Below, piece by piece: positions 1 through 64,000 of a stretch of DNA of 64,000 nt. This DNA is from Methanolobus psychrophilus R15 (GTDB taxonomy: Archaea > Halobacteriota > Methanosarcinia > Methanosarcinales > Methanosarcinaceae): the NCBI GenBank assembly GCA_000306725.1, contig CP003083.1, positions 1,178,001-1,242,000 of the forward strand, written 5' to 3'. The notes under the pieces were generated by a model. It saw nothing but the letters and a program-made list of their open reading frames with translations, made no database searches and was not told where the DNA came from. Numbering within the stretch: the stretch's first letter is position 1; every line of letters begins with the position of its first letter. Made by a program: the position numbers and the translations under genes.

Positions 1-2407
1 AAGCCGGGTTTACACTATTGCCTGATATCCAGTCCTTTTTCACTTGGAAAGTGATACTTGCATCAGATATACTGGCTGGCGAGAACTTCTCATCCCCCAC
101 CCATATGTTCACATTCCTGTAAACTATTCCCGGAGCAGCCTTGTTGACCAGAGTAGATGTACCCTTAAGTGTCTCTACTACACTCTTGGTCTGTCCTCCG
201 TTCAGGCGTGTAATGAGAATGACCTTTGTGATAACACTATTATCCTTGGTGAAATTGTACACAGTCTCGGTATCCTTCATGACATACTTTATGGAATAAT
301 CCTTGAACTCAATGTTTTCGTACTTCTCACCACTGCTCATGGAACTGCCACCACCGCCACCACTACTACCTCCAGTGGAGCTTGGGATGGATGGCTCCCT
401 GGCAGTCACAGCAATCGTCTGGTAATCGTTGAGCTTTCCATCAGTCACCTTGAAGCTGACAGAATACGTGCCTGTCTGTGAAGCAGAAGGTGTCCACTTG
501 AATGTCCTGGAAGAAGTGTTAAAAGTTGCTCCTGATGGCAACCCCGATGCAGAATATACAAGTGAATTGCCATCTCCATCATAGGCGCTGACAGTGAACT
601 CCAGTATGCTGCCAACGTTGACATCCTTGGGGCCTATAGTGTCAAATTTAGGTGGCATATTGGTATCATCCACTATGATTGTGGCAGTCGTGCTTGCACT
701 TAATGAGCCGTCTGAAGCCGTGAATTGAACGTAATGAATCCCATCGTCGGAATAACCAGGAGTCCAGATGAATGTGTTTCCCCTGATAGTGCCAAATGAG
801 GTGTTTTTCGTGAATATGAGAGAGTCACCATCGGGGTCTGTTGCAGTAAGAGGTATTTTTAAAGTTTGTGTTTCACTGACAAGCTTTGCAGGAATCGAAG
901 TTATTTCCGGTGCCCTGTTAACGTTAACAACTTCAATGGTCGCAGTTATAGAATCAGTGAAACGGAAGACACTATTATCTGAAACCCTGAATTCAATAGT
1001 GTGTTTGCCTGCATCATCATAAGAAGGAGTCCATGTGAATTTCCCGGTCGTACTTTCAAGAGTTGCACCGGAAGGATAGTGTCCCATAGAATAACTTAAA
1101 ACGTTATTATCTTTATCAGAGGCAGTGAGATCAAAAGACAATTTCTCATTTTCATTGATTTTTTGGTTGGGCAGAAATTCCATTTCTGGAGGTGATACAT
1201 TAAATCCAACTGCAATTATGACTCCTTTTGGGGCTGAGTATGATAACCCATCACTCACGTAGAATTCCAGAGGGAGATATTCGGATTTAGCGGAAGACCA
1301 CCGGAACAGCCCTGTTGCAGTATTGAGTTCAGCCCCCGCAGGCAATGTGCTTACGTTATGATAAGTAAGAGTATCCCCATCCGGGTCATAAGCTGCAAGT
1401 TGTATGGTGATCTGCTCATTTTCCTTCGCGGATACATCAGGGATAGAATACAGTATCGGTGCCCTGTTAACGTTAGTGACAGTCACTTTTGCGCTTTGGG
1501 TTGCTTTTTTCTCTCCATCGCTCACAGTGAACTGGATGTTGTATTCGCCTGCATCATCATAGGTAGGTTTCCATGAGAACCTATTACCCGATATCGTACC
1601 GAATGGCACGTTCTTGGTAAACACCAGCACATCATTATCCGGGTCAGATGCCGTAAGGGTTATTTCAAGAAGGGTATTCTCACTCACAATAAAGTCTGCA
1701 ATTGGTGTGAATTCGGGTGGGCGATTCACATTGTTTACTGTGATAGTGACATACTCAGAATCCTGGCTTGCTCCGTCATAAACAACGAATTCAACCTGAT
1801 AAATACCCGCCTGGTCGTAGCTTGGTATCCAATGGAAAACACCGGATGTGACGTTAATGGTTGCGCTGCCTGGAAGATTTGGCGAGGAGAAAGCAAGAGT
1901 ATCATTATCTTGATCAGATGCGGAGAGAGTGAAGGTAAGTAAACTGTTCTCATTTACAGATCTGGGACCAATGACTGCAAGGATGGGATCCCTGTTAACG
2001 TTAGTCACAGTAATTGTGATGTTTGAGTAGACAACAGAAGTTTCTTCTGTTGCTGAAAAACTTACAGGATAAGTGCCTGCATCACCATAACCGGGAATCC
2101 ACGAAAATATCTTTTTGCCGGCGTTCTGCTCGCTCCCATCGGTAAAAGAAGCTCCTTCAGGCAGTCCTATGATCCCGTAAACAATACTGTCACCGTCAGG
2201 GTCGGTAGCCGATACCGTAAATGTAAGAAGCTGGCCTTCATGGATACTTTTATCCTGAATATGGAATACAGGAGGACTTGCTCCTGCAATATCAGCAGAT
2301 AATAACAATAATGAAATGATCAGGTAAAAAAGAATGTGATTATTCAATCTTTTTCTATCATCGAGTAAGACATTTTGTAGAGAGCCAACAGCCAGATAAC
2401 CCACCAT
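1..2407 (-). CDS. Surface protein with seven Ig/cadherin-like repeats and a PGF-pre-PGF domain (3' end outside window)
   Basis: The frame stays open from the start codon to the left edge, so about 802 residues are seen and the C-terminus is missing. An N-terminal hydrophobic stretch (about residues 25-42, ending SADIAGAS) looks like a signal peptide. Seven repeats of about 93 residues follow, each with a DPDGD/DxDND motif, a FxWxPxYDDAG motif and a VSDG motif, often joined by NVNR(A/P)P; this is the He_PIG/cadherin-like type of extracellular adhesion or scaffold repeat. A Ser/Gly linker leads into the start of a PGF-pre-PGF domain (YENIEFKDYSIKYV), which also occurs in the next two genes. An exported cell-envelope role is inferred. 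The start ATGGTGGGTTAT is shared with the next gene, where it may be part of the ribosome site, so the exact start is uncertain. Confidence 0.85.
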   Translation of the reverse strand, partial: MVGYLAVGSLQNVLLDDRKRLNNHILFYLIISLLLLSADIAGASPPVFHIQDKSIHEGQLLTFTVSATDPDGDSIVYGIIGLPEGASFTDGSEQNAGKKIFSWIPGYGDAGTYPVSFSATEETSVVYSNITITVTNVNRDPILAVIGPRSVNENSLLTFTLSASDQDNDTLAFSSPNLPGSATINVTSGVFHWIPSYDQAGIYQVEFVVYDGASQDSEYVTITVNNVNRPPEFTPIADFIVSENTLLEITLTASDPDNDVLVFTKNVPFGTISGNRFSWKPTYDDAGEYNIQFTVSDGEKKATQSAKVTVTNVNRAPILYSIPDVSAKENEQITIQLAAYDPDGDTLTYHNVSTLPAGAELNTATGLFRWSSAKSEYLPLEFYVSDGLSYSAPKGVIIAVGFNVSPPEMEFLPNQKINENEKLSFDLTASDKDNNVLSYSMGHYPSGATLESTTGKFTWTPSYDDAGKHTIEFRVSDNSVFRFTDSITATIEVVNVNRAPEITSIPAKLVSETQTLKIPLTATDPDGDSLIFTKNTSFGTIRGNTFIWTPGYSDDGIHYVQFTASDGSLSASTTATIIVDDTNMPPKFDTIGPKDVNVGSILEFTVSAYDGDGNSLVYSASGLPSGATFNTSSRTFKWTPSASQTGTYSVSFKVTDGKLNDYQTIAVTAREPSIPSSTGGSSGGGGGSSMSSGEKYENIEFKDYSIKYVMKDTETVYNFTKDNSVITKVILITRLNGGQTKSVVETLKGTSTLVNKAAPGIVYRNVNIWVGDEKFSPASISDASITFQVKKDWISGNSVNPA

Positions 2408-2564
2408 GTATGCTGTATCTCAAACTACAGTAAGATAAATATTATTACAGATATTCGTTTAATTATAAAATATGGAAGATAATTTCTTAGAAAATATCCT
2501 GGCAGAATACAACGATTCTGCCAGTTTTTCACTTAACTGATTCGACTTAAAGCCAAAAGTATAT

Positions 2565-4340
2565 CTACCGTTTGATGCGCCTGTAACGTTTGCCGTCAGA
2601 GTTGCCTATCCTGAAGAGCATCTCGCCTACTTGTTCCTTGTATCTGTAACCTGCAACACCAATCCCTCCCATACCCACCAGAGCAAACAGGATGAAACTG
2701 GAAGATTTTCGTTCCTGACTCACTGGGACTGTTCCGGTGGCACCTTGCTCATCATCAACTGACAGGGATATGTTTTCATCCTCATTTGGCTGTGACACAT
2801 TCTGCTCTCCCCCTGCCGGAGCAAAGGCGCTTTCATCCACACTCGATATTGCGAATACTGAAAATCCGGGAGTAAACGCAGTGTAATGAACAAAAGTTTC
2901 GTCTTCGCCTGCTATACTTGTTGGCAGATAGCTCCATGAGTCCGAATGCCTGAGAAGTTTTATAGAAGCAGGGTTTATGGAATTTTCTGCGAGCCAGGTC
3001 TTTTCAACCGTGAACATCACCTTTGCCCCCTTTAGGTTACTGTTCGAAAATTTATCGTCACCCACCCAGATATTCACGTTCCTATAAACGACTCCAGGGG
3101 CTGCCTTATTAACCATTGTGGAAGTGCCCTTAAGCATCTCTATTATGGTTTTGGTCTCCCCCTCATTCCAGCGGGTCACCACGATGACGGAACTGATACT
3201 GTTGTTCTCCATGCTGAAATTGAATACGTTATCTACATCTCGGAGTACGTATTTGATAGAAAAGTCCTTGAACTCTATGTTTTCATACTTCTCGGTGCTA
3301 GCCTGGAAGCCTCCACCACCTCCACTGCTACTACTGCCGCTTCCTGATGAACTGCCACCGGAGCTACCAGAGCCACCTGTAGTGTTGGTTGAGGAGTTGC
3401 TGGCTGCCATAACTGTAATTGAAGCTGTTTCAACTTCACTGTTCACACCATCTGTCACTGTGAATACAGCTGAATGCTTTCCTTCTTGGGAAGAGGAGGG
3501 AATCCACTTGAAAAGCTGGGTCGAATTGTCAAATGTTGCTCCTGAAGGCAGTTGCGTTGCTGAGAATAGCAAGGTCCCATTTCCTCCCGAAGCGCTCACC
3601 GTGAACTGCAGGGTGTTATTTACCTCAACTGTTTGAGAGCTGATCGATGCTATCTCCAGTGTGGCATTGGCCCCGGAATTTTCATTCGTGACCGTGATGG
3701 CCACACTTCCTGCTGTACTCAGGGAGCCGTCTGAAACTGTGAACTCTATTTCATAGGTGCCTTCCTGACCAGCATCCGGAATCCACTCGAAGGTGCCTGA
3801 GTTTGGATCAAGACTCGCTCCCTGAGGCAGTTCGCCCTCATTAATATATGAGAGAGTATCGCCATCCGGATCATATGCAGCTAATATGAAACTTAAATAC
3901 TTACCAATCTCGACGGTATAGGGAACCGGAGCCTGTATTATGGGTGCATTGTTGGGCAAAGCAGTAACAATAATAGTGACATCCTCAGTAGCTGTTGAAT
4001 TTCCATCTGTGGCATAGAATTGCAATTCATAGTCACCACTGTCTTCAGGAACCCAGCTAAAATCACCGGTTTCCGGATTAAAAGAGGCATCAGATGGAGA
4101 ATTGATAACACCGTACTCTATAAGAGAGGGTTCGGGTCCTGTAGCAGAAACTGTGAACGATACAGAACTGCCTGCCTGGACCGTCTGATCGGGGACTGTG
4201 TTTATTTCCAGGGAGCTGGCGCCCGCAACTGCCGAGCCAAGGAAGAGCAAGCAGAATGCAAGCAGCCATGGAGCATTTTTTCTAAGCCTGTGATAACAGG
4301 GGAGTAATGTTTTTTGATGACCGGGGATAGTGAAAGCCAT
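2565..4340 (-). CDS. Surface protein with He_PIG-type Ig repeats, PGF-pre-PGF domain and C-terminal membrane anchor
   Basis: A predicted exported protein of 591 residues. After the signal peptide (hydrophobic LLAFCLLFLGSAVAGAS) come three repeats of about 90 residues of the DPDGD / GxFxWxP / VSDG type, then a Gly/Ser-rich linker, then a PGF-pre-PGF domain of about 150 residues (YENIEFKDFSIKYV to TPGFSVFAISS). The C-terminus has a transmembrane helix (FILFALVGMGGIGVAGY) and a basic tail ending KRYRRIKR, not a PGF-CTERM signal. I place the start at the ATG at 4340 because GGTGG lies 8 bases before it; an upstream in-frame ATG at 4355 would add five residues. It sits between two similar genes, a tandem family made by duplication. 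The ligand is unknown. Confidence 0.85.
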   Translation of the reverse strand: MAFTIPGHQKTLLPCYHRLRKNAPWLLAFCLLFLGSAVAGASSLEINTVPDQTVQAGSSVSFTVSATGPEPSLIEYGVINSPSDASFNPETGDFSWVPEDSGDYELQFYATDGNSTATEDVTIIVTALPNNAPIIQAPVPYTVEIGKYLSFILAAYDPDGDTLSYINEGELPQGASLDPNSGTFEWIPDAGQEGTYEIEFTVSDGSLSTAGSVAITVTNENSGANATLEIASISSQTVEVNNTLQFTVSASGGNGTLLFSATQLPSGATFDNSTQLFKWIPSSSQEGKHSAVFTVTDGVNSEVETASITVMAASNSSTNTTGGSGSSGGSSSGSGSSSSGGGGGFQASTEKYENIEFKDFSIKYVLRDVDNVFNFSMENNSISSVIVVTRWNEGETKTIIEMLKGTSTMVNKAAPGVVYRNVNIWVGDDKFSNSNLKGAKVMFTVEKTWLAENSINPASIKLLRHSDSWSYLPTSIAGEDETFVHYTAFTPGFSVFAISSVDESAFAPAGGEQNVSQPNEDENISLSVDDEQGATGTVPVSQERKSSSFILFALVGMGGIGVAGYRYKEQVGEMLFRIGNSDGKRYRRIKR

Positions 4341-4561
4341 GGAATAACCCACCATAGACGCTCTATCTCGAGCTGCAGAGTAATAAAGATTAGTATTAAT
4401 TTTCTTAAGAAAATAAAATCAAAAGAATAAATATCTTGTTGCTGAAAAAGAAATATACATTAAACGAATCAAAAGAAGAAAATGAAGGAAATGAAGGAAA
4501 TTGAAAACAAGCAAGGGCTTAAAAAGCCCTGTCCGGTTCAACATCCATTCTGTAAATTGCT

Positions 4562-6301
4562 TTAGCTTCTTTTGAAGCGTCTGTAACGTTTCCCATCCGG
4601 ATTACCCAATTGTGCGCGGGCCTGTGATAGCTGGTCCTTATATCTGTAGCCGAGTACTCCAAGGGCCGAGATGCCTATAAGGATCAGCAGGAGGGTAAAT
4701 GAACCGGAAGACTTCGCTTCAGGGGAAACGGCATTGCCTGCTTGCGGAGTCTGGCTGTCTTCTGTTGACATCTGTGCACTTTCCCCACTCTGGGATGGTG
4801 AGCCCTGTTGATTACTGCCTGAAATTACTTGTTGCTCCTCCTTGCCTATGCTTGAGATAGCAAAGGCCGAGAAGCCCGGCGTCTGGGTAATATAGTAGAC
4901 ATACGTTTCATCTTCGCTAATCCTGCTGGTTGGCAATTGAGCCCACGAACCGCTATTATACCTGAGCATACGGATGGATGCCGGATCTATGCCATTCCCT
5001 GCTATCCAGGCTTTTTCGACCTTGAACATGATTCTCGCGTCAGACAAAAGGTCAGGTGTTGTCTTCCCATCCCCAAGCCAGATGTTGACATTCTTGTATA
5101 CAGTCCCTGGAGCTGCCTTGTTGACCATAGTGGAAGTGCTCTTAAGCATCTCTATCACAGTCTTGGTCTGCCCCCCATTCAGGCGAGCCGTAAAACCAAG
5201 TCCAACAATGCTGTTACCTTCCTTGGTGAACTCAAACATCGTCTCAGTATCCCTCAGGACATACTTAATAGAGTAGTCCTTAAGCTCGATGTTCTCATAC
5301 TTCTCACCGGTAGACTGTCCTCCACCGCCACCGCCACCGCCGCCAGTTGTTGGAGTGGTTGTGGACTGTGCTTCCGAGACTGTAATGTTGTAAATGCCTG
5401 CTATATTTGAACCGTCGTTGGATGTAGCCTTAACAGTTACTGTTCCTACAGCGGTTCCTGTCAACAATCCTGTTTGAGTAATTGTAGCGGTTCCAGTCCC
5501 ATTAATAACTGACCATGTTACAGTTTTGTCGATTGCATTTGTTGGAAGTACGGCTGCAGTCATTTGCAATGTTTTGCCATTCTCCACAGTAGTCACAGAA
5601 CCTGCTACTGTCACGTTTATTGAAGATACTGTTACAGGTGCAGCGTTGACAGTAATTGCCTGGATTGCAGTTTCTCCGCTTTCAGTGTGAGTGATAGTAA
5701 CAGAAGTGTTAGTTGTTGCAAGAATACTTCCATTTGCTGGATTGGCAGTGATACCTTCAGAGATAAAATCTGCAAAAGCAACATTCTCTGTAGTTGAATT
5801 TGATCTTGTCAGTGTTATTACCAAACCATTCAGGTCAAGAGCATCACCTTCAGTATAGGTTACCTTTGAAGGAGCTGTATCGATAGAAACACCGATTACT
5901 GTTACAGGAGGAATATTCTCAAGTGCTACAGTAACGTTCACGTCCTCAGCAGGCATCTGAAATGTATAATTCGCTCCAGCAATAATTTCGGTTAGTGATA
6001 CGGGACCACTGTTACCAGTTACGTTGATAGAAACAAACTCTTTACCAGACTCAATATCAGTGATTGTTACAATCACTGTTTCATTTACCGTTGCATTTAA
6101 CTTGTCAACAGTGACATTTGCTGTGCCATCTATAACATCAGCTACTGTTATATTATAAATCGTAGATTCTGTTGAGTTCCCACTTGAAGAGCCTCCCGCA
6201 GCGCTCAAAGTAACCGCAAGCACCAAAAGTGCAATGCAGAAGCTAATTTTGACAATACCCTGTATACTACTGATTCTAACGTTTTTTGCGAAGGGATGCA
6301 T
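4562..6301 (-). CDS. Surface protein with bacterial Ig-like domains, PGF-pre-PGF domain and C-terminal membrane anchor
   Basis: A 579-residue predicted exported protein. It starts at an ATG preceded by AGGGTGG and has a signal peptide (about residues 18-35). The N-terminal half is beta-rich and Thr/Val/Asn-rich, with a Big-like unit around VTYTEGDALDLNGLVITL and a Big_2-like unit (about residues 225-310, ATVSWSV-type core seen as KTVTWSVINGTG). A run of about nine glycines then leads into the PGF-pre-PGF domain (about residues 335-485, TPGFSAFAISS near its end). A single membrane helix (FTLLLILIGISALGVLGY) and basic tail GKRYRRFKRS close the protein. It shares its C-terminal half with the two downstream neighbours, but its N-terminal repeats are a different family, so the conserved end looks like a module fitted with different ectodomains. 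Confidence 0.85.
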   Translation of the reverse strand: MHPFAKNVRISSIQGIVKISFCIALLVLAVTLSAAGGSSSGNSTESTIYNITVADVIDGTANVTVDKLNATVNETVIVTITDIESGKEFVSINVTGNSGPVSLTEIIAGANYTFQMPAEDVNVTVALENIPPVTVIGVSIDTAPSKVTYTEGDALDLNGLVITLTRSNSTTENVAFADFISEGITANPANGSILATTNTSVTITHTESGETAIQAITVNAAPVTVSSINVTVAGSVTTVENGKTLQMTAAVLPTNAIDKTVTWSVINGTGTATITQTGLLTGTAVGTVTVKATSNDGSNIAGIYNITVSEAQSTTTPTTGGGGGGGGGQSTGEKYENIELKDYSIKYVLRDTETMFEFTKEGNSIVGLGFTARLNGGQTKTVIEMLKSTSTMVNKAAPGTVYKNVNIWLGDGKTTPDLLSDARIMFKVEKAWIAGNGIDPASIRMLRYNSGSWAQLPTSRISEDETYVYYITQTPGFSAFAISSIGKEEQQVISGSNQQGSPSQSGESAQMSTEDSQTPQAGNAVSPEAKSSGSFTLLLILIGISALGVLGYRYKDQLSQARAQLGNPDGKRYRRFKRS

Positions 6302-6611
6302 TCAAACCACCCTTTATGATATTTTTGCACTTCAGATTGACAACATCTGAAGTAAACTCCACTTATTTTGTTAAACATTACGTGCGGACATCCAGTGAAC
6401 TCACTGATGACCCCGCATTTCTCCACTAGCTACCAATATACAGTTCTATATTATAAAATTATTCAATATACAACTATTTATAAATGAATATTAATTAATA
6501 ACATATAATAAATATAGTAAGTTGCCTTGCAAAAACTATATCAAAACTATGCATTCTATGAGGAATAACTAGTCATTAAAATCCGGGCAGAGATGAACAT
6601 TATTGGATAGA
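6302..6611. promoter_or_regulatory. Divergent intergenic region between surface-protein gene and CLC gene
   Basis: No gene is seen in these 310 bases. The part from 6440 to 6530 is very AT-rich and holds several TATA-like stretches (ATTTATAAAT around 6475-6485, TATAATAAATATAG around 6505-6520) that could serve promoters on both strands. A GGGTGG ribosome site for the minus-strand gene lies just upstream of 6301. No clear operator was found. Confidence 0.4.
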
Positions 6612-8333
6612 ATGATAAAGGAAACAAAACGGAATATCCACCAATGGTTGCAAAATGAATCGGTGATATCCAATTCCCTCGCTGTCCTAGTAGGCTGTCT
6701 AACTGGTCTTGCAATCGTTATATATGACCATGCCCTGCAGAGCAGCGAGAATTTGTTCTTCGGAAGCATTTATGGATATCCGCGATATTACGTCATCCTG
6801 CTGCCAGCGCTTGGCGGGCTTATTGTGGGTGTGCTTGCCCACTCGCTGATTAAGACACGGCGCTATGATATAGAAGAAGTTATAGAAGCCACAACCCTCC
6901 GGGGAGGTCGGATATCCCCAAAAAATGCATTTCTGGAAGTACTGGCATCAGTAATAACCATTGGATCCGGAGGGTCTGCGGGCAAGGAAGCACCAGTCGT
7001 GCTTGCCGGCTCGGGCATAGGCTCATCCCTCGCCAGGCTCTTCGGGATACACGGCAACAGGGTCAGCATACTGCTCGGTTGCGGTGCCGCGGGTGGGATA
7101 GCTGCTTCTTTCAACGCCCCCCTGGCAGGGGTCGTCTTTGCAGTGGAAGTAATACTAGGGGAACTGGAGGCAAAGACCTTCATTCCCATTGTGATATCCG
7201 CAGTCTTTGCAACACTGGTTGCCAACACTATATTCGGAGTGCGTATCATCCAGGCTTCCGACTACCATCTTGTAAGCCCATTATACGAGTCAGTCCTTTA
7301 TCTTGGTCTGGGAATATGTGCCGGCATAGTTGCATTGATACTAATGCGCTTTTTGCATGCATCACACGAATACTTTGACACTCTGAAGGTAAGCCCTGTG
7401 TTCAAGCCTGCAATAGGAGGGCTCTTTGTCGGAATGATCGGTTATTTCTATCCTCAGATATTCGGAGTAGGATACGATGTGATCATGGATGCCCTCTCAA
7501 ACGAGCTGGCCCTCAATCTCATGCTTGCGCTGGTCGTCCTGAAAATAGTGACATTCTCCTTTACATTGGGTTCAGGCGGATCCGGCGGGTCCATTGTTCC
7601 TGCGCTGTTCACAGGCGCCATGCTCGGGGGCGCCTATGGGACCATTGTTCATGGCGCCTTTCCGACTGTCACCGCTGAATCAGGGGCTTATGCACTTGTC
7701 GGGATGGGAGCTGTCCTGGCAGGCACAAGCCATGCACCCCTTGCTGCAATACTCATCCTCTTTGAGCTTACGAGGGACTACAACCTTATCCTGCCCATTA
7801 TGCTTGCCTGCGTGGTGAGTAATCTCGTTTCAAGTTCCATCAACCCTGCATCCATATTCACGGAAGGACTTCGCAAGCGTGGCTTCAACATAAGGAAAGG
7901 CAGGGAGATAGACATAATGGAATCCCTGCTTGTAAAGGATGCCATGAAATACGAAGTACAGACGGTTTCCGAGAACAAGAGCGTAAAAGCGCTTATAGCC
8001 CTTATGCAGTCAAGCCGCCATGCCGGATTCCCGGTACTTGATTCCGACGGCGCGCTATGCGGCATAGTGACTCTCAAGGATCTCAGGGACAAGATCAAAC
8101 ATGACGACCTGGACAGGAGTATCTGTGAGATATCCACAAAGGAACTGGAGGTTGCATATCCTGATGAAACACTCAACGCAGTGCTTAAGCGACTGGCAGC
8201 GAAGGATATAGGCCGGCTTCCTGTGGTATCGAGGAAAGATAAGAGAAAACTCCTTGGCATAATTACCCGAAGCGATATAGTCAAGCTCTATGACAAGAAA
8301 GTTCTATATAAGGTTCACCAGAAAACGGAGTAA
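6612..8333 (+). CDS. CLC-family chloride channel/transporter with C-terminal CBS pair
   Basis: A 573-residue membrane protein of the CLC family, which moves Cl- (or F-/NO3-) across the cell membrane. Conserved CLC signatures are seen: GSGGSAGKEAP (external gating Glu in GKEAP), GCGAAGGIAASFNAPLAGVVFAVE, and GSGGSGGSIVPALFTGAMLGG (selectivity region). The last 130 residues are two CBS domains (VKDAMKYEVQTVSENKSV and the following ICEISTKELEVAYPDETL), which commonly bind adenine nucleotides. The position matching the internal proton Glu of ClC-ec1 (second E of FIIEE) is Val here (FAVEV), as in channel-type CLCs. Start ATG 6612 is chosen over an upstream TTG; no strong ribosome site is visible. 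It converges with the next gene, with a 12-base gap. Confidence 0.9.
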   Translation: MIKETKRNIHQWLQNESVISNSLAVLVGCLTGLAIVIYDHALQSSENLFFGSIYGYPRYYVILLPALGGLIVGVLAHSLIKTRRYDIEEVIEATTLRGGRISPKNAFLEVLASVITIGSGGSAGKEAPVVLAGSGIGSSLARLFGIHGNRVSILLGCGAAGGIAASFNAPLAGVVFAVEVILGELEAKTFIPIVISAVFATLVANTIFGVRIIQASDYHLVSPLYESVLYLGLGICAGIVALILMRFLHASHEYFDTLKVSPVFKPAIGGLFVGMIGYFYPQIFGVGYDVIMDALSNELALNLMLALVVLKIVTFSFTLGSGGSGGSIVPALFTGAMLGGAYGTIVHGAFPTVTAESGAYALVGMGAVLAGTSHAPLAAILILFELTRDYNLILPIMLACVVSNLVSSSINPASIFTEGLRKRGFNIRKGREIDIMESLLVKDAMKYEVQTVSENKSVKALIALMQSSRHAGFPVLDSDGALCGIVTLKDLRDKIKHDDLDRSICEISTKELEVAYPDETLNAVLKRLAAKDIGRLPVVSRKDKRKLLGIITRSDIVKLYDKKVLYKVHQKTE

Positions 8334-8345
8334 GAATAATTGATC

Positions 8346-9668
8346 TCAGGCCTCTCCCGGATAGCCAAGGAGCCTGCCCAAAAAGTATCCGGGAGTGGCT
8401 TCATAGATAAGTACCCTGCAGGTGACCCCGGGTTCAAGGTCGCACTGCGGGATCACAACAGGCAGGTATGAGTCTGTACGTGCCATAGTGCCCTGTTTTT
8501 TTGCTTCCTTTGACAGGAAGACATTACCTTCCCAACCTATCAGCTTATTCTTTGTGGCAAACTTGGTGCTCCTGCAGATCCTGTGAAGTTCATTGGATCT
8601 CCTCGTAAGTATACGTGAGTCACTATTGTGGAAATCCCAGGCTTTTGTACGGGGGCGTGGAGTGTACCTGGATATGTTTACCTTGTCAGGCCTGAATTCC
8701 TCCACCCACTTCACACTTTTTTTGAAGTCCTCTTCGGTCTCTCCTGGGAAACCTACTATTATATCAGTAAAAAGTGTCAGGTCATCAAACTTATTCCTGA
8801 ACTGCCTGATGACATGGTTCGCCTCCTGGATACTATGATAACGATTCATGTTCCGCAGCACACCGTCAGAAGCGGATTGTATGGGCAGATGCAGCAGCTT
8901 ATAGACTTTCTCATTATCAAAGGCATCAAGCAGATCATAGAGGACAGGGAGCACTGAGAAGGGGTTCATCATCCCGACCCTGACCCTGAACTGTCCGGGT
9001 ATGGTGCATATCATGCGCAGCAACTCCGGGAGAAGGATGTCCTTGCCAGTGCCACGCCTGTCAGTACCGTACTGACCGTTGTCCTGGGAAGTGAGCCATA
9101 TCTCACGGCAGCCTTCAGAAACTGCTCGCCTTATATCTGCGATTATTTCTTCCGGTCCAAAAGACCTGAGCTTTCCTCGCGCCACACTAACGATACAGTA
9201 AGAGCAGGAGTAGTTGCAGCCCTGAGAGAGCTGGCAGATATGGATGTTGGGATTATATCGGATTCGTGGTACACTTTGGAAGCCTTCAGGTTGATGCAAG
9301 AAAATCTGCATCCGCCCTTTTGCGCCTCCTTTCCCGGTCTTACCAAGAGAGTCAAGCAACTCACCTACCCTCGAAACCGAATTGACTCCGAGGATATGCG
9401 CTTGCGGATTTTGCTCCATTATATCTTCAAGCTGGACCTCGGGCATACACCCTGTCACTATCACTTCTTTACCGGAGTCAGCTGCTTCCCTGATAATATG
9501 AAGGATCTTTTGTTCGGTAGCATACTTTACAGTGCAGGTATTGATAACAAGCACATCTGCATCGCTCAGAGGGACAAGAGCATGACCTTTGTCCCTGACA
9601 ATTGCCCTCATGATCTCTGCGGATGCCTGGCTGGCAGAGCAACCGAATGTAGCGACGTGTACCTTCAT
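8346..9668 (-). CDS. MiaB-like tRNA methylthiotransferase (archaeal CDKAL1/MtaB type)
   Basis: A radical-SAM methylthiotransferase of 440 residues that should convert t6A37 to ms2t6A in tRNA, as archaeal and eukaryotic CDKAL1-type enzymes do (family knowledge). The N-terminal UPF0004 domain has its three cluster cysteines (TFGCSAS, INTCTVK, VTGCMPE). The radical-SAM CxxxCxxC motif is CNYSCSYC at about residue 150. The C-terminal 65 residues fit a TRAM RNA-binding domain. It lies 8 bases downstream of glpX in the same direction, so the two are probably cotranscribed. The t6A-forming KEOPS subunit Cgi121 is encoded just upstream, which fits the same tRNA position. Confidence 0.9.
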   Translation of the reverse strand: MKVHVATFGCSASQASAEIMRAIVRDKGHALVPLSDADVLVINTCTVKYATEQKILHIIREAADSGKEVIVTGCMPEVQLEDIMEQNPQAHILGVNSVSRVGELLDSLGKTGKGGAKGRMQIFLHQPEGFQSVPRIRYNPNIHICQLSQGCNYSCSYCIVSVARGKLRSFGPEEIIADIRRAVSEGCREIWLTSQDNGQYGTDRRGTGKDILLPELLRMICTIPGQFRVRVGMMNPFSVLPVLYDLLDAFDNEKVYKLLHLPIQSASDGVLRNMNRYHSIQEANHVIRQFRNKFDDLTLFTDIIVGFPGETEEDFKKSVKWVEEFRPDKVNISRYTPRPRTKAWDFHNSDSRILTRRSNELHRICRSTKFATKNKLIGWEGNVFLSKEAKKQGTMARTDSYLPVVIPQCDLEPGVTCRVLIYEATPGYFLGRLLGYPGEA

Positions 9669-9676
9669 TCAGACTA

Positions 9677-10795
9677 TTACCGGAAACGCAGCACGTTGGA
9701 TTCTTTATCGTGTATGTATATCGTGTCTGTGAACTTGACCACACCGGAACTTCCCATTGTCAGACTGTGCACCCTGGAATCACCTTCTCCAAAGAGGCTT
9801 ACTCCATTCAGGACAGAGCCGGAGGTCACTCCTGTTGCTGCAAAAATGACATCTTTTCCCGGCACAAGCCGCTCGGTATCCAGTACATCATTGATGTTCT
9901 TTTCAGTTATGCCCATCTTCTCCAGCCTTGGCATTTTCTCGGCTTTCTCCTTTGCTATTGCCTCATCGGATTTGCCGTTAGCTACGGATGGAAGCACCAG
10001 GCGAGCCAGTATCTTACCACCGAGACACTTTAATGCTGCTGCTGTCAGGACCGCTTCCCCGGAACCACCGGACCCGAGTACCATATGCACACCAGAGCCT
10101 CTTATTGCGGTTGCCACTCCGGGCATCAGGTCGCCGTCGCTCACAAGATTCACACGAGCTCCGGCTTCACGTATCTCTTTTATTTTCTGCTCATGCCTTG
10201 TCCTCTCAAGGATGACAACAACCAGTTCATCAATGCTCCTGTCAAGCGCCTTAGCAACAATACGAAGGTTATGCAGCACAGGTGCGTCAAGATCGATCCG
10301 TTCATCAGGGTGCTCTTTCTCATATTTCACGACCTGCGGCCCCACGACTATTTTATCCATGTAGATGTCCGGGCCGTGGAAAAGTCCGTCTCTTTCTGCC
10401 ATAGCCATGACAGCTATGGCGCCGGGGATACCGTTGGCTGCAAGGTTGGTACCTTCAAGGGGATCCACAGCGATGTCAACCTCAACACCTTCTTTCCATG
10501 TCCCCACCTTTTCCCCTATAAAGAGCATGGGAGCTTCATCCCGTTCTCCTTCACCGATCTTTATAATGCCCCTCATGTCAAGACAGTTCAGCATTCTTCT
10601 CATGGCTTCTACTGACACCTCATCGCAGAAGTTCTTCTCCCCGCGGCCTATCTGGTAAGAAGCTGCAATCGCTGCGGCTTCGGTCACATGAAGTAATCTG
10701 GGCAGCAGGTTGCTTTCAATAGGGCCTGCGCCATTGATCATTTCTTCAGCGGTTTTCGGATGAGTTATAATATTTTCTATACAATCGTCTTTCAT
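9677..10795 (-). CDS. glpX: Fructose-1,6-bisphosphatase class II (GlpX)
   Basis: A 372-residue GlpX-type phosphatase that hydrolyses fructose 1,6-bisphosphate to fructose 6-phosphate in gluconeogenesis. Metal/substrate motifs are visible: KIGEGERDEAPML, VDPLEGTNLAANG, VLGSGGSGEAVLTAAALKCLGG, and GVTSGSVLNGV near the C-terminus. Length is slightly above the bacterial norm (about 330) because of an N-terminal extension. GlpX is typical of bacteria; many archaea rely on the bifunctional class V FBP aldolase/phosphatase, so this may be an old acquisition. A class I type aldolase gene (25065-25988) could act in the same pathway. It is followed after 8 bases by the methylthiotransferase gene. Confidence 0.92.
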   Translation of the reverse strand: MKDDCIENIITHPKTAEEMINGAGPIESNLLPRLLHVTEAAAIAASYQIGRGEKNFCDEVSVEAMRRMLNCLDMRGIIKIGEGERDEAPMLFIGEKVGTWKEGVEVDIAVDPLEGTNLAANGIPGAIAVMAMAERDGLFHGPDIYMDKIVVGPQVVKYEKEHPDERIDLDAPVLHNLRIVAKALDRSIDELVVVILERTRHEQKIKEIREAGARVNLVSDGDLMPGVATAIRGSGVHMVLGSGGSGEAVLTAAALKCLGGKILARLVLPSVANGKSDEAIAKEKAEKMPRLEKMGITEKNINDVLDTERLVPGKDVIFAATGVTSGSVLNGVSLFGEGDSRVHSLTMGSSGVVKFTDTIYIHDKESNVLRFR

Positions 10796-10894
10796 AGGAT
10801 CATCTTCATTGTTCGGTAATTGTTATGATTAACAAGTGATTTGAGCAACAGTGTTCGTGATAACTATATTAGTGTTCCCGGTTTAAAAGTTAAA

Positions 10895-11404
10895 CTACTT
10901 TAGTACATCAATAAGAGCAACCCTCTCTATTACCAGATCCGGTATCATTTCCTCTCCGGTTGCTTCTATCTCCTTTTCGGTTATATCAAACTGTGAGATT
11001 ATGCTGTCCCGCTTCCGGGAGGAATAGCTTATGACATCCTTTTCGCTAATCATACTCCTCAGAGACTCCATTGACCTGTTCACTCCTTCGGTATCGCCTA
11101 TTATCACAAAAACAAGGTCCATGTCCCCCTCATGCACTCCCATTGAGAATGCCTCCTCTATCTGTCTCTTCCCTGATGCATATCTCATTATCTCGATACC
11201 GGGGTCCTTGGCAGCGTTGTAGTTCTCCTCGATTGCCCGCAAGGCCTTCCGCACAGCAAAACTGACATGCTTCTCTCCTGCCACCTTTCCAGCATCCATT
11301 GCCTGTATTACCGTGCTGTTCGCTGATGCGATAGATGATATCTGGCCCAGGAATTCAGGCACTTTCCTGATGTACGTGCTGCCTCCGAGTATCTGGAACG
11401 ACAT
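10895..11404 (-). CDS. cgi121: KEOPS complex subunit Cgi121
   Basis: A 169-residue protein matching archaeal Cgi121, which binds Bud32 and the tRNA CCA end in the KEOPS complex that makes t6A37. Recognised by the overall pattern, especially YASGKRQIEEAFSMGVHEG followed by a hydrophobic strand and GDTEGVN. I place the start at ATG 11404 (MSFQILGGS); an in-frame TTG at 11473 would add 23 residues that do not resemble the family, and a TATA-like ATATTTAT lies only just upstream of that TTG. The gene is divergent from leuS. Confidence 0.8.
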   Translation of the reverse strand: MSFQILGGSTYIRKVPEFLGQISSIASANSTVIQAMDAGKVAGEKHVSFAVRKALRAIEENYNAAKDPGIEIMRYASGKRQIEEAFSMGVHEGDMDLVFVIIGDTEGVNRSMESLRSMISEKDVISYSSRKRDSIISQFDITEKEIEATGEEMIPDLVIERVALIDVLK

Positions 11405-11669
11405 AGGCTGAAATTGGATTCCTTTTGAATAAGTGTATCGGTGGAATTTGAAGGAAGAACAGGAAATCTTCAAAACCCTGCTCGATAAATATTTGCGTGT
11501 ATTTTATTTAGGTTGGTACTTATTACAAATATAAACCTGCATGTATAGACAAAAAGGATAAGAGAAAGGTTGTCCTTTCAAAATTAAACACATAAAGTTA
11601 ATATCTGCAGCTGATAAGTAGAAAAAAGATTCATTAAGGATTTATGTCCGGCGTGAGAAGGTGCGAACA

Positions 11670-14561
11670 ATGGAACAGGATTATGATCCGCAGGGAATAG
11701 AAGTAAAATGGCAGAGCCGTTGGGATGAGAGCCGGATTTTCGAACCGGAACCGGATGAGAGGGATAAGTATTTCATAACAATCCCCTACCCGTACCTGAA
11801 CGGCAACTTACACGCCGGACACACAAGGACATTCACAATAGGGGATGTGCTTGCAAGGCACAGAAGGATGCTGGGATACAATGTGCTCTACCCCATGGGT
11901 TTCCACGTTACGGGAACTCCTATTGTGGGCCTTGCGGAGCTTATCGCAAACCGGGACCCTCAGACCATGGATGTGTATTCAAGGCTGCACGGAATCCCGG
12001 AAGATATCCTGCACACACTTGACACTCCCGAGAAGATCGTGGACTACTTCAAGGTAGAGGCCGAGATAGCGATGCGTTCCATAGGTTATTCCATCGACTG
12101 GCGCAGGAAGTTCACAACCACTGACCCGACATACAAGAAATTCATTGAATGGCAGTTCAACCTGCTCCATGAAAAAGGACTTATCGTCAAGGGTGCGCAT
12201 CCGGTAAAATGGTGCCCCCATGACAAGAACCCTGTTGAAGACCACGACATCCTTCACGGCGAGGAAGCCACCATTGTGGATTTCACCCTTGTCAAGTTCG
12301 AGCACGACGGAATGATACTTCCATGTGCGACGCTGCGGCCTGAAACAATATTCGGTGTCACTAACCTCTGGGTCAACCCGGATATAGAGCATGTCAAGCT
12401 CATGGTAAGTAAGGATGGGAAAGAAGAGTTATGGGTCGTCAGCAAGGAAGCTTACGACAAACTCACTTATACCGACAGGGATGTCGAACTTATAGGCAAT
12501 GTGCCCTCTGGATCACTTATAGGTATCAAGGCGAAGAATCCCCTTACAGGGAAAGAGGTTATCACGCTGCCGGCATCCTTCGTGAAGGGCGGCAACGGAA
12601 GTGGTATCGTAATGAGTGTGCCCGCCCATGCACCTTATGACTACCTGGCTCTCAGGGACCTCTACGACAAAGACCTGACAGTATATGGTATCAAAGAAAA
12701 TCTAAGAGATATTGGACTCATATCGCTCATCGAGGTAAAGGATTTCGGAGAATATCCTGCAGTTGACGCAGTCACACAGCTGGGAGTCGCAGATCAGAAG
12801 GACCCAAAAGCCGAAGAGGCGACCAAGCTTGTGTACCGCAGGGAGTTTCACGGAGGCGTACTGAAGGAAAATACAGGCAAATATGCAGGTATTGCGGTTT
12901 CCAAGATCAAGGATGTGCTCACCAGGGACCTTCTTGAACAGGGCATAGGCGAAGTGTTCTATGAGTTCAGTGAGCCTGTGGTCTGCCGGTGCGGCACTCC
13001 CTGTGTTGTCAACATGGTAAAAGGACAGTGGTTCCTCAACTATTCAAGTCCTCAATGGAAGGACAAGGTATACAGATGCCTCGAGAAGATGGAGATAATC
13101 CCTGAAGAGATCAGGGTCGAATTCAATAATAAGGTAGACTGGCTCAAGGATAAGGCATGCGCCAGGAAGAAAGGGCTTGGGACAAAACTGCCTTTTGACA
13201 AGGAATGGCTCATAGAGTCACTGGGTGATTCGACCATCTATATGTCCTATTATATCACAAACAAGTTCTTTTCCCAAGGAATCAGCCCCGAGCAGCTCAC
13301 ACCAAAGCTTTTTGATTACGTACTCCTTGGCAAAGGCACTCTTCAGGAGACAGCCATCGATACCGGACTCAATGAGCAACTTATCGCCCGCATGAAAGCT
13401 GACCTGGATTACTGGTACCCTGTGGACCTGCGCTCATCCGGAAAGGACCTCGTGCCAAATCACCTGCTTTTCTTCCTCTTCCACCACGTAGCCATCTTTG
13501 AAGAGGACAAATGGCCACAAGCCCTTGCTGTCAATGGTTTTGTGTCCCTTGAAGGACAGAAGATGAGCAAGTCCAAGGGTCCGATCCTTACCATGACGGA
13601 AGCTGTCACCACCTATGGTGCCGACATCACACGCATGTACATTCTCTCCAGCGCGGAACAGACACAGGATGCTGACTGGAGAAACGCAGGAGTAGAGAGC
13701 GCCAAGAAACAGGTTGAGAGATTCTACAAACTTGCGGCTGAAATTATCGTATCCGGTGCAAGATCAGGATCAGAAGGAGAACTTAAGCTCATAGACCGCT
13801 GGATGCTCAGCAGACTGCAGCAGTTCGTCAGGGAAACCAACAACAACATGACATCAATCAGAACAAGAGGCGCACTTCAGAGCGCATTCTTCCTGCTGTA
13901 CAACGATGTCAAGTGGTACCAGAGGCGCGGCGGAAGTGCGGTGCTATACGATGTGCTTGACACATGGGTCCGGCTGATGGCACCTTTCACACCCCACATT
14001 TGCGAAGAGATCTGGTCTTCAATGGGGCATCAGGAAGGGGATTTCATATCACTTGCACCATATCCGATATTCTGTCCCAGATTCGTCGATCACGATGCTG
14101 AACTTGCCGAGGAACTTGTCTGCAACACCCTGTCGGATATAGAAGAGATCATTAAGGTCACTAAGATCACTCCAAAGAAAGTGGTGCTCTATGCATCCCC
14201 TGAATGGAAGACAAAAGCATTCAAGCTCGCTATCGACATGCTCCGGGAAGGAGAACTCAACCCGGGTAAGCTTATCAAGACACTTATGGCAGAACCTGAG
14301 AACCGTGCCTACGGGAAGGAGATACCAAAGTATGTGCAAAAACTTGTTCCTGACATAACCAGTATGAAGACTGAAAGGTTTGAGATGCTGCATGAATTCA
14401 ACCTTGACGAGAAAAACATACTACAGGAAAACTGCGATTGTCTGGCACATGAACTGGGATGTCCTATTGAGGTTTATTCTGCGGACTCACCTGAGTTTGA
14501 TCCGGAGAACAAGTCAAAGTTTGCAGCGCCTCTGAGGCCTGCAATATACCTTGAGCAGTAA
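11670..14561 (+). CDS. leuS: Leucyl-tRNA synthetase (archaeal type)
   Basis: A class I synthetase of 963 residues that charges tRNA-Leu. The HIGH motif is HAGH (residues 48-51, after PYPYLNGNL) and the KMSKS motif is intact at about residues 631-635. A CP1 editing insertion lies between them (RPETIFGVTNLWV, PAHAPYDY). The C-terminal part contains the anticodon-binding helical domain (FTPHICEEIWSSMG) and an archaeal extension. ATG 11670 is chosen because AAGGTG lies 6 bases upstream; the in-frame GTG at 11661 overlaps that site. A hairpin terminator follows the stop codon. Confidence 0.97.
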   Translation: MEQDYDPQGIEVKWQSRWDESRIFEPEPDERDKYFITIPYPYLNGNLHAGHTRTFTIGDVLARHRRMLGYNVLYPMGFHVTGTPIVGLAELIANRDPQTMDVYSRLHGIPEDILHTLDTPEKIVDYFKVEAEIAMRSIGYSIDWRRKFTTTDPTYKKFIEWQFNLLHEKGLIVKGAHPVKWCPHDKNPVEDHDILHGEEATIVDFTLVKFEHDGMILPCATLRPETIFGVTNLWVNPDIEHVKLMVSKDGKEELWVVSKEAYDKLTYTDRDVELIGNVPSGSLIGIKAKNPLTGKEVITLPASFVKGGNGSGIVMSVPAHAPYDYLALRDLYDKDLTVYGIKENLRDIGLISLIEVKDFGEYPAVDAVTQLGVADQKDPKAEEATKLVYRREFHGGVLKENTGKYAGIAVSKIKDVLTRDLLEQGIGEVFYEFSEPVVCRCGTPCVVNMVKGQWFLNYSSPQWKDKVYRCLEKMEIIPEEIRVEFNNKVDWLKDKACARKKGLGTKLPFDKEWLIESLGDSTIYMSYYITNKFFSQGISPEQLTPKLFDYVLLGKGTLQETAIDTGLNEQLIARMKADLDYWYPVDLRSSGKDLVPNHLLFFLFHHVAIFEEDKWPQALAVNGFVSLEGQKMSKSKGPILTMTEAVTTYGADITRMYILSSAEQTQDADWRNAGVESAKKQVERFYKLAAEIIVSGARSGSEGELKLIDRWMLSRLQQFVRETNNNMTSIRTRGALQSAFFLLYNDVKWYQRRGGSAVLYDVLDTWVRLMAPFTPHICEEIWSSMGHQEGDFISLAPYPIFCPRFVDHDAELAEELVCNTLSDIEEIIKVTKITPKKVVLYASPEWKTKAFKLAIDMLREGELNPGKLIKTLMAEPENRAYGKEIPKYVQKLVPDITSMKTERFEMLHEFNLDEKNILQENCDCLAHELGCPIEVYSADSPEFDPENKSKFAAPLRPAIYLEQ

Positions 14562-14568
14562 CATCGAA

Positions 14569-14595
14569 GGCACATTAGAGACTTATTTATGTGCC
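14569..14595 (+). terminator. Terminator of leuS
   Basis: An inverted repeat GGCACAT / ATGTGCC with a 13-base loop starts 8 bases after the leuS stop and is followed by CTTCTTTTTT. Confidence 0.6.
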
Positions 14596-14648
14596 CCTTC
14601 TTTTTTAAAAAGCCTATTAAAAGGCACTCTGACAGGTGGTAAATAGAT

Positions 14649-14660
14649 ATATATTTAAAA
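14649..14660 (+). promoter_or_regulatory. TATA-like box for the downstream histidine kinase
   Basis: The AT run ATATATTTAAAA is centred about 23-25 bases before the ATG at 14678, the usual archaeal distance from TATA box to transcription start. No Shine-Dalgarno lies before the ATG. Together these suggest a leaderless transcript. Confidence 0.45.
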
Positions 14661-14677
14661 AGCATTTATAATAGTTG

Positions 14678-15778
14678 ATGCATATTATCTATGAAAGAAA
14701 AAACCTAGTGCCAGCATTTCAAAAGATAATAGGCACCGCCTTTGGTATTATCCTTATCATATCACTCCTTTTACTCCCAACGCAGCCGGTCTTTGCAGAG
14801 CCACAAATTTCGACAGGCTCCGGCGGGGAGAATCGCATTGAAGAGGCATACCAGGAATCAGGACAAACTATATCCACAAATGCTTCTTCATCAGGACTGT
14901 ACACATGGGAAAGCCCGATGTGGCTTAAATTGTCTGTAGGGATAGGCGGAAGCCTTCTCCTGTTACTGATAATATTGAGCTTTGTATTGAGAGATAAAAT
15001 AGAGAAAAAGACCCTGGAGCTCAATTCAAAGAACAGACAGCTTGAGATAGAGGTCAGAGAGAGAAAGATTGCGGAAGATAAACTGAAGAACTATTCTGCG
15101 CAGCTCAAGAATTCCAATGAACTGAAAGATCTGTTTACCGATATCCTCAGGCATGATCTTATCAACCCCGCAACTGTGATCAAAGGCTATGTAGAGTATC
15201 TGATCGAATACGAGAATGATACAAAAAAGATCACTGCACTAAAAACCATAGAGCGTAATAACCTTAAACTCATCCAGATGATAGAGAACGCTGCAAGTCT
15301 TGCAAAACTGGAGAACGTTGAAGAGCTGGAATTTGAGGAAATGGATCTCAGAGCGATCCTTGAAGAGGTCGTAGAGGGTCTGCAACCAAAAGCGGATGAT
15401 AAGGATATGCATATAGAGTTCGTCCCGGGGGGGAATTATCCTGCACAGGTAAACAGGATAGTAGAGGAAGTTTTTTCCAATCTCATAGCGAACAGCATTA
15501 AGTACTCTCCTCCTGCAAGCATGATCGGGATAGATGTGTGTACCCTGAATGATAAGTACTGGAAGATATCAGTCGTAGATAACGGTTCCGGCATTTCGGA
15601 CGATGATAAAACTTATATTTTTGACCGCTTCAAGCGTGCGGAAAAAACAAACATAAAAGGGACCGGACTTGGACTTGCAATTGCCAAGCGCATAATAGAA
15701 CTGCATGATGGACAGATAGGAGTGCAAGACAATCCTTCCGGAACAGGATCTGTTTTCTGGGTCACCCTGCACAGGTAA
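14678..15778 (+). CDS. Membrane-bound sensor histidine kinase (orphan)
   Basis: A 366-residue sensor kinase. Two hydrophobic segments (about residues 18-38 and 87-105) flank an extracellular loop of only about 50 residues. A coiled coil (EKKTLELNSKNRQLEIE) follows, then a HisKA domain with H-box LRHDLINP, N-box NLIANSIKYSP, G1 DNGSGI, F-box FDRFKR and G2 GTGLGLAIAKR. The chemistry is ATP-dependent His autophosphorylation; the partner is unknown because no response regulator gene is present nearby, common for methanosarcinal kinases. The loop is too small for a standard sensory fold. Confidence 0.9.
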   Translation: MHIIYERKNLVPAFQKIIGTAFGIILIISLLLLPTQPVFAEPQISTGSGGENRIEEAYQESGQTISTNASSSGLYTWESPMWLKLSVGIGGSLLLLLIILSFVLRDKIEKKTLELNSKNRQLEIEVRERKIAEDKLKNYSAQLKNSNELKDLFTDILRHDLINPATVIKGYVEYLIEYENDTKKITALKTIERNNLKLIQMIENAASLAKLENVEELEFEEMDLRAILEEVVEGLQPKADDKDMHIEFVPGGNYPAQVNRIVEEVFSNLIANSIKYSPPASMIGIDVCTLNDKYWKISVVDNGSGISDDDKTYIFDRFKRAEKTNIKGTGLGLAIAKRIIELHDGQIGVQDNPSGTGSVFWVTLHR

Positions 15779-15794
15779 AAATGTTGATAGAAAT

Positions 15795-16598
15795 TCAGTA
15801 GAGATTCTCTCTGCGATCCTTGAAAACAGTTATCTCCTCTCTGATCTTTGACGTCTCAGCTATGTCAATAACATGTAACAGTATGCACTCATCCCCTCCT
15901 GCTTCCTGCATGATCTGCCCTGAAGCATCCACGATCACAGAACCTCCGAAGAAAGAGGTATCCCCGCTTTCACCTGTGCGGTTGCAGGCAATGTGAGGTA
16001 TCTGATTCTCTATTGCTCTGGCCATTGCTAATGTCCTCCATACATGGTGCCGGGATTTTGGGAACTGTGCGACTGTGATAAGGATATCTGACCCGGAGAG
16101 AGAAAGCTTTCTCGCGACTTCCGGGAATCTCAGTTCATAACATATCTCAAGCCCGATGATGAGGTCATGGCTCCTGAGCCTGCAGGGGGATATGTTATCA
16201 CCTGACAGGAAATATTGCCTTTCTCTCTTGAAAGGATGTGTTTTGCGATATGTGCCCGTAATTTCCCCGGATTCTATGCAAATCCCGAGATTGTAATAAC
16301 TTCCGGCAGGTGCACTCCTGTCCTGAGGCAGCTCCTTTTCGAGAATGGAGGTGATTATCACACAATCATGCTTCCGGGAAAGATCCTGGAGCATACTGAC
16401 TGTCAGGCCGGTGATTGTCTCAGCGGAGGCTTCCATATCATCATAGCAGAAGCCTGTGGAGAATAATTCAGGCAGGACCAGCAATTTGGCGCCTTTTGAT
16501 ATAGCCTGCTCTGCCATCAAAATTGCCTTGTGCAGGTTCTCATCTTTACTGCAGAGGCTTACATCCATCTGTATACAGGCAACCGTTATTTGCGTCAT
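15795..16598 (-). CDS. Carbon-nitrogen hydrolase, nitrilase superfamily (omega-amidase-like)
   Basis: A 267-residue cytoplasmic amidohydrolase. The Glu-Lys-Cys triad is complete: E in LVLPELFSTGF, K in GTYRKTHPF, C in LEICYELRFPE. The ELRFPE and YRKTHPF contexts resemble the omega-amidase/NIT2-YafV branch, which hydrolyses alpha-ketoglutaramate or similar amides, but the substrate cannot be fixed from sequence. It lies 33 bases downstream of the 16632-17249 gene and is probably cotranscribed with it. No clear ribosome site is seen at the start. Confidence 0.85.
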   Translation of the reverse strand: MTQITVACIQMDVSLCSKDENLHKAILMAEQAISKGAKLLVLPELFSTGFCYDDMEASAETITGLTVSMLQDLSRKHDCVIITSILEKELPQDRSAPAGSYYNLGICIESGEITGTYRKTHPFKRERQYFLSGDNISPCRLRSHDLIIGLEICYELRFPEVARKLSLSGSDILITVAQFPKSRHHVWRTLAMARAIENQIPHIACNRTGESGDTSFFGGSVIVDASGQIMQEAGGDECILLHVIDIAETSKIREEITVFKDRRENLY

Positions 16599-16631
16599 TT
16601 GGCAGTCGTGGGCAGTGCTCGTAAAAGAGTA

Positions 16632-17249
16632 TTAGCCAAAATCATTGATAGTCGTTTTCTTTGTACGGGGAGTCAGGCCGCTTATATCCACAGATAATTT
16701 CAACATCTTCAGAAGAAGATGATTGGAGTGTTTGAGAAGCTCACTGCTCAACTGGTCACACTCATAGGCAGGGTCTGAGCCCAAGATAGTAAATTTTGTT
16801 ATGCTTGCAGCATATTCTTTCAGGTTCTCGTTCCGGGACTCTTTTATAGCACGGCCGGATCGGGAAAGACAGTCATTTATGTTCTTGGAACCAAAGCCTA
16901 TCTTCTGAAGTTCTTCCTTGAATACAGGCCTGTCAAGTATGTTTGTAATAACATACACTGCGACCGGTAAAGCGAATTCAGGTTCAAAGGATTTCATTTC
17001 TCTGGAAATAAGGGAATAGATATCAGGCAGCGTATTCTCGCCTTTTGTTTCTATTTTCATATAAACTTTAGAAGGAGGAATATCCACTTCATTCAACTTC
17101 TTCAGGTCGCGGAGAGCACGCAGATAACCGGTCATCACAAGCCGATGCTCATTGATCCCTATTTCCTTTAACTCACGAGTGATGGCACTTATGGAAAGTT
17201 GTTTACCTTCCAGAGTTTCATTTACATGGGAGTAGAGATTTTCGGACAT
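16632..17249 (-). CDS. Conserved hypothetical protein, probably helix-turn-helix at the N-terminus
   Basis: I do not recognise this 205-residue protein. It is soluble, charged and mostly alpha-helical. Residues 15-50 (ISAITRELKEIGINEHRLVMTGYLRALRDLKKL) have the look of a winged-helix or effector-binding helical bundle. The middle contains a hydrophobic segment (FALPVAVYVITNIL) too short and polar-flanked to be a confident membrane helix. GGTGCG lies 7 bases before the ATG. It is cotranscribed with the nitrilase-family gene, which is the only clue to function. Confidence 0.7.
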   Translation of the reverse strand: MSENLYSHVNETLEGKQLSISAITRELKEIGINEHRLVMTGYLRALRDLKKLNEVDIPPSKVYMKIETKGENTLPDIYSLISREMKSFEPEFALPVAVYVITNILDRPVFKEELQKIGFGSKNINDCLSRSGRAIKESRNENLKEYAASITKFTILGSDPAYECDQLSSELLKHSNHLLLKMLKLSVDISGLTPRTKKTTINDFG

Positions 17250-17518
17250 GTTTTTCGCACCATTATTGATAACAAATCTGAATATACATAGCGTTTTAAG
17301 TTCTTAACGATTTTGGCAAGAGGCAGCTATAAAAACAATTACTTATATTAAAAGTGAACCTTATTGTAATATGGAAAAACAAGCTTTAACAGGATAAGCT
17401 CCGCCATAAAATTATTGCAACCTGACGTAGAGCGTTCACTTAATTTTAGAATATTAGTCATTTGAATTTATTACGGCAGCTGATGGCGCTGCCCTTATCA
17501 TCTAATAGGAGGAGGCAA

Positions 17519-18553
17519 ATGCATCTACACACCTTTACCAAAACACCAACCATACCCGTTGAGGTCACTGAGCGGTCTTTAAGTGATTTGACCGATGCCA
17601 TGCAGTACACCGGATTCCAGGGGCGTAAGCTTGCAGAGTCCGTGAAAGCCTGGGAAAATATGTTCAAGGAAGACGGGGTTACTATCTTCATGGGGCTGAG
17701 TGGGGCGATGGTGCCTGCAGGAATGCGCAACATCATTACCTATCTGATAGAGAACCGGCTGATAGACTGCCTCGTAAGCACAGGAGCTAACATTTTTCAT
17801 GATTGTCACGAGGCCCTCGGGCTTAAACATTATGTGGGTTCACATATAGCAGATGACTGCGAGCTTCTGGGACATGGTATTGACAGGATATATGATGTGT
17901 TCGCCTATGAGGAGGAGTTCAGGAATACCGATCACTTTGTAGCTGACTTTGCCAAAAAACATGATGGTAAGACATATTCCTCACGTGAGTTCATACAGCT
18001 GCTCGGTAAAGAGATATCCGAGAAGGGCAACAAGAACTCGATAATAGTAAGCGCATACAAGCACAACGTCCCTATTTTCATTCCAGCGCTGTCTGACAGC
18101 TCGATCGGTATCGGACTTACAATAGCAAGAAGGAACGGCTGTAATATCAATATCGACCAGATCAAGGACGTCGACGAGATCACGCAGATGGTTGAGGCAT
18201 CCGAAAAGACAGGTGTCGTATACGTCGGGGGCGGCGTGCCCAAGAATTTCATCCAGCAGACGGAGGTAGTTGCGTCCATAATGGGGCATGAAGTAGCCGG
18301 GCATGAGTACGCGATACAATATACGACCGATGCACCCCACTGGGGCGGGCTATCGGGTTGTACTTTCGATGAGGCCGTATCCTGGGGAAAGATCTCCAAG
18401 GAAGCAAAAAAGGTCCAGGTATTTGTTGACGCGACTATCGCACTTCCTATCGTGACACATGCACTTAACGAAAAAACTAAGGGCTACAAGCGTAAAATCC
18501 CTTGTTTTGAGTGGAATGGCGATGGTGCAGAACTGCATTTTGAAACTCATTGA
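17519..18553 (+). CDS. Deoxyhypusine synthase family protein (divergent paralogue)
   Basis: A 344-residue NAD-dependent enzyme of the deoxyhypusine synthase family, which transfers an aminobutyl group from spermidine; true DHS modifies aIF5A, while divergent members are linked to homospermidine formation. Family signatures seen are GFQGRKLAESVKAWENM, GLSGAMVPAGM, STGANIFHDCHEALG, VGGGVPKNF and DEAVSWGKI with the catalytic Lys at residue 291. The canonical EFDGSDSGA segment just before it is replaced by PHWGGLSGCTF, so substrate use may differ. ATG 17519 has a strong AGGAGG ribosome site 5 bases away. It stands alone between divergent and unrelated genes. Confidence 0.88.
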   Translation: MHLHTFTKTPTIPVEVTERSLSDLTDAMQYTGFQGRKLAESVKAWENMFKEDGVTIFMGLSGAMVPAGMRNIITYLIENRLIDCLVSTGANIFHDCHEALGLKHYVGSHIADDCELLGHGIDRIYDVFAYEEEFRNTDHFVADFAKKHDGKTYSSREFIQLLGKEISEKGNKNSIIVSAYKHNVPIFIPALSDSSIGIGLTIARRNGCNINIDQIKDVDEITQMVEASEKTGVVYVGGGVPKNFIQQTEVVASIMGHEVAGHEYAIQYTTDAPHWGGLSGCTFDEAVSWGKISKEAKKVQVFVDATIALPIVTHALNEKTKGYKRKIPCFEWNGDGAELHFETH

Positions 18554-18686
18554 AAACAAAACACATTTATTCCTCAAAAGCCAATATAACAGGTACTTAA
18601 TCAAACAATTATTGAGCAAGGTATAATCCCACATGAACGACGGAGAGGTTCAGTGGCTAGAATAGGTCTGTATACGAGGTAACTAA

Positions 18687-19199
18687 ATGAGTAAACGAAC
18701 AAGAATAATCAACGACCCTTCTGAACTCGTACCTCTGCTTCAGGTTTTTGGATCAAAGAGACATAAAAAAGTATTTGATGCACTTCTTAACCTATGGATG
18801 ACAAAGGATGGCCTGGAAGATATGTTGGGAACCGATGTCACGCATAGTATCAATGTCCTCAAGAAAAGCGGACTGATAGAAAGCCAATGGCACATGCCGG
18901 AGCCGGGAAAAACACCCGAGAAAGAATATCGCACATCTTATTCAAAGGTCCAGACAAACTTCCAGTGTTCCTTTGAGGATATGAGCGACATCATCATGCT
19001 GACTTTTATGCCATATGAAGAAGTGAAGGATTCAATAGAAGAACTTGAAAAATTAGTAGAGCAAGGGAACAATTCAATGAGCAGTCTTACACGGGCGCTG
19101 AACAAAAGCCCGCTGTACATACGTGCAGTAGCCAGACGCTCCGATAATTTGACTGTCATGGGACAAAGGCTGAAGATGACAGATGAGGAAAAGGAATGA
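18687..19199 (+). CDS. ArsR-type winged-helix transcriptional regulator
   Basis: A 170-residue cytoplasmic DNA-binding protein. Residues 15-60 (LLQVFGSKRHKKVFDALLNLWMTKDGLEDMLG) give an ArsR-like winged-helix fold, followed by a wing with GKTPEKEYRT and a helical C-terminus. The start has SD GAGGTAACTAA. Its stop overlaps the next start (ATGA), so the two regulators are translationally coupled. Effector and targets are unknown; no metal-binding Cys cluster is seen. Confidence 0.8.
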   Translation: MSKRTRIINDPSELVPLLQVFGSKRHKKVFDALLNLWMTKDGLEDMLGTDVTHSINVLKKSGLIESQWHMPEPGKTPEKEYRTSYSKVQTNFQCSFEDMSDIIMLTFMPYEEVKDSIEELEKLVEQGNNSMSSLTRALNKSPLYIRAVARRSDNLTVMGQRLKMTDEEKE

Positions 19200-19984
19200 T
19201 AGAACTCCTTCATAGCAAGAGCGGTATCACCAAATTCCAGATCCTCATAGAAGTAGCCGCTCACCAGCCTAATGTAAGGCAGAAGGAGATTGCTGAAAAG
19301 ATAGGCGTCACACCGCAGGCAGTATCAGAGTATATAAAAGAGCTGGTTGCTGAAGGCCATATATACTCAGAAGGAAGAGTACGCTACCGCATCACCAAGC
19401 AGGGTGTCGAATGGGTACTTGAGAATGCAAACGACATGAAGCGTTATGCACGCTATGTCATGAGCGACATAATCAGCCATGTGTCCACCTGGACCGCCAT
19501 AGCTGAGGAAGAACTTACCAAAGGTGAAAAAGTTTACCTCAGGATGAGCAAGGGACTTCTCTATGTTGGCACAAAGGATGTCACAAATGCCTCCGGGACC
19601 ACCATATCCGATGCAAAGGAAGGGGAGGATGTAGGGGTTACTGACCTGCTGGGGCTTATTGACCTGGAAAATGCGGCCATCACTGTCTGCAGGATACCGA
19701 GGGTCGAAAGAGGGGGATCAAAGAATGTTGATATTGAACGCCTCAGGTCCCTGGCAAAGTCCAAGTCCTATATTGCAACTGTCGGTGTTGAGTCCCTTGT
19801 TGCGCTAAAGAGGATAGGCCTGAAGCCTGACGTGATGTTTGGTGCAAGGGAGTCTGTCATCGAGGCGGCATATCATGGTCTCTCATCGCTGGTGCTGGCC
19901 ATTGACGAGGAAGTGCCTGCTATCCTGAGCAGGCTTGAGGCAGAGAATCTTGAATATGAACTTGTGGACCTGAGCATCCAATGA
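19196..19984 (+). CDS. MarR/Lrp-like winged-helix protein with C-terminal ligand-type domain
   Basis: A 262-residue archaeal regulator. The N-terminus is a clear winged HTH (VRQKEIAEKIGVTPQAVSEYIKELVAEGHIYSEG). The C-terminal 150 residues (SKGLLYVGTKDVTNASG onward) form an alpha/beta domain with VTDLLGLIDLENAAITVCRIP and KPDVMFGARESVIEAAYHG, suggesting a small-molecule binding or enzyme-like module; I cannot name its ligand. It overlaps the upstream regulator by 4 bases and the downstream phosphoesterase gene by 4 bases, so all three are one operon. Confidence 0.8.
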   Translation: MIELLHSKSGITKFQILIEVAAHQPNVRQKEIAEKIGVTPQAVSEYIKELVAEGHIYSEGRVRYRITKQGVEWVLENANDMKRYARYVMSDIISHVSTWTAIAEEELTKGEKVYLRMSKGLLYVGTKDVTNASGTTISDAKEGEDVGVTDLLGLIDLENAAITVCRIPRVERGGSKNVDIERLRSLAKSKSYIATVGVESLVALKRIGLKPDVMFGARESVIEAAYHGLSSLVLAIDEEVPAILSRLEAENLEYELVDLSIQ

Positions 19985-20517
19985 AGCTTTTAGTAATATC
20001 TGATACACATATTGAAACTGATACTATCCCGCAGTATCTCGCAGGCATTATCGAGGACTATGACCTCGTTGTGCATGCCGGGGACTTCAGCTCCATGAGT
20101 TTTTACAGAGCCCTTGAATCTACAGGAAAACTCCGGGCAGTCCACGGGAACACCGATGAGAAGGAGCTGCAGGAGCTTCTTCCTGAAAAGCTCATCTTTG
20201 AAGTGGAAGGAGTTAAGATAGGGGTCGTGCACGAAGGAGCGCTATCTATAGTGGATACCACCCCGATGAGGTACCTGGCACTTGAAATGGGCGTGAGCGT
20301 GCTAATATTTGGTCATCTGCACAGGCCGATAATAGAAAAAATGGATGTTCTCCTGATCTGCCCGGGATCACCCACAAAACCAAGGATGTCAGATCCCTGT
20401 GCAGTTGAGCTTATAATAGATAACGGTTCGGTGAGCGCGAACATTATAGAGATAAGCGGACAATCGTGCAGCTATGTTGATTTTTCAAGGAAACTTGAAC
20501 GGGATAAAAGTTCCTGA
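19981..20517 (+). CDS. YfcE/MJ0936-like metallophosphoesterase
   Basis: A 178-residue calcineurin-like phosphodiesterase. Metal-binding motifs are in order: SDTHIETD (residues 7-14), HAGDFSS, HGNTDEKE and FGHLHRP. The segment normally reading HGH is IGVVHEG here. Members hydrolyse model phosphodiesters and use Mn2+ or Ni2+ in vitro; the physiological substrate is not settled. It is the last gene of the three-gene operon with the two winged-helix proteins. Confidence 0.88.
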   Translation: MKLLVISDTHIETDTIPQYLAGIIEDYDLVVHAGDFSSMSFYRALESTGKLRAVHGNTDEKELQELLPEKLIFEVEGVKIGVVHEGALSIVDTTPMRYLALEMGVSVLIFGHLHRPIIEKMDVLLICPGSPTKPRMSDPCAVELIIDNGSVSANIIEISGQSCSYVDFSRKLERDKSS

Positions 20518-20540
20518 TTCCATTAAAAACAACTTGTCAA

Positions 20541-20777
20541 TTACTGGTTCTTCCCATTGACCGTTTCGGTTTTGAACATAACCCCTGTTCCTTTGAGAGT
20601 CATCTGGATCTTATCCCCGAAGCGAAGGACCTCATCCAGATCAACATTATCGCTCCAGTCATACACATAATCATAGGCACCCTGCACAGGCTTGAAACCA
20701 AGAGACATCAGACTCCTGTTGACTTCTGAGGGCATGCCGCCATCAGTAGAGTACCAGAGTAAAAGATATGTTTTCAT
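20541..20777 (-). CDS. Small conserved hypothetical protein
   Basis: An unrecognised 78-residue protein (MKTYLLLWYSTDGGMPSEV onward), apparently soluble. ATG 20777 is preceded by a near-perfect AGGTGATT ribosome site 3-5 bases away, so I prefer it to an upstream in-frame start at 20831. The WYSTDGG and DYVYDWSD stretches are the only distinctive segments. It lies tail-to-tail with the phosphoesterase gene. Confidence 0.7.
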   Translation of the reverse strand: MKTYLLLWYSTDGGMPSEVNRSLMSLGFKPVQGAYDYVYDWSDNVDLDEVLRFGDKIQMTLKGTGVMFKTETVNGKNQ

Positions 20778-20871
20778 CAAATCACCTGCAAGATTATGAA
20801 TGATATATGTGCTTATGACCCTTTTGGTCATTTTTAAATGGTGTTGCTATAGAAAAACAACTAAAAAAGGT

Positions 20872-20890
20872 GGTGCAGACTATCTGCACC
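20872..20890 (-). terminator. Terminator of the first RPA operon
   Basis: A perfect 8-bp stem GGTGCAGA / TCTGCACC with a 3-base loop lies 28 bases beyond the minus-strand stop at 20918 and, read on the minus strand, is followed by ACCTTTTTTAG. Confidence 0.75.
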
Positions 20891-20917
20891 AGTGAAATCT
20901 CAGCAATCCATACAAGC

Positions 20918-21490
20918 CTAATAGGTCTCTTTCAAAGACTGAAGAGCCTGTGAGACCATTGAGTAGTAATGATTCACATCAGGGGCATAATACTCTTTTG
21001 CCTGTACCACATCCGGAGATTCAGAGCCGCCTTCAAGCTCTTTGAGTCTTGTAAGGGTCTTTCGGGCAGTATCCATTACCCAGATATCCCTTGTCTGACC
21101 ATCCACAATATGCATAGATTCCGGACGCACGGAGGTCAGTACATCTCCCTCGCCTGTTGTATAGGTGCTTGGCTTGCCGACGATGGCAACGAAAGCAGGA
21201 GTTTCGCATTCTGCGAGGGCCTGGGCAGCTTCAGGCTGGTACTGTCCTGCATATATCATGAAGGAGCCAGTGGGGTCTATAATCCTGCCGCGCCAGTATT
21301 CCGAATCTGTCCCAATGTCTTCCTTCTCTACAAGAGTACCGACAATGAATATCCTGTTGACCCTGGCACCCGTAGGTGTCATCAAGTATTGAGGAGCATA
21401 TTGATCATCCCCGTCCTTGAATGTCAGGGTCGATTCCCTGAATTCCTGAGCAAAGACTCTCCTTGCAACTTCTCGTGAATAGCCGGCCAT
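20918..21490 (-). CDS. RPA-associated protein (COG3390 type)
   Basis: A 190-residue single-OB protein found next to archaeal RPA genes and thought to act with RPA in single-stranded DNA binding. The OB-fold part is around residues 35-120 (VNRIFIVGTLVEKEDIG, YWRGRIIDPTGSFMIYAGQYQ, FVAIVGKPSTY). The N-terminus REVARRVFAQEF is shared with the paralogue at 28045-28926. It directly follows the RPA gene with no gap, so translation is probably coupled. Unlike the paralogue it lacks a C-terminal winged-helix extension. Confidence 0.88.
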   Translation of the reverse strand: MAGYSREVARRVFAQEFRESTLTFKDGDDQYAPQYLMTPTGARVNRIFIVGTLVEKEDIGTDSEYWRGRIIDPTGSFMIYAGQYQPEAAQALAECETPAFVAIVGKPSTYTTGEGDVLTSVRPESMHIVDGQTRDIWVMDTARKTLTRLKELEGGSESPDVVQAKEYYAPDVNHYYSMVSQALQSLKETY

Positions 21491-22420
21491 TTATACCACC
21501 TCTGATGCAGCTATGAGCTCATCCAGTTCCTGCGTGTCTATGGTTGATCTGGGAGCCATGGAATCTACCAGCAGGTATCTCTCAACCCTTGAGCCAGTAG
21601 CTGTGTAATATTTACCTACAAGCAGTTTCTTCATCTCTTCAAGCACTACGCCCTGATCAAGGGCATCTGCTGCAAGGGATATTGCACTCTCAAGCGTAAG
21701 TCCCGTCATCTCTTCTGCAAGGTCCCTTTTTATGATCGCATCCTGTGCAGTGACACCATCATCCAGGACAGCCTTGATCCTGAGATCGTAGACCCCGTCC
21801 ACTTTCCCATGCTCCATGCATGCGCCCTTGGTAAGTGCCCTGTTGCACTGTGGGCAACGCTTTATCAGACCGGACCCGGACTGGATATCTACCAGAGCAC
21901 CGGTGAATGTGATTGTTGATGTGCCTACCGTGATGTCCTCGTCTAGTTGCTCTACCGAACTGCTCTTGTTCATGTTGAGCTGGAACTTTCCATTCCACTC
22001 GTTGACAACAATGTTCTTGAAATAGTAAGTCTGGCCTTCGACGACTTCCGGGAATTCAGCACTTCCCCATTTTGTGAATTTGATAGTGCCGGTTTCATCA
22101 CCAATGAGACCCACCTGGGATATCGACTCATGGGTGTTTTCCCAAAGCTGCACAACCTTGCCCTTTATATTCACCCACTTTCCGTCAACGTTCAGTTCGG
22201 AGATCTTCATAAGAGGCGATTCCGACTGGCCGGTGTAAAACTGATTTTTGGGGATGTTGTTCTCTTTTAAGAAATAGTTAACAACACTTCTTCTTGCTTC
22301 CTCTTTGGGGACCTTGAACTTGCTGACCATTTTGTCAAGCCTGTCTTCAATATCCTCAAGGGAAATCTCTACTCCAAGTTCCTGGAACTTTCTGTGAATC
22401 TCTTGCGAAATCTCTTTCAT
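21491..22420 (-). CDS. Replication protein A with zinc-finger OB fold
   Basis: A 309-residue single-stranded DNA-binding protein for replication and repair. An N-terminal helical region (residues 1-50) is followed by an OB fold (about 65-150: VNIKGKVVQLWENTHESISQVGLIGDETGTIKFTKW split by strands) and a C-terminal OB fold with a CPQC-x7-CMEH zinc finger (about residue 190-205). This two-OB plus zinc layout matches the MacRPA2/RPA3 type of Methanosarcina. ATG 22420 has GAGGT 7 bases upstream; the TTG two codons earlier is less likely. It is cotranscribed with the RPA-associated gene. Confidence 0.92.
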   Translation of the reverse strand: MKEISQEIHRKFQELGVEISLEDIEDRLDKMVSKFKVPKEEARRSVVNYFLKENNIPKNQFYTGQSESPLMKISELNVDGKWVNIKGKVVQLWENTHESISQVGLIGDETGTIKFTKWGSAEFPEVVEGQTYYFKNIVVNEWNGKFQLNMNKSSSVEQLDEDITVGTSTITFTGALVDIQSGSGLIKRCPQCNRALTKGACMEHGKVDGVYDLRIKAVLDDGVTAQDAIIKRDLAEEMTGLTLESAISLAADALDQGVVLEEMKKLLVGKYYTATGSRVERYLLVDSMAPRSTIDTQELDELIAASEVV

Positions 22421-22566
22421 TTTCAAACCTCAGGCCTCTTGTTTGTGCGTCATTTTGGAGAGGCAATTGTAGTGTAGGTGTTAGTAGTATATAACCTCGC
22501 ACCAAGCATGGTGAAAGTATTCGTAATCACCATAACCGTTATGCCATGACCAGATATCAATGCAGT

Positions 22567-24795
22567 TCATTGAGGACCTCGTATGTAAAACTTAAGCTTG
22601 TTGAGCTTCTTCAGCAGCATGTTATTGACGCCTTCTGAAGAGAGCGGTTTATGCTTCTTGATGATCAGCAGGGGCCCCTTGTATCCCTTGGCCAGCACAT
22701 AAGGCAAATTGCCTATTAAAGAGAACTTGAACCTGCTGCTTGAGTCACCTATTATCAGGAGATCGTCTTCCGTAAGGAACTCAAGTACCGCATTCTCAGC
22801 TGAGAAGTGTTCCTTCACATGATAAATAATAGGCGCCATGCAAGTATCCCCGGCAAGTTCCTCGAGATCACGGTGAACAGAAACTTTCACATCCTCCGCA
22901 AGATTCGGTTTTATCACCCTCAACACATGCAGCGGTACACCAGTACTCTTTGACAATCTCTTGGCAAGATGCAACCCATAGCGAGAGTTTTCCTTCCCGT
23001 TATAGGCAACGACTATGCGTCCTATCTTTGCAGGAAGATAACCTTTCAATACAACTGTATTGTTGTTTGCAACAGAAAGTACCTGGTTTGCAACAGTTCC
23101 AAGAGAGGGATGGAAGCGGTTCACTTCGTGCCATCCAATTATGATGAAATCGACTTTCTCCAGTTGAGCCTGCTCCATAATGGAATTTGTGATGCTGTGG
23201 TCAAAAGCTATTATGTATTCCCTTTCGTGGCCTACAATTATAGGAAATTTTTCAAACCTTTCCCTCAGGAGGCCATCCATCATGAGCCTGTTCTCATGAA
23301 ATGCTTCCTGAGCTGCTGTTAAACTGGTCTGCTGAGGGACCTTGATAACGCTAAGACCTATTATCTGATCACCAAGATTGTCGGCAAGATACAGCAGGTC
23401 CATTTCATGTTTTGGGTTTGCTATTGGGACAAGTATCTTGATCTTAGAACTGGCCTCCAGTGGTACAGGCTGGATGTTGTTTTCCAGGACATCAAAAATG
23501 TCATATTTGGGAAAAGCTTTTCCTTTTCCATAGTACTTGTACCACGTTAACCCTGCAAAGATGATAAATAATGCGAAAACCATGGGTAATAACCCCATAG
23601 TGGGCAACAATGCAAGACTGAAAATAATGCCTATTATCTGAGTGTAAGGAAAAAAAGGGTCTCGGAAGGCAGGTTTGTATTCTTCGAGCGATCTGTTCCT
23701 CAGGAGTATTACCGAGGAATTGATAAGGACGAATATAAGGATATTGAAAGTGCTGCCAAGCTTTGCCAGCTGTTCCACATTGAACAGAAGCAGCAGGGAA
23801 ATCATCACAAGCCCTGTGACCAGGATAGCACGATATGGAGTATCATGCTTCTCATGTATCTTGACAAACCAATTTGGTATTAGATCATCCCGACCCATAG
23901 CGAAAGGAAACCTGGACGAGGAAAGTATTGCAGCGTTAGCAGTAGAGACGGTGGCAAGTAACCCGGCTATAACTATCATTATTTTGCCAAGATCTCCACT
24001 CATTATCACGGCAACGTCTACAAGAGGAGTAAAGGTGTTTATCGATTGCTCCAGTGTTAAGGCGCCGCTTACAACTATCATTACTCCCACGTAAATTAGA
24101 GTGACAACACCTACTGATGCGATGAGAGCACGCGGAAGGTTCTTGGACGGCTCCTTAACTTCCTCGGATATTGCTGCGAGCTGCGTTATTCCAAGATAGG
24201 ATATAAAAATAAGCCCTGTTGTGGAAAATACTGAGCTGTACCCATATGGCATGAAAGGAGTGAACTTTTGGGGATCGAACAAAAACAAACCTTTTACAAT
24301 GAACAAAGCCAGTATGAGAAGCAGGAAGATAACGATTACATTCTGCAGTGAGCCGCTGCTTCGTGCCCCACGGTAATTTATGAACAATAATAACAGTCCT
24401 GAAACGACAGCAGTGACCATTATAGGTATTGGAATTAATACAAAAAGATAATCTGCCAGCCCAATCAACGCAAAAGAACCTTTGAACACCAGCGCAAGCC
24501 ATGCCCCCAAACCGATGACAGCGCCAAAGGCTGCACCCATCGCCCTGCTGATGAAATAATAACTGCCTCCTGCCTTGGGCATGCCGGTAGCCAGTTCAGC
24601 CATGCTTATGGCAGTTGCCATTGATAGGATGCCGCCAAAAAGGAAAGAGAGTATAGCTGCCGGACCTGCTGCGGATATTGCTATCCCGGGCAATATGAAT
24701 ATTCCCGCCCCTATCATTGTACCTGTCCCGATGGCAAAAGTCTGAAAAAAACCCAGACTGCGTCCAAGTCTTTCTGTGGTTCTGATCGTACCCAT
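22567..24795 (-). CDS. APC-superfamily amino acid permease fused to two UspA domains
   Basis: A 742-residue membrane protein. The first 430 residues are an APC-type transporter with 12 hydrophobic segments and the signature GTGTMIGAGIFILPG in the first helix. The last 300 residues hold two universal-stress-protein domains (starting near SKIKILVPIANPKH and KIGRIVVAYNGKENSRYG; GxSSRFKFSLIGNLP-type nucleotide loop in the second). Such fusions are common in methanosarcinae and halophiles and may let nucleotide state gate amino-acid or cationic-substrate uptake (inference). ATG 24795 has SD GAGGT 6 bases away. It is divergent from the aldolase gene. Confidence 0.92.
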   Translation of the reverse strand: MGTIRTTERLGRSLGFFQTFAIGTGTMIGAGIFILPGIAISAAGPAAILSFLFGGILSMATAISMAELATGMPKAGGSYYFISRAMGAAFGAVIGLGAWLALVFKGSFALIGLADYLFVLIPIPIMVTAVVSGLLLLFINYRGARSSGSLQNVIVIFLLLILALFIVKGLFLFDPQKFTPFMPYGYSSVFSTTGLIFISYLGITQLAAISEEVKEPSKNLPRALIASVGVVTLIYVGVMIVVSGALTLEQSINTFTPLVDVAVIMSGDLGKIMIVIAGLLATVSTANAAILSSSRFPFAMGRDDLIPNWFVKIHEKHDTPYRAILVTGLVMISLLLLFNVEQLAKLGSTFNILIFVLINSSVILLRNRSLEEYKPAFRDPFFPYTQIIGIIFSLALLPTMGLLPMVFALFIIFAGLTWYKYYGKGKAFPKYDIFDVLENNIQPVPLEASSKIKILVPIANPKHEMDLLYLADNLGDQIIGLSVIKVPQQTSLTAAQEAFHENRLMMDGLLRERFEKFPIIVGHEREYIIAFDHSITNSIMEQAQLEKVDFIIIGWHEVNRFHPSLGTVANQVLSVANNNTVVLKGYLPAKIGRIVVAYNGKENSRYGLHLAKRLSKSTGVPLHVLRVIKPNLAEDVKVSVHRDLEELAGDTCMAPIIYHVKEHFSAENAVLEFLTEDDLLIIGDSSSRFKFSLIGNLPYVLAKGYKGPLLIIKKHKPLSSEGVNNMLLKKLNKLKFYIRGPQ

Positions 24796-25064
24796 TGAAT
24801 ACCTCATGTGGTCAAATTATTACACCAATACTAAGAAAGTAAAGGAGTAGGATTTGATTTTTCTGCTGAAAAGACCAGTAGCAAATGATAGTTAAGTAAT
24901 CAAGTAAGTGGTCAAATAAGTATAAAAATGTCACTATTTTCATTTGCCTTCCACACAGATGATTTCAGGTTCTCACACAATGTTTAAAATAGAAAAACAT
25001 GATTAATGGTTACTTACGCAAGAAAAAATGTATATAAGCAGAATTATCGAGCATGGTGATAAGA

Positions 25065-25988
25065 ATGGTCTCAATCAGGGAAGAAGATATAAAAATACCT
25101 TTAGATGTACCGCTGGCTGCGCGTGCAACCTACTTAAAGAACTATATGGAAATAACCAAAGGAACAGGAAGGATGATGCTTTTTGCAGGCGACCAGAAAG
25201 TGGAGCACCTGAACGATGATTTCTTCGGTGAAGGCATCCCGGAGGATGACAATGATCCTGAACACCTTTTCAGGATAGCAGCCCAGGGGAAGATTGGTGT
25301 TTTCGCTACACAGCTTGGTCTTATTGCAAGATATGGGATGGACTATGCGGACGTACCCTATCTGGTGAAGGTCAATTCCAAGTCCAACCTTGTGGAAACC
25401 GAGCAGATGGACCCTTTCAGCAACCAGTGGTACGATGCCAGGCAGGTAGCTGAGTTCCGCGACAACAGCGGGCTCAGGATACTTGGCGTTGGGTACACCA
25501 TATACCTTGGAAGCGAGTTTGAGGCCGATATGCTGAACCAGGCAGCTCAACTCATATACGAATCACACAGGTATGGCCTTATTACAGTCCTCTGGATATA
25601 CCCTAGGGGAGCAGCAGTGGAGGACGAGAAAGACCCGCATCTTATAGCAGGTGCTACAGGAGTCGGGGCAGCCCTTAACGCTGACTTTGTGAAGGTAAAC
25701 TACCCCAAGAAGGAAGGACAGAAGTCCGAAGAAGTGTTCAAAGAGGCAGTATTGGCTGCCGGAAGGACAAAAGTGGTCTGTGCAGGTGGCTCCAGTGATG
25801 AATGTGAACCATTCCTGAGAAAGCTGCACAAACAGATACACATAAGCGGCGCCCAGGGAAATGCAACCGGCAGGAATATCCATCAGAGACCGCTGGATGA
25901 AGCCGTGAGGATATGCAATGCCGTCTACGCCATAACGATTGAGAATGCGTCGGTGGAAGAGGCACTGCAGATATACAAAGGCAAGTAA
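25065..25988 (+). CDS. Archaeal class I (DeoC/FbaB-type) aldolase
   Basis: A 307-residue TIM-barrel aldolase of the archaeal class I FBP aldolase/ADH-synthase-like group, likely making fructose 1,6-bisphosphate in gluconeogenesis or a related sugar product. Candidate Schiff-base and phosphate-binding motifs are FAGDQKVEHLNDDF, YLVKVNSKSN, DFVKVNYPKK and CAGGSSDECE, GAQGNATGRNIHQRP. GGTGAT lies 4 bases before ATG 25065, so I use it rather than the ATG at 25053. A TATA-like TATATAAG at 25031 sits about 25 bases before the expected transcript start. A strong terminator follows. Confidence 0.85.
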   Translation: MVSIREEDIKIPLDVPLAARATYLKNYMEITKGTGRMMLFAGDQKVEHLNDDFFGEGIPEDDNDPEHLFRIAAQGKIGVFATQLGLIARYGMDYADVPYLVKVNSKSNLVETEQMDPFSNQWYDARQVAEFRDNSGLRILGVGYTIYLGSEFEADMLNQAAQLIYESHRYGLITVLWIYPRGAAVEDEKDPHLIAGATGVGAALNADFVKVNYPKKEGQKSEEVFKEAVLAAGRTKVVCAGGSSDECEPFLRKLHKQIHISGAQGNATGRNIHQRPLDEAVRICNAVYAITIENASVEEALQIYKGK

Positions 25989-25993
25989 TTTTA

Positions 25994-26011
25994 AGGATAC
26001 TCTTGTATCCT
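25994..26011 (+). terminator. Terminator of the aldolase gene
   Basis: The stem AGGATAC / GTATCCT with loop TCTT lies 5 bases after the stop and is followed by CTCTCTTTTTT. Confidence 0.75.
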
Positions 26012-26213
26012 CTCTCTTTTTTGCATACTTCCAACGCCTTGGTTTGAAGGCGATATTTTTATTATTCCGTGGTTTTGTCCGGCTGGAGCCTGGAAAAGTA
26101 AAATCAGGAATGCCCTACATAAGAGCAAGTGCAATAAGATATATATAAGAATAAATAGGAATTGATATTCTGCCCAGGTAGAAAGGACAGAAACCATAAT
26201 TTCGCGAAAAAGC

Positions 26214-27209
26214 ATGTCAGGCCGAGTTACAAATGAGAGAAAAAACGATAGTTACAACAGGGAAGAACTTTCAGGGAAGGATAGTGAAAGAAAGTGTTCC
26301 TGTTGCCTTAGTTGCTGTTTTGTTATTTCCCTAAGCAGCCTGGCGGGAATATCACGAGTACTTGTTGAGAGACCGGATATTTTTATGAGGTGGAAAATAG
26401 GCGAGATAGTGATAGTCCTGTTATTCCTGTTTATTACAACTCTTCTGTTTTGCCGGAGATGTTACAGGGAACTGGAAAGAACCTATAAAGAAATCGATTC
26501 CGCAGAAAAAATCAAGGATGAGTTCATATCCAATCTCAGGCATGAACTGAAAACGCCACTCATACCAATAAAAGGATATTCGGAGCTCTTACAGGACGAG
26601 AACCTGGGAAGCGTAAATGAAAAACAAAGAGATGCCCTGCAAAAGATACTGGGCAGTTGCGAGAAGCTGATGCACAGGATAGACTCGTTGATCTTTATGA
26701 GCATAGCAAATTCAGGAGATATTGATTACTCCTTTATGCTGCTCAGAGTCGAGGATATCCTCACGAATGTCTTATCCGAATTAGGACCAGAGGCAAAGAA
26801 GAAAGAGCAGATCCTTGAAAATGACATTGCAAAAGGGCTTCCCTTTGTTTATGGTGACAAGACTTACCTGAAAGAGGTCTTCATGCAGGTGCTGGACAAT
26901 GCCATTAAGTTCACACCTGCAGAAGGAACCATAAGAATTTCAGTATATGAAGGTCACAAGAGCCTCCATATCAAGATAACAGATAACGGAATAGGAATCC
27001 CGGAGAAGAGTATGGAGAAGGTCTTTGATAGATTTTACCAGGCAGACGGATCGAAAGCCAGAAAATATAATGGCAACGGATTAGGATTGTACGTAGCCAG
27101 ATCCATAATAACGGCTCATCACGGAAACATCTGGATAGAGAGCATTGAAGGAACCGGCACGACAGTACATATCAGACTTCCTGAACCGGATATCTATAAA
27201 CAGGATTAA
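26214..27209 (+). CDS. Membrane histidine kinase with cysteine-rich N-terminus
   Basis: A 331-residue kinase. Two hydrophobic segments (about residues 32-48 and 65-83) anchor it; the first is preceded by KCSCCLSCCF, five Cys in nine residues. HisKA H-box is NLRHELKTPLIPIKGYSELL; the catalytic domain shows DNAIKFTPAEG, DNGIGIP, FDRFYQ and GNGLGLYVAR. There is no separate sensor domain, so sensing may lie in the membrane segments or Cys cluster (inference). No response regulator is adjacent. Confidence 0.9.
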   Translation: MSGRVTNERKNDSYNREELSGKDSERKCSCCLSCCFVISLSSLAGISRVLVERPDIFMRWKIGEIVIVLLFLFITTLLFCRRCYRELERTYKEIDSAEKIKDEFISNLRHELKTPLIPIKGYSELLQDENLGSVNEKQRDALQKILGSCEKLMHRIDSLIFMSIANSGDIDYSFMLLRVEDILTNVLSELGPEAKKKEQILENDIAKGLPFVYGDKTYLKEVFMQVLDNAIKFTPAEGTIRISVYEGHKSLHIKITDNGIGIPEKSMEKVFDRFYQADGSKARKYNGNGLGLYVARSIITAHHGNIWIESIEGTGTTVHIRLPEPDIYKQD

Positions 27210-27218
27210 AGAAAAAAG

Positions 27219-27236
27219 ACCGGGCTCTGCCCGGGT
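27219..27236 (-). terminator. Distal of two duplicated terminators
   Basis: The stem CCGGGC / GCCCGG with loop TCT is followed on the minus strand by CTTTTTTC. It is a copy of the hairpin at 27268-27284. Confidence 0.7.
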
Positions 27237-27267
27237 CTGAATCTAAAAAAAGAATAAAAAAAAAAAG

Positions 27268-27284
27268 CCCGGGCTCTGCCCGGG
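27268..27284 (-). terminator. Proximal of two duplicated terminators
   Basis: The 7-bp stem CCCGGGC / GCCCGGG with loop TCT is followed on the minus strand by CTTTTTTTTTTT. It terminates the gene ending at 27308. Confidence 0.75.
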
Positions 27285-27307
27285 TCTGAAAGATGAGAAG
27301 TCAGGAG

Positions 27308-27895
27308 TTACTTACAGGAACATTCAAAATCAAAACCCAGCATGAAAGTTCCTGTGCCGTGTATATTCTTAAGGCCCATTCTCTCTTTCATATATTCATC
27401 ACTCGGAGGAGAAGGGGAAGCTAGTGTTGCATTGCACACTTCAGGGACATCATCAACTTCAGGGCATGGTTTCGGAGGCATCACTACAACCAGCGGATCT
27501 TTTTTGCCATCCATCTTTTTAAGGACACCTGTATCAAAGAGTACAATATTTCCAATAATAAGGTTGGTTTTGCAGTTTTTAAGTTCTTCCAGTTTCTGCT
27601 CGTCATCCACATCCTCGCCCACCACACAACCATGATGCATAAGAATCACATTTGGTCCTGGGGGCCATTTGAAATTCATATCGGTTGTGAATGCAAATAT
27701 TACATCATTCTCAAGGACCTGCTTGACACCTTTGTTATCGCCTATCCCAAGACCCATCAGGGTCATCTGATCGGCCTTCTTTTCCAGTTCCCTGATAATC
27801 TCACGGTCCTGATCGGTGAGAACAAGAATATCTCCCACACCGCTCATATTCTTAATACAACAGCTGACCTGTTCTATGATCTCATCACGCTGCAT
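27308..27895 (-). CDS. Conserved hypothetical protein with Cys-rich C-terminus
   Basis: I do not recognise this 195-residue soluble protein. The central part alternates strands and helices (DILVLTDQDREIIRELEKK, LMGLGIGDNKGVKQ, NVILMHHGCVVGEDVDDE). The C-terminus holds PKPCPEVDDVPEVCNA and ends FDFECSCK, giving at least six cysteines that could bind a metal. It is monocistronic, with two tandem hairpin terminators downstream. Confidence 0.7.
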   Translation of the reverse strand: MQRDEIIEQVSCCIKNMSGVGDILVLTDQDREIIRELEKKADQMTLMGLGIGDNKGVKQVLENDVIFAFTTDMNFKWPPGPNVILMHHGCVVGEDVDDEQKLEELKNCKTNLIIGNIVLFDTGVLKKMDGKKDPLVVVMPPKPCPEVDDVPEVCNATLASPSPPSDEYMKERMGLKNIHGTGTFMLGFDFECSCK

Positions 27896-28044
27896 GATCT
27901 ACCTCACATTTATACATATAAATAGTTAAATTGTAGTCTTATGCTGTCACAATTAATATTTATCTATATTTAAGTATAGCGCATATTATAACACCTTACC
28001 CTATATCAATACCGACCATCGCACCTGTAAAATAAATAGGCCTT

Positions 28045-28926
28045 TCAGACAATTGCTCTGAAGAAGCCTACTTTGGGCTCGTATATGTGCCCGTCTGAAA
28101 GGAGCGAACGTACAGTCTTTTCAACTGATCCTGCCGGAATGTTCTTTGAACCTGCTTGCCGGAGAAGCTCAGTGTATTCCATACCTTTTCCCCCGTTCAC
28201 CTCCTGCAGAAGAAACATGATAAATTCCTCAGTATCGAAAAGGTCACCGGCAACTGCAGACAGACTGCTCTCTATGGAGAGCAGGGCATCCCTGATATGT
28301 TCCCTCATACCCTGGATGTAAGACCTGTCAGTGCGATAAAAGTCCAGAGCCATGCATACTCCTTCTGCAATATGCGACGGCACGTTCTTCAGTGAAAGGT
28401 GGTCGAACAGCTCCATTCCGCTCAGGCCTGATGATAGGGCCTCTTCAAAGACATCCAGACGATCAAGTGTCAGTTCCGCGGTATCAACCATCCATCGATT
28501 ACGAGTGTTCTCGTCAGCGTGGTTGATCTCCTCAGGACGCAATGAAACAAAAACCGAGCCATCTCCCGGTTCATACGAACGGACCTTTCCGATAATGGTC
28601 ACAAAAGAAGGGACTTCAACTGTCGAAAGAAACACCGATGTTTCCGGCTGGAAATTTCCCGAGTACACGGTAAATGTGCCTGTCGGGTCCGACACCCTTG
28701 CTCTCCACAGCTCCTTTTCCCCTCCTTTATGGCTTCCGATATCTTCTACCTCCGTTATGACTCCGGCTATAAAAAGACGATTCACCTTTGCACCTGCCGT
28801 TGTCACAAGGAAATTCGGGGCATGCAGGTCCGCCTGACTGGTAACGTCCGAGCTGGAGCTGATCTGGAATCTGGAGTCATTGAACTCCCTGGCAAATACC
28901 CTGTGGGCCATCTCTCTTTCAGCCAT
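28045..28926 (-). CDS. RPA-associated protein with RPA32-like C-terminal winged helix
   Basis: A 293-residue paralogue of the protein at 20918-21490. The N-terminal OB part aligns with it (MAHRVFAREF, AKVNRLFIAGVITEVEDIG, LWRARVSDPTGTFTVYSG). It has an extra 100 residues at the C-terminus whose last 70 (EFIMFLLQEV, SVEKTVRSLLSDGHIYEP) strongly recall the winged helix of eukaryotic RPA32, used there to recruit repair proteins. The start is one of two adjacent ATGs after AGGTGAT; I use 28926. It overlaps the RPA gene upstream by a few bases, so the pair is one operon. Confidence 0.88.
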   Translation of the reverse strand: MAEREMAHRVFAREFNDSRFQISSSSDVTSQADLHAPNFLVTTAGAKVNRLFIAGVITEVEDIGSHKGGEKELWRARVSDPTGTFTVYSGNFQPETSVFLSTVEVPSFVTIIGKVRSYEPGDGSVFVSLRPEEINHADENTRNRWMVDTAELTLDRLDVFEEALSSGLSGMELFDHLSLKNVPSHIAEGVCMALDFYRTDRSYIQGMREHIRDALLSIESSLSAVAGDLFDTEEFIMFLLQEVNGGKGMEYTELLRQAGSKNIPAGSVEKTVRSLLSDGHIYEPKVGFFRAIV

Positions 28927-30232
28927 CATCAATCACCTTTCCTTCAATTCTTTCAAGCAGAGAGCTTATACGTTCCTTAAGGTCTGTATCCGGGTACCAG
29001 GCGGACTTTGCAACCAGAGTGACACCAAACTCATTCCGTGAGGAGTTACCCCTGATAACAATATACTTTCCTGTAAGCACGCGCTTCATATCATCGTAGA
29101 CAACCTCTTTGGAAATGGATTCCAGGGCCATCTTTTCTGCTTCATACATACTCTTTCCGTAAACCACCTCTGACAACTCGCAGTTAAGCATCACATGTAG
29201 GGAGCCGGTCCCATCATCAAGGATGAACTTTATGCGCATGTCAGACACGCAATCAACTGAACCGTGAGCTCTGCAGTTTGCTTTCTGGGTCACTCTGTTA
29301 CACACAGGGCACCGGTCGATCATCCCGGAACCAGGCCTGACAGAAATGATATTCCCCGCTACGGTTACATCGAATATACCGCTCTTTTCAAGTACCTTGC
29401 CAATAGGAACAGGATCTGATGCCTTGCTTACGGACTCCAGCGTGAATGGCAGCTCCTCAGGCTGTGATATCACGCTTACAGCAGTGCTCTCGCTGAAATT
29501 AATGGAAGGCAGTCCCCTGAATATCCTGACGGTTGCACCTTCAAACCGGATAAAGCTCCCGATATCCGCACCTTTGAGCGGTGTCCACGAAGTAAAGGGA
29601 AGCTTTGCAGTCTCGTCTGCAATGACTCCCTCGGTGATTGTCAATAGTTTGCCCTTCATCGGAACATCCCGGTGGTACATCTCAACTATGACCACAATAG
29701 AATTTGCCACCACATCAGCAGGAGCTATATCCTGAAGTTTCTTGAGATTCTGATGGGACATCTCTTCTATTCCCTGGACCATGTCATCCGGGAGCTTCTC
29801 TAGCAGCGAACGCTTACCAAAGTAAAGCTCTGGCCGGTTGTTCCACAGCCGTGTGTATGCATTCTTTATCTGGAAAGCATCTCCAGCCTTAAGCGACATG
29901 TCATCCCAGCACGTAAAAGAGCAGATACCGGTCCCATCTCCGAAAGAGCCGGTAAAAACACTCCTCTGCTCTCCCTGTACAGTGACAATCCTTTTCTCGA
30001 TGCTGATAATGCGGCCTGTGATATCAAAACTATTCATTCCGCCCATGAGATCCTTTACCTGAACAGATGTCGGGGATCTTGACATAAACCTGTTCAGGAT
30101 GGTTCTTTTTGCCTCATCGAGCGGGACCTTGAACTGCAAGAGCTTTTCCAGTTCAACTCTTATTTCCTCTGTATATCTGTTTCCAAGCGCCCTGCTTATT
30201 TCTTCTACATGGGGCGCGATTCTCTCATTCAT
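28919..30232 (-). CDS. Replication protein A, multi-OB with zinc finger
   Basis: A 437-residue single-stranded DNA-binding protein. About three OB folds are visible: residues 65-150 (FDITGRIISIEKRIVTVQG), 185-265 (GKLLTITEGVIADETAKLPFTSW), and 295-415 with the CPVC-x7-CRAH zinc finger at about residue 312. The helical N-terminus (ALGNRYTEEIRVELEKLLQFKVP) matches that of the RPA at 21491-22420. It is the larger of two RPA genes in the window and forms an operon with its own RPA-associated gene. Confidence 0.92.
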   Translation of the reverse strand: MNERIAPHVEEISRALGNRYTEEIRVELEKLLQFKVPLDEAKRTILNRFMSRSPTSVQVKDLMGGMNSFDITGRIISIEKRIVTVQGEQRSVFTGSFGDGTGICSFTCWDDMSLKAGDAFQIKNAYTRLWNNRPELYFGKRSLLEKLPDDMVQGIEEMSHQNLKKLQDIAPADVVANSIVVIVEMYHRDVPMKGKLLTITEGVIADETAKLPFTSWTPLKGADIGSFIRFEGATVRIFRGLPSINFSESTAVSVISQPEELPFTLESVSKASDPVPIGKVLEKSGIFDVTVAGNIISVRPGSGMIDRCPVCNRVTQKANCRAHGSVDCVSDMRIKFILDDGTGSLHVMLNCELSEVVYGKSMYEAEKMALESISKEVVYDDMKRVLTGKYIVIRGNSSRNEFGVTLVAKSAWYPDTDLKERISSLLERIEGKVIDDG

Positions 30233-30432
30233 AGATAGCCTCCGTATAAGTGAAGGTCATATTAGAAGGTCATTATCAAAATAGGGTCATCAGCAATAAA
30301 TATAACCCGCTGACAAAACTTGCAATTTTGAAAGCAGTAAAAGAAAGGTATATCAACTATCATACCTCATTTTCCTTGTGGAGTGAATCATTGTTTATCG
30401 GCCCGACATATCTCCACGCAGGAGGAGCTTAT

Positions 30433-30867
30433 ATGCCAAAACTTGCAATCGTCTACCTTAGTACCCAGGGAAATACACAGATGATGGCTGAAGCCATTGC
30501 AGAAGGAGCCAGGGAACGCCATGTTGAAGTAAAGGTCAACAATTTTCATGAATGGAACCCTGCCGAGATAGCAGATTATGACGCCATAGCCGTCGGATCA
30601 TCTACATTTTACTATACTATGCTTGACCCTATCGCAAAGTTCATTGACCGGATAGTCGAGGTGGGTGTTGACGGAAAGATAGGGGCTGCTTTTGGCTCCT
30701 ATGGCTGGAGTGGAGAGGCGCCGGTAAAGATAGCAGAAAAACTGCGCAATGCCGGAGTAGAGGTTATTGACCCTGTGCTCAGGATACAGTACACACCCAC
30801 CGAAAAGGATCTTTTTGAATGCAACCGCCTAGGGAAAGACCTGGCAGAGAGAATGAAGAACAGGTAA
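30433..30867 (+). CDS. Flavodoxin
   Basis: A 144-residue FMN electron carrier. The phosphate-binding loop is STQGNTQMMAEAIAEG at residues 9-24, followed by VGSSTFYYTML and FGSYGWSGEAP, the typical isoalloxazine-binding loops. ATG 30433 has GGAGGAG 6 bases upstream, which settles the start among several longer in-frame options. In methanogens such proteins shuttle electrons between ferredoxin-linked enzymes or FprA-type oxidases; the partner is not shown here. It is divergent from the RPA operon. Confidence 0.9.
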   Translation: MPKLAIVYLSTQGNTQMMAEAIAEGARERHVEVKVNNFHEWNPAEIADYDAIAVGSSTFYYTMLDPIAKFIDRIVEVGVDGKIGAAFGSYGWSGEAPVKIAEKLRNAGVEVIDPVLRIQYTPTEKDLFECNRLGKDLAERMKNR

Positions 30868-31013
30868 TATCTTGTTCTCCTTCCGGAATTTCCGGATAAT
30901 TTTTATTGTGCATTTTCCCCGGTTAAAATACACCTGCCTGACACCTATTGAGTTTACTCTGTACTAAAAACAGCTATACTGCGGCTGCCGGGCTCATTTG
31001 AGGATTAAGCATC

Positions 31014-31023
31014 TTTATATACC
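31014..31023 (+). promoter_or_regulatory. TATA-like box upstream of the histone gene
   Basis: TTTATATACC matches the archaeal box A consensus and lies 66-75 bases before the histone ATG; a second AT run (ATATATAG, about 31040) lies closer. Either could be the promoter. Confidence 0.4.
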
Positions 31024-31088
31024 TTATTTACCAATTAACATATATAGAATGCTTTATTAGAAGATGTAAGTTTTATTGAGGCGTATTT

Positions 31089-31301
31089 ATGACAATAATA
31101 CCATTTGCACCCATTGAAAGAGTAATAAGGAACGCTGGCGCACAGAGAGTCAGTGAATCAGCAGCAATGGCCCTTACTGAAATGCTTGAGTCTTACGGGT
31201 TAGAGGTTTCCAGGGAAGCCATAAAACTGGCAGAGCACGCAGGAAGGAAGACAGTCAAGGCTGAAGATATTAAGCTGGCCCGGGAAATGCTGGGCAAATA
31301 A
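31089..31301 (+). CDS. hmfA: Archaeal histone
   Basis: A 70-residue HMf-type histone, a full-length single histone fold that dimerises and wraps DNA. The helices and loops are recognisable: FAPIERVIRNAGAQRVSESA, the long central helix, and GRKTVKAEDIKLA before the final helix. GAGGCG lies 6 bases before the ATG. It is monocistronic, expected for an abundant chromatin protein. Confidence 0.96.
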   Translation: MTIIPFAPIERVIRNAGAQRVSESAAMALTEMLESYGLEVSREAIKLAEHAGRKTVKAEDIKLAREMLGK

Positions 31302-31376
31302 TCCCTGTTTTTGAGTTTAATTACTTTTTAGAGATTCAGACTAATTGTACTACAGACCTTTTTCAAGTACTTTTGG

Positions 31377-31889
31377 CTAACGTATAAGGAAAAGATCGAA
31401 GAGGCTTATACCTGTCAGCGTAACTATGCTGACAATTATGCCTGCTATCATGACACCTGCCAGTATTGCAGGGAAGGCATGCCTGAATTGTATCCCAAAT
31501 ACAAATGCTGCAGCACACCCGGTCCATGCGCCGGTCACCGGAAGGGGCACAGCTACAAAAAGGGTGAGTGCCAGAATGCCATACTTCTCAAACCTCTCGG
31601 AATGGTTTCGATGGGTCCGGTCAAAAAGCCAGGTGAAGAATCGGTCAAATATGGAATAGCGACGCAGTTGTGCGGAAACCGGTTCAAGGAATAACAGTAA
31701 AGGGATGACCGGAAGCATGTTCCCAAAGACCGCCAGCACATAAGCACTGAACGGAGACAGGCCATAAACCCCCAAGGCTATAGGAATGGCTCCCCTAAGC
31801 TCGAATATTGGAAGGCAGCTTATTATGATGGTGGAAAGCCATGGAGGCACACTGCTCAGCAGTTCAAGTAACTGCACTTCCAGTGACAT
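31377..31889 (-). CDS. Small multidrug export family membrane protein (COG2426)
   Basis: About 170 residues with four or five hydrophobic segments, matching the Sm_multidrug_ex family. Signature regions are LPIFELRGAIPIALGVYG and EKYGILALTLFVAVPLPVTGAWTG. The family name comes from weak evidence and the substrate is unknown. The start may be ATG 31895 (ATGA overlap with rfcS) or ATG 31889, which has better spacing to AAGGA. It is cotranscribed with rfcS. Confidence 0.8.
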   Translation of the reverse strand: MSLEVQLLELLSSVPPWLSTIIISCLPIFELRGAIPIALGVYGLSPFSAYVLAVFGNMLPVIPLLLFLEPVSAQLRRYSIFDRFFTWLFDRTHRNHSERFEKYGILALTLFVAVPLPVTGAWTGCAAAFVFGIQFRHAFPAILAGVMIAGIIVSIVTLTGISLFDLFLIR

Positions 31890-31891
31890 GA

Positions 31892-32848
31892 TCATTCCTT
31901 CCCGGATAGTGCGAAATGAGCCAGCAGCGATTCCAGCTGGATGCGCTCGTTTGCACCTTCAGTAAGTCTGAAATCGATCTCTCCTATGACGTCTATGAGT
32001 TCGACCATCTTTTTCTCAGGAATGTTTATTTCAAAGATAGCCCGGTATACCTGACCAATAACATCCTCACCTGAAAGTCCCTGCTCAAGCAGGAAAACAT
32101 CCAGATGCTTTCTGGCCGCTGTAAAGTTACCTGAGAGAGCGGTTTCGATAAGCTCACGAACCTGCTCCGGCCGGGCAGTGGCAGTTATCTTGTAAATAGC
32201 ATCCCTATGGATGGTATCAGCAATTAGCGCAGCCGCCTGAAGTGAGTTGATGGCTTTTCTCATATCGCCCTGAGCAACATACTTGATAGCATCCACGCCG
32301 TCCTCGGCTATATCGAGACCTTCGTTCTGGGCCACAAAACGCACACGTCCCGCAACCGCCTCATCGGAAAGAGGGCGGAACCTGTATACGGCACATCGCG
32401 ACTGTATGGGCTCAATTATCTTGGAGGAGTAGTTGCATGAAAGGATAAAGCGGCAGTTGTTGGTATAACGCTCCATGGTGCGCCTGAGGGCTGACTGGGC
32501 ATCGGATGTCAGTGCATCGGCTTCATCAAGGAAGATTATCTTAAAGTCAGCGCCCCCGATAGGGGTTGTTTTTGCAAAGTTCTTTATCTTTGTCCTGACG
32601 ACATCTATCCCACGCTCATCAGAGGCATTCAGTTCTGTAAAGTTCTCACGCCATGAATCACCAAAGAGTTCACGTGCTATGGACACTGAAGTCGCGGTCT
32701 TGCCAACACCAGGAGGTCCGGAGAACAGTAGATGCGGCAGGTTGCGGGTCTTTATGTAGGATTTTAACCTTTCAACCGTTTCAGTCTGGCCGACCACATC
32801 ATCAAGCTTAAAGGGCCTGTATTTCTCAATCCATATCTCTTCTTTGAT
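31892..32848 (-). CDS. rfcS: Replication factor C small subunit
   Basis: The 318-residue AAA+ clamp-loader subunit that, with RfcL, loads PCNA. Motifs are Walker A GPPGVGKTATS, Walker B IIFLDEADALTSDAQ, SRC-type RFILSCNYSSKIIEPIQSRC, and the N-terminal RFC box IWIEKYRP. That N-terminal box lies upstream of the first canonical start (GTG at 32797). The frame from the upstream stop holds no ATG, GTG or TTG before it. A GGAGG ribosome site is followed after 7 bases by ATC at 32848, which I mark as the likely initiation point. A non-standard start or a one-base error is possible. Confidence 0.9.
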   Translation of the reverse strand: MKEEIWIEKYRPFKLDDVVGQTETVERLKSYIKTRNLPHLLFSGPPGVGKTATSVSIARELFGDSWRENFTELNASDERGIDVVRTKIKNFAKTTPIGGADFKIIFLDEADALTSDAQSALRRTMERYTNNCRFILSCNYSSKIIEPIQSRCAVYRFRPLSDEAVAGRVRFVAQNEGLDIAEDGVDAIKYVAQGDMRKAINSLQAAALIADTIHRDAIYKITATARPEQVRELIETALSGNFTAARKHLDVFLLEQGLSGEDVIGQVYRAIFEINIPEKKMVELIDVIGEIDFRLTEGANERIQLESLLAHFALSGKE

Positions 32849-33088
32849 TTCTAACCCTCCGGCAGAAAAAGATAGTGTTTGACATGTATAGGCGAACGTT
32901 GTTTTTTAACCTTTCGTAAGGCAGAAACTTAAGAAAATAAGGATATCTAATTAGCTCCAAAACCTTCATTTCTCATTAGATATCCTCATATGACATTACA
33001 TGCCTTATAGACCATGCTGTGTAATCTGGGACAATACTCAGTGATCCTGCGATAAAACCAATAAAATGCCAAATAAAATTTCGTATAT

Positions 33089-33706
33089 TTATTTATGCTC
33101 AATTTTTATATTAGTTCCAGTAACTATTATAACCTGAGAATTGCTTATAGGAATTAATTTTAGCTTGGAATCATATTGTGTAGTTATTTTCTCTATAGCT
33201 TTTTTGAATGGGAAATTTGTATGATGTGGAAGCGGATAGAATTCCACTATTGACAATGCTGAATAATCATTTAGTTCAGGTGCTTCTTTACAATCATCCA
33301 TATCCTTAACATATTCAATATTCGGAGAAAGGATCATTGAACCTGCAGACTCTCCAATATATATTTTCCCCGAATTAATTTGTTCCGCTATTATTTTATC
33401 AGCACCCGTTCTTTTTAGTTCTTGAAGCAAAAAGAAGGTGTTGCCACCAGAAATATAGATATAATCATTATCCTGTATTTTTTTTGATATTTCATTGCTT
33501 GTTGCTTTTGTGATTTCTAGCTCGTCAATTATTAGTCCCAATTTTTCAAGCGCTTTTTTACCTGCACTAACATAAAAATTAACTTTCTCTGGTATGCTTG
33601 CCGTTGGAATAAATGTAACTCTTTTTCCTTTTAAATCATCCTTTGCAAAACCAGGAAACAGTTTTGCCACATCTGCAAATGACGATGATAAAAATAATTT
33701 TTTCAT
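33089..33706 (-). CDS. Peptidase E-like serine peptidase (family S51)
   Basis: A 205-residue peptidase-E family protein (dipeptidase E cleaves Asp-X dipeptides; relatives include cyanophycinase). The nucleophile elbow is IGESAGSMIL and an oxyanion-region YISGGNTFFLL is present; EFYPLPHHTNFP may carry the His. ATG 33706 has GGAG 6 bases away, better than an ATG 12 bases upstream. The gene is much more AT-rich and Lys/Ile/Asn-rich than its neighbours, suggesting acquisition by transfer. Intergenic AT-rich sequence lies on both sides. Confidence 0.85.
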   Translation of the reverse strand: MKKLFLSSSFADVAKLFPGFAKDDLKGKRVTFIPTASIPEKVNFYVSAGKKALEKLGLIIDELEITKATSNEISKKIQDNDYIYISGGNTFFLLQELKRTGADKIIAEQINSGKIYIGESAGSMILSPNIEYVKDMDDCKEAPELNDYSALSIVEFYPLPHHTNFPFKKAIEKITTQYDSKLKLIPISNSQVIIVTGTNIKIEHK

Positions 33707-34015
33707 AATATTCTCCATAATAAGTTATATCTTATACAAAGTTTATAAAAGGACTTAAATGTATTCATTTTTGGCTCCGTAGAAAAACCTGAGCCTATCA
33801 AATTAGCCATAAATCTTCATCTAATTTGATGATTCTTTTGCTTAAAAAACCTAGCTAAGTTAGTCTTCTCAATATTATTTTGCAAATTTGCCAGTGCCAT
33901 AAGTAGGTATTGTTGAAAAATAGGTAGGCTTTTAAATCAAAATTCTAATTTGGTGGTATCAAAATAGAGCAGGGGTGATGCTGCTATTAACAGCATTACC
34001 CGTAAAACAGATGCC
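33707..34015. other. AT-rich intergenic region with an inverted repeat
   Basis: No gene is seen. An inverted repeat ATCAAATTAG / CTAATTTGAT (33797-33830, 14-base loop) lies in the middle, and the Rnf terminator hairpin lies at the right end. The low GC continues from the peptidase gene, so this may be part of the same transferred segment. Confidence 0.4.
33973..34001 (-). terminator. Terminator of the Rnf operon
   Basis: The 11-bp stem GGGTGATGCTG / CAGCATTACCC (one G-T pair, 7-base loop) lies 15 bases beyond the last minus-strand stop, followed by a moderately T-rich stretch. Confidence 0.6.
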
Positions 34016-34348
34016 TTAACCGTAGATAAGCCTGTAAGCGTACCTGCCAATGAAAGGTATCTTGAACTTCATTCCCCTGTAAGCCATGAATGCGAACAGG
34101 ACTACAAGGAACATCGCGGGGAAGCCTATGAAATCGGCCAGCACCCAGCCTACGTATGGTACCCATGCTATGAAGAATACCAGCAGGGACAACGGCAGGA
34201 ACACCAGGATCGACTGCATGGCATGGAACCTGACAAACCTGTTCTCCTTTTCGATGAGCAGGAGAATTATACCCGACACCCACAGCCCTACATAGCTCAA
34301 TGCTGCAACCTTATTCTCTTCAATACCCAGTTTTGTATCGTATGTCAC
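34016..34348 (-). CDS. Tic20-like (DUF4870-type) membrane protein at the end of the Rnf operon
   Basis: A 110-residue protein with three predicted membrane helices. The motif NRFVRFHAMQSILVF is typical of the Tic20/DUF4870 group. GTG 34348 is preceded by GAGGTGAT, a near-perfect ribosome site, and lies 4 bases after the rnfB stop; a longer ORF start at 34402 would overlap rnfB. In Methanosarcina acetivorans the Rnf operon also ends with a small membrane-protein gene (MA0665), which this probably matches in position. Function is unknown; a role in assembly or stability of the complex is inference. Confidence 0.8.
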   Translation of the reverse strand: MTYDTKLGIEENKVAALSYVGLWVSGIILLLIEKENRFVRFHAMQSILVFLPLSLLVFFIAWVPYVGWVLADFIGFPAMFLVVLFAFMAYRGMKFKIPFIGRYAYRLIYG

Positions 34349-34352
34349 GATA

Positions 34353-35153
34353 TCACCTCGCCTCAATGGTATTCTGCGGACATTTCTCCACACATATTCC
34401 ACAAGCTGTACACTTGTCCTGATCTATCACAGCAAGGAAATCAGTTACAGTGATAGCCTGCTCGGGACAGTTCTTCTCGCATATCTTACAGCCTATGCAG
34501 CCTACAGTGCAAACTTCCTTCACAGCCTTACCCTTGTCATGCGACACACAGCGCACATGCACTTTCTCGGACTCCTTTGCAAATGCCAGAACATCGTTCG
34601 GGCATGAGGATATACAGAGTCCGCAGCTTGTACAGAGATTCTTGTTCACATGAGGAAGCCTGTCATCTCCGATGTAAAGTGCATCAAAAGGACATGCACG
34701 CACACATGTACCGCGACCCATGCATCCATAGCTGCAACCTTTTTCGCCGTCAGATAGCATCATGACCGCTTTGCAGTCCTCAAATCCGACATACTCAAAA
34801 CGGTCAACGCAGTTGAGACCTCCATGGCACTTGATGAAAGGATATTGTTTCTCACCTTCAGCGACTTCCTGTCCCATGATTCCGCCTATTTCTTTTGCAA
34901 CATCAAAGCCTCCTACAGGGCAGCCGGTGATAGGAGCATTCTCATTGACCACGCGTTCAGCAAAGTCGCTGCATCCTGCGTAACCGCATGCACCACAGTT
35001 GACACCTGGAAGGACACTTATTATCTCCTCAACCAGCGGATTGGTTTCAACCTTGAACTTCTTTGATGCAAAGATAAGCATCAGGCCTACTGCAAGACCA
35101 AGGCCTCCAAGGATGGCCATCGACTCGATGAGGAAGGTAGTGGTAGTACTCAT
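34353..35153 (-). CDS. rnfB: Rnf complex subunit RnfB
   Basis: A 266-residue polyferredoxin subunit of the Rnf complex that takes electrons from ferredoxin. An N-terminal membrane helix (residues 7-27) precedes the CGACGYAGCSDFAE domain with a downstream ITGCPVGG. Then come cysteine clusters C-x2-GC-x3-GTCVRACPF, CTSCGLCISSCP, CTVGCIGCKICEKNCP and CTACGICVEKCP, so around six [4Fe-4S] clusters are possible. The start has SD GGTGAT. It follows rnfA by a 4-base overlap. Confidence 0.95.
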   Translation of the reverse strand: MSTTTTFLIESMAILGGLGLAVGLMLIFASKKFKVETNPLVEEIISVLPGVNCGACGYAGCSDFAERVVNENAPITGCPVGGFDVAKEIGGIMGQEVAEGEKQYPFIKCHGGLNCVDRFEYVGFEDCKAVMMLSDGEKGCSYGCMGRGTCVRACPFDALYIGDDRLPHVNKNLCTSCGLCISSCPNDVLAFAKESEKVHVRCVSHDKGKAVKEVCTVGCIGCKICEKNCPEQAITVTDFLAVIDQDKCTACGICVEKCPQNTIEAR

Positions 35154-35737
35154 ATTGGTATCACCCAGAAGTAATTAACAAATGCAAGTGAGAGCATTGT
35201 GGCTATAAGGAATGCCTGAGGAAGCCCCCTGATGGAAGAAGGAATGTTCACGAATGTTGAGCGTTCCCTGATAGAAGCCATCATCAGCATAACAATAGTA
35301 TATCCTACACCGGCAGCAATACCAAATACGACACTCTGCATAAAATTATACTGCGACTGTACGTTCAGCAATACTACACCAAGCACCGCACAGTTGGTTG
35401 TGATCAGCGGAAGATAGATACCCAGTGAACGATACAAAGAAGGGATATTCTTCCTGACCACGAATTCCACAAGCTGGACAAGCGCCGCAATGACAACGAT
35501 GAAACTGATCAGATCAAGAAATGTCATTGCTGTAGGCACCAGAATATAGGTGTAGAGCAGATAGGATGCCGTAGATGCCATTGCCATGACGAAGATAACA
35601 GCACCGGACATTCCTGCCGCACTCTTGACATCTTTGGTGACTCCCACGAAGGAGCAAAGACCAAGGAACTGGATGATCAGGAAGTTCTTGATGAACACAC
35701 CTTCCAGAAATATCGCAAATAAAGCTTTTTCTACCAT
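35150..35737 (-). CDS. rnfA: Rnf complex subunit RnfA
   Basis: A 195-residue integral membrane subunit with six helices, paralogous to RnfE with inverted topology. The conserved FLGLCSFVGVTK segment near residue 30 carries one of the membrane cysteines that binds the shared [2Fe-2S] cluster between RnfA and RnfE, and TNCAVLGV carries the other. ATG 35737 has AGGTGG upstream; a GTG three codons earlier is in that site. The gene lies 1 base after rnfE. Confidence 0.95.
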   Translation of the reverse strand: MVEKALFAIFLEGVFIKNFLIIQFLGLCSFVGVTKDVKSAAGMSGAVIFVMAMASTASYLLYTYILVPTAMTFLDLISFIVVIAALVQLVEFVVRKNIPSLYRSLGIYLPLITTNCAVLGVVLLNVQSQYNFMQSVVFGIAAGVGYTIVMLMMASIRERSTFVNIPSSIRGLPQAFLIATMLSLAFVNYFWVIPI

Positions 35738-35738
35738 T

Positions 35739-36353
35739 TTAACCACCTTTTGCTCTCTTTTTAGCTCTCTGATAGTTAACTACAGCCATGATGATACCGA
35801 TTGTGAGGAATGCACCTGGTGGAAGTATCATGGTTGTCATGGCAGGGTTTACCGGCAGTGACAACAGCGTGTAGCCAAAAGTAACTATTTGTCCTGTTCC
35901 CAGAATCTCACGTATCCCGCCGATAAGTACCAGTACAAGAAGGAAACCTGCACTGATACCAAGCGCATCTATGAAAGAAGGGAATATGCTGTTCTTGTTC
36001 GCATATGCCTCTGCACGTCCGATTATGATACAATTGACGACTATAAGAGGAATGAACACTCCCAGAGCCGCATACATGGAGGGGACATAAGCTTCCATTA
36101 TCATTCTTACAATAGACACAAACGTGGCTATAATTATAATGAATATGGGAAGTCTGACGGCCGAAGGTATCTGCTTTCTCATGGCTGAAATGAAAATGTT
36201 GGAACATACCAGCACAAAAGTCGTGCCTGCAGACATGCCTATTGCATTTTCAACTGATGTTGTGACTGCCAGTGCAGGACAGAGACCCAACACAAGCCCA
36301 AGGATAGGGTTATCCCTTGTAATCCCGCGGATGAATTCACTAAATACGTTCAT
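35739..36353 (-). CDS. rnfE: Rnf complex subunit RnfE
   Basis: A 204-residue membrane subunit with six helices. The cluster cysteines are in LVLGLCPALAVTTS and VVNCIIIGRAEAYA. Together with RnfA it forms the half-channel and [2Fe-2S] site through which electron flow drives ion transport. ATG 36353 is preceded by GGTGAT; the GTG in that site, three codons upstream, is less likely. Confidence 0.95.
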   Translation of the reverse strand: MNVFSEFIRGITRDNPILGLVLGLCPALAVTTSVENAIGMSAGTTFVLVCSNIFISAMRKQIPSAVRLPIFIIIIATFVSIVRMIMEAYVPSMYAALGVFIPLIVVNCIIIGRAEAYANKNSIFPSFIDALGISAGFLLVLVLIGGIREILGTGQIVTFGYTLLSLPVNPAMTTMILPPGAFLTIGIIMAVVNYQRAKKRAKGG

Positions 36354-36362
36354 TTTTATCAC

Positions 36363-36929
36363 CTAAGCCTCTGCCACTTTGACCTGATTGATTTTCGTGT
36401 TCAATGCATTTACCACGGCCTGAGAGGAGATCGTAGCTCCGGTAATAACATCAATTGACCCTCCTGACCTTGACAGGGCCAGTTGCTGCAGGGGAACATC
36501 ATTGAACTGGTTCTGGAAAGCAGGTGTTGTTATCCTTGCACCAAGACCAGGGGTTTCCTCATGCCTTAGAACATCCATTCCCAATACAGTGGAGAATGAT
36601 GCATCAACGGCCCCTGCTACCATGATAGGTCCACCGTAACCTGTCTGCTGCTGGAAGAAAGCATAACCTATAATGTTGCCTGACCCGTCCAGAGCGCGGT
36701 AATAAAGGATCTCACTCTGTCCATCAACATTTGCCGGCCCTTCGACAGGATCGAAGTTCTCTGCCCCGGGAACAAGCTCTGCAAGTATGGCTTCCTGAGC
36801 AGCCATTATATTCCTTTCTAACTGTGCCTGTGTAGGTATATAGGTAATTGCAAGCAACAAAGCTGCAACCACAGATATAAGGACGAGTTTCCCGATGACA
36901 ATGACAGTCTCCTTATTAGATTCACTCAT
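36363..36929 (-). CDS. rnfG: Rnf complex subunit RnfG (covalent FMN)
   Basis: A 188-residue subunit with one N-terminal membrane helix and an extracytoplasmic FMN-binding domain. The flavinylation motif is TGATISS, where the second Thr (about residue 166) should carry FMN attached by ApbE. GGYGGPI and HEETPGLG-type loops of the family are also present (TGYGGPIMV, HEETPGLGARI). ATG 36929 has GAGGTG 7 bases upstream and overlaps the rnfD end by 8 bases. Confidence 0.95.
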   Translation of the reverse strand: MSESNKETVIVIGKLVLISVVAALLLAITYIPTQAQLERNIMAAQEAILAELVPGAENFDPVEGPANVDGQSEILYYRALDGSGNIIGYAFFQQQTGYGGPIMVAGAVDASFSTVLGMDVLRHEETPGLGARITTPAFQNQFNDVPLQQLALSRSGGSIDVITGATISSQAVVNALNTKINQVKVAEA

Positions 36930-37938
36930 CTGATACCACCTCAAATTTCAAGGACGAAGGAATTCTGCTCATAACACGCCTGTAGGACCTCTCAAGTATG
37001 GACTCATGGCCGAACATTGCAGGGAGCGTTTTTGTCTCGATGTATGCTGCTATGGCATTTGCAAGGAAGATTCCGTAGAGTGTCCCATCCACGTAATTCC
37101 CGAAGTAACCATAGATAGATACCAGCAGACCACAGGCGAAACCATAGATAAGGCGGCCGTTCTTTGTAACGGGGGAAGTTGGAGTGTCAGTGGCAAGGAA
37201 AAGGATACCAAAGAAGACAACACCCACCATTACGTATGATAGCTCGTCGGTCACCTCAAGGAAAATAAACATTGTCGACAGATACATCAGCGGGTTTAAC
37301 ACGCCTTCCTGGATAAGGCCTGCCACTGCGGATAAGAAAGCTACCGTCTGGTTGAAGAAGAACACAGTAAGGGCAAAAACAAGAGGCACTCTCCATTCGA
37401 TATATTTTTTATATACAAGATACACGCCACCAAGCAGCAGGATGGGAGACACATCCACAAGCAGACCTGCACCATTCTCAAGTACGAGATCAGATAGTTG
37501 CCCCATATTCGGAATCGATACAGGGGTCATGAAACCTCCCCAGGCACTTCTCACAAATACCCATGAGACCAGCACGGGATTGAATATATATGAGCCAATA
37601 CCCCCAAAGATATGTTTACCGATAGCTATGGCAAAGAAAGCTCCAAAGATCGGTATCCATATAGGGGCTTCGGGTGGGGTCAGCAGTGCGAACATAAGTC
37701 CGATAAGTGCTGCATGACCATCCATTATGGTCACTTTCTTCTTGAATATCCTCTGTATGCCGTATTCTGTTGCAATTGCAGCAAGCACGGCTGCAAGTAT
37801 AATTCCAAGGGCCGGTATACCGAAGAAGTATACAGACGCAAGGCTTACAGGAATAAGGGCCAGTATCTTGGCTCTGTTGATAGAGCTGAAACTAAATTTT
37901 GATTTTATATGTGGTGGAGCTGAAATCGTGTAATCCAT
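36922..37938 (-). CDS. rnfD: Rnf complex subunit RnfD (covalent FMN)
   Basis: A 338-residue membrane subunit with about nine helices. The segment FLATDTPTSPVTKNGRLIYG matches the conserved RnfD/NqrB region; a Thr elsewhere in the family carries FMN by phosphoester bond. The start is ATG 37938, just after GGAGGTGA and 1 base past the rnfC stop; an earlier in-frame start at 37962 lies inside rnfC. It couples flavin redox change to Na+ transport (family knowledge). Confidence 0.95.
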   Translation of the reverse strand: MDYTISAPPHIKSKFSFSSINRAKILALIPVSLASVYFFGIPALGIILAAVLAAIATEYGIQRIFKKKVTIMDGHAALIGLMFALLTPPEAPIWIPIFGAFFAIAIGKHIFGGIGSYIFNPVLVSWVFVRSAWGGFMTPVSIPNMGQLSDLVLENGAGLLVDVSPILLLGGVYLVYKKYIEWRVPLVFALTVFFFNQTVAFLSAVAGLIQEGVLNPLMYLSTMFIFLEVTDELSYVMVGVVFFGILFLATDTPTSPVTKNGRLIYGFACGLLVSIYGYFGNYVDGTLYGIFLANAIAAYIETKTLPAMFGHESILERSYRRVMSRIPSSLKFEVVSDE

Positions 37939-37939
37939 G

Positions 37940-39286
37940 TTACTCACCTCCGCAGCATCCAAGCTTCAGGTTCGAAGATTCTTTTGGTGTAGCATCCTCA
38001 TAGGCTTGCTCTATTGCATTCTTTGCATACCTGATCAGCTGCAGTATGTGTATCTTTGAAGGGCAGGCAAATGAACATCTTCCGCACTCGATACAGAACT
38101 GGATATGCATCTGGCGGCATTCGTCAAAACGACCCTGCTCTGCAAGCACATGGAGCCTGGTCGGAAGAAGGGAAACGGGGCAAGCATCCACACATCGTGC
38201 ACAATGGGTACAATCCAGAGATTCGTCACGAAGGACCTGTTCTTTTGTAAGGAGGGTGATCCTGGTAGTTCCCTTGGTGACAGGAACCTCATCAGTATAT
38301 TGTGCTATTCCGGTGATAACTCCGTTGGCAATTATCTTGCCAATCTCCCCGTTGAAAGTGCACTCACTGATAATATCCTTGAAAGGCGTGCCTATTCTTA
38401 CAAGCATTAATTCAGGGCAGTTCACAGCGCCTTCCATGCTTATGACTGTTTCATAATATGGCTTGCCTTCATGGACAGCATCATAAAGAGCCTTTGCAGA
38501 TTTGACACCGCATACAGCAACACCCACATCCGTAGGGTTGCAACCAAGTGCCACTTTACGGCCTGTCACGTTGTAAGTGAAGAAATTAAGGATATTCCTG
38601 CCAAGTATCCGCTCCTGGGACGCTACGACGACGTTTGAGCCTTGGTCTTTGAAGTAATGACCAAGACGACGTGTGCCCAGAAGTGGCGCTACCCGCAGGG
38701 CTTTGCCATCTACCTTCACACCCTCGAAAGCTTCAATGGAATCCTCATCATCCTTCCTGACGATAATAGCACCCTTTACAGCTCCTGAAGCCTTCATCAG
38801 AAGTTTCAGTGCATCCATCATCTGGAAGGCATATTCCTTGGGAGTCGCATACTTGCCGCCAATCCACTCGGAAGCTGTGGCATTTATAAGCACAAGGTCG
38901 ATCTTCTTCCCTTCAGGTTTAAGCACTGTGTGTGTAGGAGCACCGTAGTGTTCCACAATGCCTGCATCCTGCATTATGGTTATCAGTTCTTTCTGGGAAG
39001 GATTCTTTTTGGGTACGAAAGCTACCGTCTCCTCGGATTCGGTCGTCTTTATTACTACACTCAGGACCTTGTTCCCATTCGGATTGGGGGCTTCTTCAAT
39101 ACCCGTTACTTCTCCGCATACACTGGAGTGTACATCAGAGGAATAGTAGGAGACAGATTCCCCTATCTTCTGACCTATAAGCACCTGATCGCCTTTCTTT
39201 ACAAGAGGCTTGCATGCAACACCATTGTGCTGCTTTAATGGGATGACCACTTTTTCCGGTATAGTCTTCAATCTTTTACTTTCCAC
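37940..39286 (-). CDS. rnfC: Rnf complex subunit RnfC
   Basis: A 448-residue peripheral subunit. It has an N-terminal biotinyl/lipoyl-like fold (KPLVKKGDQVLIGQKIGES), a Rossmann-like flavin region as in complex I 51-kDa subunits, a SLBB-like part, and two [4Fe-4S] motifs, CTHCARCVDACP and CIECGRCSFACP. In bacteria RnfC binds NADH; in cytochrome-containing methanogens the NADH route is replaced by methanophenazine and MmcA, so its flavin site may be reduced. It starts with GTG 39286 after GGAGATGAT, close behind mmcA. Confidence 0.95.
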   Translation of the reverse strand: MESKRLKTIPEKVVIPLKQHNGVACKPLVKKGDQVLIGQKIGESVSYYSSDVHSSVCGEVTGIEEAPNPNGNKVLSVVIKTTESEETVAFVPKKNPSQKELITIMQDAGIVEHYGAPTHTVLKPEGKKIDLVLINATASEWIGGKYATPKEYAFQMMDALKLLMKASGAVKGAIIVRKDDEDSIEAFEGVKVDGKALRVAPLLGTRRLGHYFKDQGSNVVVASQERILGRNILNFFTYNVTGRKVALGCNPTDVGVAVCGVKSAKALYDAVHEGKPYYETVISMEGAVNCPELMLVRIGTPFKDIISECTFNGEIGKIIANGVITGIAQYTDEVPVTKGTTRITLLTKEQVLRDESLDCTHCARCVDACPVSLLPTRLHVLAEQGRFDECRQMHIQFCIECGRCSFACPSKIHILQLIRYAKNAIEQAYEDATPKESSNLKLGCCGGE

Positions 39287-39290
39287 ACCA

Positions 39291-40793
39291 TCATCTCCTG
39301 AACAAATTACCGAAAGCCGGCTCTCTTTCTATTTCAGCTGGCCTCTGTCCCGGGATGGTCACACTGATGTCCGATCCTGTGAAATCGTTATCAGCACCGG
39401 CGGGATCGGTCTCGAACCCAAGGGCCTCCCAGTCGATAGCAGTTACTGTGACACCGTGACAGTCAGAACATCCGAGGGGTTCTGCGAGCCCCTTTGTGGA
39501 ACTTGCTACATTATGACTTACCGGGAAGTACATCTCAACGCGCCTGAGGACTGCGTTTGGATAGTCTTCCTCACCATTGCCATCTGCATCGAATGAACGC
39601 ACCTCTTCGACCGTGACAGTACCGTCGTTGTTAACATCAGCTCTCTGCACATGTGCAGGTTGGATAGGATTACCAATAGATGAGCTGTTATTGGGGTCTG
39701 CAGCTACTGCAGGGTCCGTGCCTTCATCCCACCATACGCCTGTTATTACATTGAAAGGCCTTAATATGGCATTACCGGAGTCTCTGCTGCCTGCCATTGG
39801 AAGCATATCGTAGTAAGTGCCGTTGTACCAGGCAAGGGTCGGGGCGAACTGTGAATCATGCGTCATTACTTCACGCACACCATTAGCCCAGCTGAACTCG
39901 CTGATCGGATATTCGCCGAATATCTCGCCACCAGGAAGTGCAGGTATGTGGCAGGATTCACAGTTGACTGTTGCAAGGTGTCCGTCAACCATTGCTCCAT
40001 GGGATATGCCAGCGTGGCAGCCAACTGAATCACAGCTCCTTACCTCTCCTTCGAATGCCTCATGCATCTCCTTAGGAGCATTTAGCAGGTCTTTACGACC
40101 GATCTGGTGGTCCTCGGTAGCATGGCAATAATAACAGTTGACATCCGCGTGAACATCATACTGAGAATGTTCCGGAGAAGTCCAGGTGACAGCTGTGGTG
40201 GAAACTTCGCTCACATGGCAGTTGGCGCACAATTCCTGTCGGGGGGCACCATTCACATGATCATGTATTTCTGTGACGATAGGAAGCGGTGTAAGTACAT
40301 CAAGCATATAGCTCAATACATACAGGGAGCTTTGCTGTGCATGTGACCTTGCCTCGTCAAGTGCAGCATCTGTAGCCGCTTCAAAGTTACCCGTACTAAT
40401 AGCTCCTGCACGTGCATGGAAATCGTAAAGGCCGTTCTGTTCATGGCATACCATGCAGTCGATATCAAGGCCATAATCTGCCATGTATCCGCCGCCAGGA
40501 TGTACCTGACCGTATGTGATCGCCAGGTCCTCACGTTCAATGCTGTCAGCAGCGACACCATATTCCATTATGGAGGTCCATCGGGCCAGATTCTGCTGCA
40601 CATGGTATGACTCGGAAACTTCATCGTACATGCCAATATGGCAGCCTTCGCAGGAGCTATCCGACCATTCCTGCTGTGTCATATAATGAACAGCCATTAC
40701 ATCGTTACCACTATAGCCGACATACGCATATACTCCGGCTGAGGCAAACATAAAAACAAGGATTGCAATTAAAACTGTGTTCAGTTTAGACAT
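39291..40793 (-). CDS. mmcA: Multiheme cytochrome c of the Rnf complex (MmcA)
   Basis: A 500-residue exported heptaheme cytochrome. The signal peptide is MSKLNTVLIAILVFMFASAG. Six CxxCH motifs are seen (CEGCH, CMVCH, CANCH, CYYCH, CESCH, CSDCH), plus CDSVGCH, a CX4CH variant, giving seven possible hemes. In M. acetivorans MmcA links Rnf to methanophenazine and extracellular acceptors. A segment before the last heme reads DVNNDGTVTVEE then FDADGNGEED, which resembles a Ca2+ EF-hand pair. ATG 40793 has GAGGT 6 bases upstream. Heme attachment needs cytochrome c maturation genes, which are not in this window. Confidence 0.93.
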   Translation of the reverse strand: MSKLNTVLIAILVFMFASAGVYAYVGYSGNDVMAVHYMTQQEWSDSSCEGCHIGMYDEVSESYHVQQNLARWTSIMEYGVAADSIEREDLAITYGQVHPGGGYMADYGLDIDCMVCHEQNGLYDFHARAGAISTGNFEAATDAALDEARSHAQQSSLYVLSYMLDVLTPLPIVTEIHDHVNGAPRQELCANCHVSEVSTTAVTWTSPEHSQYDVHADVNCYYCHATEDHQIGRKDLLNAPKEMHEAFEGEVRSCDSVGCHAGISHGAMVDGHLATVNCESCHIPALPGGEIFGEYPISEFSWANGVREVMTHDSQFAPTLAWYNGTYYDMLPMAGSRDSGNAILRPFNVITGVWWDEGTDPAVAADPNNSSSIGNPIQPAHVQRADVNNDGTVTVEEVRSFDADGNGEEDYPNAVLRRVEMYFPVSHNVASSTKGLAEPLGCSDCHGVTVTAIDWEALGFETDPAGADNDFTGSDISVTIPGQRPAEIEREPAFGNLFRR

Positions 40794-40801
40794 AAATAAC
40801 C

Positions 40802-41215
40802 TCACTGTCCTTTCTTTTCAGCAGCTTCCTCGAGTTGTTTGAGAACAATGATGACCGTATTGCGCAAATTCTGCTCGTTGGTGATTTTCATTTCATCCGA
40901 CACATATGTGCTGGTCTCAAACGATTTCCGGACAACTCGTACATTGAAGTCAAATACTTTATCCAGCAGTCCCTTTTCCGGAGTGAAACCTAAAAAATCC
41001 ACATCCATATGATTACCAAGGACATTGGCTCTAAGCTCGATCTTATCAAGGAACGAATCCGGCTTGACATATATGATAGTATGCTTTGAAGAAGCGAAAT
41101 GCTTCTCAATACCTCTCCAGCCGTATTCTTCCATTAACTGATGAAGGGCAACAATGAGGTACCTGTCCTTACTGGAACTGCCACCTGTGCCTGTTTTTAC
41201 TTCGGGGCTATTCAT
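40802..41215 (-). CDS. Unknown protein heading the Rnf operon
   Basis: A 137-residue soluble protein I do not recognise. It has an alpha/beta pattern: YLIVALHQLMEEYGWRGIEKHF, KHTIIYVKPDSFLDKIELRANVLG and a C-terminal helix LRNTVIIVLKQLEEAAEKKG. No cysteines are present and no signal peptide, so it is cytoplasmic and not a redox carrier. It is the first gene of the operon, 8 bases before mmcA, and faces apbE across a shared promoter region. A role in regulation or assembly of the complex is possible but not shown. Confidence 0.75.
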   Translation of the reverse strand: MNSPEVKTGTGGSSSKDRYLIVALHQLMEEYGWRGIEKHFASSKHTIIYVKPDSFLDKIELRANVLGNHMDVDFLGFTPEKGLLDKVFDFNVRVVRKSFETSTYVSDEMKITNEQNLRNTVIIVLKQLEEAAEKKGQ

Positions 41216-41325
41216 TGCGATTACTTCCTGCAGATAAACCGTATAACAAATATCGATATGCCAAAAACTCGATTGAGTTTACTGTACCGTTGTGCATATA
41301 TATTAATTATATCTTTTCATACGGT
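41216..41325. promoter_or_regulatory. Divergent promoter region between the Rnf operon and apbE
   Basis: 110 bases separate the first Rnf-operon gene and apbE. The AT-rich stretch TGCATATATATTAATTATATC (41292-41312) offers TATA-like sequences on both strands. No clear operator palindrome is seen. Confidence 0.45.
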
Positions 41326-42348
41326 ATGAAGTATAAAACAGTTGCCATTGTCATGATAGTGGCCATCATATCAATATTAATTATGAATAATGCACTTTTT
41401 GTAGGGACAGGCATCCGGGAGGAATCCCTGAGCACCTACACAAGTACCAGAAGTATAATGGATACTACTGTGACTGTCACGGTACTTGGCTCGAATGAGA
41501 TAAAGGCTCATGAGTCCATCAATGAGGCCTTTGGGCGGATAGAGTACGTAGATGGCCTGATGAACACCTACGACAATAACAGTGAATTGAGCCTGCTGAA
41601 CCGACAGGGATATATCACAGATACAAATCCGGACCTGATATACGTAGTTGATAGGTCCAGGTACTATTCAGAAACCAGCCATGGAGCCTTTGATGTTTCC
41701 ATACTCCCATTACTAGACCTCTGGAAAAGTAAATTCAGCCCGGGAGGAACATACACCGCGCCTACAGAGGATGAGATCAACGAGACGCTAAGGCTTGTCA
41801 ACTATTCAGCCATAGTCATTGAGAACAATAATATCACCCTGGGGGAGGATATGATGCTGACACTCGGAGGATTGGCTAAAGGATACGCTGTTGATCTAGC
41901 AGTGGAATCACTTATTGAGGACGGAGTTGAATCCGGGTTTGTTAATGCTGGAGGCGACGGCAGGTATCTGGGGACCAAGGAAGGAGGAATCCCCTGGAAA
42001 GTAGGATTGCAGAACCCGGAAAAGATCCACGAAGCTGTTGTAGTCATGGATATACAGGATATGGCAGTTGCCACGAGTGGGAACTATGAGCGCTATTTCA
42101 ATGAGTCGGCCAGAGTTTCACATATATCAGACCCGCGTACAGGACAGCCTTCACAGGGCCTGATCAGTGCAACCGTCATCACAGCCAGTGCAATGGATGC
42201 TGATGCCTTTGCAACAGCATTATTCGTAATGGGCGAGCAAGAAGGTGTGGAAATGATCGAGGAACTGGAAGGAGTGGAATGCCTTATAATTACAGAAGAC
42301 AGAAGGATAATCCGCTCCAGCGGATTCTCACAATACGAGAGTGAGTGA
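41326..42348 (+). CDS. apbE: FAD:protein FMN transferase (ApbE)
   Basis: A 340-residue membrane-anchored extracytoplasmic flavin transferase that attaches FMN to the Thr of RnfG and RnfD. Family motifs are MDTTVTVTV, NTYDNNSELSLLN, GGLAKGYAVDLAV, NAGGDGRYLG, VATSGNYERYF, HISDPRTGQP and MDADAFATALF. The first helix (KTVAIVMIVAIISILIM) is an uncleaved anchor or signal. ATG 41326 is chosen because the signal-like segment begins there; the longer frame from TTG 41215 overlaps the divergent gene. Its position facing the Rnf operon fits its role. Confidence 0.93.
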   Translation: MKYKTVAIVMIVAIISILIMNNALFVGTGIREESLSTYTSTRSIMDTTVTVTVLGSNEIKAHESINEAFGRIEYVDGLMNTYDNNSELSLLNRQGYITDTNPDLIYVVDRSRYYSETSHGAFDVSILPLLDLWKSKFSPGGTYTAPTEDEINETLRLVNYSAIVIENNNITLGEDMMLTLGGLAKGYAVDLAVESLIEDGVESGFVNAGGDGRYLGTKEGGIPWKVGLQNPEKIHEAVVVMDIQDMAVATSGNYERYFNESARVSHISDPRTGQPSQGLISATVITASAMDADAFATALFVMGEQEGVEMIEELEGVECLIITEDRRIIRSSGFSQYESE

Positions 42349-42368
42349 TAGCATCAGGCACGAGTCGG

Positions 42369-42911
42369 CTACTTTAAGCGGACCTCGTGCAATATTTCAT
42401 AGACAGGACCTTCAGGAGTGAGTGTGCTCCTCTTGAGCCGGATAGCATCCACCTGCATTGTACCAAGTTCAAGATCTTTCAACTCTGCAAGCAGATGAAG
42501 AAAATCCTCTTTTTTCTTTTTAGGAATATATTTTACTCTTGCCAGCGTCGCATGTGCGTTAAAACCATGCGGGTCAGCTGTAAAGTCGAAAGATGACAAT
42601 GATGTTTCGATCTGTTTGTGCAATTCCTCAAAATTCCCTTCACAACCAAGCCAGATGACCTTTGCGAACTTCGGTTTGGGGAATACCTCCAGACCGTGAA
42701 GAGATACTTCGAAAGGAGCATATGTAATCTCATCAAGGGCTTTTGATATATCATTTATCTTGTCTTCTGACACTTCACCCAGAAACTTCATGGTTATATG
42801 AACCAGAGCAGGATCTACGAACTTGAACTTGAACCCGTCAAATTTGGACTGGACATGAGCAAGTTTTGAGTGCATCTCCTCGGGAAGATCCACCGCAACA
42901 AAAGTTCTCAC
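42369..42911 (-). CDS. thpR: 2'-5' RNA ligase family phosphoesterase (ThpR/LigT)
   Basis: A 180-residue 2H phosphoesterase. Both catalytic HxT motifs are present: HITMKFLG and HATLARVKYI. These enzymes join or cleave 2'-5' or 2',3'-cyclic RNA ends; the cellular role in archaea is unclear. GTG 42911 is preceded by GGTGATA with 6-7 bases spacing; an earlier start at 42926 lies inside that site. It lies tail-to-tail with apbE. Confidence 0.9.
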   Translation of the reverse strand: MRTFVAVDLPEEMHSKLAHVQSKFDGFKFKFVDPALVHITMKFLGEVSEDKINDISKALDEITYAPFEVSLHGLEVFPKPKFAKVIWLGCEGNFEELHKQIETSLSSFDFTADPHGFNAHATLARVKYIPKKKKEDFLHLLAELKDLELGTMQVDAIRLKRSTLTPEGPVYEILHEVRLK

Positions 42912-43035
42912 CAACACTATCACCAATTATCATTTGATGCGCAGATTTAAAATGTTGACGCTGGCAGACAAGTTTTTATTTATAATGAGAGATATTATAT
43001 ATTACTGATTCAAACCAGTATCACAGAGGGGAAAA

Positions 43036-43908
43036 ATGGACAATATCAGGTCAGTTGTAAAAGCAGCGATTAGTCTTGCAGAAGAGTTGGGATCCACTGC
43101 GATAATTATTTCCGGTGGTGTCGACCTGAATGATATCAAAACGAACGTGCCCGTTTTCAATACATCCCGCCGCACAAGGAGCATAATCGACCATCTTGTT
43201 GCATCAACTAAAGGAAGGGATGAGAAAATCAAAGAGATAGCAGACAGGATAGCACAACAGGCTACAGGAACAATAGACCAGGTGGAGAACATATCTGCTA
43301 TTGAATTGATGCTTGGAGAACTTAAGGAGGGCTTGGTAGTAGGAATAGTAGAAACCGCCGATTCCAGTGCCATAATCGTCCATGACCTGGGAGAGAACCC
43401 TCTTGTGAAAGCTTTAAAAACATGCGAGGAGAGAGTAACTCCTGATGTTATGCAGGCGGTGCTGAAAATAGCATTTGATGTGGCCAATACAGGGCGCGAA
43501 GGGAAACAGGTGGGTACAGCGTTCATCCTGGGAGATGATGAAGAAGTGCTGCTTCGCTCACACCAGATAATACTCAATCCTTACGCAGGTCACAGAGAAG
43601 AGGACAGGGATGTCCTGAACCGTAACAACTGGGAATCCGTAAAAGAATTTGCACAACTTGATGGTGTCTTTATAATATCCGAGGGCGGGAAGATAGAAGC
43701 TGCAGGAAGATATCTTGATGTGGATGCCAGAGATATCAGGCTGGACAAAGGTCTCGGAGGCCGGCATGTATCCGCAGCTGCCATAACCAGGGACACTGTC
43801 TCAATAGCCATCACGGTCTCAGAATCCGGCGGAGTAATTCATGTTTACATGGACGGAAAGGAACTTATGTCCATAGAGTCCACGGAAAGGGCAAAGCGCT
43901 GCAACTGA
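43036..43908 (+). CDS. dacZ: Diadenylate cyclase DacZ
   Basis: A 290-residue archaeal c-di-AMP synthase. The N-terminal 130 residues are the pyruvate-kinase C-terminal-like domain typical of DacZ (STAIIISGGVDLNDIKT, PVFNTSRRTRSIIDHLVAST). The DAC domain follows, with the DGA motif as LDGVFIIS (residues 208-215) and the RHR motif as GGRHVSAAAITRDT (241-254). c-di-AMP controls osmotic and potassium balance in euryarchaea. The start ATG has GAGGGGAA about 6 bases upstream. It converges with the catalase gene across a shared hairpin. Confidence 0.88.
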   Translation: MDNIRSVVKAAISLAEELGSTAIIISGGVDLNDIKTNVPVFNTSRRTRSIIDHLVASTKGRDEKIKEIADRIAQQATGTIDQVENISAIELMLGELKEGLVVGIVETADSSAIIVHDLGENPLVKALKTCEERVTPDVMQAVLKIAFDVANTGREGKQVGTAFILGDDEEVLLRSHQIILNPYAGHREEDRDVLNRNNWESVKEFAQLDGVFIISEGGKIEAAGRYLDVDARDIRLDKGLGGRHVSAAAITRDTVSIAITVSESGGVIHVYMDGKELMSIESTERAKRCN

Positions 43909-43959
43909 CAGAGAAGGTTTAATTAGGATGAGCCAAAACCTTATAAAAAACATGAAGGT

Positions 43960-43994
43960 ACCACAAATAAAGTGAAAAATCACTTATCTGTGGT
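43960..43994. terminator. Shared hairpin between dacZ and catalase
   Basis: A long stem ACCACAAATAAAGTGA / TCACTTATCTGTGGT with an AAAA loop sits between the two convergent stops and probably terminates both transcripts. Confidence 0.6.
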
Positions 43995-44038
43995 CTATTA
44001 AGTTCTTAGGAACGAATGCCAATTTCAGTGCAACTACC

Positions 44039-45556
44039 TTATTTTTCGGTTGCCTTTGCACGCTCCTCTTGTGTCATTCCGGCAAGTTGCTCAACTTTTT
44101 TCAAATCAAGCCCAAGGCCTTCGGCAACTTTTCTTCCGTACTTAGGATCTGCTTTGTAGAATATTGCCGTTTGTCGGAGTTGGATACTTTTAATAGCGCC
44201 TGAGAGGTGTGACACTATATTACCAATAAGATTCTTACGGTCCTCATCATTCATCACATTGCGGTATAGATTTCCTGCCTGTACGAAGTCATCGTTTGGA
44301 TGGGTGTACGGTGTACGTGCCGCCATTCCTGAAATTTTGAAAGCAGGCTCCAAAGCCTTTGAATCCGGGGCGGGACCGCCAAAACTGTTAGGCCAGTAAT
44401 TCGGCCCGCTGCCACCGTTCCCGTCGACCCGCATAAATCCATCACGCTGGTAACTGGCTTCAGGCGAGTTCTTAGACCTGTTCACAGGGATCAGATTATA
44501 GTTAGGGCCAAGGCGGTGAATATGAGTATCATGGTAAGAGAACACTCTTGCCTGCAGCATTTTGTCCGGAGAGATACCTATACCTGGCACCAGGTTTGCC
44601 GGACTGAATGCAGCCTGCTCCACTTCAGCAAAGTAATTATCCGGATTACGGTTGAGAACAAGTTTCCCGATCTTTATCGGTGGGAAATCGCCGTGTGGCC
44701 AGACTTTGGTAATGTCTGTTATATCAAAGCGATACTTTTCTGCCTCTTCGGGTGTCATGATCTGCATTTCAAGCGTCCATGAAGGATAGTTCCCTTCCTT
44801 GATAGCATTATGCAGATCACGTGTGGCATGGTCCGGGTCAGTTCCGCTTATCGTATCTGATTCTTCCCGGGTCAGGTTCTTTATACCCTGATCGGTCTTG
44901 AAATGATATTTGACCCAGAAGTATTCTCCATTGTCATTATACCACTTGTACGTATGGCTTGAAAAACCATTCATATTGCGATATGTGGCAGGTGTTCCCC
45001 TGTCAGAGAACAGGATAGTTACCTGATGAATTGATTCCGGGGTCAGGGACAGGAAGTCCCAGAACATATCAGGATCTTTGCAATTGGTTGCCGGATTTCT
45101 TTTTTGAGTATGGATGAAGTCGGGGAACTTCAGGGGATCCCTTATGAAAAATACAGGCGTGTTATTGCCTACAAGGTCATAGTTCCCTTCTTCCGTATAG
45201 AACTTAACAGCAAATCCACGCGGGTCACGTGCAGCATCAGCGGAACCTTTTTCACCACCAACTGTGGAAAAACGAACAAAGACCTCTGTTTTCTTGCCTA
45301 TTTCCGACAAGAACTTTGCCTTTGTATATCCGGTCACATCAGCTGTGACTTCAAAGTATCCGCCAGCTCCTGCACCTTTTGCATGAACTACACGTTCAGG
45401 TATTCGTTCACGGTCAAAGTGACTAAGCTTGTCTAGCAGATGTACATCCTGCATGAGAACAGGACCGCGTTCTCCGGCTGTGAGACTGTTCTGATCATCA
45501 CCAACAGGTATTCCAAAACCAGTAGTTAGGGTGCTGGATGGCTTTTTTTCATTCAT
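44039..45556 (-). CDS. katA: Monofunctional heme catalase
   Basis: A 505-residue clade-type small-subunit catalase that breaks H2O2 into water and oxygen. The proximal heme Tyr is in [17 protein letters not shown]; the distal His region is [18 protein letters not shown], with the distal Asn in [15 protein letters not shown] 45556 has GGAGG 11 bases upstream, so a longer frame to 45601 is unlikely. Catalase is patchily present in methanogens and usually has bacterial relatives, so lateral gain is likely. It is monocistronic. Confidence 0.95.
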
Positions 45557-45881
45557 AGTAGATTTCCTCCCACATATCCAATGCCATACATAACAGAACA
45601 AATATACAGAAAAGCCAGGGTGTTCTCTTCATGCGAAAGAGAAGGATATATTTGACTGTGATGATTGTTGAACTTTTGTTCTATAAATAAATAACGATGT
45701 ACTTCCAAAACAACGAATTTATGTCAGGACACTGCTAAAAAAGAGCAATCTTTGGTTTGCAGATGTACAAGTGTTTCAAAAAGACATAAGGAAAAATTGC
45801 CGGCTCATTGCCGGCCTTTTACTTAAAAAGTTATTCCAGCGTAAAGCCGCTTAATCTGCCAATCCTTCAATGAGCAGTAAT
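45557..45881. other. Intergenic region with catalase promoter and acetate-carrier terminator
   Basis: No gene is seen. On the minus strand, TATA-like AAATATATCC (about 45646-45655) and TTTATTTATAG (about 45683-45693) could start the catalase transcript. The terminator of the upstream gene lies at 45799-45815. Confidence 0.4.
45799..45815 (-). terminator. Terminator of the acetate carrier gene
   Basis: A perfect GCCGGC / GCCGGC stem with a 5-base loop is followed on the minus strand by AATTTTTCC. Confidence 0.7.
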
Positions 45882-46502
45882 TTAAGCCTTCTTTACTGGG
45901 GCGCACAGCCCTGGACACTTCATTTTGCCTACTTCATTCATGATCAATGCAACAGCTGTGTAGAGTGAGGCAAGACCAAGAAGAAGAGTTATAATTCCTG
46001 CAACCATTCCGCCAATCAGAGCGAGGCTGAAGAAAGTAAGGTCCAGCAATATGAAGGTTACCATTATTGCCTTGAAACCGATCTTAAAGGTTACGATTGT
46101 CAAGAGGGTCGCAATGATGCCCCATATTATAAGGTACCAGAAACCTGCAGATTCGCTCATGGTCATAGCAGTTGCTAACTGATCAATAAAAACACTATCA
46201 CCAGCTGCAGCTAAGGCACTAATTACTGGAGCTGCGAGCTGAATGAATGCCCAAGAGAACCAGAACAGGGCAAATGCACCGAATGCGGATGCACCAAATG
46301 TGTCGCCTTTCTTCCAGAGTTCAATACTGGCAATCAACTGAGCGAAACCACCCAGGAATATCGCTGTTGAAATTACCATCACAGCATCATCGAATATTCC
46401 CATGACCAGTAATCCGAGGAATGTAGCTGCAAATCCCAGACCAAAGAAACCTAGTGGTGCCGGGCTTGCGGTTGTGTCTCTTATAATTACTTCTCCATCC
46501 AT
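45882..46502 (-). CDS. Acetate uptake carrier (AceP/SatP family)
   Basis: A 206-residue, six-helix protein of the GPR1/FUN34/YaaH family. The N-terminal signature, usually NPAPLGL, is SPAPLGFFGLGF. Relatives move acetate or succinate, and AceP is used by aceticlastic Methanosarcina. The C-terminus MKCPGLCAPVKKA carries two Cys. A perfect 15-bp palindrome lies 28 bases upstream of the start, within an unusually long AT-rich upstream region, so regulation at transcription or leader level is plausible. Confidence 0.88.
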   Translation of the reverse strand: MDGEVIIRDTTASPAPLGFFGLGFAATFLGLLVMGIFDDAVMVISTAIFLGGFAQLIASIELWKKGDTFGASAFGAFALFWFSWAFIQLAAPVISALAAAGDSVFIDQLATAMTMSESAGFWYLIIWGIIATLLTIVTFKIGFKAIMVTFILLDLTFFSLALIGGMVAGIITLLLGLASLYTAVALIMNEVGKMKCPGLCAPVKKA

Positions 46503-47069
46503 AGTTAATCACTTCCCTAACATATTTTTCGATAATTATTATCGTCTATTGATAATCCGGGTCTAATAATAATCCCGATATAACTGACATCAAGGTCTCC
46601 AAAAAGAACGACCTGTAAATATTATTACTGTAACACATTCATTAGTATCGCTAAGTATCTATCACCAATGCTACCATTTACACCTCCTGATAAGGACTTT
46701 GGCAAAGTAGTATATATCATTTATGATTATGATGAAAAGGTAAAGTTAGCATTTAAGCATTATTTTGCATTCCAGGCCCTATTCTACTCACATAATTAAT
46801 ATAATCCTATAAAGAGGAATTATTTGGCAAAAGGAGAGCGAATGTAGACCAGTTTAAAGCAAAATAATATCATAATATAAATATATATATTAAAGCGTAC
46901 CTTTTGATAGCACTTGTGAATGATTTGTGCACAACCCATCCGAAATGTTTATTAAGTAGAATCAATTAATTCCTTAAGTTTCAATACTCTAGGCATTACT
47001 AGAAAAGAGACCTTCCGGGCGATAATCCTTGTTTGAATATTCAAAACGTATTCATGATGGACATCATGA
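46503..47069. promoter_or_regulatory. Long AT-rich upstream region of the acetate carrier
   Basis: No gene is visible in 567 bases. On the minus strand a strong TATA-like run (TAATATATATATTTATATTA) lies at about 46870-46895, which would give a leader of roughly 350 bases. The perfect palindrome CGATAATTATTATCG is at 46530-46544. Long leaders are known for acetate-pathway genes in Methanosarcina; this one is inferred only. Confidence 0.4.
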
Positions 47070-48110
47070 TCATATCTTGAATCGCAGGAGTGCAGCAATG
47101 CCCCCTAGTGCAAGAAGCTTGTGCCCGGGCTCAAATATCGTACTGAAGATGACTATCCTTCCCTGGGAATGCTCAACGGACTGGAGGAAAGAATCAATAT
47201 CACCTTTTTCCCTTTCCTCACGCAGGAACTCATCGGCTACGAGCAGGGTATCGATAGATCCGTAGTCCTGAGCGACTTTAACTTCATCTATTCCATAAGC
47301 GACTTTACCAGATGTGGCTATCTCCTTGAGCAGTCCTTCCATCAGCAGAGACTCGCGGGCTATACGTGACTCTTCAGTTATCCTGTCCACGGCGCCCCTT
47401 CTGAGAACCTCCTGAAAGCCGGACATGCCAATGGATGAAGTGTCTTCCACAAGGGACCGTGAAGCCAGTTCGGGCTGCTTTGACTGCAGGTACTTCATGA
47501 AGTCCTCTTTCGTAAATCCAGGACCTGCAACAACTATTGCCTCGGAACCGGGTGCAGCGTGTACCAGCTGGTCGACTATCTCATGGAAGAAAACATCCCG
47601 CAGAGAAACTTCCCCCTTGCCGGAGGATTGGGAGATATGAGAGTACATCTCTATGCCGTAGTGGCGCACAAGACCGATGTCCGCATCTCCTTCCTCAACA
47701 GCTACCAGTACCACCCTGGGACGCTTTGAGGCGGCCTCAGCTTCATCAATACGCTCGAACTGGTCCTTTTTCCAGGTTTTAATGATGGAAAGATTCGTAC
47801 CTTCCTCAACATTGAATGTATGATGCTGGCCGGTGTCCATTCCATGCTCGATGACTCCATGTACTCTCAGCCTGTTGGAGAACCTGTGGAACTCAAGCCC
47901 ATTAACTCTCAGCCCAAGCCTGACATTCTTCTTCTCCACTTTCTCAGGCCTCAGCTTATCAGCTGCAGTATCAGCCTTCCTTTTTGTCAGGGAAAAGACG
48001 AGGTCGCCATTCTCTATTATATACTTCAGGTGCCACAGGTCATCAAGAGTTTCAGCTGTAACAGATATTTCGCCTTCCCGGCCCCTCAGATTTCTGTTTG
48101 TGACACGCAT
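47070..48110 (-). CDS. pelA: mRNA surveillance protein pelota
   Basis: A 346-residue Pelota/Dom34 protein that enters the A site of stalled ribosomes and, with aABCE1, splits them. The three eRF1-like domains are visible: the Sm-like N-domain (LWHLKYIIENGDLVFSLTKRK), the central domain (RPRVVLVAVEEGDADIGLV, IVVAGPGFTKEDF) and the C-domain (VAYGIDEVKVAQDYGSIDTLLVAD). As expected, no GGQ motif is present. The RqcH/NFACT gene lies 56 bases upstream in the same direction. Confidence 0.95.
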   Translation of the reverse strand: MRVTNRNLRGREGEISVTAETLDDLWHLKYIIENGDLVFSLTKRKADTAADKLRPEKVEKKNVRLGLRVNGLEFHRFSNRLRVHGVIEHGMDTGQHHTFNVEEGTNLSIIKTWKKDQFERIDEAEAASKRPRVVLVAVEEGDADIGLVRHYGIEMYSHISQSSGKGEVSLRDVFFHEIVDQLVHAAPGSEAIVVAGPGFTKEDFMKYLQSKQPELASRSLVEDTSSIGMSGFQEVLRRGAVDRITEESRIARESLLMEGLLKEIATSGKVAYGIDEVKVAQDYGSIDTLLVADEFLREEREKGDIDSFLQSVEHSQGRIVIFSTIFEPGHKLLALGGIAALLRFKI

Positions 48111-48166
48111 AGGAATACCAGATTAAACAAACATCATCGATCTATCAAATAGGAATATACCGGACA

Positions 48167-50161
48167 TCATACTTTAATGTCGGACTCTCCCGGCGGAAGC
48201 ATCATGGCTATCCTGTCAGGAGAAGCTATCTGCTTGACGAAGTTGACTTCCTTCAGAGTGTCGACATACATCTTGTATACTTTTTTTGCGATATCGTTCT
48301 GATTGAACTTGCCGGGGACCAGTTCTATAACATGCTGTCCGTGCTGCCGGACTGCAGATACGGGACCACCTATAACGCGTGTTTCCGCTCCAAGCTCCAG
48401 AGCCACTGCCATACCAACCTGCACATCACGGAAGTAGTTGCGTTCCCCGCGGATGATGAAAGCACCCTTTTTCACATATTCACCCGATTCAGGCGTCTTT
48501 GATACCTGCTCAGGCAATACCCAGTAGCAATCCCCGCTGAACTGTCCGGATTTCCATACGCTGGAATAGGACACTACGAATTGTGCCGCCTCCATGAGCG
48601 TCTGTTCGGTCACCGGCTTGCCCTGGGCTTTTACTATTGTCATGGGTGCACCCGGATCCTGGGTGTGGAAGACTACGTCACTCTTATCCATATACTTCTT
48701 TACAAGCTCTTCGTTGGTTTCTGCGTCCCTTCCGCCGACAACCAGGAACCCTTCGGAAGAATAGAACCACCTGAAACGATCGTACCAGTGCTTTTTCATG
48801 TGCACCTTACGCTTGTTGCCAGAAACTTTTTTCTCTTTCTTCTGCATTGCAACTCTGGTGTCCTCAATAGCCCTGATAGCGCCTTCTTTTTTCCGGGTCA
48901 GCTTTTTAGCCTTCTCATAATATGACTGGGCGTTCTGGGGGATTGTCAGCTTGATATCTATGGTTGCTTTAGTACCCTCAAGGTCAAGCACTATCCTGCC
49001 GGTGGCTGAGTCGATGCTGCTTATGCTCTTTGCGGCAGGGACAGTTTCTTTTGCCCCTTTGAGAATGGACTTGATCTCGTCCCATGAGTAGCCATTCTGA
49101 CGTGCTTTCTCAAGAACCCCGATAACGTCTTCTATAACCTGATAGTGGGCGTATATCTTCTCTGCGACGTCTACATGCCTTTCGGCTTCCCTGCCGAAGT
49201 TCTCTATAGCTTCTTCCTGCTTTCTCAAGCGCCTTTCAAATACATCCACCTTTTCCTTCTTGACAGCCTCGACAACCTCTGTGACCTCTTCAGCCGACCT
49301 TTTTCCGAAGAAGCCGTCAAGCGCTTTGTTGAACGAAGGGAAGACTTCCTTCTCAAGACCTGCGTGTGTCTTCAGTTCAAAAGGAGCTACGTCGAATGGC
49401 TGAACCTCACCCTTGATTTCCTTTTTAACGATATAAGGACTGAGTTCGCCTTTTATGAGCGGGGAGAAGAGTTCCCTGAGAGAACTTACAATGCTTGCGA
49501 TGCCTTCCTGACTCATATCCTTTGCGGCTGTTTTCTTGTCAATTCCGGCGCGGAAACATACTTCTTCGGCCAGGACACCACCCAGGTTGAACCTGTTAGC
49601 GATGGTGCGCACCACATCTGCATCCGAGGAAGAGAACACATCCGAAAGGTCCTTTTCACCTGCTTCCACCGGACTTAGCTGGGCTTCCGGGTACTGGTAA
49701 ACCTCTCCGCTGCGTATCTTCCTGCCCTTGAAGGTGACAGGTTTCATTGGAAGGATGATCTTGCGCTCCGAATCCAGCAAGACTATGTTGCCCGGCGAGA
49801 AAAGCTCTGCAACCAGCACAGTCTCCACGCCGCCACGGACCATCCCAAACTCTATGATCCTGTCAAAATCATACTGCCTCACATAAGTTATACGTCCCGC
49901 AAAGATATGCTTCCTCAGAAGCATCGGAAAAGAGTGAGGTATCTTAGGGCTCTGACGTATGTGCTCGCTCAGATGGGCACGTTTACCTGCCTCGATCACA
50001 AGGTTATCCTTGCCTTTATTGTAAACAAATAGATTAATACGCAACTCTCCGGCCACAGGCTGGTAGATCTTGCCTATCTTAGAATCGATGATAGAGTTCT
50101 CTCCGGAACTCAGTTCAAACACCAGGGCAGCAACATCTGCACTTGTCATTTCCTGCTTCAT
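48167..50161 (-). CDS. rqcH: NFACT/RqcH ribosome quality-control protein
   Basis: A 664-residue archaeal NEMF/RqcH homologue that binds split 50S subunits carrying peptidyl-tRNA; bacterial RqcH adds Ala tails. The NFACT-N domain includes a DR motif (YDFDRIIEFG), a helix-hairpin-helix region (LGGVLAEEVCFRAGI), a long coiled coil (about residues 300-350) and the NFACT-R/DUF814 domain (MKKHWYDRFRWFYSSEGFLVVGG). It is transcribed with pelota, so rescue and nascent-chain tagging functions are in one unit. Confidence 0.93.
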   Translation of the reverse strand: MKQEMTSADVAALVFELSSGENSIIDSKIGKIYQPVAGELRINLFVYNKGKDNLVIEAGKRAHLSEHIRQSPKIPHSFPMLLRKHIFAGRITYVRQYDFDRIIEFGMVRGGVETVLVAELFSPGNIVLLDSERKIILPMKPVTFKGRKIRSGEVYQYPEAQLSPVEAGEKDLSDVFSSSDADVVRTIANRFNLGGVLAEEVCFRAGIDKKTAAKDMSQEGIASIVSSLRELFSPLIKGELSPYIVKKEIKGEVQPFDVAPFELKTHAGLEKEVFPSFNKALDGFFGKRSAEEVTEVVEAVKKEKVDVFERRLRKQEEAIENFGREAERHVDVAEKIYAHYQVIEDVIGVLEKARQNGYSWDEIKSILKGAKETVPAAKSISSIDSATGRIVLDLEGTKATIDIKLTIPQNAQSYYEKAKKLTRKKEGAIRAIEDTRVAMQKKEKKVSGNKRKVHMKKHWYDRFRWFYSSEGFLVVGGRDAETNEELVKKYMDKSDVVFHTQDPGAPMTIVKAQGKPVTEQTLMEAAQFVVSYSSVWKSGQFSGDCYWVLPEQVSKTPESGEYVKKGAFIIRGERNYFRDVQVGMAVALELGAETRVIGGPVSAVRQHGQHVIELVPGKFNQNDIAKKVYKMYVDTLKEVNFVKQIASPDRIAMMLPPGESDIKV

Positions 50162-50259
50162 CGGGGACTATAACGTGAATGAAGACTATAAGTTTTATGA
50201 CGGATTAAATCAATTAAGACTACTCAAAAAATGTAAGACTTCCGGAGAAACCTGCACAT

Positions 50260-51435
50260 ATGGATGAGAGAACACGGGCTTTTATTGTATCGAAATTCCA
50301 GGAATATTATTCAACGGCACAGCTCACACTGCCGCCTGAGTTCACCTCTAGGGAATGGGGATTTCTTGAGTTTGGCAGCGCCGACGATGTTTTCATGAAA
50401 CGGCACAGGGATTTCGGGTCAAAGGGAGAATTATATGATTACCTCCGGGGAATGGCCCCTGCCCATGCATATTACTCCGTGGCCTACTACGAATATCCTG
50501 GTGCCCCAAAAATGAAAGAAAAAAACTGGCTCAAAGCTGACCTGATATTCGACATAGACTCAGATCATCTTCCCGGCAAGATAAACTCCTACGGCGACAT
50601 GCTTGAGAAGGGAAAGAAGGAAACTCTTAAGCTGCTCGACTTTCTTATCACTGATTTTGGCTTTGATGAGAGCGCCGTACATGCAGTGTTCTCCGGAGGA
50701 AGGGGCTATCACTTCCATATAAGTGACCCTTCGGTACTTTCACTGGAAAGCCCGGAGAGGCGGGAAATAGTTGATTATGTCAGTTCGAAGGGTCTGGACC
50801 TTGAGCGTATCTTCACTACGAAGGAGATATCAGGGGATGCGGGTACAGAGTCGGCAAAAATGTCAATGTTCGTTGCAGAGGACGATGGCGGGTGGAGCAG
50901 CAGGATTAACAGATATCTCATATCATATCTATCGTCCCTGGCAAAAAGTCCCAATGCGATGGAGATACTGACAGGTTTCAAAGGCATCGGAGAAAAAACC
51001 GCAGGTAACCTGATAGATGTGTTTAAGGATGAACACAAAGTCGCCGCCCTGAAAAGAGGGAACATTGACTCACTGAGAAACATCAGGAAGGGTGTGCTTG
51101 AAACAATCGTCAGTCATGGTATCAGCCAGATGGCGGCATGCGTCGACGAGCCTGTCACCGCAGATATAAAGCGTCTGATACGCCTGCCGGGTTCCCTTCA
51201 CGGAAAATCGGGGATGAAGGTCACAGCGCTCAGAATAGACGAACTGGAGAAGTTCGAGCCCCTGAACGATGCCGTTGTTTTCGGGGATAAATCGGTAAAG
51301 ATAAAAGCAATCAAGCCTTTTGCTGTGCAGATGAAAGGAAAGGACCTTATGGTCGAGGAAGGTTTGCAGGAAGTTCCGGAGTATGCGGCAGTATACCTGA
51401 TATGCAGAGGTGTGGCGGAATATGGATCGCACTGA
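50260..51435 (+). CDS. priS: DNA primase small (catalytic) subunit PriS
   Basis: A 391-residue archaeo-eukaryotic primase catalytic subunit. The metal-binding motif is LIFDIDSDHL (residues 92-101), then SGGRGYHFHIS and RLPGSLHGKSGMKVT carry catalytic and nucleotide-binding residues. Between them lies MEILTGFKGIGEKTAGNLIDV, a helix-hairpin-helix-like insertion of about 70 residues. The gins gene begins inside its 3' end. It is divergent from rqcH and heads a replication-translation cluster. Confidence 0.95.
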   Translation: MDERTRAFIVSKFQEYYSTAQLTLPPEFTSREWGFLEFGSADDVFMKRHRDFGSKGELYDYLRGMAPAHAYYSVAYYEYPGAPKMKEKNWLKADLIFDIDSDHLPGKINSYGDMLEKGKKETLKLLDFLITDFGFDESAVHAVFSGGRGYHFHISDPSVLSLESPERREIVDYVSSKGLDLERIFTTKEISGDAGTESAKMSMFVAEDDGGWSSRINRYLISYLSSLAKSPNAMEILTGFKGIGEKTAGNLIDVFKDEHKVAALKRGNIDSLRNIRKGVLETIVSHGISQMAACVDEPVTADIKRLIRLPGSLHGKSGMKVTALRIDELEKFEPLNDAVVFGDKSVKIKAIKPFAVQMKGKDLMVEEGLQEVPEYAAVYLICRGVAEYGSH

Positions 51436-52156
51436 GCTTACTGACACTCTCAGAGAAGAGAGGAGCTCTTCACTGAAGTCGGTAAATGCTGATTTTTACC
51501 ATAAGGTGGAAGAGTACATAACGGAACTTGAAGAGGAGATAGCCCAGCTTAGGAACCCGCGCTCAGTGGAGGCAAAGATACTGGAAGACGAACTTCAGAA
51601 CGCCACAACCGCTGTTGAGCTTATTTTCATGCGCCGCATCAAGAAGATCATTGGCAGCGCCACAACCAATGCTTTCTCCAGCAAATCGACCATACAGGAC
51701 ATGGGAAAACTACTTCCGCAGGAGAAACAGGTTTACGAAGCTGTCCTTTCTGCAATCAACAATGCCCGCAGGGAAATGCTCGAGCCAGTGATCAACCCGC
51801 ACATAGCCCCTGCAGGCGAGAAGGGAAAAGAACATATCCCTTTAGTGAGTACGAGAAACAGGGAGAACCGGGCGGCCAATACTTTAAAAGGTCAAGATAC
51901 AGCTCCATTGACCATTCCCGGGACAGAAATTGCCACTACAGATGTTACCCCGGAAACTGAAGAGAAAGAAGACATAGCCAAAAGTAATATAAATAAGGAA
52001 TTCGTTGTTGTGCGAATACTGGAAAACGTGCCTACTTTCAAGGCTATGGATAATCGCAATTATACATTGTGTGCAGAAGACGTTGTTGTTTTACCTGCCC
52101 TTAATGCTAAGGGACTCGTTAAACGCAACGCAGCACAGGTGATCACAAATAATTGA
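51422..52156 (+). CDS. GINS complex subunit (Gins51/Gins15 type)
   Basis: A 244-residue subunit of the archaeal GINS complex, part of the CMG-like replicative helicase. The N-terminal helical A domain (YITELEEEIAQLRNPRSVEAKILEDE and the following helices) and the small C-terminal beta B domain (FVVVRILENVPTFKAMDNRNYTLCAEDVVVLPALNAK) are in the order of the Gins51/Sld5-Psf1 class. A low-complexity linker of about 60 residues joins them. ATG 51422 lies within the priS end after GAGGTG. Confidence 0.9.
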   Translation: MDRTELTDTLREERSSSLKSVNADFYHKVEEYITELEEEIAQLRNPRSVEAKILEDELQNATTAVELIFMRRIKKIIGSATTNAFSSKSTIQDMGKLLPQEKQVYEAVLSAINNARREMLEPVINPHIAPAGEKGKEHIPLVSTRNRENRAANTLKGQDTAPLTIPGTEIATTDVTPETEEKEDIAKSNINKEFVVVRILENVPTFKAMDNRNYTLCAEDVVVLPALNAKGLVKRNAAQVITNN

Positions 52157-52181
52157 CTTAAACTTATTTAAGGTGTAGATA

Positions 52182-52460
52182 ATGAAGATCCCGAAGAGAG
52201 TCAGAACATATTGCCCTTCATGCAAGAAACACACTGAGGTAGTTGTGGAAAGAGTGAAGAAGGGGAAAGCATCGTCTTTGACACATATCGCAAGGCAGAA
52301 GAAGCGCCAGACAGGTATCGGTAACACCGGTAAATTCTCAAAGGTCCCTGGAGGAGACAAACCCACCAAGAGGATATGGCTCAAGTACAAGTGCACTGAG
52401 TGCAACAAAGCACACCAGAGACCATGTTTCAGAGCAAAGAAGTTCGAATTCGCGGAGTGA
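52182..52460 (+). CDS. rpl44e: 50S ribosomal protein L44e
   Basis: A 92-residue ribosomal protein with a zinc ribbon: YCPSCKKHT at the N-terminus and [10 protein letters not shown] near the C-terminus. [10 protein letters not shown] and [11 protein letters not shown] are family hallmarks. AAGGTG lies 7 bases before the ATG. It is followed after 5 bases by S27e. Confidence 0.97.
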
Positions 52461-52465
52461 TTTAA

Positions 52466-52642
<177 letters not shown>

Positions 52643-52653
52643 AGGGGTCCATA

Positions 52654-53451
52654 ATGGAACAGAACAATTGGCCAGAGATCGGAGATTTCGTTGTCTGTAC
52701 CGTAAAGGATGTAACTGACTTCGGTGCGTATACGACACTTGAAGAGTACGATGGGAAAGAAGGTTTCATCCATATCTCCGAAATCAAGGCTGGGTGGGTC
52801 AAGTACGTACGGGACCATGTGAGAGAAGGGCAAAAGATAGTCTGCAAAGTTCTCAATGTGGACTCATCCCGTCGTCACATCGACCTTTCCCTTAAAGACG
52901 TTAACGAGCATCAGAAGCGCGCAAAGATCCAGGAATGGAAGAGCGAGCAGAAAGCAACTAAGTGGCTTCAGTTCGTGGCAGAGGAAACCGGCACTAGTGA
53001 AGATGAGATGCAGAAAGCTGCTCAGAAGCTGACAGAACATTTCGGCACTCTTTACTCAGCTTTTGAAGAAGCTGCAATGATCGGGGCCAACGCGTTCAAC
53101 GAGATCAAGCTGAAGAAGAAGCTTGTTGCCAGTATAGTCCAGATAGCCCAGAACAACATAAAACTGCCTTATGTAGATATTGCAGGATATGTTGACCTGA
53201 CATCCATCCTTCCTGAAGGAATAGACATCATAAAGGAAGCTCTTATGGCGGCTAATGCTATCGAGGAAGAGAACGTGAGGCTGGACATCACTTACACAGG
53301 TGCACCCAGATACCGTATCAAAGTGATCGCGCCCGACTATAAGAAGGCTGAGGCCGTGTTGAAGAGAGCTGCAACAATGGCCGTCACTACTATCGAAGAG
53401 CTTGGCGGGAAAGGAGAATTCCACAGGCATAACGACACAGTAAAGGCGTGA
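52654..53451 (+). CDS. eif2a: Translation initiation factor aIF2 subunit alpha
   Basis: A 265-residue subunit of the aIF2 trimer that brings initiator tRNA to the 30S subunit. The N-terminal S1 domain (GDFVVCTVKDVTDFGAYTTL, GFIHISEIKAGW) is followed by the helical domain and the C-terminal alpha-beta domain (VRLDITYTGAPRYRIKVIAPDY). AGGGG lies 8 bases before the ATG. Part of the conserved L44e-S27e-aIF2a-Nop10 group. Confidence 0.97.
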   Translation: MEQNNWPEIGDFVVCTVKDVTDFGAYTTLEEYDGKEGFIHISEIKAGWVKYVRDHVREGQKIVCKVLNVDSSRRHIDLSLKDVNEHQKRAKIQEWKSEQKATKWLQFVAEETGTSEDEMQKAAQKLTEHFGTLYSAFEEAAMIGANAFNEIKLKKKLVASIVQIAQNNIKLPYVDIAGYVDLTSILPEGIDIIKEALMAANAIEEENVRLDITYTGAPRYRIKVIAPDYKKAEAVLKRAATMAVTTIEELGGKGEFHRHNDTVKA

Positions 53452-53458
53452 TGTTCTT

Positions 53459-53629
53459 TTGGGACTGAAGATCTACAGATGTAAGAACTGCGGAAGGTAC
53501 ACTCTCGAGGGAACGTGTCCTGCTTGCGGGTCAATAGCTGTGGACCCCAGTCCTGCAAAATTCTCTCCAAAGGACCCATACGGGAAATATCGCAGATTGG
53601 CAAGGAAGGATGAGCTATGCAGGAGATAA
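53459..53629 (+). CDS. nop10: H/ACA ribonucleoprotein Nop10
   Basis: A 56-residue component of the archaeal pseudouridine-guide RNP. It has the zinc ribbon CKNCGRYTLEGTCPACG followed by NPxPAKFSPxDPYGKYRR in the form DPSPAKFSPKDPYGKYRR. No ATG or GTG is in frame; TTG 53459 (giving MGLKIYRC) lies about 8 bases after GGCGTGATG and is the best start. Its end overlaps the next start by 13 bases. Confidence 0.92.
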   Translation: MGLKIYRCKNCGRYTLEGTCPACGSIAVDPSPAKFSPKDPYGKYRRLARKDELCRR

Positions 53630-54396
53630 AAGTAATTCGACTGAAGGATGAGCTTCAACTGAGAGAACCAATATTCCTTGTAGGCCTCCCTGGCGTGGGT
53701 CATGTTGGAAAGCTGGTTGCTGAGCACATTATTGAAGAGCTCGATGCCGAAAAAGTCATCGAGATATACTCACACCATTTTCCTCCGCAGGTCCTTGTTG
53801 ACGAGAACAGCGAAACGCACCTAGTCAACAATGAGATGTATATTTGCAGTACAGATGAATCTGACATCCTTATCCTGGTAGGCGATCACCAGAGTTCCAC
53901 AGCCGAAGGTCACTACCAGCTTTGCGATCTGTACCTTGACATTGCAGAAGAGTTAGGAGTCAAAAGGATATACACTCTTGGCGGTTTCCCTACGGGGCAA
54001 CTGACATATTCTGAAGAGGTTCTCGGAGCAGTTAATAATCCCGGCCTTAAAGAAGAGCTGCAGAGATCAGGAGTGGTATTTAGAGAGAACGAACCCGGCG
54101 GAGGCATCATAGGCGCTTCCGGTCTGCTCCTTGGATTGAGCAAATTCAGGAAAATGGATGCTGCATGCCTGATGGGGCTTACGTCCGGATACCTTGTAGA
54201 TCCCAAGAGTGCGCAATCGCTTCTAAAGGTCATATGCAAGTTATTTACGATAGAGATAGATGAAGGTCCTCTTGAAGAAAGGGCAAAGGAAATGGAGAAG
54301 ATTGTTGCAAGGCTTAAGGAGGTCGAGCAGCAACAACAGCAGCCGACCATACCACAAGCCACAATAAGGGACGAGGATCTGCGATACATCGGCTGA
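53617..54396 (+). CDS. Proteasome assembly chaperone-like PAC2 family protein
   Basis: A 259-residue ATP-grasp-neighbour PAC2-family protein (COG2047). Features are FLVGLPGVGHVGKLVAEHIIEEL, LILVGDHQSS, YTLGGFPTGQL and GASGLLLGLSK. Relatives are found next to nop10 in many euryarchaea; a chaperone role in proteasome assembly is inferred from eukaryotic PAC2. The C-terminal 30 residues form a Gln-rich coiled coil. Confidence 0.88.
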   Translation: MQEIKVIRLKDELQLREPIFLVGLPGVGHVGKLVAEHIIEELDAEKVIEIYSHHFPPQVLVDENSETHLVNNEMYICSTDESDILILVGDHQSSTAEGHYQLCDLYLDIAEELGVKRIYTLGGFPTGQLTYSEEVLGAVNNPGLKEELQRSGVVFRENEPGGGIIGASGLLLGLSKFRKMDAACLMGLTSGYLVDPKSAQSLLKVICKLFTIEIDEGPLEERAKEMEKIVARLKEVEQQQQQPTIPQATIRDEDLRYIG

Positions 54397-54402
54397 AGGG
54401 GT

Positions 54403-55647
54403 TTGATGATCATCAACGCAGATCTCCATCTGCATTCTAAGTACTCAATGGCCTGTTCAGGCAAAATGGACCTCCCAACCATAGCACAAGAGGCTGCAAA
54501 AAAAGGCATAGATCTGGTCGCGACTGGGGACTGCATACACCCCCAATGGATGAAAGAGATAAGAGATGCCGCGGTCGATGATGAGAACATTGTCCTGGGA
54601 AAAACTACTTTTACACTTACAACAGAGATCGAGGACAATCACCGTGTCCATCATCTTTTGATACTTCCTTCCATATCCAAAGCTCAGGAGCTTGCAGAAA
54701 CGATGGCCAGGCACGGCAATCTTTCTTCTGACGGGCGCCCCACTGTACGCCTTAACGGAACAGAGATAGCTGAGATAGCCAGGGACATCGGAGCTCTGAT
54801 CGGACCCTGTCATGCCTTTACCCCCTGGACTGCCATGTATGCTTACCATGATTCCCTTAAAAGCTGTTATGGAGACATGACTGATTATGTATCGTTTCTG
54901 GAACTTGGCCTGAGCGCAGACAGTGACTATGCAGACCGCATAAGCGAACTCCACAGGTTGACCTTCCTTACTAATTCCGATGCGCATTCCCCTGTTCCCA
55001 ACAAGCTTGCAAGAGAATTCAACAGGATGGAAGTTCCTGACATGTCTTTTGAAGGGCTCAGGAAAGCAATCCTCAGACAGAACAATTACCGGGTCATAAT
55101 GAACGTAGGATTCTATCCCCAGGAGGGAAAGTATAACGAGTCTGCCTGCATCAAATGTTTCACCCACTACTCACTGGAAGAGAGCGTTTCAAGCAAATGG
55201 AAATGCAGCGTTTGCGGAGGGCGTATCAAGAAAGGAGTATATGACAGGGTCAACGAGCTTGCAGACCTTCCGCGACCCGTCCATCCTGACCACAGGCCTC
55301 CGTATGTGCATCTGATGCCCCTCTCTGAGATTATCATGATGGCTCTGGGACATGCCAGTATCAATACCAAAGGAGTGCAGGATGCATGGAACACACTTCT
55401 TGACAGGTTCACAGACGAGCTGCAGGTACTCCTCCACACACAGCCACAAAACATGGACTTCGTGGATAAGAGGGTCGTTGATGCGATACTTGCTTTCAGG
55501 GAAGGGAAGGTCATTCTCCATCCAGGAGGCGGCGGCCAGTATGGACATATCGAACTACCTCCGGATATGGGAACAGCCAGGACAGCAGGAAAAGAAGAGG
55601 ACGGCAAAGGAAACAAAAAGAGCCAGAGCTCCCTGTTTGATTTCTGA
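54403..55647 (+). CDS. PHP-domain phosphoesterase (COG1379) with C-terminal PIP-like motif
   Basis: A 414-residue PHP phosphoesterase. The metal motifs are NADLHLHSKYSMACSG (residues 5-20), ATGDCIHPQW, a Glu in TLTTEIED with HRVHHLL, GPCHAFTP and TNSDAHSP. A rubredoxin-like zinc ribbon (CIKCFTHYS, CSVCGG) follows. Residues 408-414, the very C-terminus, are QSSLFDF after a basic linker, matching the start of a PCNA-interacting (PIP) box. The substrate is unknown, but PHP proteins include DNA-polymerase exonucleases. It follows the PAC2-like gene by 6 bases. Confidence 0.85.
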   Translation: MMIINADLHLHSKYSMACSGKMDLPTIAQEAAKKGIDLVATGDCIHPQWMKEIRDAAVDDENIVLGKTTFTLTTEIEDNHRVHHLLILPSISKAQELAETMARHGNLSSDGRPTVRLNGTEIAEIARDIGALIGPCHAFTPWTAMYAYHDSLKSCYGDMTDYVSFLELGLSADSDYADRISELHRLTFLTNSDAHSPVPNKLAREFNRMEVPDMSFEGLRKAILRQNNYRVIMNVGFYPQEGKYNESACIKCFTHYSLEESVSSKWKCSVCGGRIKKGVYDRVNELADLPRPVHPDHRPPYVHLMPLSEIIMMALGHASINTKGVQDAWNTLLDRFTDELQVLLHTQPQNMDFVDKRVVDAILAFREGKVILHPGGGGQYGHIELPPDMGTARTAGKEEDGKGNKKSQSSLFDF

Positions 55648-55706
55648 TTTTCAGCTTATGAAAGCTCGATACCTATATAATATATAACAGCCTTCAAACA
55701 CTGCGT

Positions 55707-55822
55707 GCCGAGGTGGCAGAGCGGACTAATCTGACGGCAAAGCGGCCCCGGAGTCCAAACGCGACCGGCTCGAGACCGGTTTCTCTGAAAAGAGTGCTTG
55801 GGTTCAAATCCCAACCTCGGCG
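55707..55822 (+). tRNA. tRNA-Ser(CGA) with about 29 extra bases between D-arm and anticodon arm
   Basis: Acceptor stem GCCGAGG (55707-55713) pairs with CCTCGGC (55815-55821), discriminator G 55822. D-arm CAG/CTG is at 55717-55733. Anticodon stem ACCGG (55764-55768) pairs with CCGGT (55776-55780) around loop CTCGAGA, giving anticodon CGA (55771-55773). A long variable arm with CTCT/AGAG follows (55781-55797), as in class II Ser tRNA, then T-arm TTGGG TTCAAAT CCCAA. Bases 55735-55763 are extra; removing them gives a normal 87-base tRNA. CCA is not encoded. The extra part may be a non-canonical intron; I could not draw a convincing bulge-helix-bulge. Confidence 0.8.
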
Positions 55823-55892
55823 TGTAAATAATAATTACATCTGATATTGCCTACTTGTTTTTTCTTGATGTCAGGAAACGGAACAGAACATC

Positions 55893-56678
55893 TTAAATCT
55901 CAGTTAAGAGCATGGAATCCTGCAGGTAATAGTTAAAGAGCTCTTTTCCCCATTCCACTGCATCAGGACTGTGACAGATCAGTTGTTTGTGGTCATAAGT
56001 ATCATTTTTAGTCAGCAGCTTCAGTACAACACATGTGTCATTTACTTTAAACGATACGAAATGCATCTTTTGTGAATATAGATAAAGTGCAACCTGCCTG
56101 TTATTTACGAGCTTTTGCAGTTCGTCGTAGTTGTCTCTCTTGACTTTTTCAAGGAGGGAGGGATCAAAGATCAATGACACGTTTACTCCCTTGTTTATCA
56201 TATCCCCGAACAGGTCAGGAAAACTAGGGTGAAGACCGGCCGCGGCCATGCTGAATGATTTTGAACCTGTAGATGCTTCATGAGCCTCTTTGTTATAGTC
56301 GAAGATATCTGAAAAACGAGGTCGTATCACAGTACATGAATTAACTTCATGCAGCTTTTTCAGCAAAGAAGGAGGAATAAAATCCAGTTTCCGGTCCAGC
56401 CAGTAATTTTCAGCAGTATTAATGAATTCCTCGAGATTCAAAAGAGATTTCAATTCCCCTGTAATTAACTCCCCGATACGTGTCAGCCTGTAAATGCCGT
56501 TTTCCCCTGTTATGAGATAACACTCTTCAAGCAGTCCAATGATAGAGTGAAGTTGTTCTTTAGTCGTTCCCATGGATATTGTAAGCCCATCAAGACCAGC
56601 TGGACATTCATCCAGAAATAAAAGTAAAGACCTGCTTTCTTCCGATGCAATTACTGCTTGAAGTGGTGTTTTACTCAT
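55893..56678 (-). CDS. FilR1-type winged-helix regulator (methanogen Msr-like)
   Basis: A 261-residue regulator of a family expanded in Methanosarcinales, whose studied members (Msr proteins) control methyltransferase genes. The N-terminus is a winged helix (LDGLTISMGTTKEQLHSIIGLLEECYLITGENGIYRLT) and the C-terminal half is the FilR1/DUF1724 domain (LHEVNSCTVIRPRFSDIFDYNKEAH, MINKGVNVSLIFDPSLLEKVKRDNY). Its target is unknown. A perfect 18-bp palindrome lies 139 bases upstream. Confidence 0.85.
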   Translation of the reverse strand: MSKTPLQAVIASEESRSLLLFLDECPAGLDGLTISMGTTKEQLHSIIGLLEECYLITGENGIYRLTRIGELITGELKSLLNLEEFINTAENYWLDRKLDFIPPSLLKKLHEVNSCTVIRPRFSDIFDYNKEAHEASTGSKSFSMAAAGLHPSFPDLFGDMINKGVNVSLIFDPSLLEKVKRDNYDELQKLVNNRQVALYLYSQKMHFVSFKVNDTCVVLKLLTKNDTYDHKQLICHSPDAVEWGKELFNYYLQDSMLLTEI

Positions 56679-56816
56679 TCAGGTGTGCCCCATTGCAAAT
56701 ATAATCGACTTTTGAGGAAGTATGTTTTCCAGAGAATATTATGAGTATAGATGAATACCTCAAGCCAACTCCGTCTCTCCAAAGAAGGGAGGTTCTTTTT
56801 CCTATTTATAGATTAT

Positions 56817-56834
56817 TAAGCTAATATTAGCTTA
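56817..56834. promoter_or_regulatory. Perfect 18-bp palindrome, possible operator
   Basis: TAAGCTAATATTAGCTTA is fully self-complementary and lies between the GerW-like gene (stop 56946) and the FilR1 regulator (start 56678). It could be an operator for the regulator or part of a terminator for the upstream gene; no T-tract follows on the minus strand. Confidence 0.4.
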
Positions 56835-56945
56835 CTGGTATAATCAATAATGATATTGTTAATGTTCATTGAAAAGAAAACAGTTATCACTAAAGCATAA
56901 ACAGATAAAAAGTGAACTTCAAAACGATAAGTTGGCTAGGGGAGT

Positions 56946-57671
56946 TTAAGCTCCTCCCCTGCCACCGAAGGACTGGCTGCTTCCACCGGATCCACCTTCC
57001 TCCATTGAACGACTGCCAAAGGCCTGTTTGTTCTCTTCTGAAGGTTCTTTCTCACCAAAAGGCTGGCTGCTTTCGCTTTCAGACTCACCTTCAACCTTTC
57101 CCCTGAGATTTTTTGCTTTTTTACTTATCTCTTCAGCACCATGCCTAATCTTTTCAGCCATCGAGCCTTCCTCAGATTGCATGTCCTTTACTCTCTGACT
57201 TATCTTTTCTGCGCCCTCTTTGACCATATCGGTCATCGAGCTTTTTCCTTCCTCAGACCGCTTCTCTCGCCTTTCCCTGATCTTTTTATTAACATCCTCG
57301 GCCATGTGGGTGCCAGCTTCCTTTACCCTGGATGCGGCATAAGGCAGTCTGCTTGCCAGTTCCGGGATCACATCGATAATACTATTGAAACTGCTTCTGC
57401 CTGACAACGTAAGCAGACGGACATCTTCTTCAGAGATCACAACAAAACCAATAGGTTCCATATTAACCCCGGCATATCCTCCACCGGCGTACCCTGTCTG
57501 GCCGCTTTCCTGATGATTCTCCCCGCCAGCACTCCCGAAACCGGCAGAAACTTTCATGATCGGCATTATGGTCTTCCCTTCCCAGGTAGTGGGTTCACCA
57601 ATCAGTGTCTTGGTATTCACTATGCTCTCAGTTTCGTGAGTTATTTCTTTGATTATTTCATCTAACCCCAT
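56946..57671 (-). CDS. GerW/YtfJ-family protein with long C-terminal coiled coil
   Basis: A 241-residue protein. Residues 1-95 match the GerW (sporulation YtfJ) family: EITHETESIVNTKTLIGEP, TIMPIMKVSAGFGSAGG and PIGFVVISEEDVRLLTL. The family is widespread in non-sporulating prokaryotes and its role there is unknown. Residues 110-200 are a charged coiled coil and the tail is Gly/Ser-rich (GGSGGSSQSFGGRGGA). It lacks a signal peptide. Confidence 0.85.
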   Translation of the reverse strand: MGLDEIIKEITHETESIVNTKTLIGEPTTWEGKTIMPIMKVSAGFGSAGGENHQESGQTGYAGGGYAGVNMEPIGFVVISEEDVRLLTLSGRSSFNSIIDVIPELASRLPYAASRVKEAGTHMAEDVNKKIRERREKRSEEGKSSMTDMVKEGAEKISQRVKDMQSEEGSMAEKIRHGAEEISKKAKNLRGKVEGESESESSQPFGEKEPSEENKQAFGSRSMEEGGSGGSSQSFGGRGGA

Positions 57672-57929
57672 ATTTACTCCCCCATTTATACAAAGTGTTT
57701 TTTGTATAATAGTTGATTATGTCCCTCATAGTTTAAAAGTGAATCTGCGATATGCCATAAAATTTAGCCTGCACCCAAAAATAGACATACAGACAAACTC
57801 ATAAGTTAACATTTCTGCAAGAGTGGTTAACTCTGCTTATGTAATAATCAATCTGTAGAATTCTCACAAAACTTAAGTACTTCAAAATAATATAAATATA
57901 TAAACAAACAATGTGGATTTTTCATAGAT

Positions 57930-59534
57930 ATGAATACTAAAAATACTACCCTGAATAAAGAAAATACAAATGAAAAACGAACAAATGCATCTCTTCGATC
58001 AAGAGTCCAGCAACTTAGCGAAGAGCTCGATATTACGAAAAAAGAGCTTGCCACAACCCAGGACTTCTACAAGGAGCGTCTGGAGAATCTTAACGACGTA
58101 GTTTTTAGTATTGACAACGAAGGCATATTCACTTATCTCAATTCTGCCATTGAAAATATGACCGGCTATAAAATGGAAGAAGTCATTGGGACACCATACA
58201 CACGGTATGTGCATCCTGAGGACCTTCCCGGGCTCCTGGAAGACATCAGGAGGACTATCGCCGGTGAGAGAAAACCTTACATGTTCCGTGTTGTGAAAAG
58301 ATCAGGAGACATCAGCTATGTGCATACTACATCCCGTCCCATCATACACGATGGAAAAGTTACAGGTATAAACGGCCTGATGGTAGACATCGCCATGCTC
58401 AAGCAGGTTGAAATGAATCTTAGGAAAGAAAGGGATAAAGCTCAAAAGTATCTTGATGTTGTAGCTGTCAGCATACTTGCGACAGACAGGGATGGAAACA
58501 TTATACTGATAAACAAAAAAGGTTGTGAGATCCTCGGATATGAGGAAAGCGAGCTTGTAGGGAAGAACTTTTTCAATGCGATCCTGCCTGAAGATATCAG
58601 GGAAAACGCAAGAGAAGAATACCGTAAATCAATGGAAAAAGAAACAACCCTAAATGCATGTTTTGAATCACCTGTCCAGACAAAAGATAGGGAAATAAGG
58701 ACATTTGAGTGGAACAATATACTGCTGAAGGACACAAGTGGCAACATACAGGGACGTCTCGCCTCAGGTAACGATATAACTGACAGGAAAAAAGCCGTAA
58801 AAGCTATTTTGATGGCAAAGGCCCTTTCGGATAATGCCTCCCAGATGAAAAAAGATTTTATAACCACCATGAGCCATGAACTAAGAACCCCACTCAACCA
58901 TATCATAGGCTATTCTGACATTCTTTGTAGAGGTGACCTTGGGCCTCTTAACACCGAACAGAAGAGATGTATGGACATTGTCAGCAGAAGTGGAGGACGG
59001 CTGTTGATGCTTATTAACGCCGTTATAGAGCACTCCCAGATTGATCAAGGAAAGATGGAAACGGAGAAAAAAGAGTTTCTACTCCTACCTGTTATCAAGA
59101 ACATAGAAGCTTCTGCAATGCCATTGGCAAAAAAGAAAAATATCGATCTACATATTATTTTAGAAACGGGGATAAGAAAGATATATTCTGACGAAAGTAA
59201 ATTCAAAACAATTCTTTATGACCTTATCAGCAATGCAGTTAAATTCACTCAGGAGGAAGGCAAGGTCAGCGTAAAGTTCACTTCAATGAATGAAGGAAAC
59301 CTGACAGTCACTATTGAAGATACGGGCATCGGCATCTCCACAGAGGATCAGAGTAAGCTGTTCAAACCTTTTTCCCAGATCGACTCATCCCTTACAAGGA
59401 ATTTTGACGGAGTCGGGCTTGGGCTATACATTGCAAAAGAGTTTGTGGAAATGCTTGGAGGTAGCATACAACTGGAAAGTGAACCGGGGAAAGGGAGTAC
59501 TTTCACATTCACTATCCCTGTTAACAGATGTTAA
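57930..59534 (+). CDS. Cytoplasmic PAS-PAS histidine kinase
   Basis: A 534-residue soluble kinase without membrane segments. A coiled coil (residues 25-50) leads to PAS1 (VVFSIDNEGIFTYLNSAIE) and PAS2 (VAVSILATDRDGNIILINKK), then HisKA with H-box TTMSHELRTPLNHIIGYSD and a full HATPase domain (N-box DLISNAVKFTQ, DTGIGIS, GLGLYIAKEF). The PAS domains may bind heme or sense redox state, as in related methanosarcinal kinases, but no heme-binding Cys/His motif is clear. An AT-rich TATA-like run lies at about 57885-57905. Confidence 0.92.
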   Translation: MNTKNTTLNKENTNEKRTNASLRSRVQQLSEELDITKKELATTQDFYKERLENLNDVVFSIDNEGIFTYLNSAIENMTGYKMEEVIGTPYTRYVHPEDLPGLLEDIRRTIAGERKPYMFRVVKRSGDISYVHTTSRPIIHDGKVTGINGLMVDIAMLKQVEMNLRKERDKAQKYLDVVAVSILATDRDGNIILINKKGCEILGYEESELVGKNFFNAILPEDIRENAREEYRKSMEKETTLNACFESPVQTKDREIRTFEWNNILLKDTSGNIQGRLASGNDITDRKKAVKAILMAKALSDNASQMKKDFITTMSHELRTPLNHIIGYSDILCRGDLGPLNTEQKRCMDIVSRSGGRLLMLINAVIEHSQIDQGKMETEKKEFLLLPVIKNIEASAMPLAKKKNIDLHIILETGIRKIYSDESKFKTILYDLISNAVKFTQEEGKVSVKFTSMNEGNLTVTIEDTGIGISTEDQSKLFKPFSQIDSSLTRNFDGVGLGLYIAKEFVEMLGGSIQLESEPGKGSTFTFTIPVNRC

Positions 59535-59598
59535 AAAGCACAGTGAACATTGAATTGTTCAGTCCCTTCCCGATATAAGGACTTAAAGAAAAAGGAGT

Positions 59599-59880
59599 TC
59601 ACCCTTTCCTGATCTTAACAGCTGTTCCATAGGTTAGCAGCTTGGCGGCTTCTGCCATGGTCTGTGATGTCGTGAACCTTACATTCACAACTGCATCAGC
59701 GCCCATCTTCCTGGCTTCCTCCACCATCCGGTCATAAGACTCTTTCCTGGCCTGGGAAAGCATATCGGAATAACCTTTAAGTTCTCCTCCTATTATATTC
59801 TTCAGGCCTGCTGCAATATCACTTCCTATATGTTTGGCGCGGACAGTATTGATAAGGATATAGCTGAAATTTACTATCAA
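59599..59880 (-). pseudogene. YbjQ/UPF0145 gene truncated at the 5' end
   Basis: The 74 C-terminal residues match YbjQ (NTVRAKHIGSDIAAGLKNI, GELKGYSDMLSQARKES, MGADAVVNVRFTTSQ). Usual family members start about 25 residues earlier with a strand ending GIVxGNTVRAKH. Here the sequence upstream of NTVRAKH is unrelated, and the only start is a TTG at 59880 without a ribosome site. The 5' end was probably lost when the neighbouring AT-rich island arrived. A short functional product cannot be excluded. Confidence 0.65.
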
Positions 59881-59937
59881 GACATTAGTTAGAATATTCT
59901 TTAACTAACTCCGCATACTTTCGTCTAAACTCTTTAT

Positions 59938-60210
59938 TCATCCAGATTTTTCCACATTTTCTAATGATTTTGTATAATTCTGAACTATTTTACTGATAGT
60001 ATACCCGGGTTTTTCTGGTGGTATTAATGTTCCCATCATCATTGCATCAAATATAAGGTAAAAGTCTGTTATCATATCAGAATAAGCTTCTTCCAGCTTG
60101 CGTAAATCTATCTCAATTTCATCAGTGAAAGCACATTTCAATTCATGTTGATGATAAATTTTAATTATGTATTTTAAAAATCCTATGTGTTGGAGTAACT
60201 CTGGAAGCAT
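59938..60210 (-). CDS. Small hypothetical protein in AT-rich island
   Basis: A possible 90-residue helical protein (MLPELLQHIGFLKYIIKIY onward). I do not recognise it. It is AT-rich and lacks a convincing ribosome site, so it may be a fragment or chance frame. It lies next to the truncated YbjQ gene. Confidence 0.4.
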   Translation of the reverse strand: MLPELLQHIGFLKYIIKIYHQHELKCAFTDEIEIDLRKLEEAYSDMITDFYLIFDAMMMGTLIPPEKPGYTISKIVQNYTKSLENVEKSG

Positions 60211-60656
60211 ATTAACTTCTATGATATTTATACTGAAATAAGCTTTTCTAGTTTAAATTAATTATATGAAGTGGCCATGAAAATTCGTAGCAGAAATAAT
60301 TCAAAAATATCGATGAATATAATTGTGCATTGAGATTATAAAAGCGTAAAGGATGCAATTTAAATTTATTTGTACACTTGGTTAGAAACAGATTCTACCC
60401 TAACCTCTTCTTTCAAGAATCGTCTATAAAGGGATTAAAAATCAAAGACTTACGCACTATCAACTAACCAAAGATAACCCTGCCTGCACCTACCTGACCT
60501 CCTATTTTTGATGCTAGTACACTTGAATCTCTGAATGTTCTAGAGTTACTTCAATCTGACATTTCAGGAATAACTTATTATTTTTATTCAGGAAAGATTA
60601 AATAATATTAGATAAACTACTAATGAGTTCAACTTTTAAGGAAGAGGTAAAACATC
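60211..60656. other. AT-rich gene-free stretch with a degenerate repeat copy
   Basis: No gene is seen. Bases 60438-60495 read AAAATCAAAGACTTACGC... and reappear in diverged form at 60871-60935; both copies contain a TATCAAC block and a CCCTGCCTGC block. This suggests remnants of a duplicated older element. Confidence 0.35.
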
Positions 60657-60821
60657 ATGGATTCTTTAATTGTTCCATTAGCGATATTAGCTTTCGTGGA
60701 TGTATTTCTAGTAGCAGTCGGTAAAAAAAAGAATATTAGGGCTTTTGAAATAGGAGGGTCAATAGGTTTTGCTTTTTGCATAATAATGATATTTGCAATT
60801 ATAATGCTCCCGTTGTTATAA
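60657..60821 (+). CDS. Predicted 54-residue membrane peptide
   Basis: MDSLIVPLAILAFVDVFLVA begins a 54-residue protein with two hydrophobic segments (residues 4-21 and 35-53) separated by a basic turn GKKKNIRAFE. GAGGT lies 9 bases before the ATG, which supports translation. It has no recognised family and sits alone in the island. Confidence 0.5.
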   Translation: MDSLIVPLAILAFVDVFLVAVGKKKNIRAFEIGGSIGFAFCIIMIFAIIMLPLL

Positions 60822-61249
60822 AACGTTCTTATCCTAACTGGTTATTTTTACAATGAGGTACAACGAGACCAAAATCAGAGACCTGCAGCGTATCAACCTA
60901 TCAACGATAACCTTTCCACAGCCCTGCCTGCGATGCGCTACGGTAAACCTAAGAGCACACTGAGGACCGTTCCAGGGTTCTGCGGTCTCTATGCTGGTAT
61001 CAACTTGAGGAAGAGGTTGTAGGTAATTTTGAGAAGAATGAAGTAGAGAGTACTTATAAAAATTATATTTGTTAATACTACTTTTATTAACTAATTAAGA
61101 CTGTTTTCTTGGAGAGGTAAGACACATAAATAATTTCTTATTTATGAAAAACACAGTTTTGATAAGCATTTATTGATACATCTCAACTTTAAGGCAATAT
61201 GCGGTAGGTATATTAAAACTAATCATAAATTATTTTAAATTATATTGTG
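60822..61249. other. Gene-free stretch before the IS5 element
   Basis: No intact gene is seen. It contains the second degenerate repeat copy (60871-60935) and a GC-richer block to about 61020 with interrupted reading frames on both strands, probably a decayed gene fragment. Confidence 0.35.
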
Positions 61250-62216
61250 GAGGATTCAGATTAACCCCTCTTTTTTTACATTCACCCTTTCCACATTTGT
61301 GACAAGCACTTTTCCTGCTTTGAACACTTCCTTTGCTACTGCATAGACTCTTTCACATGGAACTCGCTGTACACTTATCCTTTCATTTCTGAGAACATCG
61401 TTTATTCCTAATGGATGTCCTCTTACCGCTCTTTGCATTGTTGCTGCAAAACCCTTTGCAACTGCTCCAAAGTATCCTTTGTCACGGTAGACTACTTCAC
61501 CCACTTCAGATAGATCTACCTGTGAATCATGTACTGATGCAGTTGTTGTTTCAAATCTTCTGATCAGTTCATATTCCTTATCAATAATTGTATGAAGCTT
61601 GTAGCCAAAATGAGATTTGCCACCTTTTTTTGCCCAGGTTCCATCTTTGCTTCTAGCTGTTTTAGCATCCTTTCCACGAGGTTCATCAGCTTTAGCATGT
61701 CCAGGGTTGGAGTGGATGAATGTGGCATCCTGGATCATCCCTTTTTTGATCTTCAATCCAAGAGCATTAAGCTGTTTTTGCATCTCGTCCCATATTTCTT
61801 TCTCTTTTCCATTATCGCTAATTCTCTTTCTAAATGACCAGACAGTTGTACTGTCTGGAACATATTCAGGAAACCCCAGAAATTTCCTAAAGGATATTCT
61901 GTCAATACACTGTCTTTCAAGTTCAGCATCAGAAAGACCATGCCACTGTTGTAGAACAAGCATTTTAAACATCACAATAACATCAGCTTCAGGCCTGCCG
62001 CCTGAAGCTGTTCTGTTCTTGTACATTGATTCCAGAATTGGACGAAACGGTTTCCAATCAATAAGTGATTCTATTTCTGCAAGCTTGTCTCCAACGGATT
62101 GAAGGCGTTTATATTCTTCATTAAGAGCAAAATCAGTCAAATCATCCATAATACTTAATTTGTTTATCTATTATTTATATTTTAGTCTAATGTGGGTCTA
62201 GTTTATCGAAATCCTC
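61250..62216 (-). mobile_element. IS5-family insertion sequence with 4-bp target duplication
   Basis: The ends are imperfect inverted repeats, GAGGATTCAGATTAACCC at the left and GAGGATTTCGATAAAC on the complement at the right. They enclose one transposase gene. The flanks TGTG (61246-61249) and TGTG (62217-62220) form a 4-bp target duplication, the usual size for the IS5 group. It appears intact. Confidence 0.75.
61256..62149 (-). CDS. IS5-family transposase
   Basis: A 297-residue DDE transposase. It has the N-terminal DUF772-type region (SGGRPEADVIVMFKMLVLQQW), D in MIQDATFIHSNPGH, D in VVYRDKGYFG and E in VPCERVYAVAKEVFKAG. The C-terminus ends slightly early (VNVKKEGLI) compared with relatives that go on for about 15 residues, so activity may be affected. 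Confidence 0.88.
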   Translation of the reverse strand: MDDLTDFALNEEYKRLQSVGDKLAEIESLIDWKPFRPILESMYKNRTASGGRPEADVIVMFKMLVLQQWHGLSDAELERQCIDRISFRKFLGFPEYVPDSTTVWSFRKRISDNGKEKEIWDEMQKQLNALGLKIKKGMIQDATFIHSNPGHAKADEPRGKDAKTARSKDGTWAKKGGKSHFGYKLHTIIDKEYELIRRFETTTASVHDSQVDLSEVGEVVYRDKGYFGAVAKGFAATMQRAVRGHPLGINDVLRNERISVQRVPCERVYAVAKEVFKAGKVLVTNVERVNVKKEGLI

Positions 62217-62683
62217 TGTGAATTATGGCTATGCTGTCTGGTTAGAGTTTTTATAATAGTATGGTGCTTACTTCATATGTATTTTTACTGAGTCAGAAGA
62301 TAGTTTCAATAAGGGTATATAATGTGCTACCTTAAATAGAATAGGGCATAGTAGTAACTGGAGATAAGCGAAGATCGTATAATTCTCTTACACATGTGCC
62401 CCCCTGTAAATAAGTGAGGCATAACCCCGATTTCCTATATTGTATCATAAAGTCCCCTTCAAAAACTCCCATTAACTCTCAGCAACCCAGGAGAGTTTGG
62501 TTTAACTGGGAAATAGTGTAGAGCTTATTGCAGGAGGTCCACCAAGGGCATCATATTCCCACATGATGTCCTTTTCTTTTATTCGAAATTCAGTTTCAAT
62601 AAGTGTACATATTTAGCCGTGTCCTTGAGTGATTGACTTTTTCTTTATATACTTGTAAATCAATTTTCAAGGGGGAAAGTGAA
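62217..62683. other. Gene-free stretch between two mobile elements, with a direct repeat
   Basis: No gene is seen. AGTTTCAATAAGGGTATAT (62302-62320) recurs as AGTTTCAATAAGTGTACAT (62592-62610), 17 of 19 bases identical and 290 bases apart. The second copy may be the left end of the decayed transposase element that begins just after it. Confidence 0.4.
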
Positions 62684-62839
62684 ATGACTTCTGAAATAGA
62701 TTTGTCACACTTTTGGTGTTTAAATGAAAATTGTCCTGATTATGGATTAGAAAATCAAGGAAATATTGTTTTTAAATAAAGATATGGCAAGAGTAATCAC
62801 GCACTTCTTAAATGTAGAACATGTAAGCATTGCTTTAGT
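62684..62839 (+). pseudogene. Decayed transposase N-terminus interrupted by a TnpB element
   Basis: The frame reads SHFWCLNENCPDYGLENQG, an in-frame TAA at 62777 where a Glu codon is expected, then RYGKSNHALLKCRTCKHCFS. This is the zinc-ribbon start of a transposase common in Methanosarcina. AGGGGGAAAG lies before the ATG. After CFS the sequence runs into the right end of the TnpB element. It is doubly inactivated. Confidence 0.65.
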
Positions 62840-62845
62840 CAACGA

Positions 62846-62865
62846 CCCCCGGCTGAAGTCGGGGG
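62846..62865 (-). ncRNA. Right-end hairpin, probable 3' part of a TnpB omega-RNA
   Basis: The stem CCCCCGGC / GTCGGGGG with loop TGAA lies 17 bases beyond the tnpB stop on the minus strand. In characterised IS605 elements the omega-RNA covers the tnpB 3' end and this hairpin, and its guide is the flanking sequence beyond it. Only the hairpin is directly visible here. Confidence 0.5.
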
Positions 62866-62881
62866 CTTGCACTTCAAGTTC

Positions 62882-63952
62882 TCAGTTAGCTGAGCAGAGT
62901 ACAATAGGCTGGTTGATAGCAGCCCTTGAAGCAATGTTCTTACTAGCATTCCAGTCTGCATTTTCGGTATGACCACATTTCTGACAGGAGAATGCATCCT
63001 GTTTCTTTCTGTTCTTATCTGAAATATGACCGCATCCTGAACATTGCTTTGATGTATATGCAGGATCAACGAACCTGACAATAACTCCATTGATTTTGGC
63101 TTTGTATTCTATGAATTGTCGAAGCTCGTTAAATGCCCATTTGACATATTTGTCCCTATCTACTTTTCTAACCGTTGTCCTTTCCCGAATCCCTGTAAGT
63201 TCTTCCAGAGCTATCGATCTGTTTGTGTCTTTAGCAGTTTGGACAATGTCTTTTGAAATACAATGGTTTGTATCTTTTTTGAATCTCCTTTCCTTTTTGC
63301 TTATTTTTCTCAGATGTCTCTTAGCTGAATAAGTTCCAACTGATTGTAGTTTTGCCTTTATCCGTGCATATTTTTCCCTGACTTTCTGGCATTTTTCTCC
63401 GGAATATATCTTTCCGTCAGAAGTTGCTGCAATGTTAACGATTCCAAGGTCAACTCCAAGGAACTCTTCCGAATTGATCGGAGTTGCTTCTGGTTGGTCG
63501 ATGACTATCTGGAGGTAGAATTTCCTGTTTTTATATATGAGGTCAATCTGCCCTTTTTTATTGTCGATATTTTTGTCTTTCCGGTATTTTATTTGCGTTT
63601 TAATTCTACCATCTAATGTAAGAATGGAAACAATATCTTTGCTGATAGATAGTATCCTCGGATCATAAACAACCGCCCCGTGTGGTTTGAATTGATGAAT
63701 TATCTTTTTATCGACTTTGTAACTCTCAGCTACTTTTGCAAATGCTCTGACAGCCAGTTGAGAGGATAAGGAGAATTTTTCTCTGATCTCGTAATAAAGG
63801 TGTTTCTGTAATTTGAATTTGCTGAAAACTCTTTTATTGTGTGCAAATTTTGAAATGTAATTGCATGCTTTATTAAAAGACTCCATTGTTCTCAGTAACT
63901 GGTCATGTTGTTCCGGAGTGGTTACTAATTTACTTTTAATTGTTAGGAGCAT
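62882..63952 (-). CDS. tnpB: TnpB RNA-guided nuclease (IS605 OrfB family)
   Basis: A 356-residue TnpB. The RuvC residues are intact: D168 in GVDLGI, E250 in ALEELTGI and D333 in NADWNASKN. The zinc finger is CSGCGH / CQKCGH (Cys 304, 307, 323, 326). The length is near the family norm. GTGAT lies 4 bases before the ATG. An intact catalytic core suggests recent activity. Confidence 0.92.
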   Translation of the reverse strand: MLLTIKSKLVTTPEQHDQLLRTMESFNKACNYISKFAHNKRVFSKFKLQKHLYYEIREKFSLSSQLAVRAFAKVAESYKVDKKIIHQFKPHGAVVYDPRILSISKDIVSILTLDGRIKTQIKYRKDKNIDNKKGQIDLIYKNRKFYLQIVIDQPEATPINSEEFLGVDLGIVNIAATSDGKIYSGEKCQKVREKYARIKAKLQSVGTYSAKRHLRKISKKERRFKKDTNHCISKDIVQTAKDTNRSIALEELTGIRERTTVRKVDRDKYVKWAFNELRQFIEYKAKINGVIVRFVDPAYTSKQCSGCGHISDKNRKKQDAFSCQKCGHTENADWNASKNIASRAAINQPIVLCSAN

Positions 63953-64000
63953 GCTATCACATAAAGATATGAATACATATGATTTTAAAGCACAGTAAGT

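Follow-up and report, generated by a model that had tools for sequence, protein, structure and literature searches.

A probable non-canonical intron conserved at the end of the D loop of tRNA-Ser(CGA) in Methanolobus psychrophilus and related archaea

Introduction

Can a euryarchaeal serine tRNA gene carry an intron inside its D arm, and could the splicing endonuclease of its host remove it? The question is raised by tRNA-Ser(CGA) of Methanolobus psychrophilus R15. The gene lies in the window analysed here, a stretch of 64,000 nucleotides (positions 1178001-1242000 of one 3,072,769-base contig of the genome), and positions given below are those of the window. A first-pass annotation had seen in this gene an insertion at a site other than 37/38, the canonical place for archaeal tRNA introns.

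Reviews, cited here like the other literature from portions of their text, describe euryarchaeal tRNA introns as single and at the canonical place (PMC4090602), hold that alpha2 and alpha4 EndAs cut the canonical bulge-helix-bulge (BHB) motif only (PMC4033280), and name Korarchaeum as the only alpha2 archaeon with non-canonical introns (PMC4090602, PMC4033280). Efficient removal of relaxed introns is ascribed to (alpha-beta)2 and epsilon2 enzymes only (PMC6379350). The alpha'2 EndA of Archaeoglobus fulgidus (AFU) is described as requiring a strict 3-nt bulge (PMC12397907), and the Haloferax enzyme as strictly requiring the hBHBh' motif (PMC7714728). BHL-like motifs are elsewhere described as cleavable by homodimers and heterotetramers (PMC8707768).

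For M. psychrophilus itself, pre-tRNA-Arg3 and pre-tRNA-Tyr have been used as intron-containing substrates, in a paper whose main text gives no match for 'Ser' (PMC7479834, in part). An RNA-seq study of the species reports 49 start sites, belonging to 40 tRNA genes (PMC5378194). The tRNAscan-SE 2.0 paper, in the portion available, presents one non-canonical intron model built on crenarchaeal and euryarchaeal introns, and individual members of the family described below may already be predicted in GtRNAdb/tRNAscan-SE 2.0 tables. The literature searched, excerpts among it and subscription papers mostly beyond its reach, yielded no description of a D-loop intron in Ser(CGA).

The tRNA-Ser(CGA) gene

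The gene at 55707-55822 (+) is borne out. All arms are present in addition to the insert: a 7-bp acceptor stem, a 5-bp anticodon stem with the 7-nt loop CTCGAGA, a long variable arm and a 5-bp T arm. Exon 1 (tRNA positions 1-21) occupies 55707..55728 and exon 2 (positions 22-73) 55759..55822, both on the + strand, with the anticodon CGA at 55771-55773; the boundaries come from intronless orthologues and bulge geometry. Standard searches miss it. ARAGORN with default settings found no tRNA in the 64-kb window, an Rfam scan of the window found none either, and the gene is absent from the 47 matches (46 above the cut-off) of an Rfam tRNA search of the whole genome. The tRNA-Pyl gene of the same genome (G000:C1:1665056-1665124) scored 28.6 bits there, just under the cut-off. 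A plasmid search gave no match.

A promoter-like, BRE/TATA-like element, CGATACCTATATAA (55667..55680, +), lies 40 nt upstream of the gene. A motif resembling CGWTA..TWTWWA, defined post hoc from sequences already inspected, stands 39-47 nt upstream of Ser(CGA) at all 27 loci of the genus, and a preset TATA expression matched 12 of these 27 upstream regions as against 387 of 5400 random 60-mers. The upstream neighbour (54403..55647, +) encodes a TIGR00375 family protein (TIGR00375, 344 bits).

Could the locus be a pseudogene with an inserted sequence, its UCG codons being left to Ser(UGA)? The other serine tRNAs called in the genome (anticodons GGA, TGA and GCT) do include Ser(UGA), which could read UCG by wobble. 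However, no second Ser(CGA) appears among the tRNAs found in the genome, the arms carry compensatory changes in a 39-sequence alignment, and the gene is kept, with its conserved upstream element, in 27 of 27 genomes of the genus. We consider a pseudogene extremely unlikely.

The D stem contains one mismatch, A12 (55718) with C23 (55760). It is common to intron-bearing and intronless families, with T23 in seven of 57 genes, and may be either a tolerated mismatch or a site of C-to-U editing.

Intron position and boundaries

The insert had been described as 29 bases at 55735-55763, between the D arm and the anticodon stem. Relatives and BHB geometry place it inside the D arm instead, as 30 nt at 55729..55758 (+; sequence-equivalent 55730-55759), where the D loop ends; this is site 21/22, in a tRNA numbering (A14 G15 C16 G18 G19 A20 C20a U20b A21) that we assigned by hand. 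Its assignment to a non-canonical site withstands the comparison. The insertion does not lie one base 3' of the anticodon, and site 37/38 is excluded by an uninterrupted 7-nt loop, CTCGAGA, on a 5-bp stem that shows compensatory changes.

The boundaries follow from intronless orthologues in families f3 and f5, which have the exact intronless form of the predicted product with one exception among 11. Removal of the insert leaves GGACTAACGCG, the reading of 10 of the 11 orthologues printed, the eleventh having GGCCAAATGCG. At the junction 10 of the 11 read GCAGAGCGGACTAACGCG and one (G046) reads GCGGCCAAATGCG; the spliced product should therefore be GGACTA joined to ACGCG, and the insert is 30 nt long. 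A repeat, GACGGC/GACCGGC, had been thought to make the cut sites ambiguous, but it is incidental and does not mark them: its first copy sits in a variable part of the intron and is not conserved in relatives. The true ambiguity at the junction is a repeated A, which permits a shift of one nucleotide (55729-55758 or 55730-55759).

The insert interrupts the tRNA gene, and its removal restores a standard tRNA. The window gene with the intron removed in silico scores 118.7 in ARAGORN, and the predicted mature Ser(CGA) is 86 nt long in all 41 loci parsed. ARAGORN called Ser(cga) in 58 of 59 distinct genes when spliced and in 14 of 59 when unspliced; 54 other loci, which have a T-loop intron or failed to parse for other reasons, stood outside this test. 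With intron settings its calls around the window gene were spurious ones for Lys and Gly and one for Ser with a 32/33 intron; we rejected them all.

Two other cuts deserve mention, the 29 nt at 55735-55763 and a cut yielding AAT+GCG, which would restore an A12-U23 pair and was the product that we preferred at first. AAT+GCG has the best ARAGORN score (120.9, against 118.7 for the preferred product and 116.9 for the 55735-55763 version), and U23 does occur in some relatives (7/57). We rejected it on account of the intronless relatives, 10 of the 11 printed reading GGACTAACGCG; moreover, the would-be U23 is the first base of the basal intron helix, and in one of 57 genes this base is C and its partner has changed to G. 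The boundaries 55735-55763 are not conserved in relatives. We rate these alternative cuts as very unlikely.

The bases might instead be retained, which would give the mature tRNA an enlarged D loop, and in the 39-sequence alignment the arms are indeed still pairable with the insert in place. Against this, among 57 genes the insert ranges from 16 to 47 nt and the splice motif persists, intronless orthologues exist in f3 and f5, G18 and G19 would be locked in a helix, and Ser(cga) is called far less often from unspliced genes (the counts above); the one Ser(cga) that permissive ARAGORN settings return for the unspliced window gene is misplaced, its start lying within the gene (98.5). Retention of the bases therefore has hardly any probability in our estimate, and we proceed with an intron at 21/22.

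The splice motif

Exon GGAC (G18 G19 A20 C20a, 55723..55726) can pair with GTCC at the 3' end of the intron (55753..55756) in a 4-bp central helix. A 3-nt 5' bulge, TA^A (55727..55729), and a 3' bulge, AA^A (55757..55759), flank it, each with a predicted cut (^) after its second base; on the 3' side the outer helix is non-adjacent. The rest of the intron closes a hairpin (55730..55752) with the basal helix TCT/GGA, mostly TCC/GGA in relatives, and a variable apex. All of these elements are on the + strand. An unconstrained minimum-energy fold of the window precursor gave the same central helix, bulge and hairpin.

The main tally of the motif used 65 loci from BLAST and covariance-model searches, which were not gathered by splice letters, and a parser that fixes only GCAGAG, CTCGAGA and the closing acceptor stem. 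Sixty-three of the loci parse, as 57 distinct genes, some of them found with a model trained on others and thus not independent draws; L043 (a wobble pair in the acceptor stem) and L102 (a broken copy) failed. Exon GGAC forms four of four pairs with the intron 3' end, next to the 3-nt 5' bulge, in 57 of 57 genes. The 3' strand, whose letters were not imposed, is GTCC in 31, GTCT in 19 and GTTC in 7. The 5' bulge reads TAA (43), AAA (5), CAA (4), AAT (4) or AAG (1) and the 3' bulge AAA (32), ATA (21), CAA (2), TAA (1) or ACA (1). The three basal pairs of the intron are TA 56 and CG 1; CG 51, TG 3, TA 2 and one mismatch; and CG 49, TA 5, GC 2 and TG 1. All 57 genes have A as the second base of the 5' bulge but A, T or G as the third, which makes the third base the most likely start of the intron. 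Intron length ranges from 16 to 47 nt at a single site. The recurrence of site and motif in 57 of 57 genes not gathered by splice letters excludes chance.

Larger tallies of 98 and 96 genes agree with this result. We do not use them as proof, because their parsers and the letter pattern fix many of the letters concerned. The parsers fix the A of the 5' bulge, A22, C/T at 23 and base 16 (as C in the 98-gene parser and C/T in the 96-gene parser), to which the 98-gene parser adds the letters of the helix strand. The 98-gene tally dropped nine of 153 loci, namely six genuine ones, two chance matches and one masked sequence.

Over the 39-sequence alignment, 100% of the cells of the 30 modelled pairs are able to pair, compared with 95.7 +/- 0.3% in shuffles. 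Covariation within the splice motif is modest: the changes in this alignment are all one-sided, and pairs altered on both sides occur in the wider gene set. Folding of intron cores against shuffled loops showed no advantage for two short introns and a weak one for many others; we do not use the stability of the apical stem as evidence, because the advantage is not uniformly significant. An alternative structure, S2, with a 3-bp central helix (GAC/GTC) and an outer helix (GCG/YGC), pairs equally well on the 39 sequences. We disfavour it, given that the base it leaves in the bulge is a pyrimidine (C or T) in all 57 genes and that archaeal BHB central helices have 4 bp according to an excerpt of PMC7714728.

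The 3' side is relaxed. A strict hBHBh' motif, in which a 3-nt 3' bulge directly adjoins the outer exon helix, occurs in 0 of 57 genes, as the pairs 16-23 and 15-24 that it would require after such a bulge are possible in none. A 4-nt 3' bulge with outer pairs 16-24 and 15-25 is possible in all 57, and an internal loop reaching the D stem fits equally well; bulge and loop are left side by side because 15-16 and 10-11 compete for 24-25 and neither pair of positions varies. Either way, the motif is a relaxed BHB (BHL/hBH), irregular or looped on its 3' side, in 57 of 57 genes.

The splicing endonuclease

The genome of M. psychrophilus encodes EndA, in one ORF of 355 aa with two tRNA_int_endo domains (NCBIfam equivalog NF006795), and has no other PF01974 gene. 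By this domain layout the enzyme is of the two-domain alpha'2 type and presumably a homodimer. All 15 further genomes examined, some carrying the intron and some lacking it, likewise have a two-domain, single-ORF EndA, as do five of six genomes of two families outside the class; the sixth has one domain at a contig end. EndA matches occur in 55 of 60 genomes (own included), and none was found in G014, G035, G038, G051 and G059, which are 56-93% complete. The match in G018 has an internal stop, and the genome G008 has an additional 43-aa fragment.

The best solved match of the Methanolobus EndA is PDB chain 1r0v, which we take to be the alpha'2 EndA of A. fulgidus. The two are alike in having two domains per chain. 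A specificity loop of CSL/ASL size (about 10 residues) is absent from 16 aligned EndAs of 22 loci given (L131, L137, L158-L160, L339-L344, L346, L348-L351). The loop of the Methanolobus EndA is one residue longer than that of AFU EndA, and 3p1y, presumably AFU EndA with a grafted loop, is nine residues longer than the Methanolobus enzyme there. A second difference from AFU EndA, which has Ser at this place, is a Lys after FYG. In the 16 aligned EndAs the residue right after the (F/L)(Y/F)G motif of the catalytic domain is Lys, or Arg in one f4 sequence, close to where the ARMAN-2 loop has its lysine.

Might another nuclease cut the intron in place of EndA? None of the 57 genes has a strict BHB on the 3' side, and alpha2 enzymes are claimed to be strict in excerpts of PMC4033280, PMC12397907 and PMC7714728. 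The 5' half, however, is a textbook BHB, and a homodimer is able to cut BHL-like motifs according to part of PMC8707768. We think it very improbable that an enzyme other than EndA is responsible.

Distribution

Our first search covered 60 genomes, that of M. psychrophilus and 59 relatives. The insert-bearing Ser(CGA) is present in 27 of 27 Methanolobus genomes (own and all 26 others). A covariance model gave a full-length, intron-bearing match of 103-124 nt in 79 of 185 genomes of the order (own included), and a damaged or masked one in two more (G040 and G052). Non-canonical introns had been called rare in Euryarchaeota, which matches portions of the reviews (PMC4090602, PMC4033280) but does not hold for the Ser(CGA) intron, widespread as it is in the order; the identification of the insert as a non-canonical intron in a euryarchaeal tRNA-Ser(CGA) was right in kind, as comparison and motif indicate. 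In the family of the window eight genera have the intron (g1, g3, g4, g5, g6, g8, g24, g25), and we give no verdict for g9, g10 and g23, whose matches were other tRNAs or not displayed. An intronless Ser(CGA) match of 85-86 nt, at 79 bits at least, was obtained from 45 genomes, every one of them in family f3 or f5.

In the Methanothrix family (f7), Ser(CGA) matches are 148-165 nt long in at least 40 genomes and 173 nt in one more. In all 13 genes inspected there, the D-loop intron is accompanied by another intron, which lies in the T loop (59/60); the double-intron loci are L221-L232 and L236. Among 35 distinct T-loop introns parsed, all four central pairs form in 8 and three of four in 27, the helix reading TTCA/TGAA in 8 and TTCA/GGAA in 27.

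A sample of 392 genomes of the phylum gave long Ser(CGA) matches outside the class in five f8 genomes and one f33 genome. The three f8 genes and one f33 gene inspected carry the D-loop intron, down to 16 nt. In f8 (L370-L372) the 16-17-nt D-loop intron is accompanied by a variable-arm extension of ~30 nt, which may be another intron or simply a long variable arm. In f18 (L373-L375) and in f6 (L238, L239), Ser(CGA) lacks the D-loop intron and appears to have a canonical one at 37/38.

A letter-pattern scan of a named genome collection (84,980 species) yielded 91 stretches, of which 87 parse as Ser(CGA); of the rest, two are genuine and two are chance matches (L327, Roseovarius, and L329). L327 aside, the 80 titles listed name Methanolobus, Methanococcoides, Methanohalophilus, Methanohalobium, Methanosalsum, Methanosarcinaceae/Methanosarcinales (one isolate labelled ANME3), ANME-2 cluster, GoM-Arc1/Argoarchaeum (one filed as Methanoperedenaceae), Methanothrix/Methanosaeta, Methanotrichaceae, and unclassified Euryarchaeota/archaea. 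Judged by these sequences, the same intron is present in many related methanogens and methane- or ethane-oxidising archaea. At L314, L102 (an ANME-2 HR1 contig) and L335 a hairpin-rich insert interrupts the intron-bearing Ser(CGA) in its 3' half; the insert may be a mobile element, or these may be broken copies.

Locus synteny and intron loss

A TIGR00375 relative stands beside Ser(CGA) at eight of eight intron-bearing f1 loci and at nine of nine Methanosarcina-type loci. It was found at four of 10 named loci of other groups and at none of three f3/f5 loci; missing thus at six of the former and all of the latter, it makes this a synteny of Methanosarcinaceae only. At the nine orthologous loci of Methanosarcina-type genomes (g2, g7, g11; L192, L194, L195, L197, L198, L201-L203, L209) Ser(CGA) is intronless and 80-84 nt long. 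One of these genes, L195, was compared further. Its first 25 nt are identical at 23 positions to L211, a Ser(GGA) from a different genome within the genus, and 18 are identical in alignment with the spliced window gene. The Methanosarcina intron was probably lost by gene conversion that replaced the 5' half of Ser(CGA).

Discussion

We read the insert as a genuine, conserved non-canonical tRNA intron at 21/22 that is removed by EndA, and put the probability of this at about 94%. In the precursor, exon G18-G19-A20-C20a would pair with the intron 3' end GTCC while the remaining intron closes a hairpin. The resulting motif would have a 4-bp central helix next to a 3-nt bulge on the 5' side; its 3' side would be relaxed and BHL-like, formed by an internal loop that extends to the D stem or by a 4-nt bulge with the outer pairs 15-25 and 16-24. 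We infer that the two-domain EndA homodimer accepts this substrate and cuts it, the predicted cut nucleotide being the second base of each bulge. A ligase, presumably RtcB, would then join A21 to A22, giving the 86-nt tRNA-Ser(CGA) and a 30-nt circle that includes AUCUGACGG. Until spliced, the precursor would be unable to form the contacts between D loop and T loop, because G18 and G19 would be locked in the intron helix.

Our intron fits the view that homodimers cut BHL-like motifs. A coevolution paper in PNAS in 2005 is said to have concluded that both homodimers and heterotetramers can do so.

Introns of this kind are already known, and what is notable here is the pairing of host and enzyme, together with the Methanothrix T-loop intron. 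D-arm introns are abundant in Crenarchaeota and Nanoarchaeota (e.g. 20/21, 22/23; PMC4090602, in part), and the Ser(CGA) intron resembles them in being short, in lying in the D arm, and in its BHB-like junction with a 4-bp central helix and a relaxed outer side. Unlike them, it is hosted by Euryarchaeota with an alpha'2-type EndA without known specificity loops, and it occupies one site of one isoacceptor, conserved across families. It shares with the 37/38 introns of tRNA-Met(CAT) and tRNA-Tyr(GTA) of its own genome the presumed enzyme and the presumed cut after the second bulge base. It differs from them in position; in addition, the tRNA-Met(CAT) intron, read by eye, fits a strict motif, its outer helix directly adjoining and both bulges being 3 nt long, which the Ser(CGA) intron does not. 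Excerpts of PMC4033280 report tRNAs with multiple introns in Methanopyrus kandleri and Methanothermobacter thermautotrophicus, and Methanothrix Ser(CGA) is likewise a case of multiple introns outside Crenarchaeota. Methanothrix, however, combines its D-loop and T-loop introns with a two-domain EndA, whereas Methanopyrus has an (alpha-beta)2 enzyme (PMC6379350, in part).

The intron stands in testable conflict with the rule of the reviews that alpha2 and alpha4 enzymes are strictly specific, and its pairing with this enzyme is unexpected. A conserved, relaxed D-loop intron in alpha'2 lineages offers a natural substrate for testing the disagreement over homodimer specificity, and the intron-bearing genera Methanolobus, Methanococcoides and Methanohalophilus have cultured strains. 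Default ARAGORN and the Rfam tRNA model miss the window gene, and Ser(CGA) may therefore be missing from the annotation of genomes of this kind. The Methanosarcina locus is a likely case of intron loss by replacement of a 5' half.

We give even odds to the broader proposition that relaxed BHL-like introns are natural and long-standing substrates of the alpha'2 EndAs of this class and of two families beyond it. If true, the rule of a strict BHB at 37/38 for euryarchaeal alpha2/alpha4 enzymes would fail across an entire class, and Methanothrix would offer a natural example of two non-canonical introns in a single euryarchaeal tRNA. Both introns would lie where the D and T loops must touch, and splicing of one or both would be a checkpoint in the folding of tRNA-Ser(CGA).
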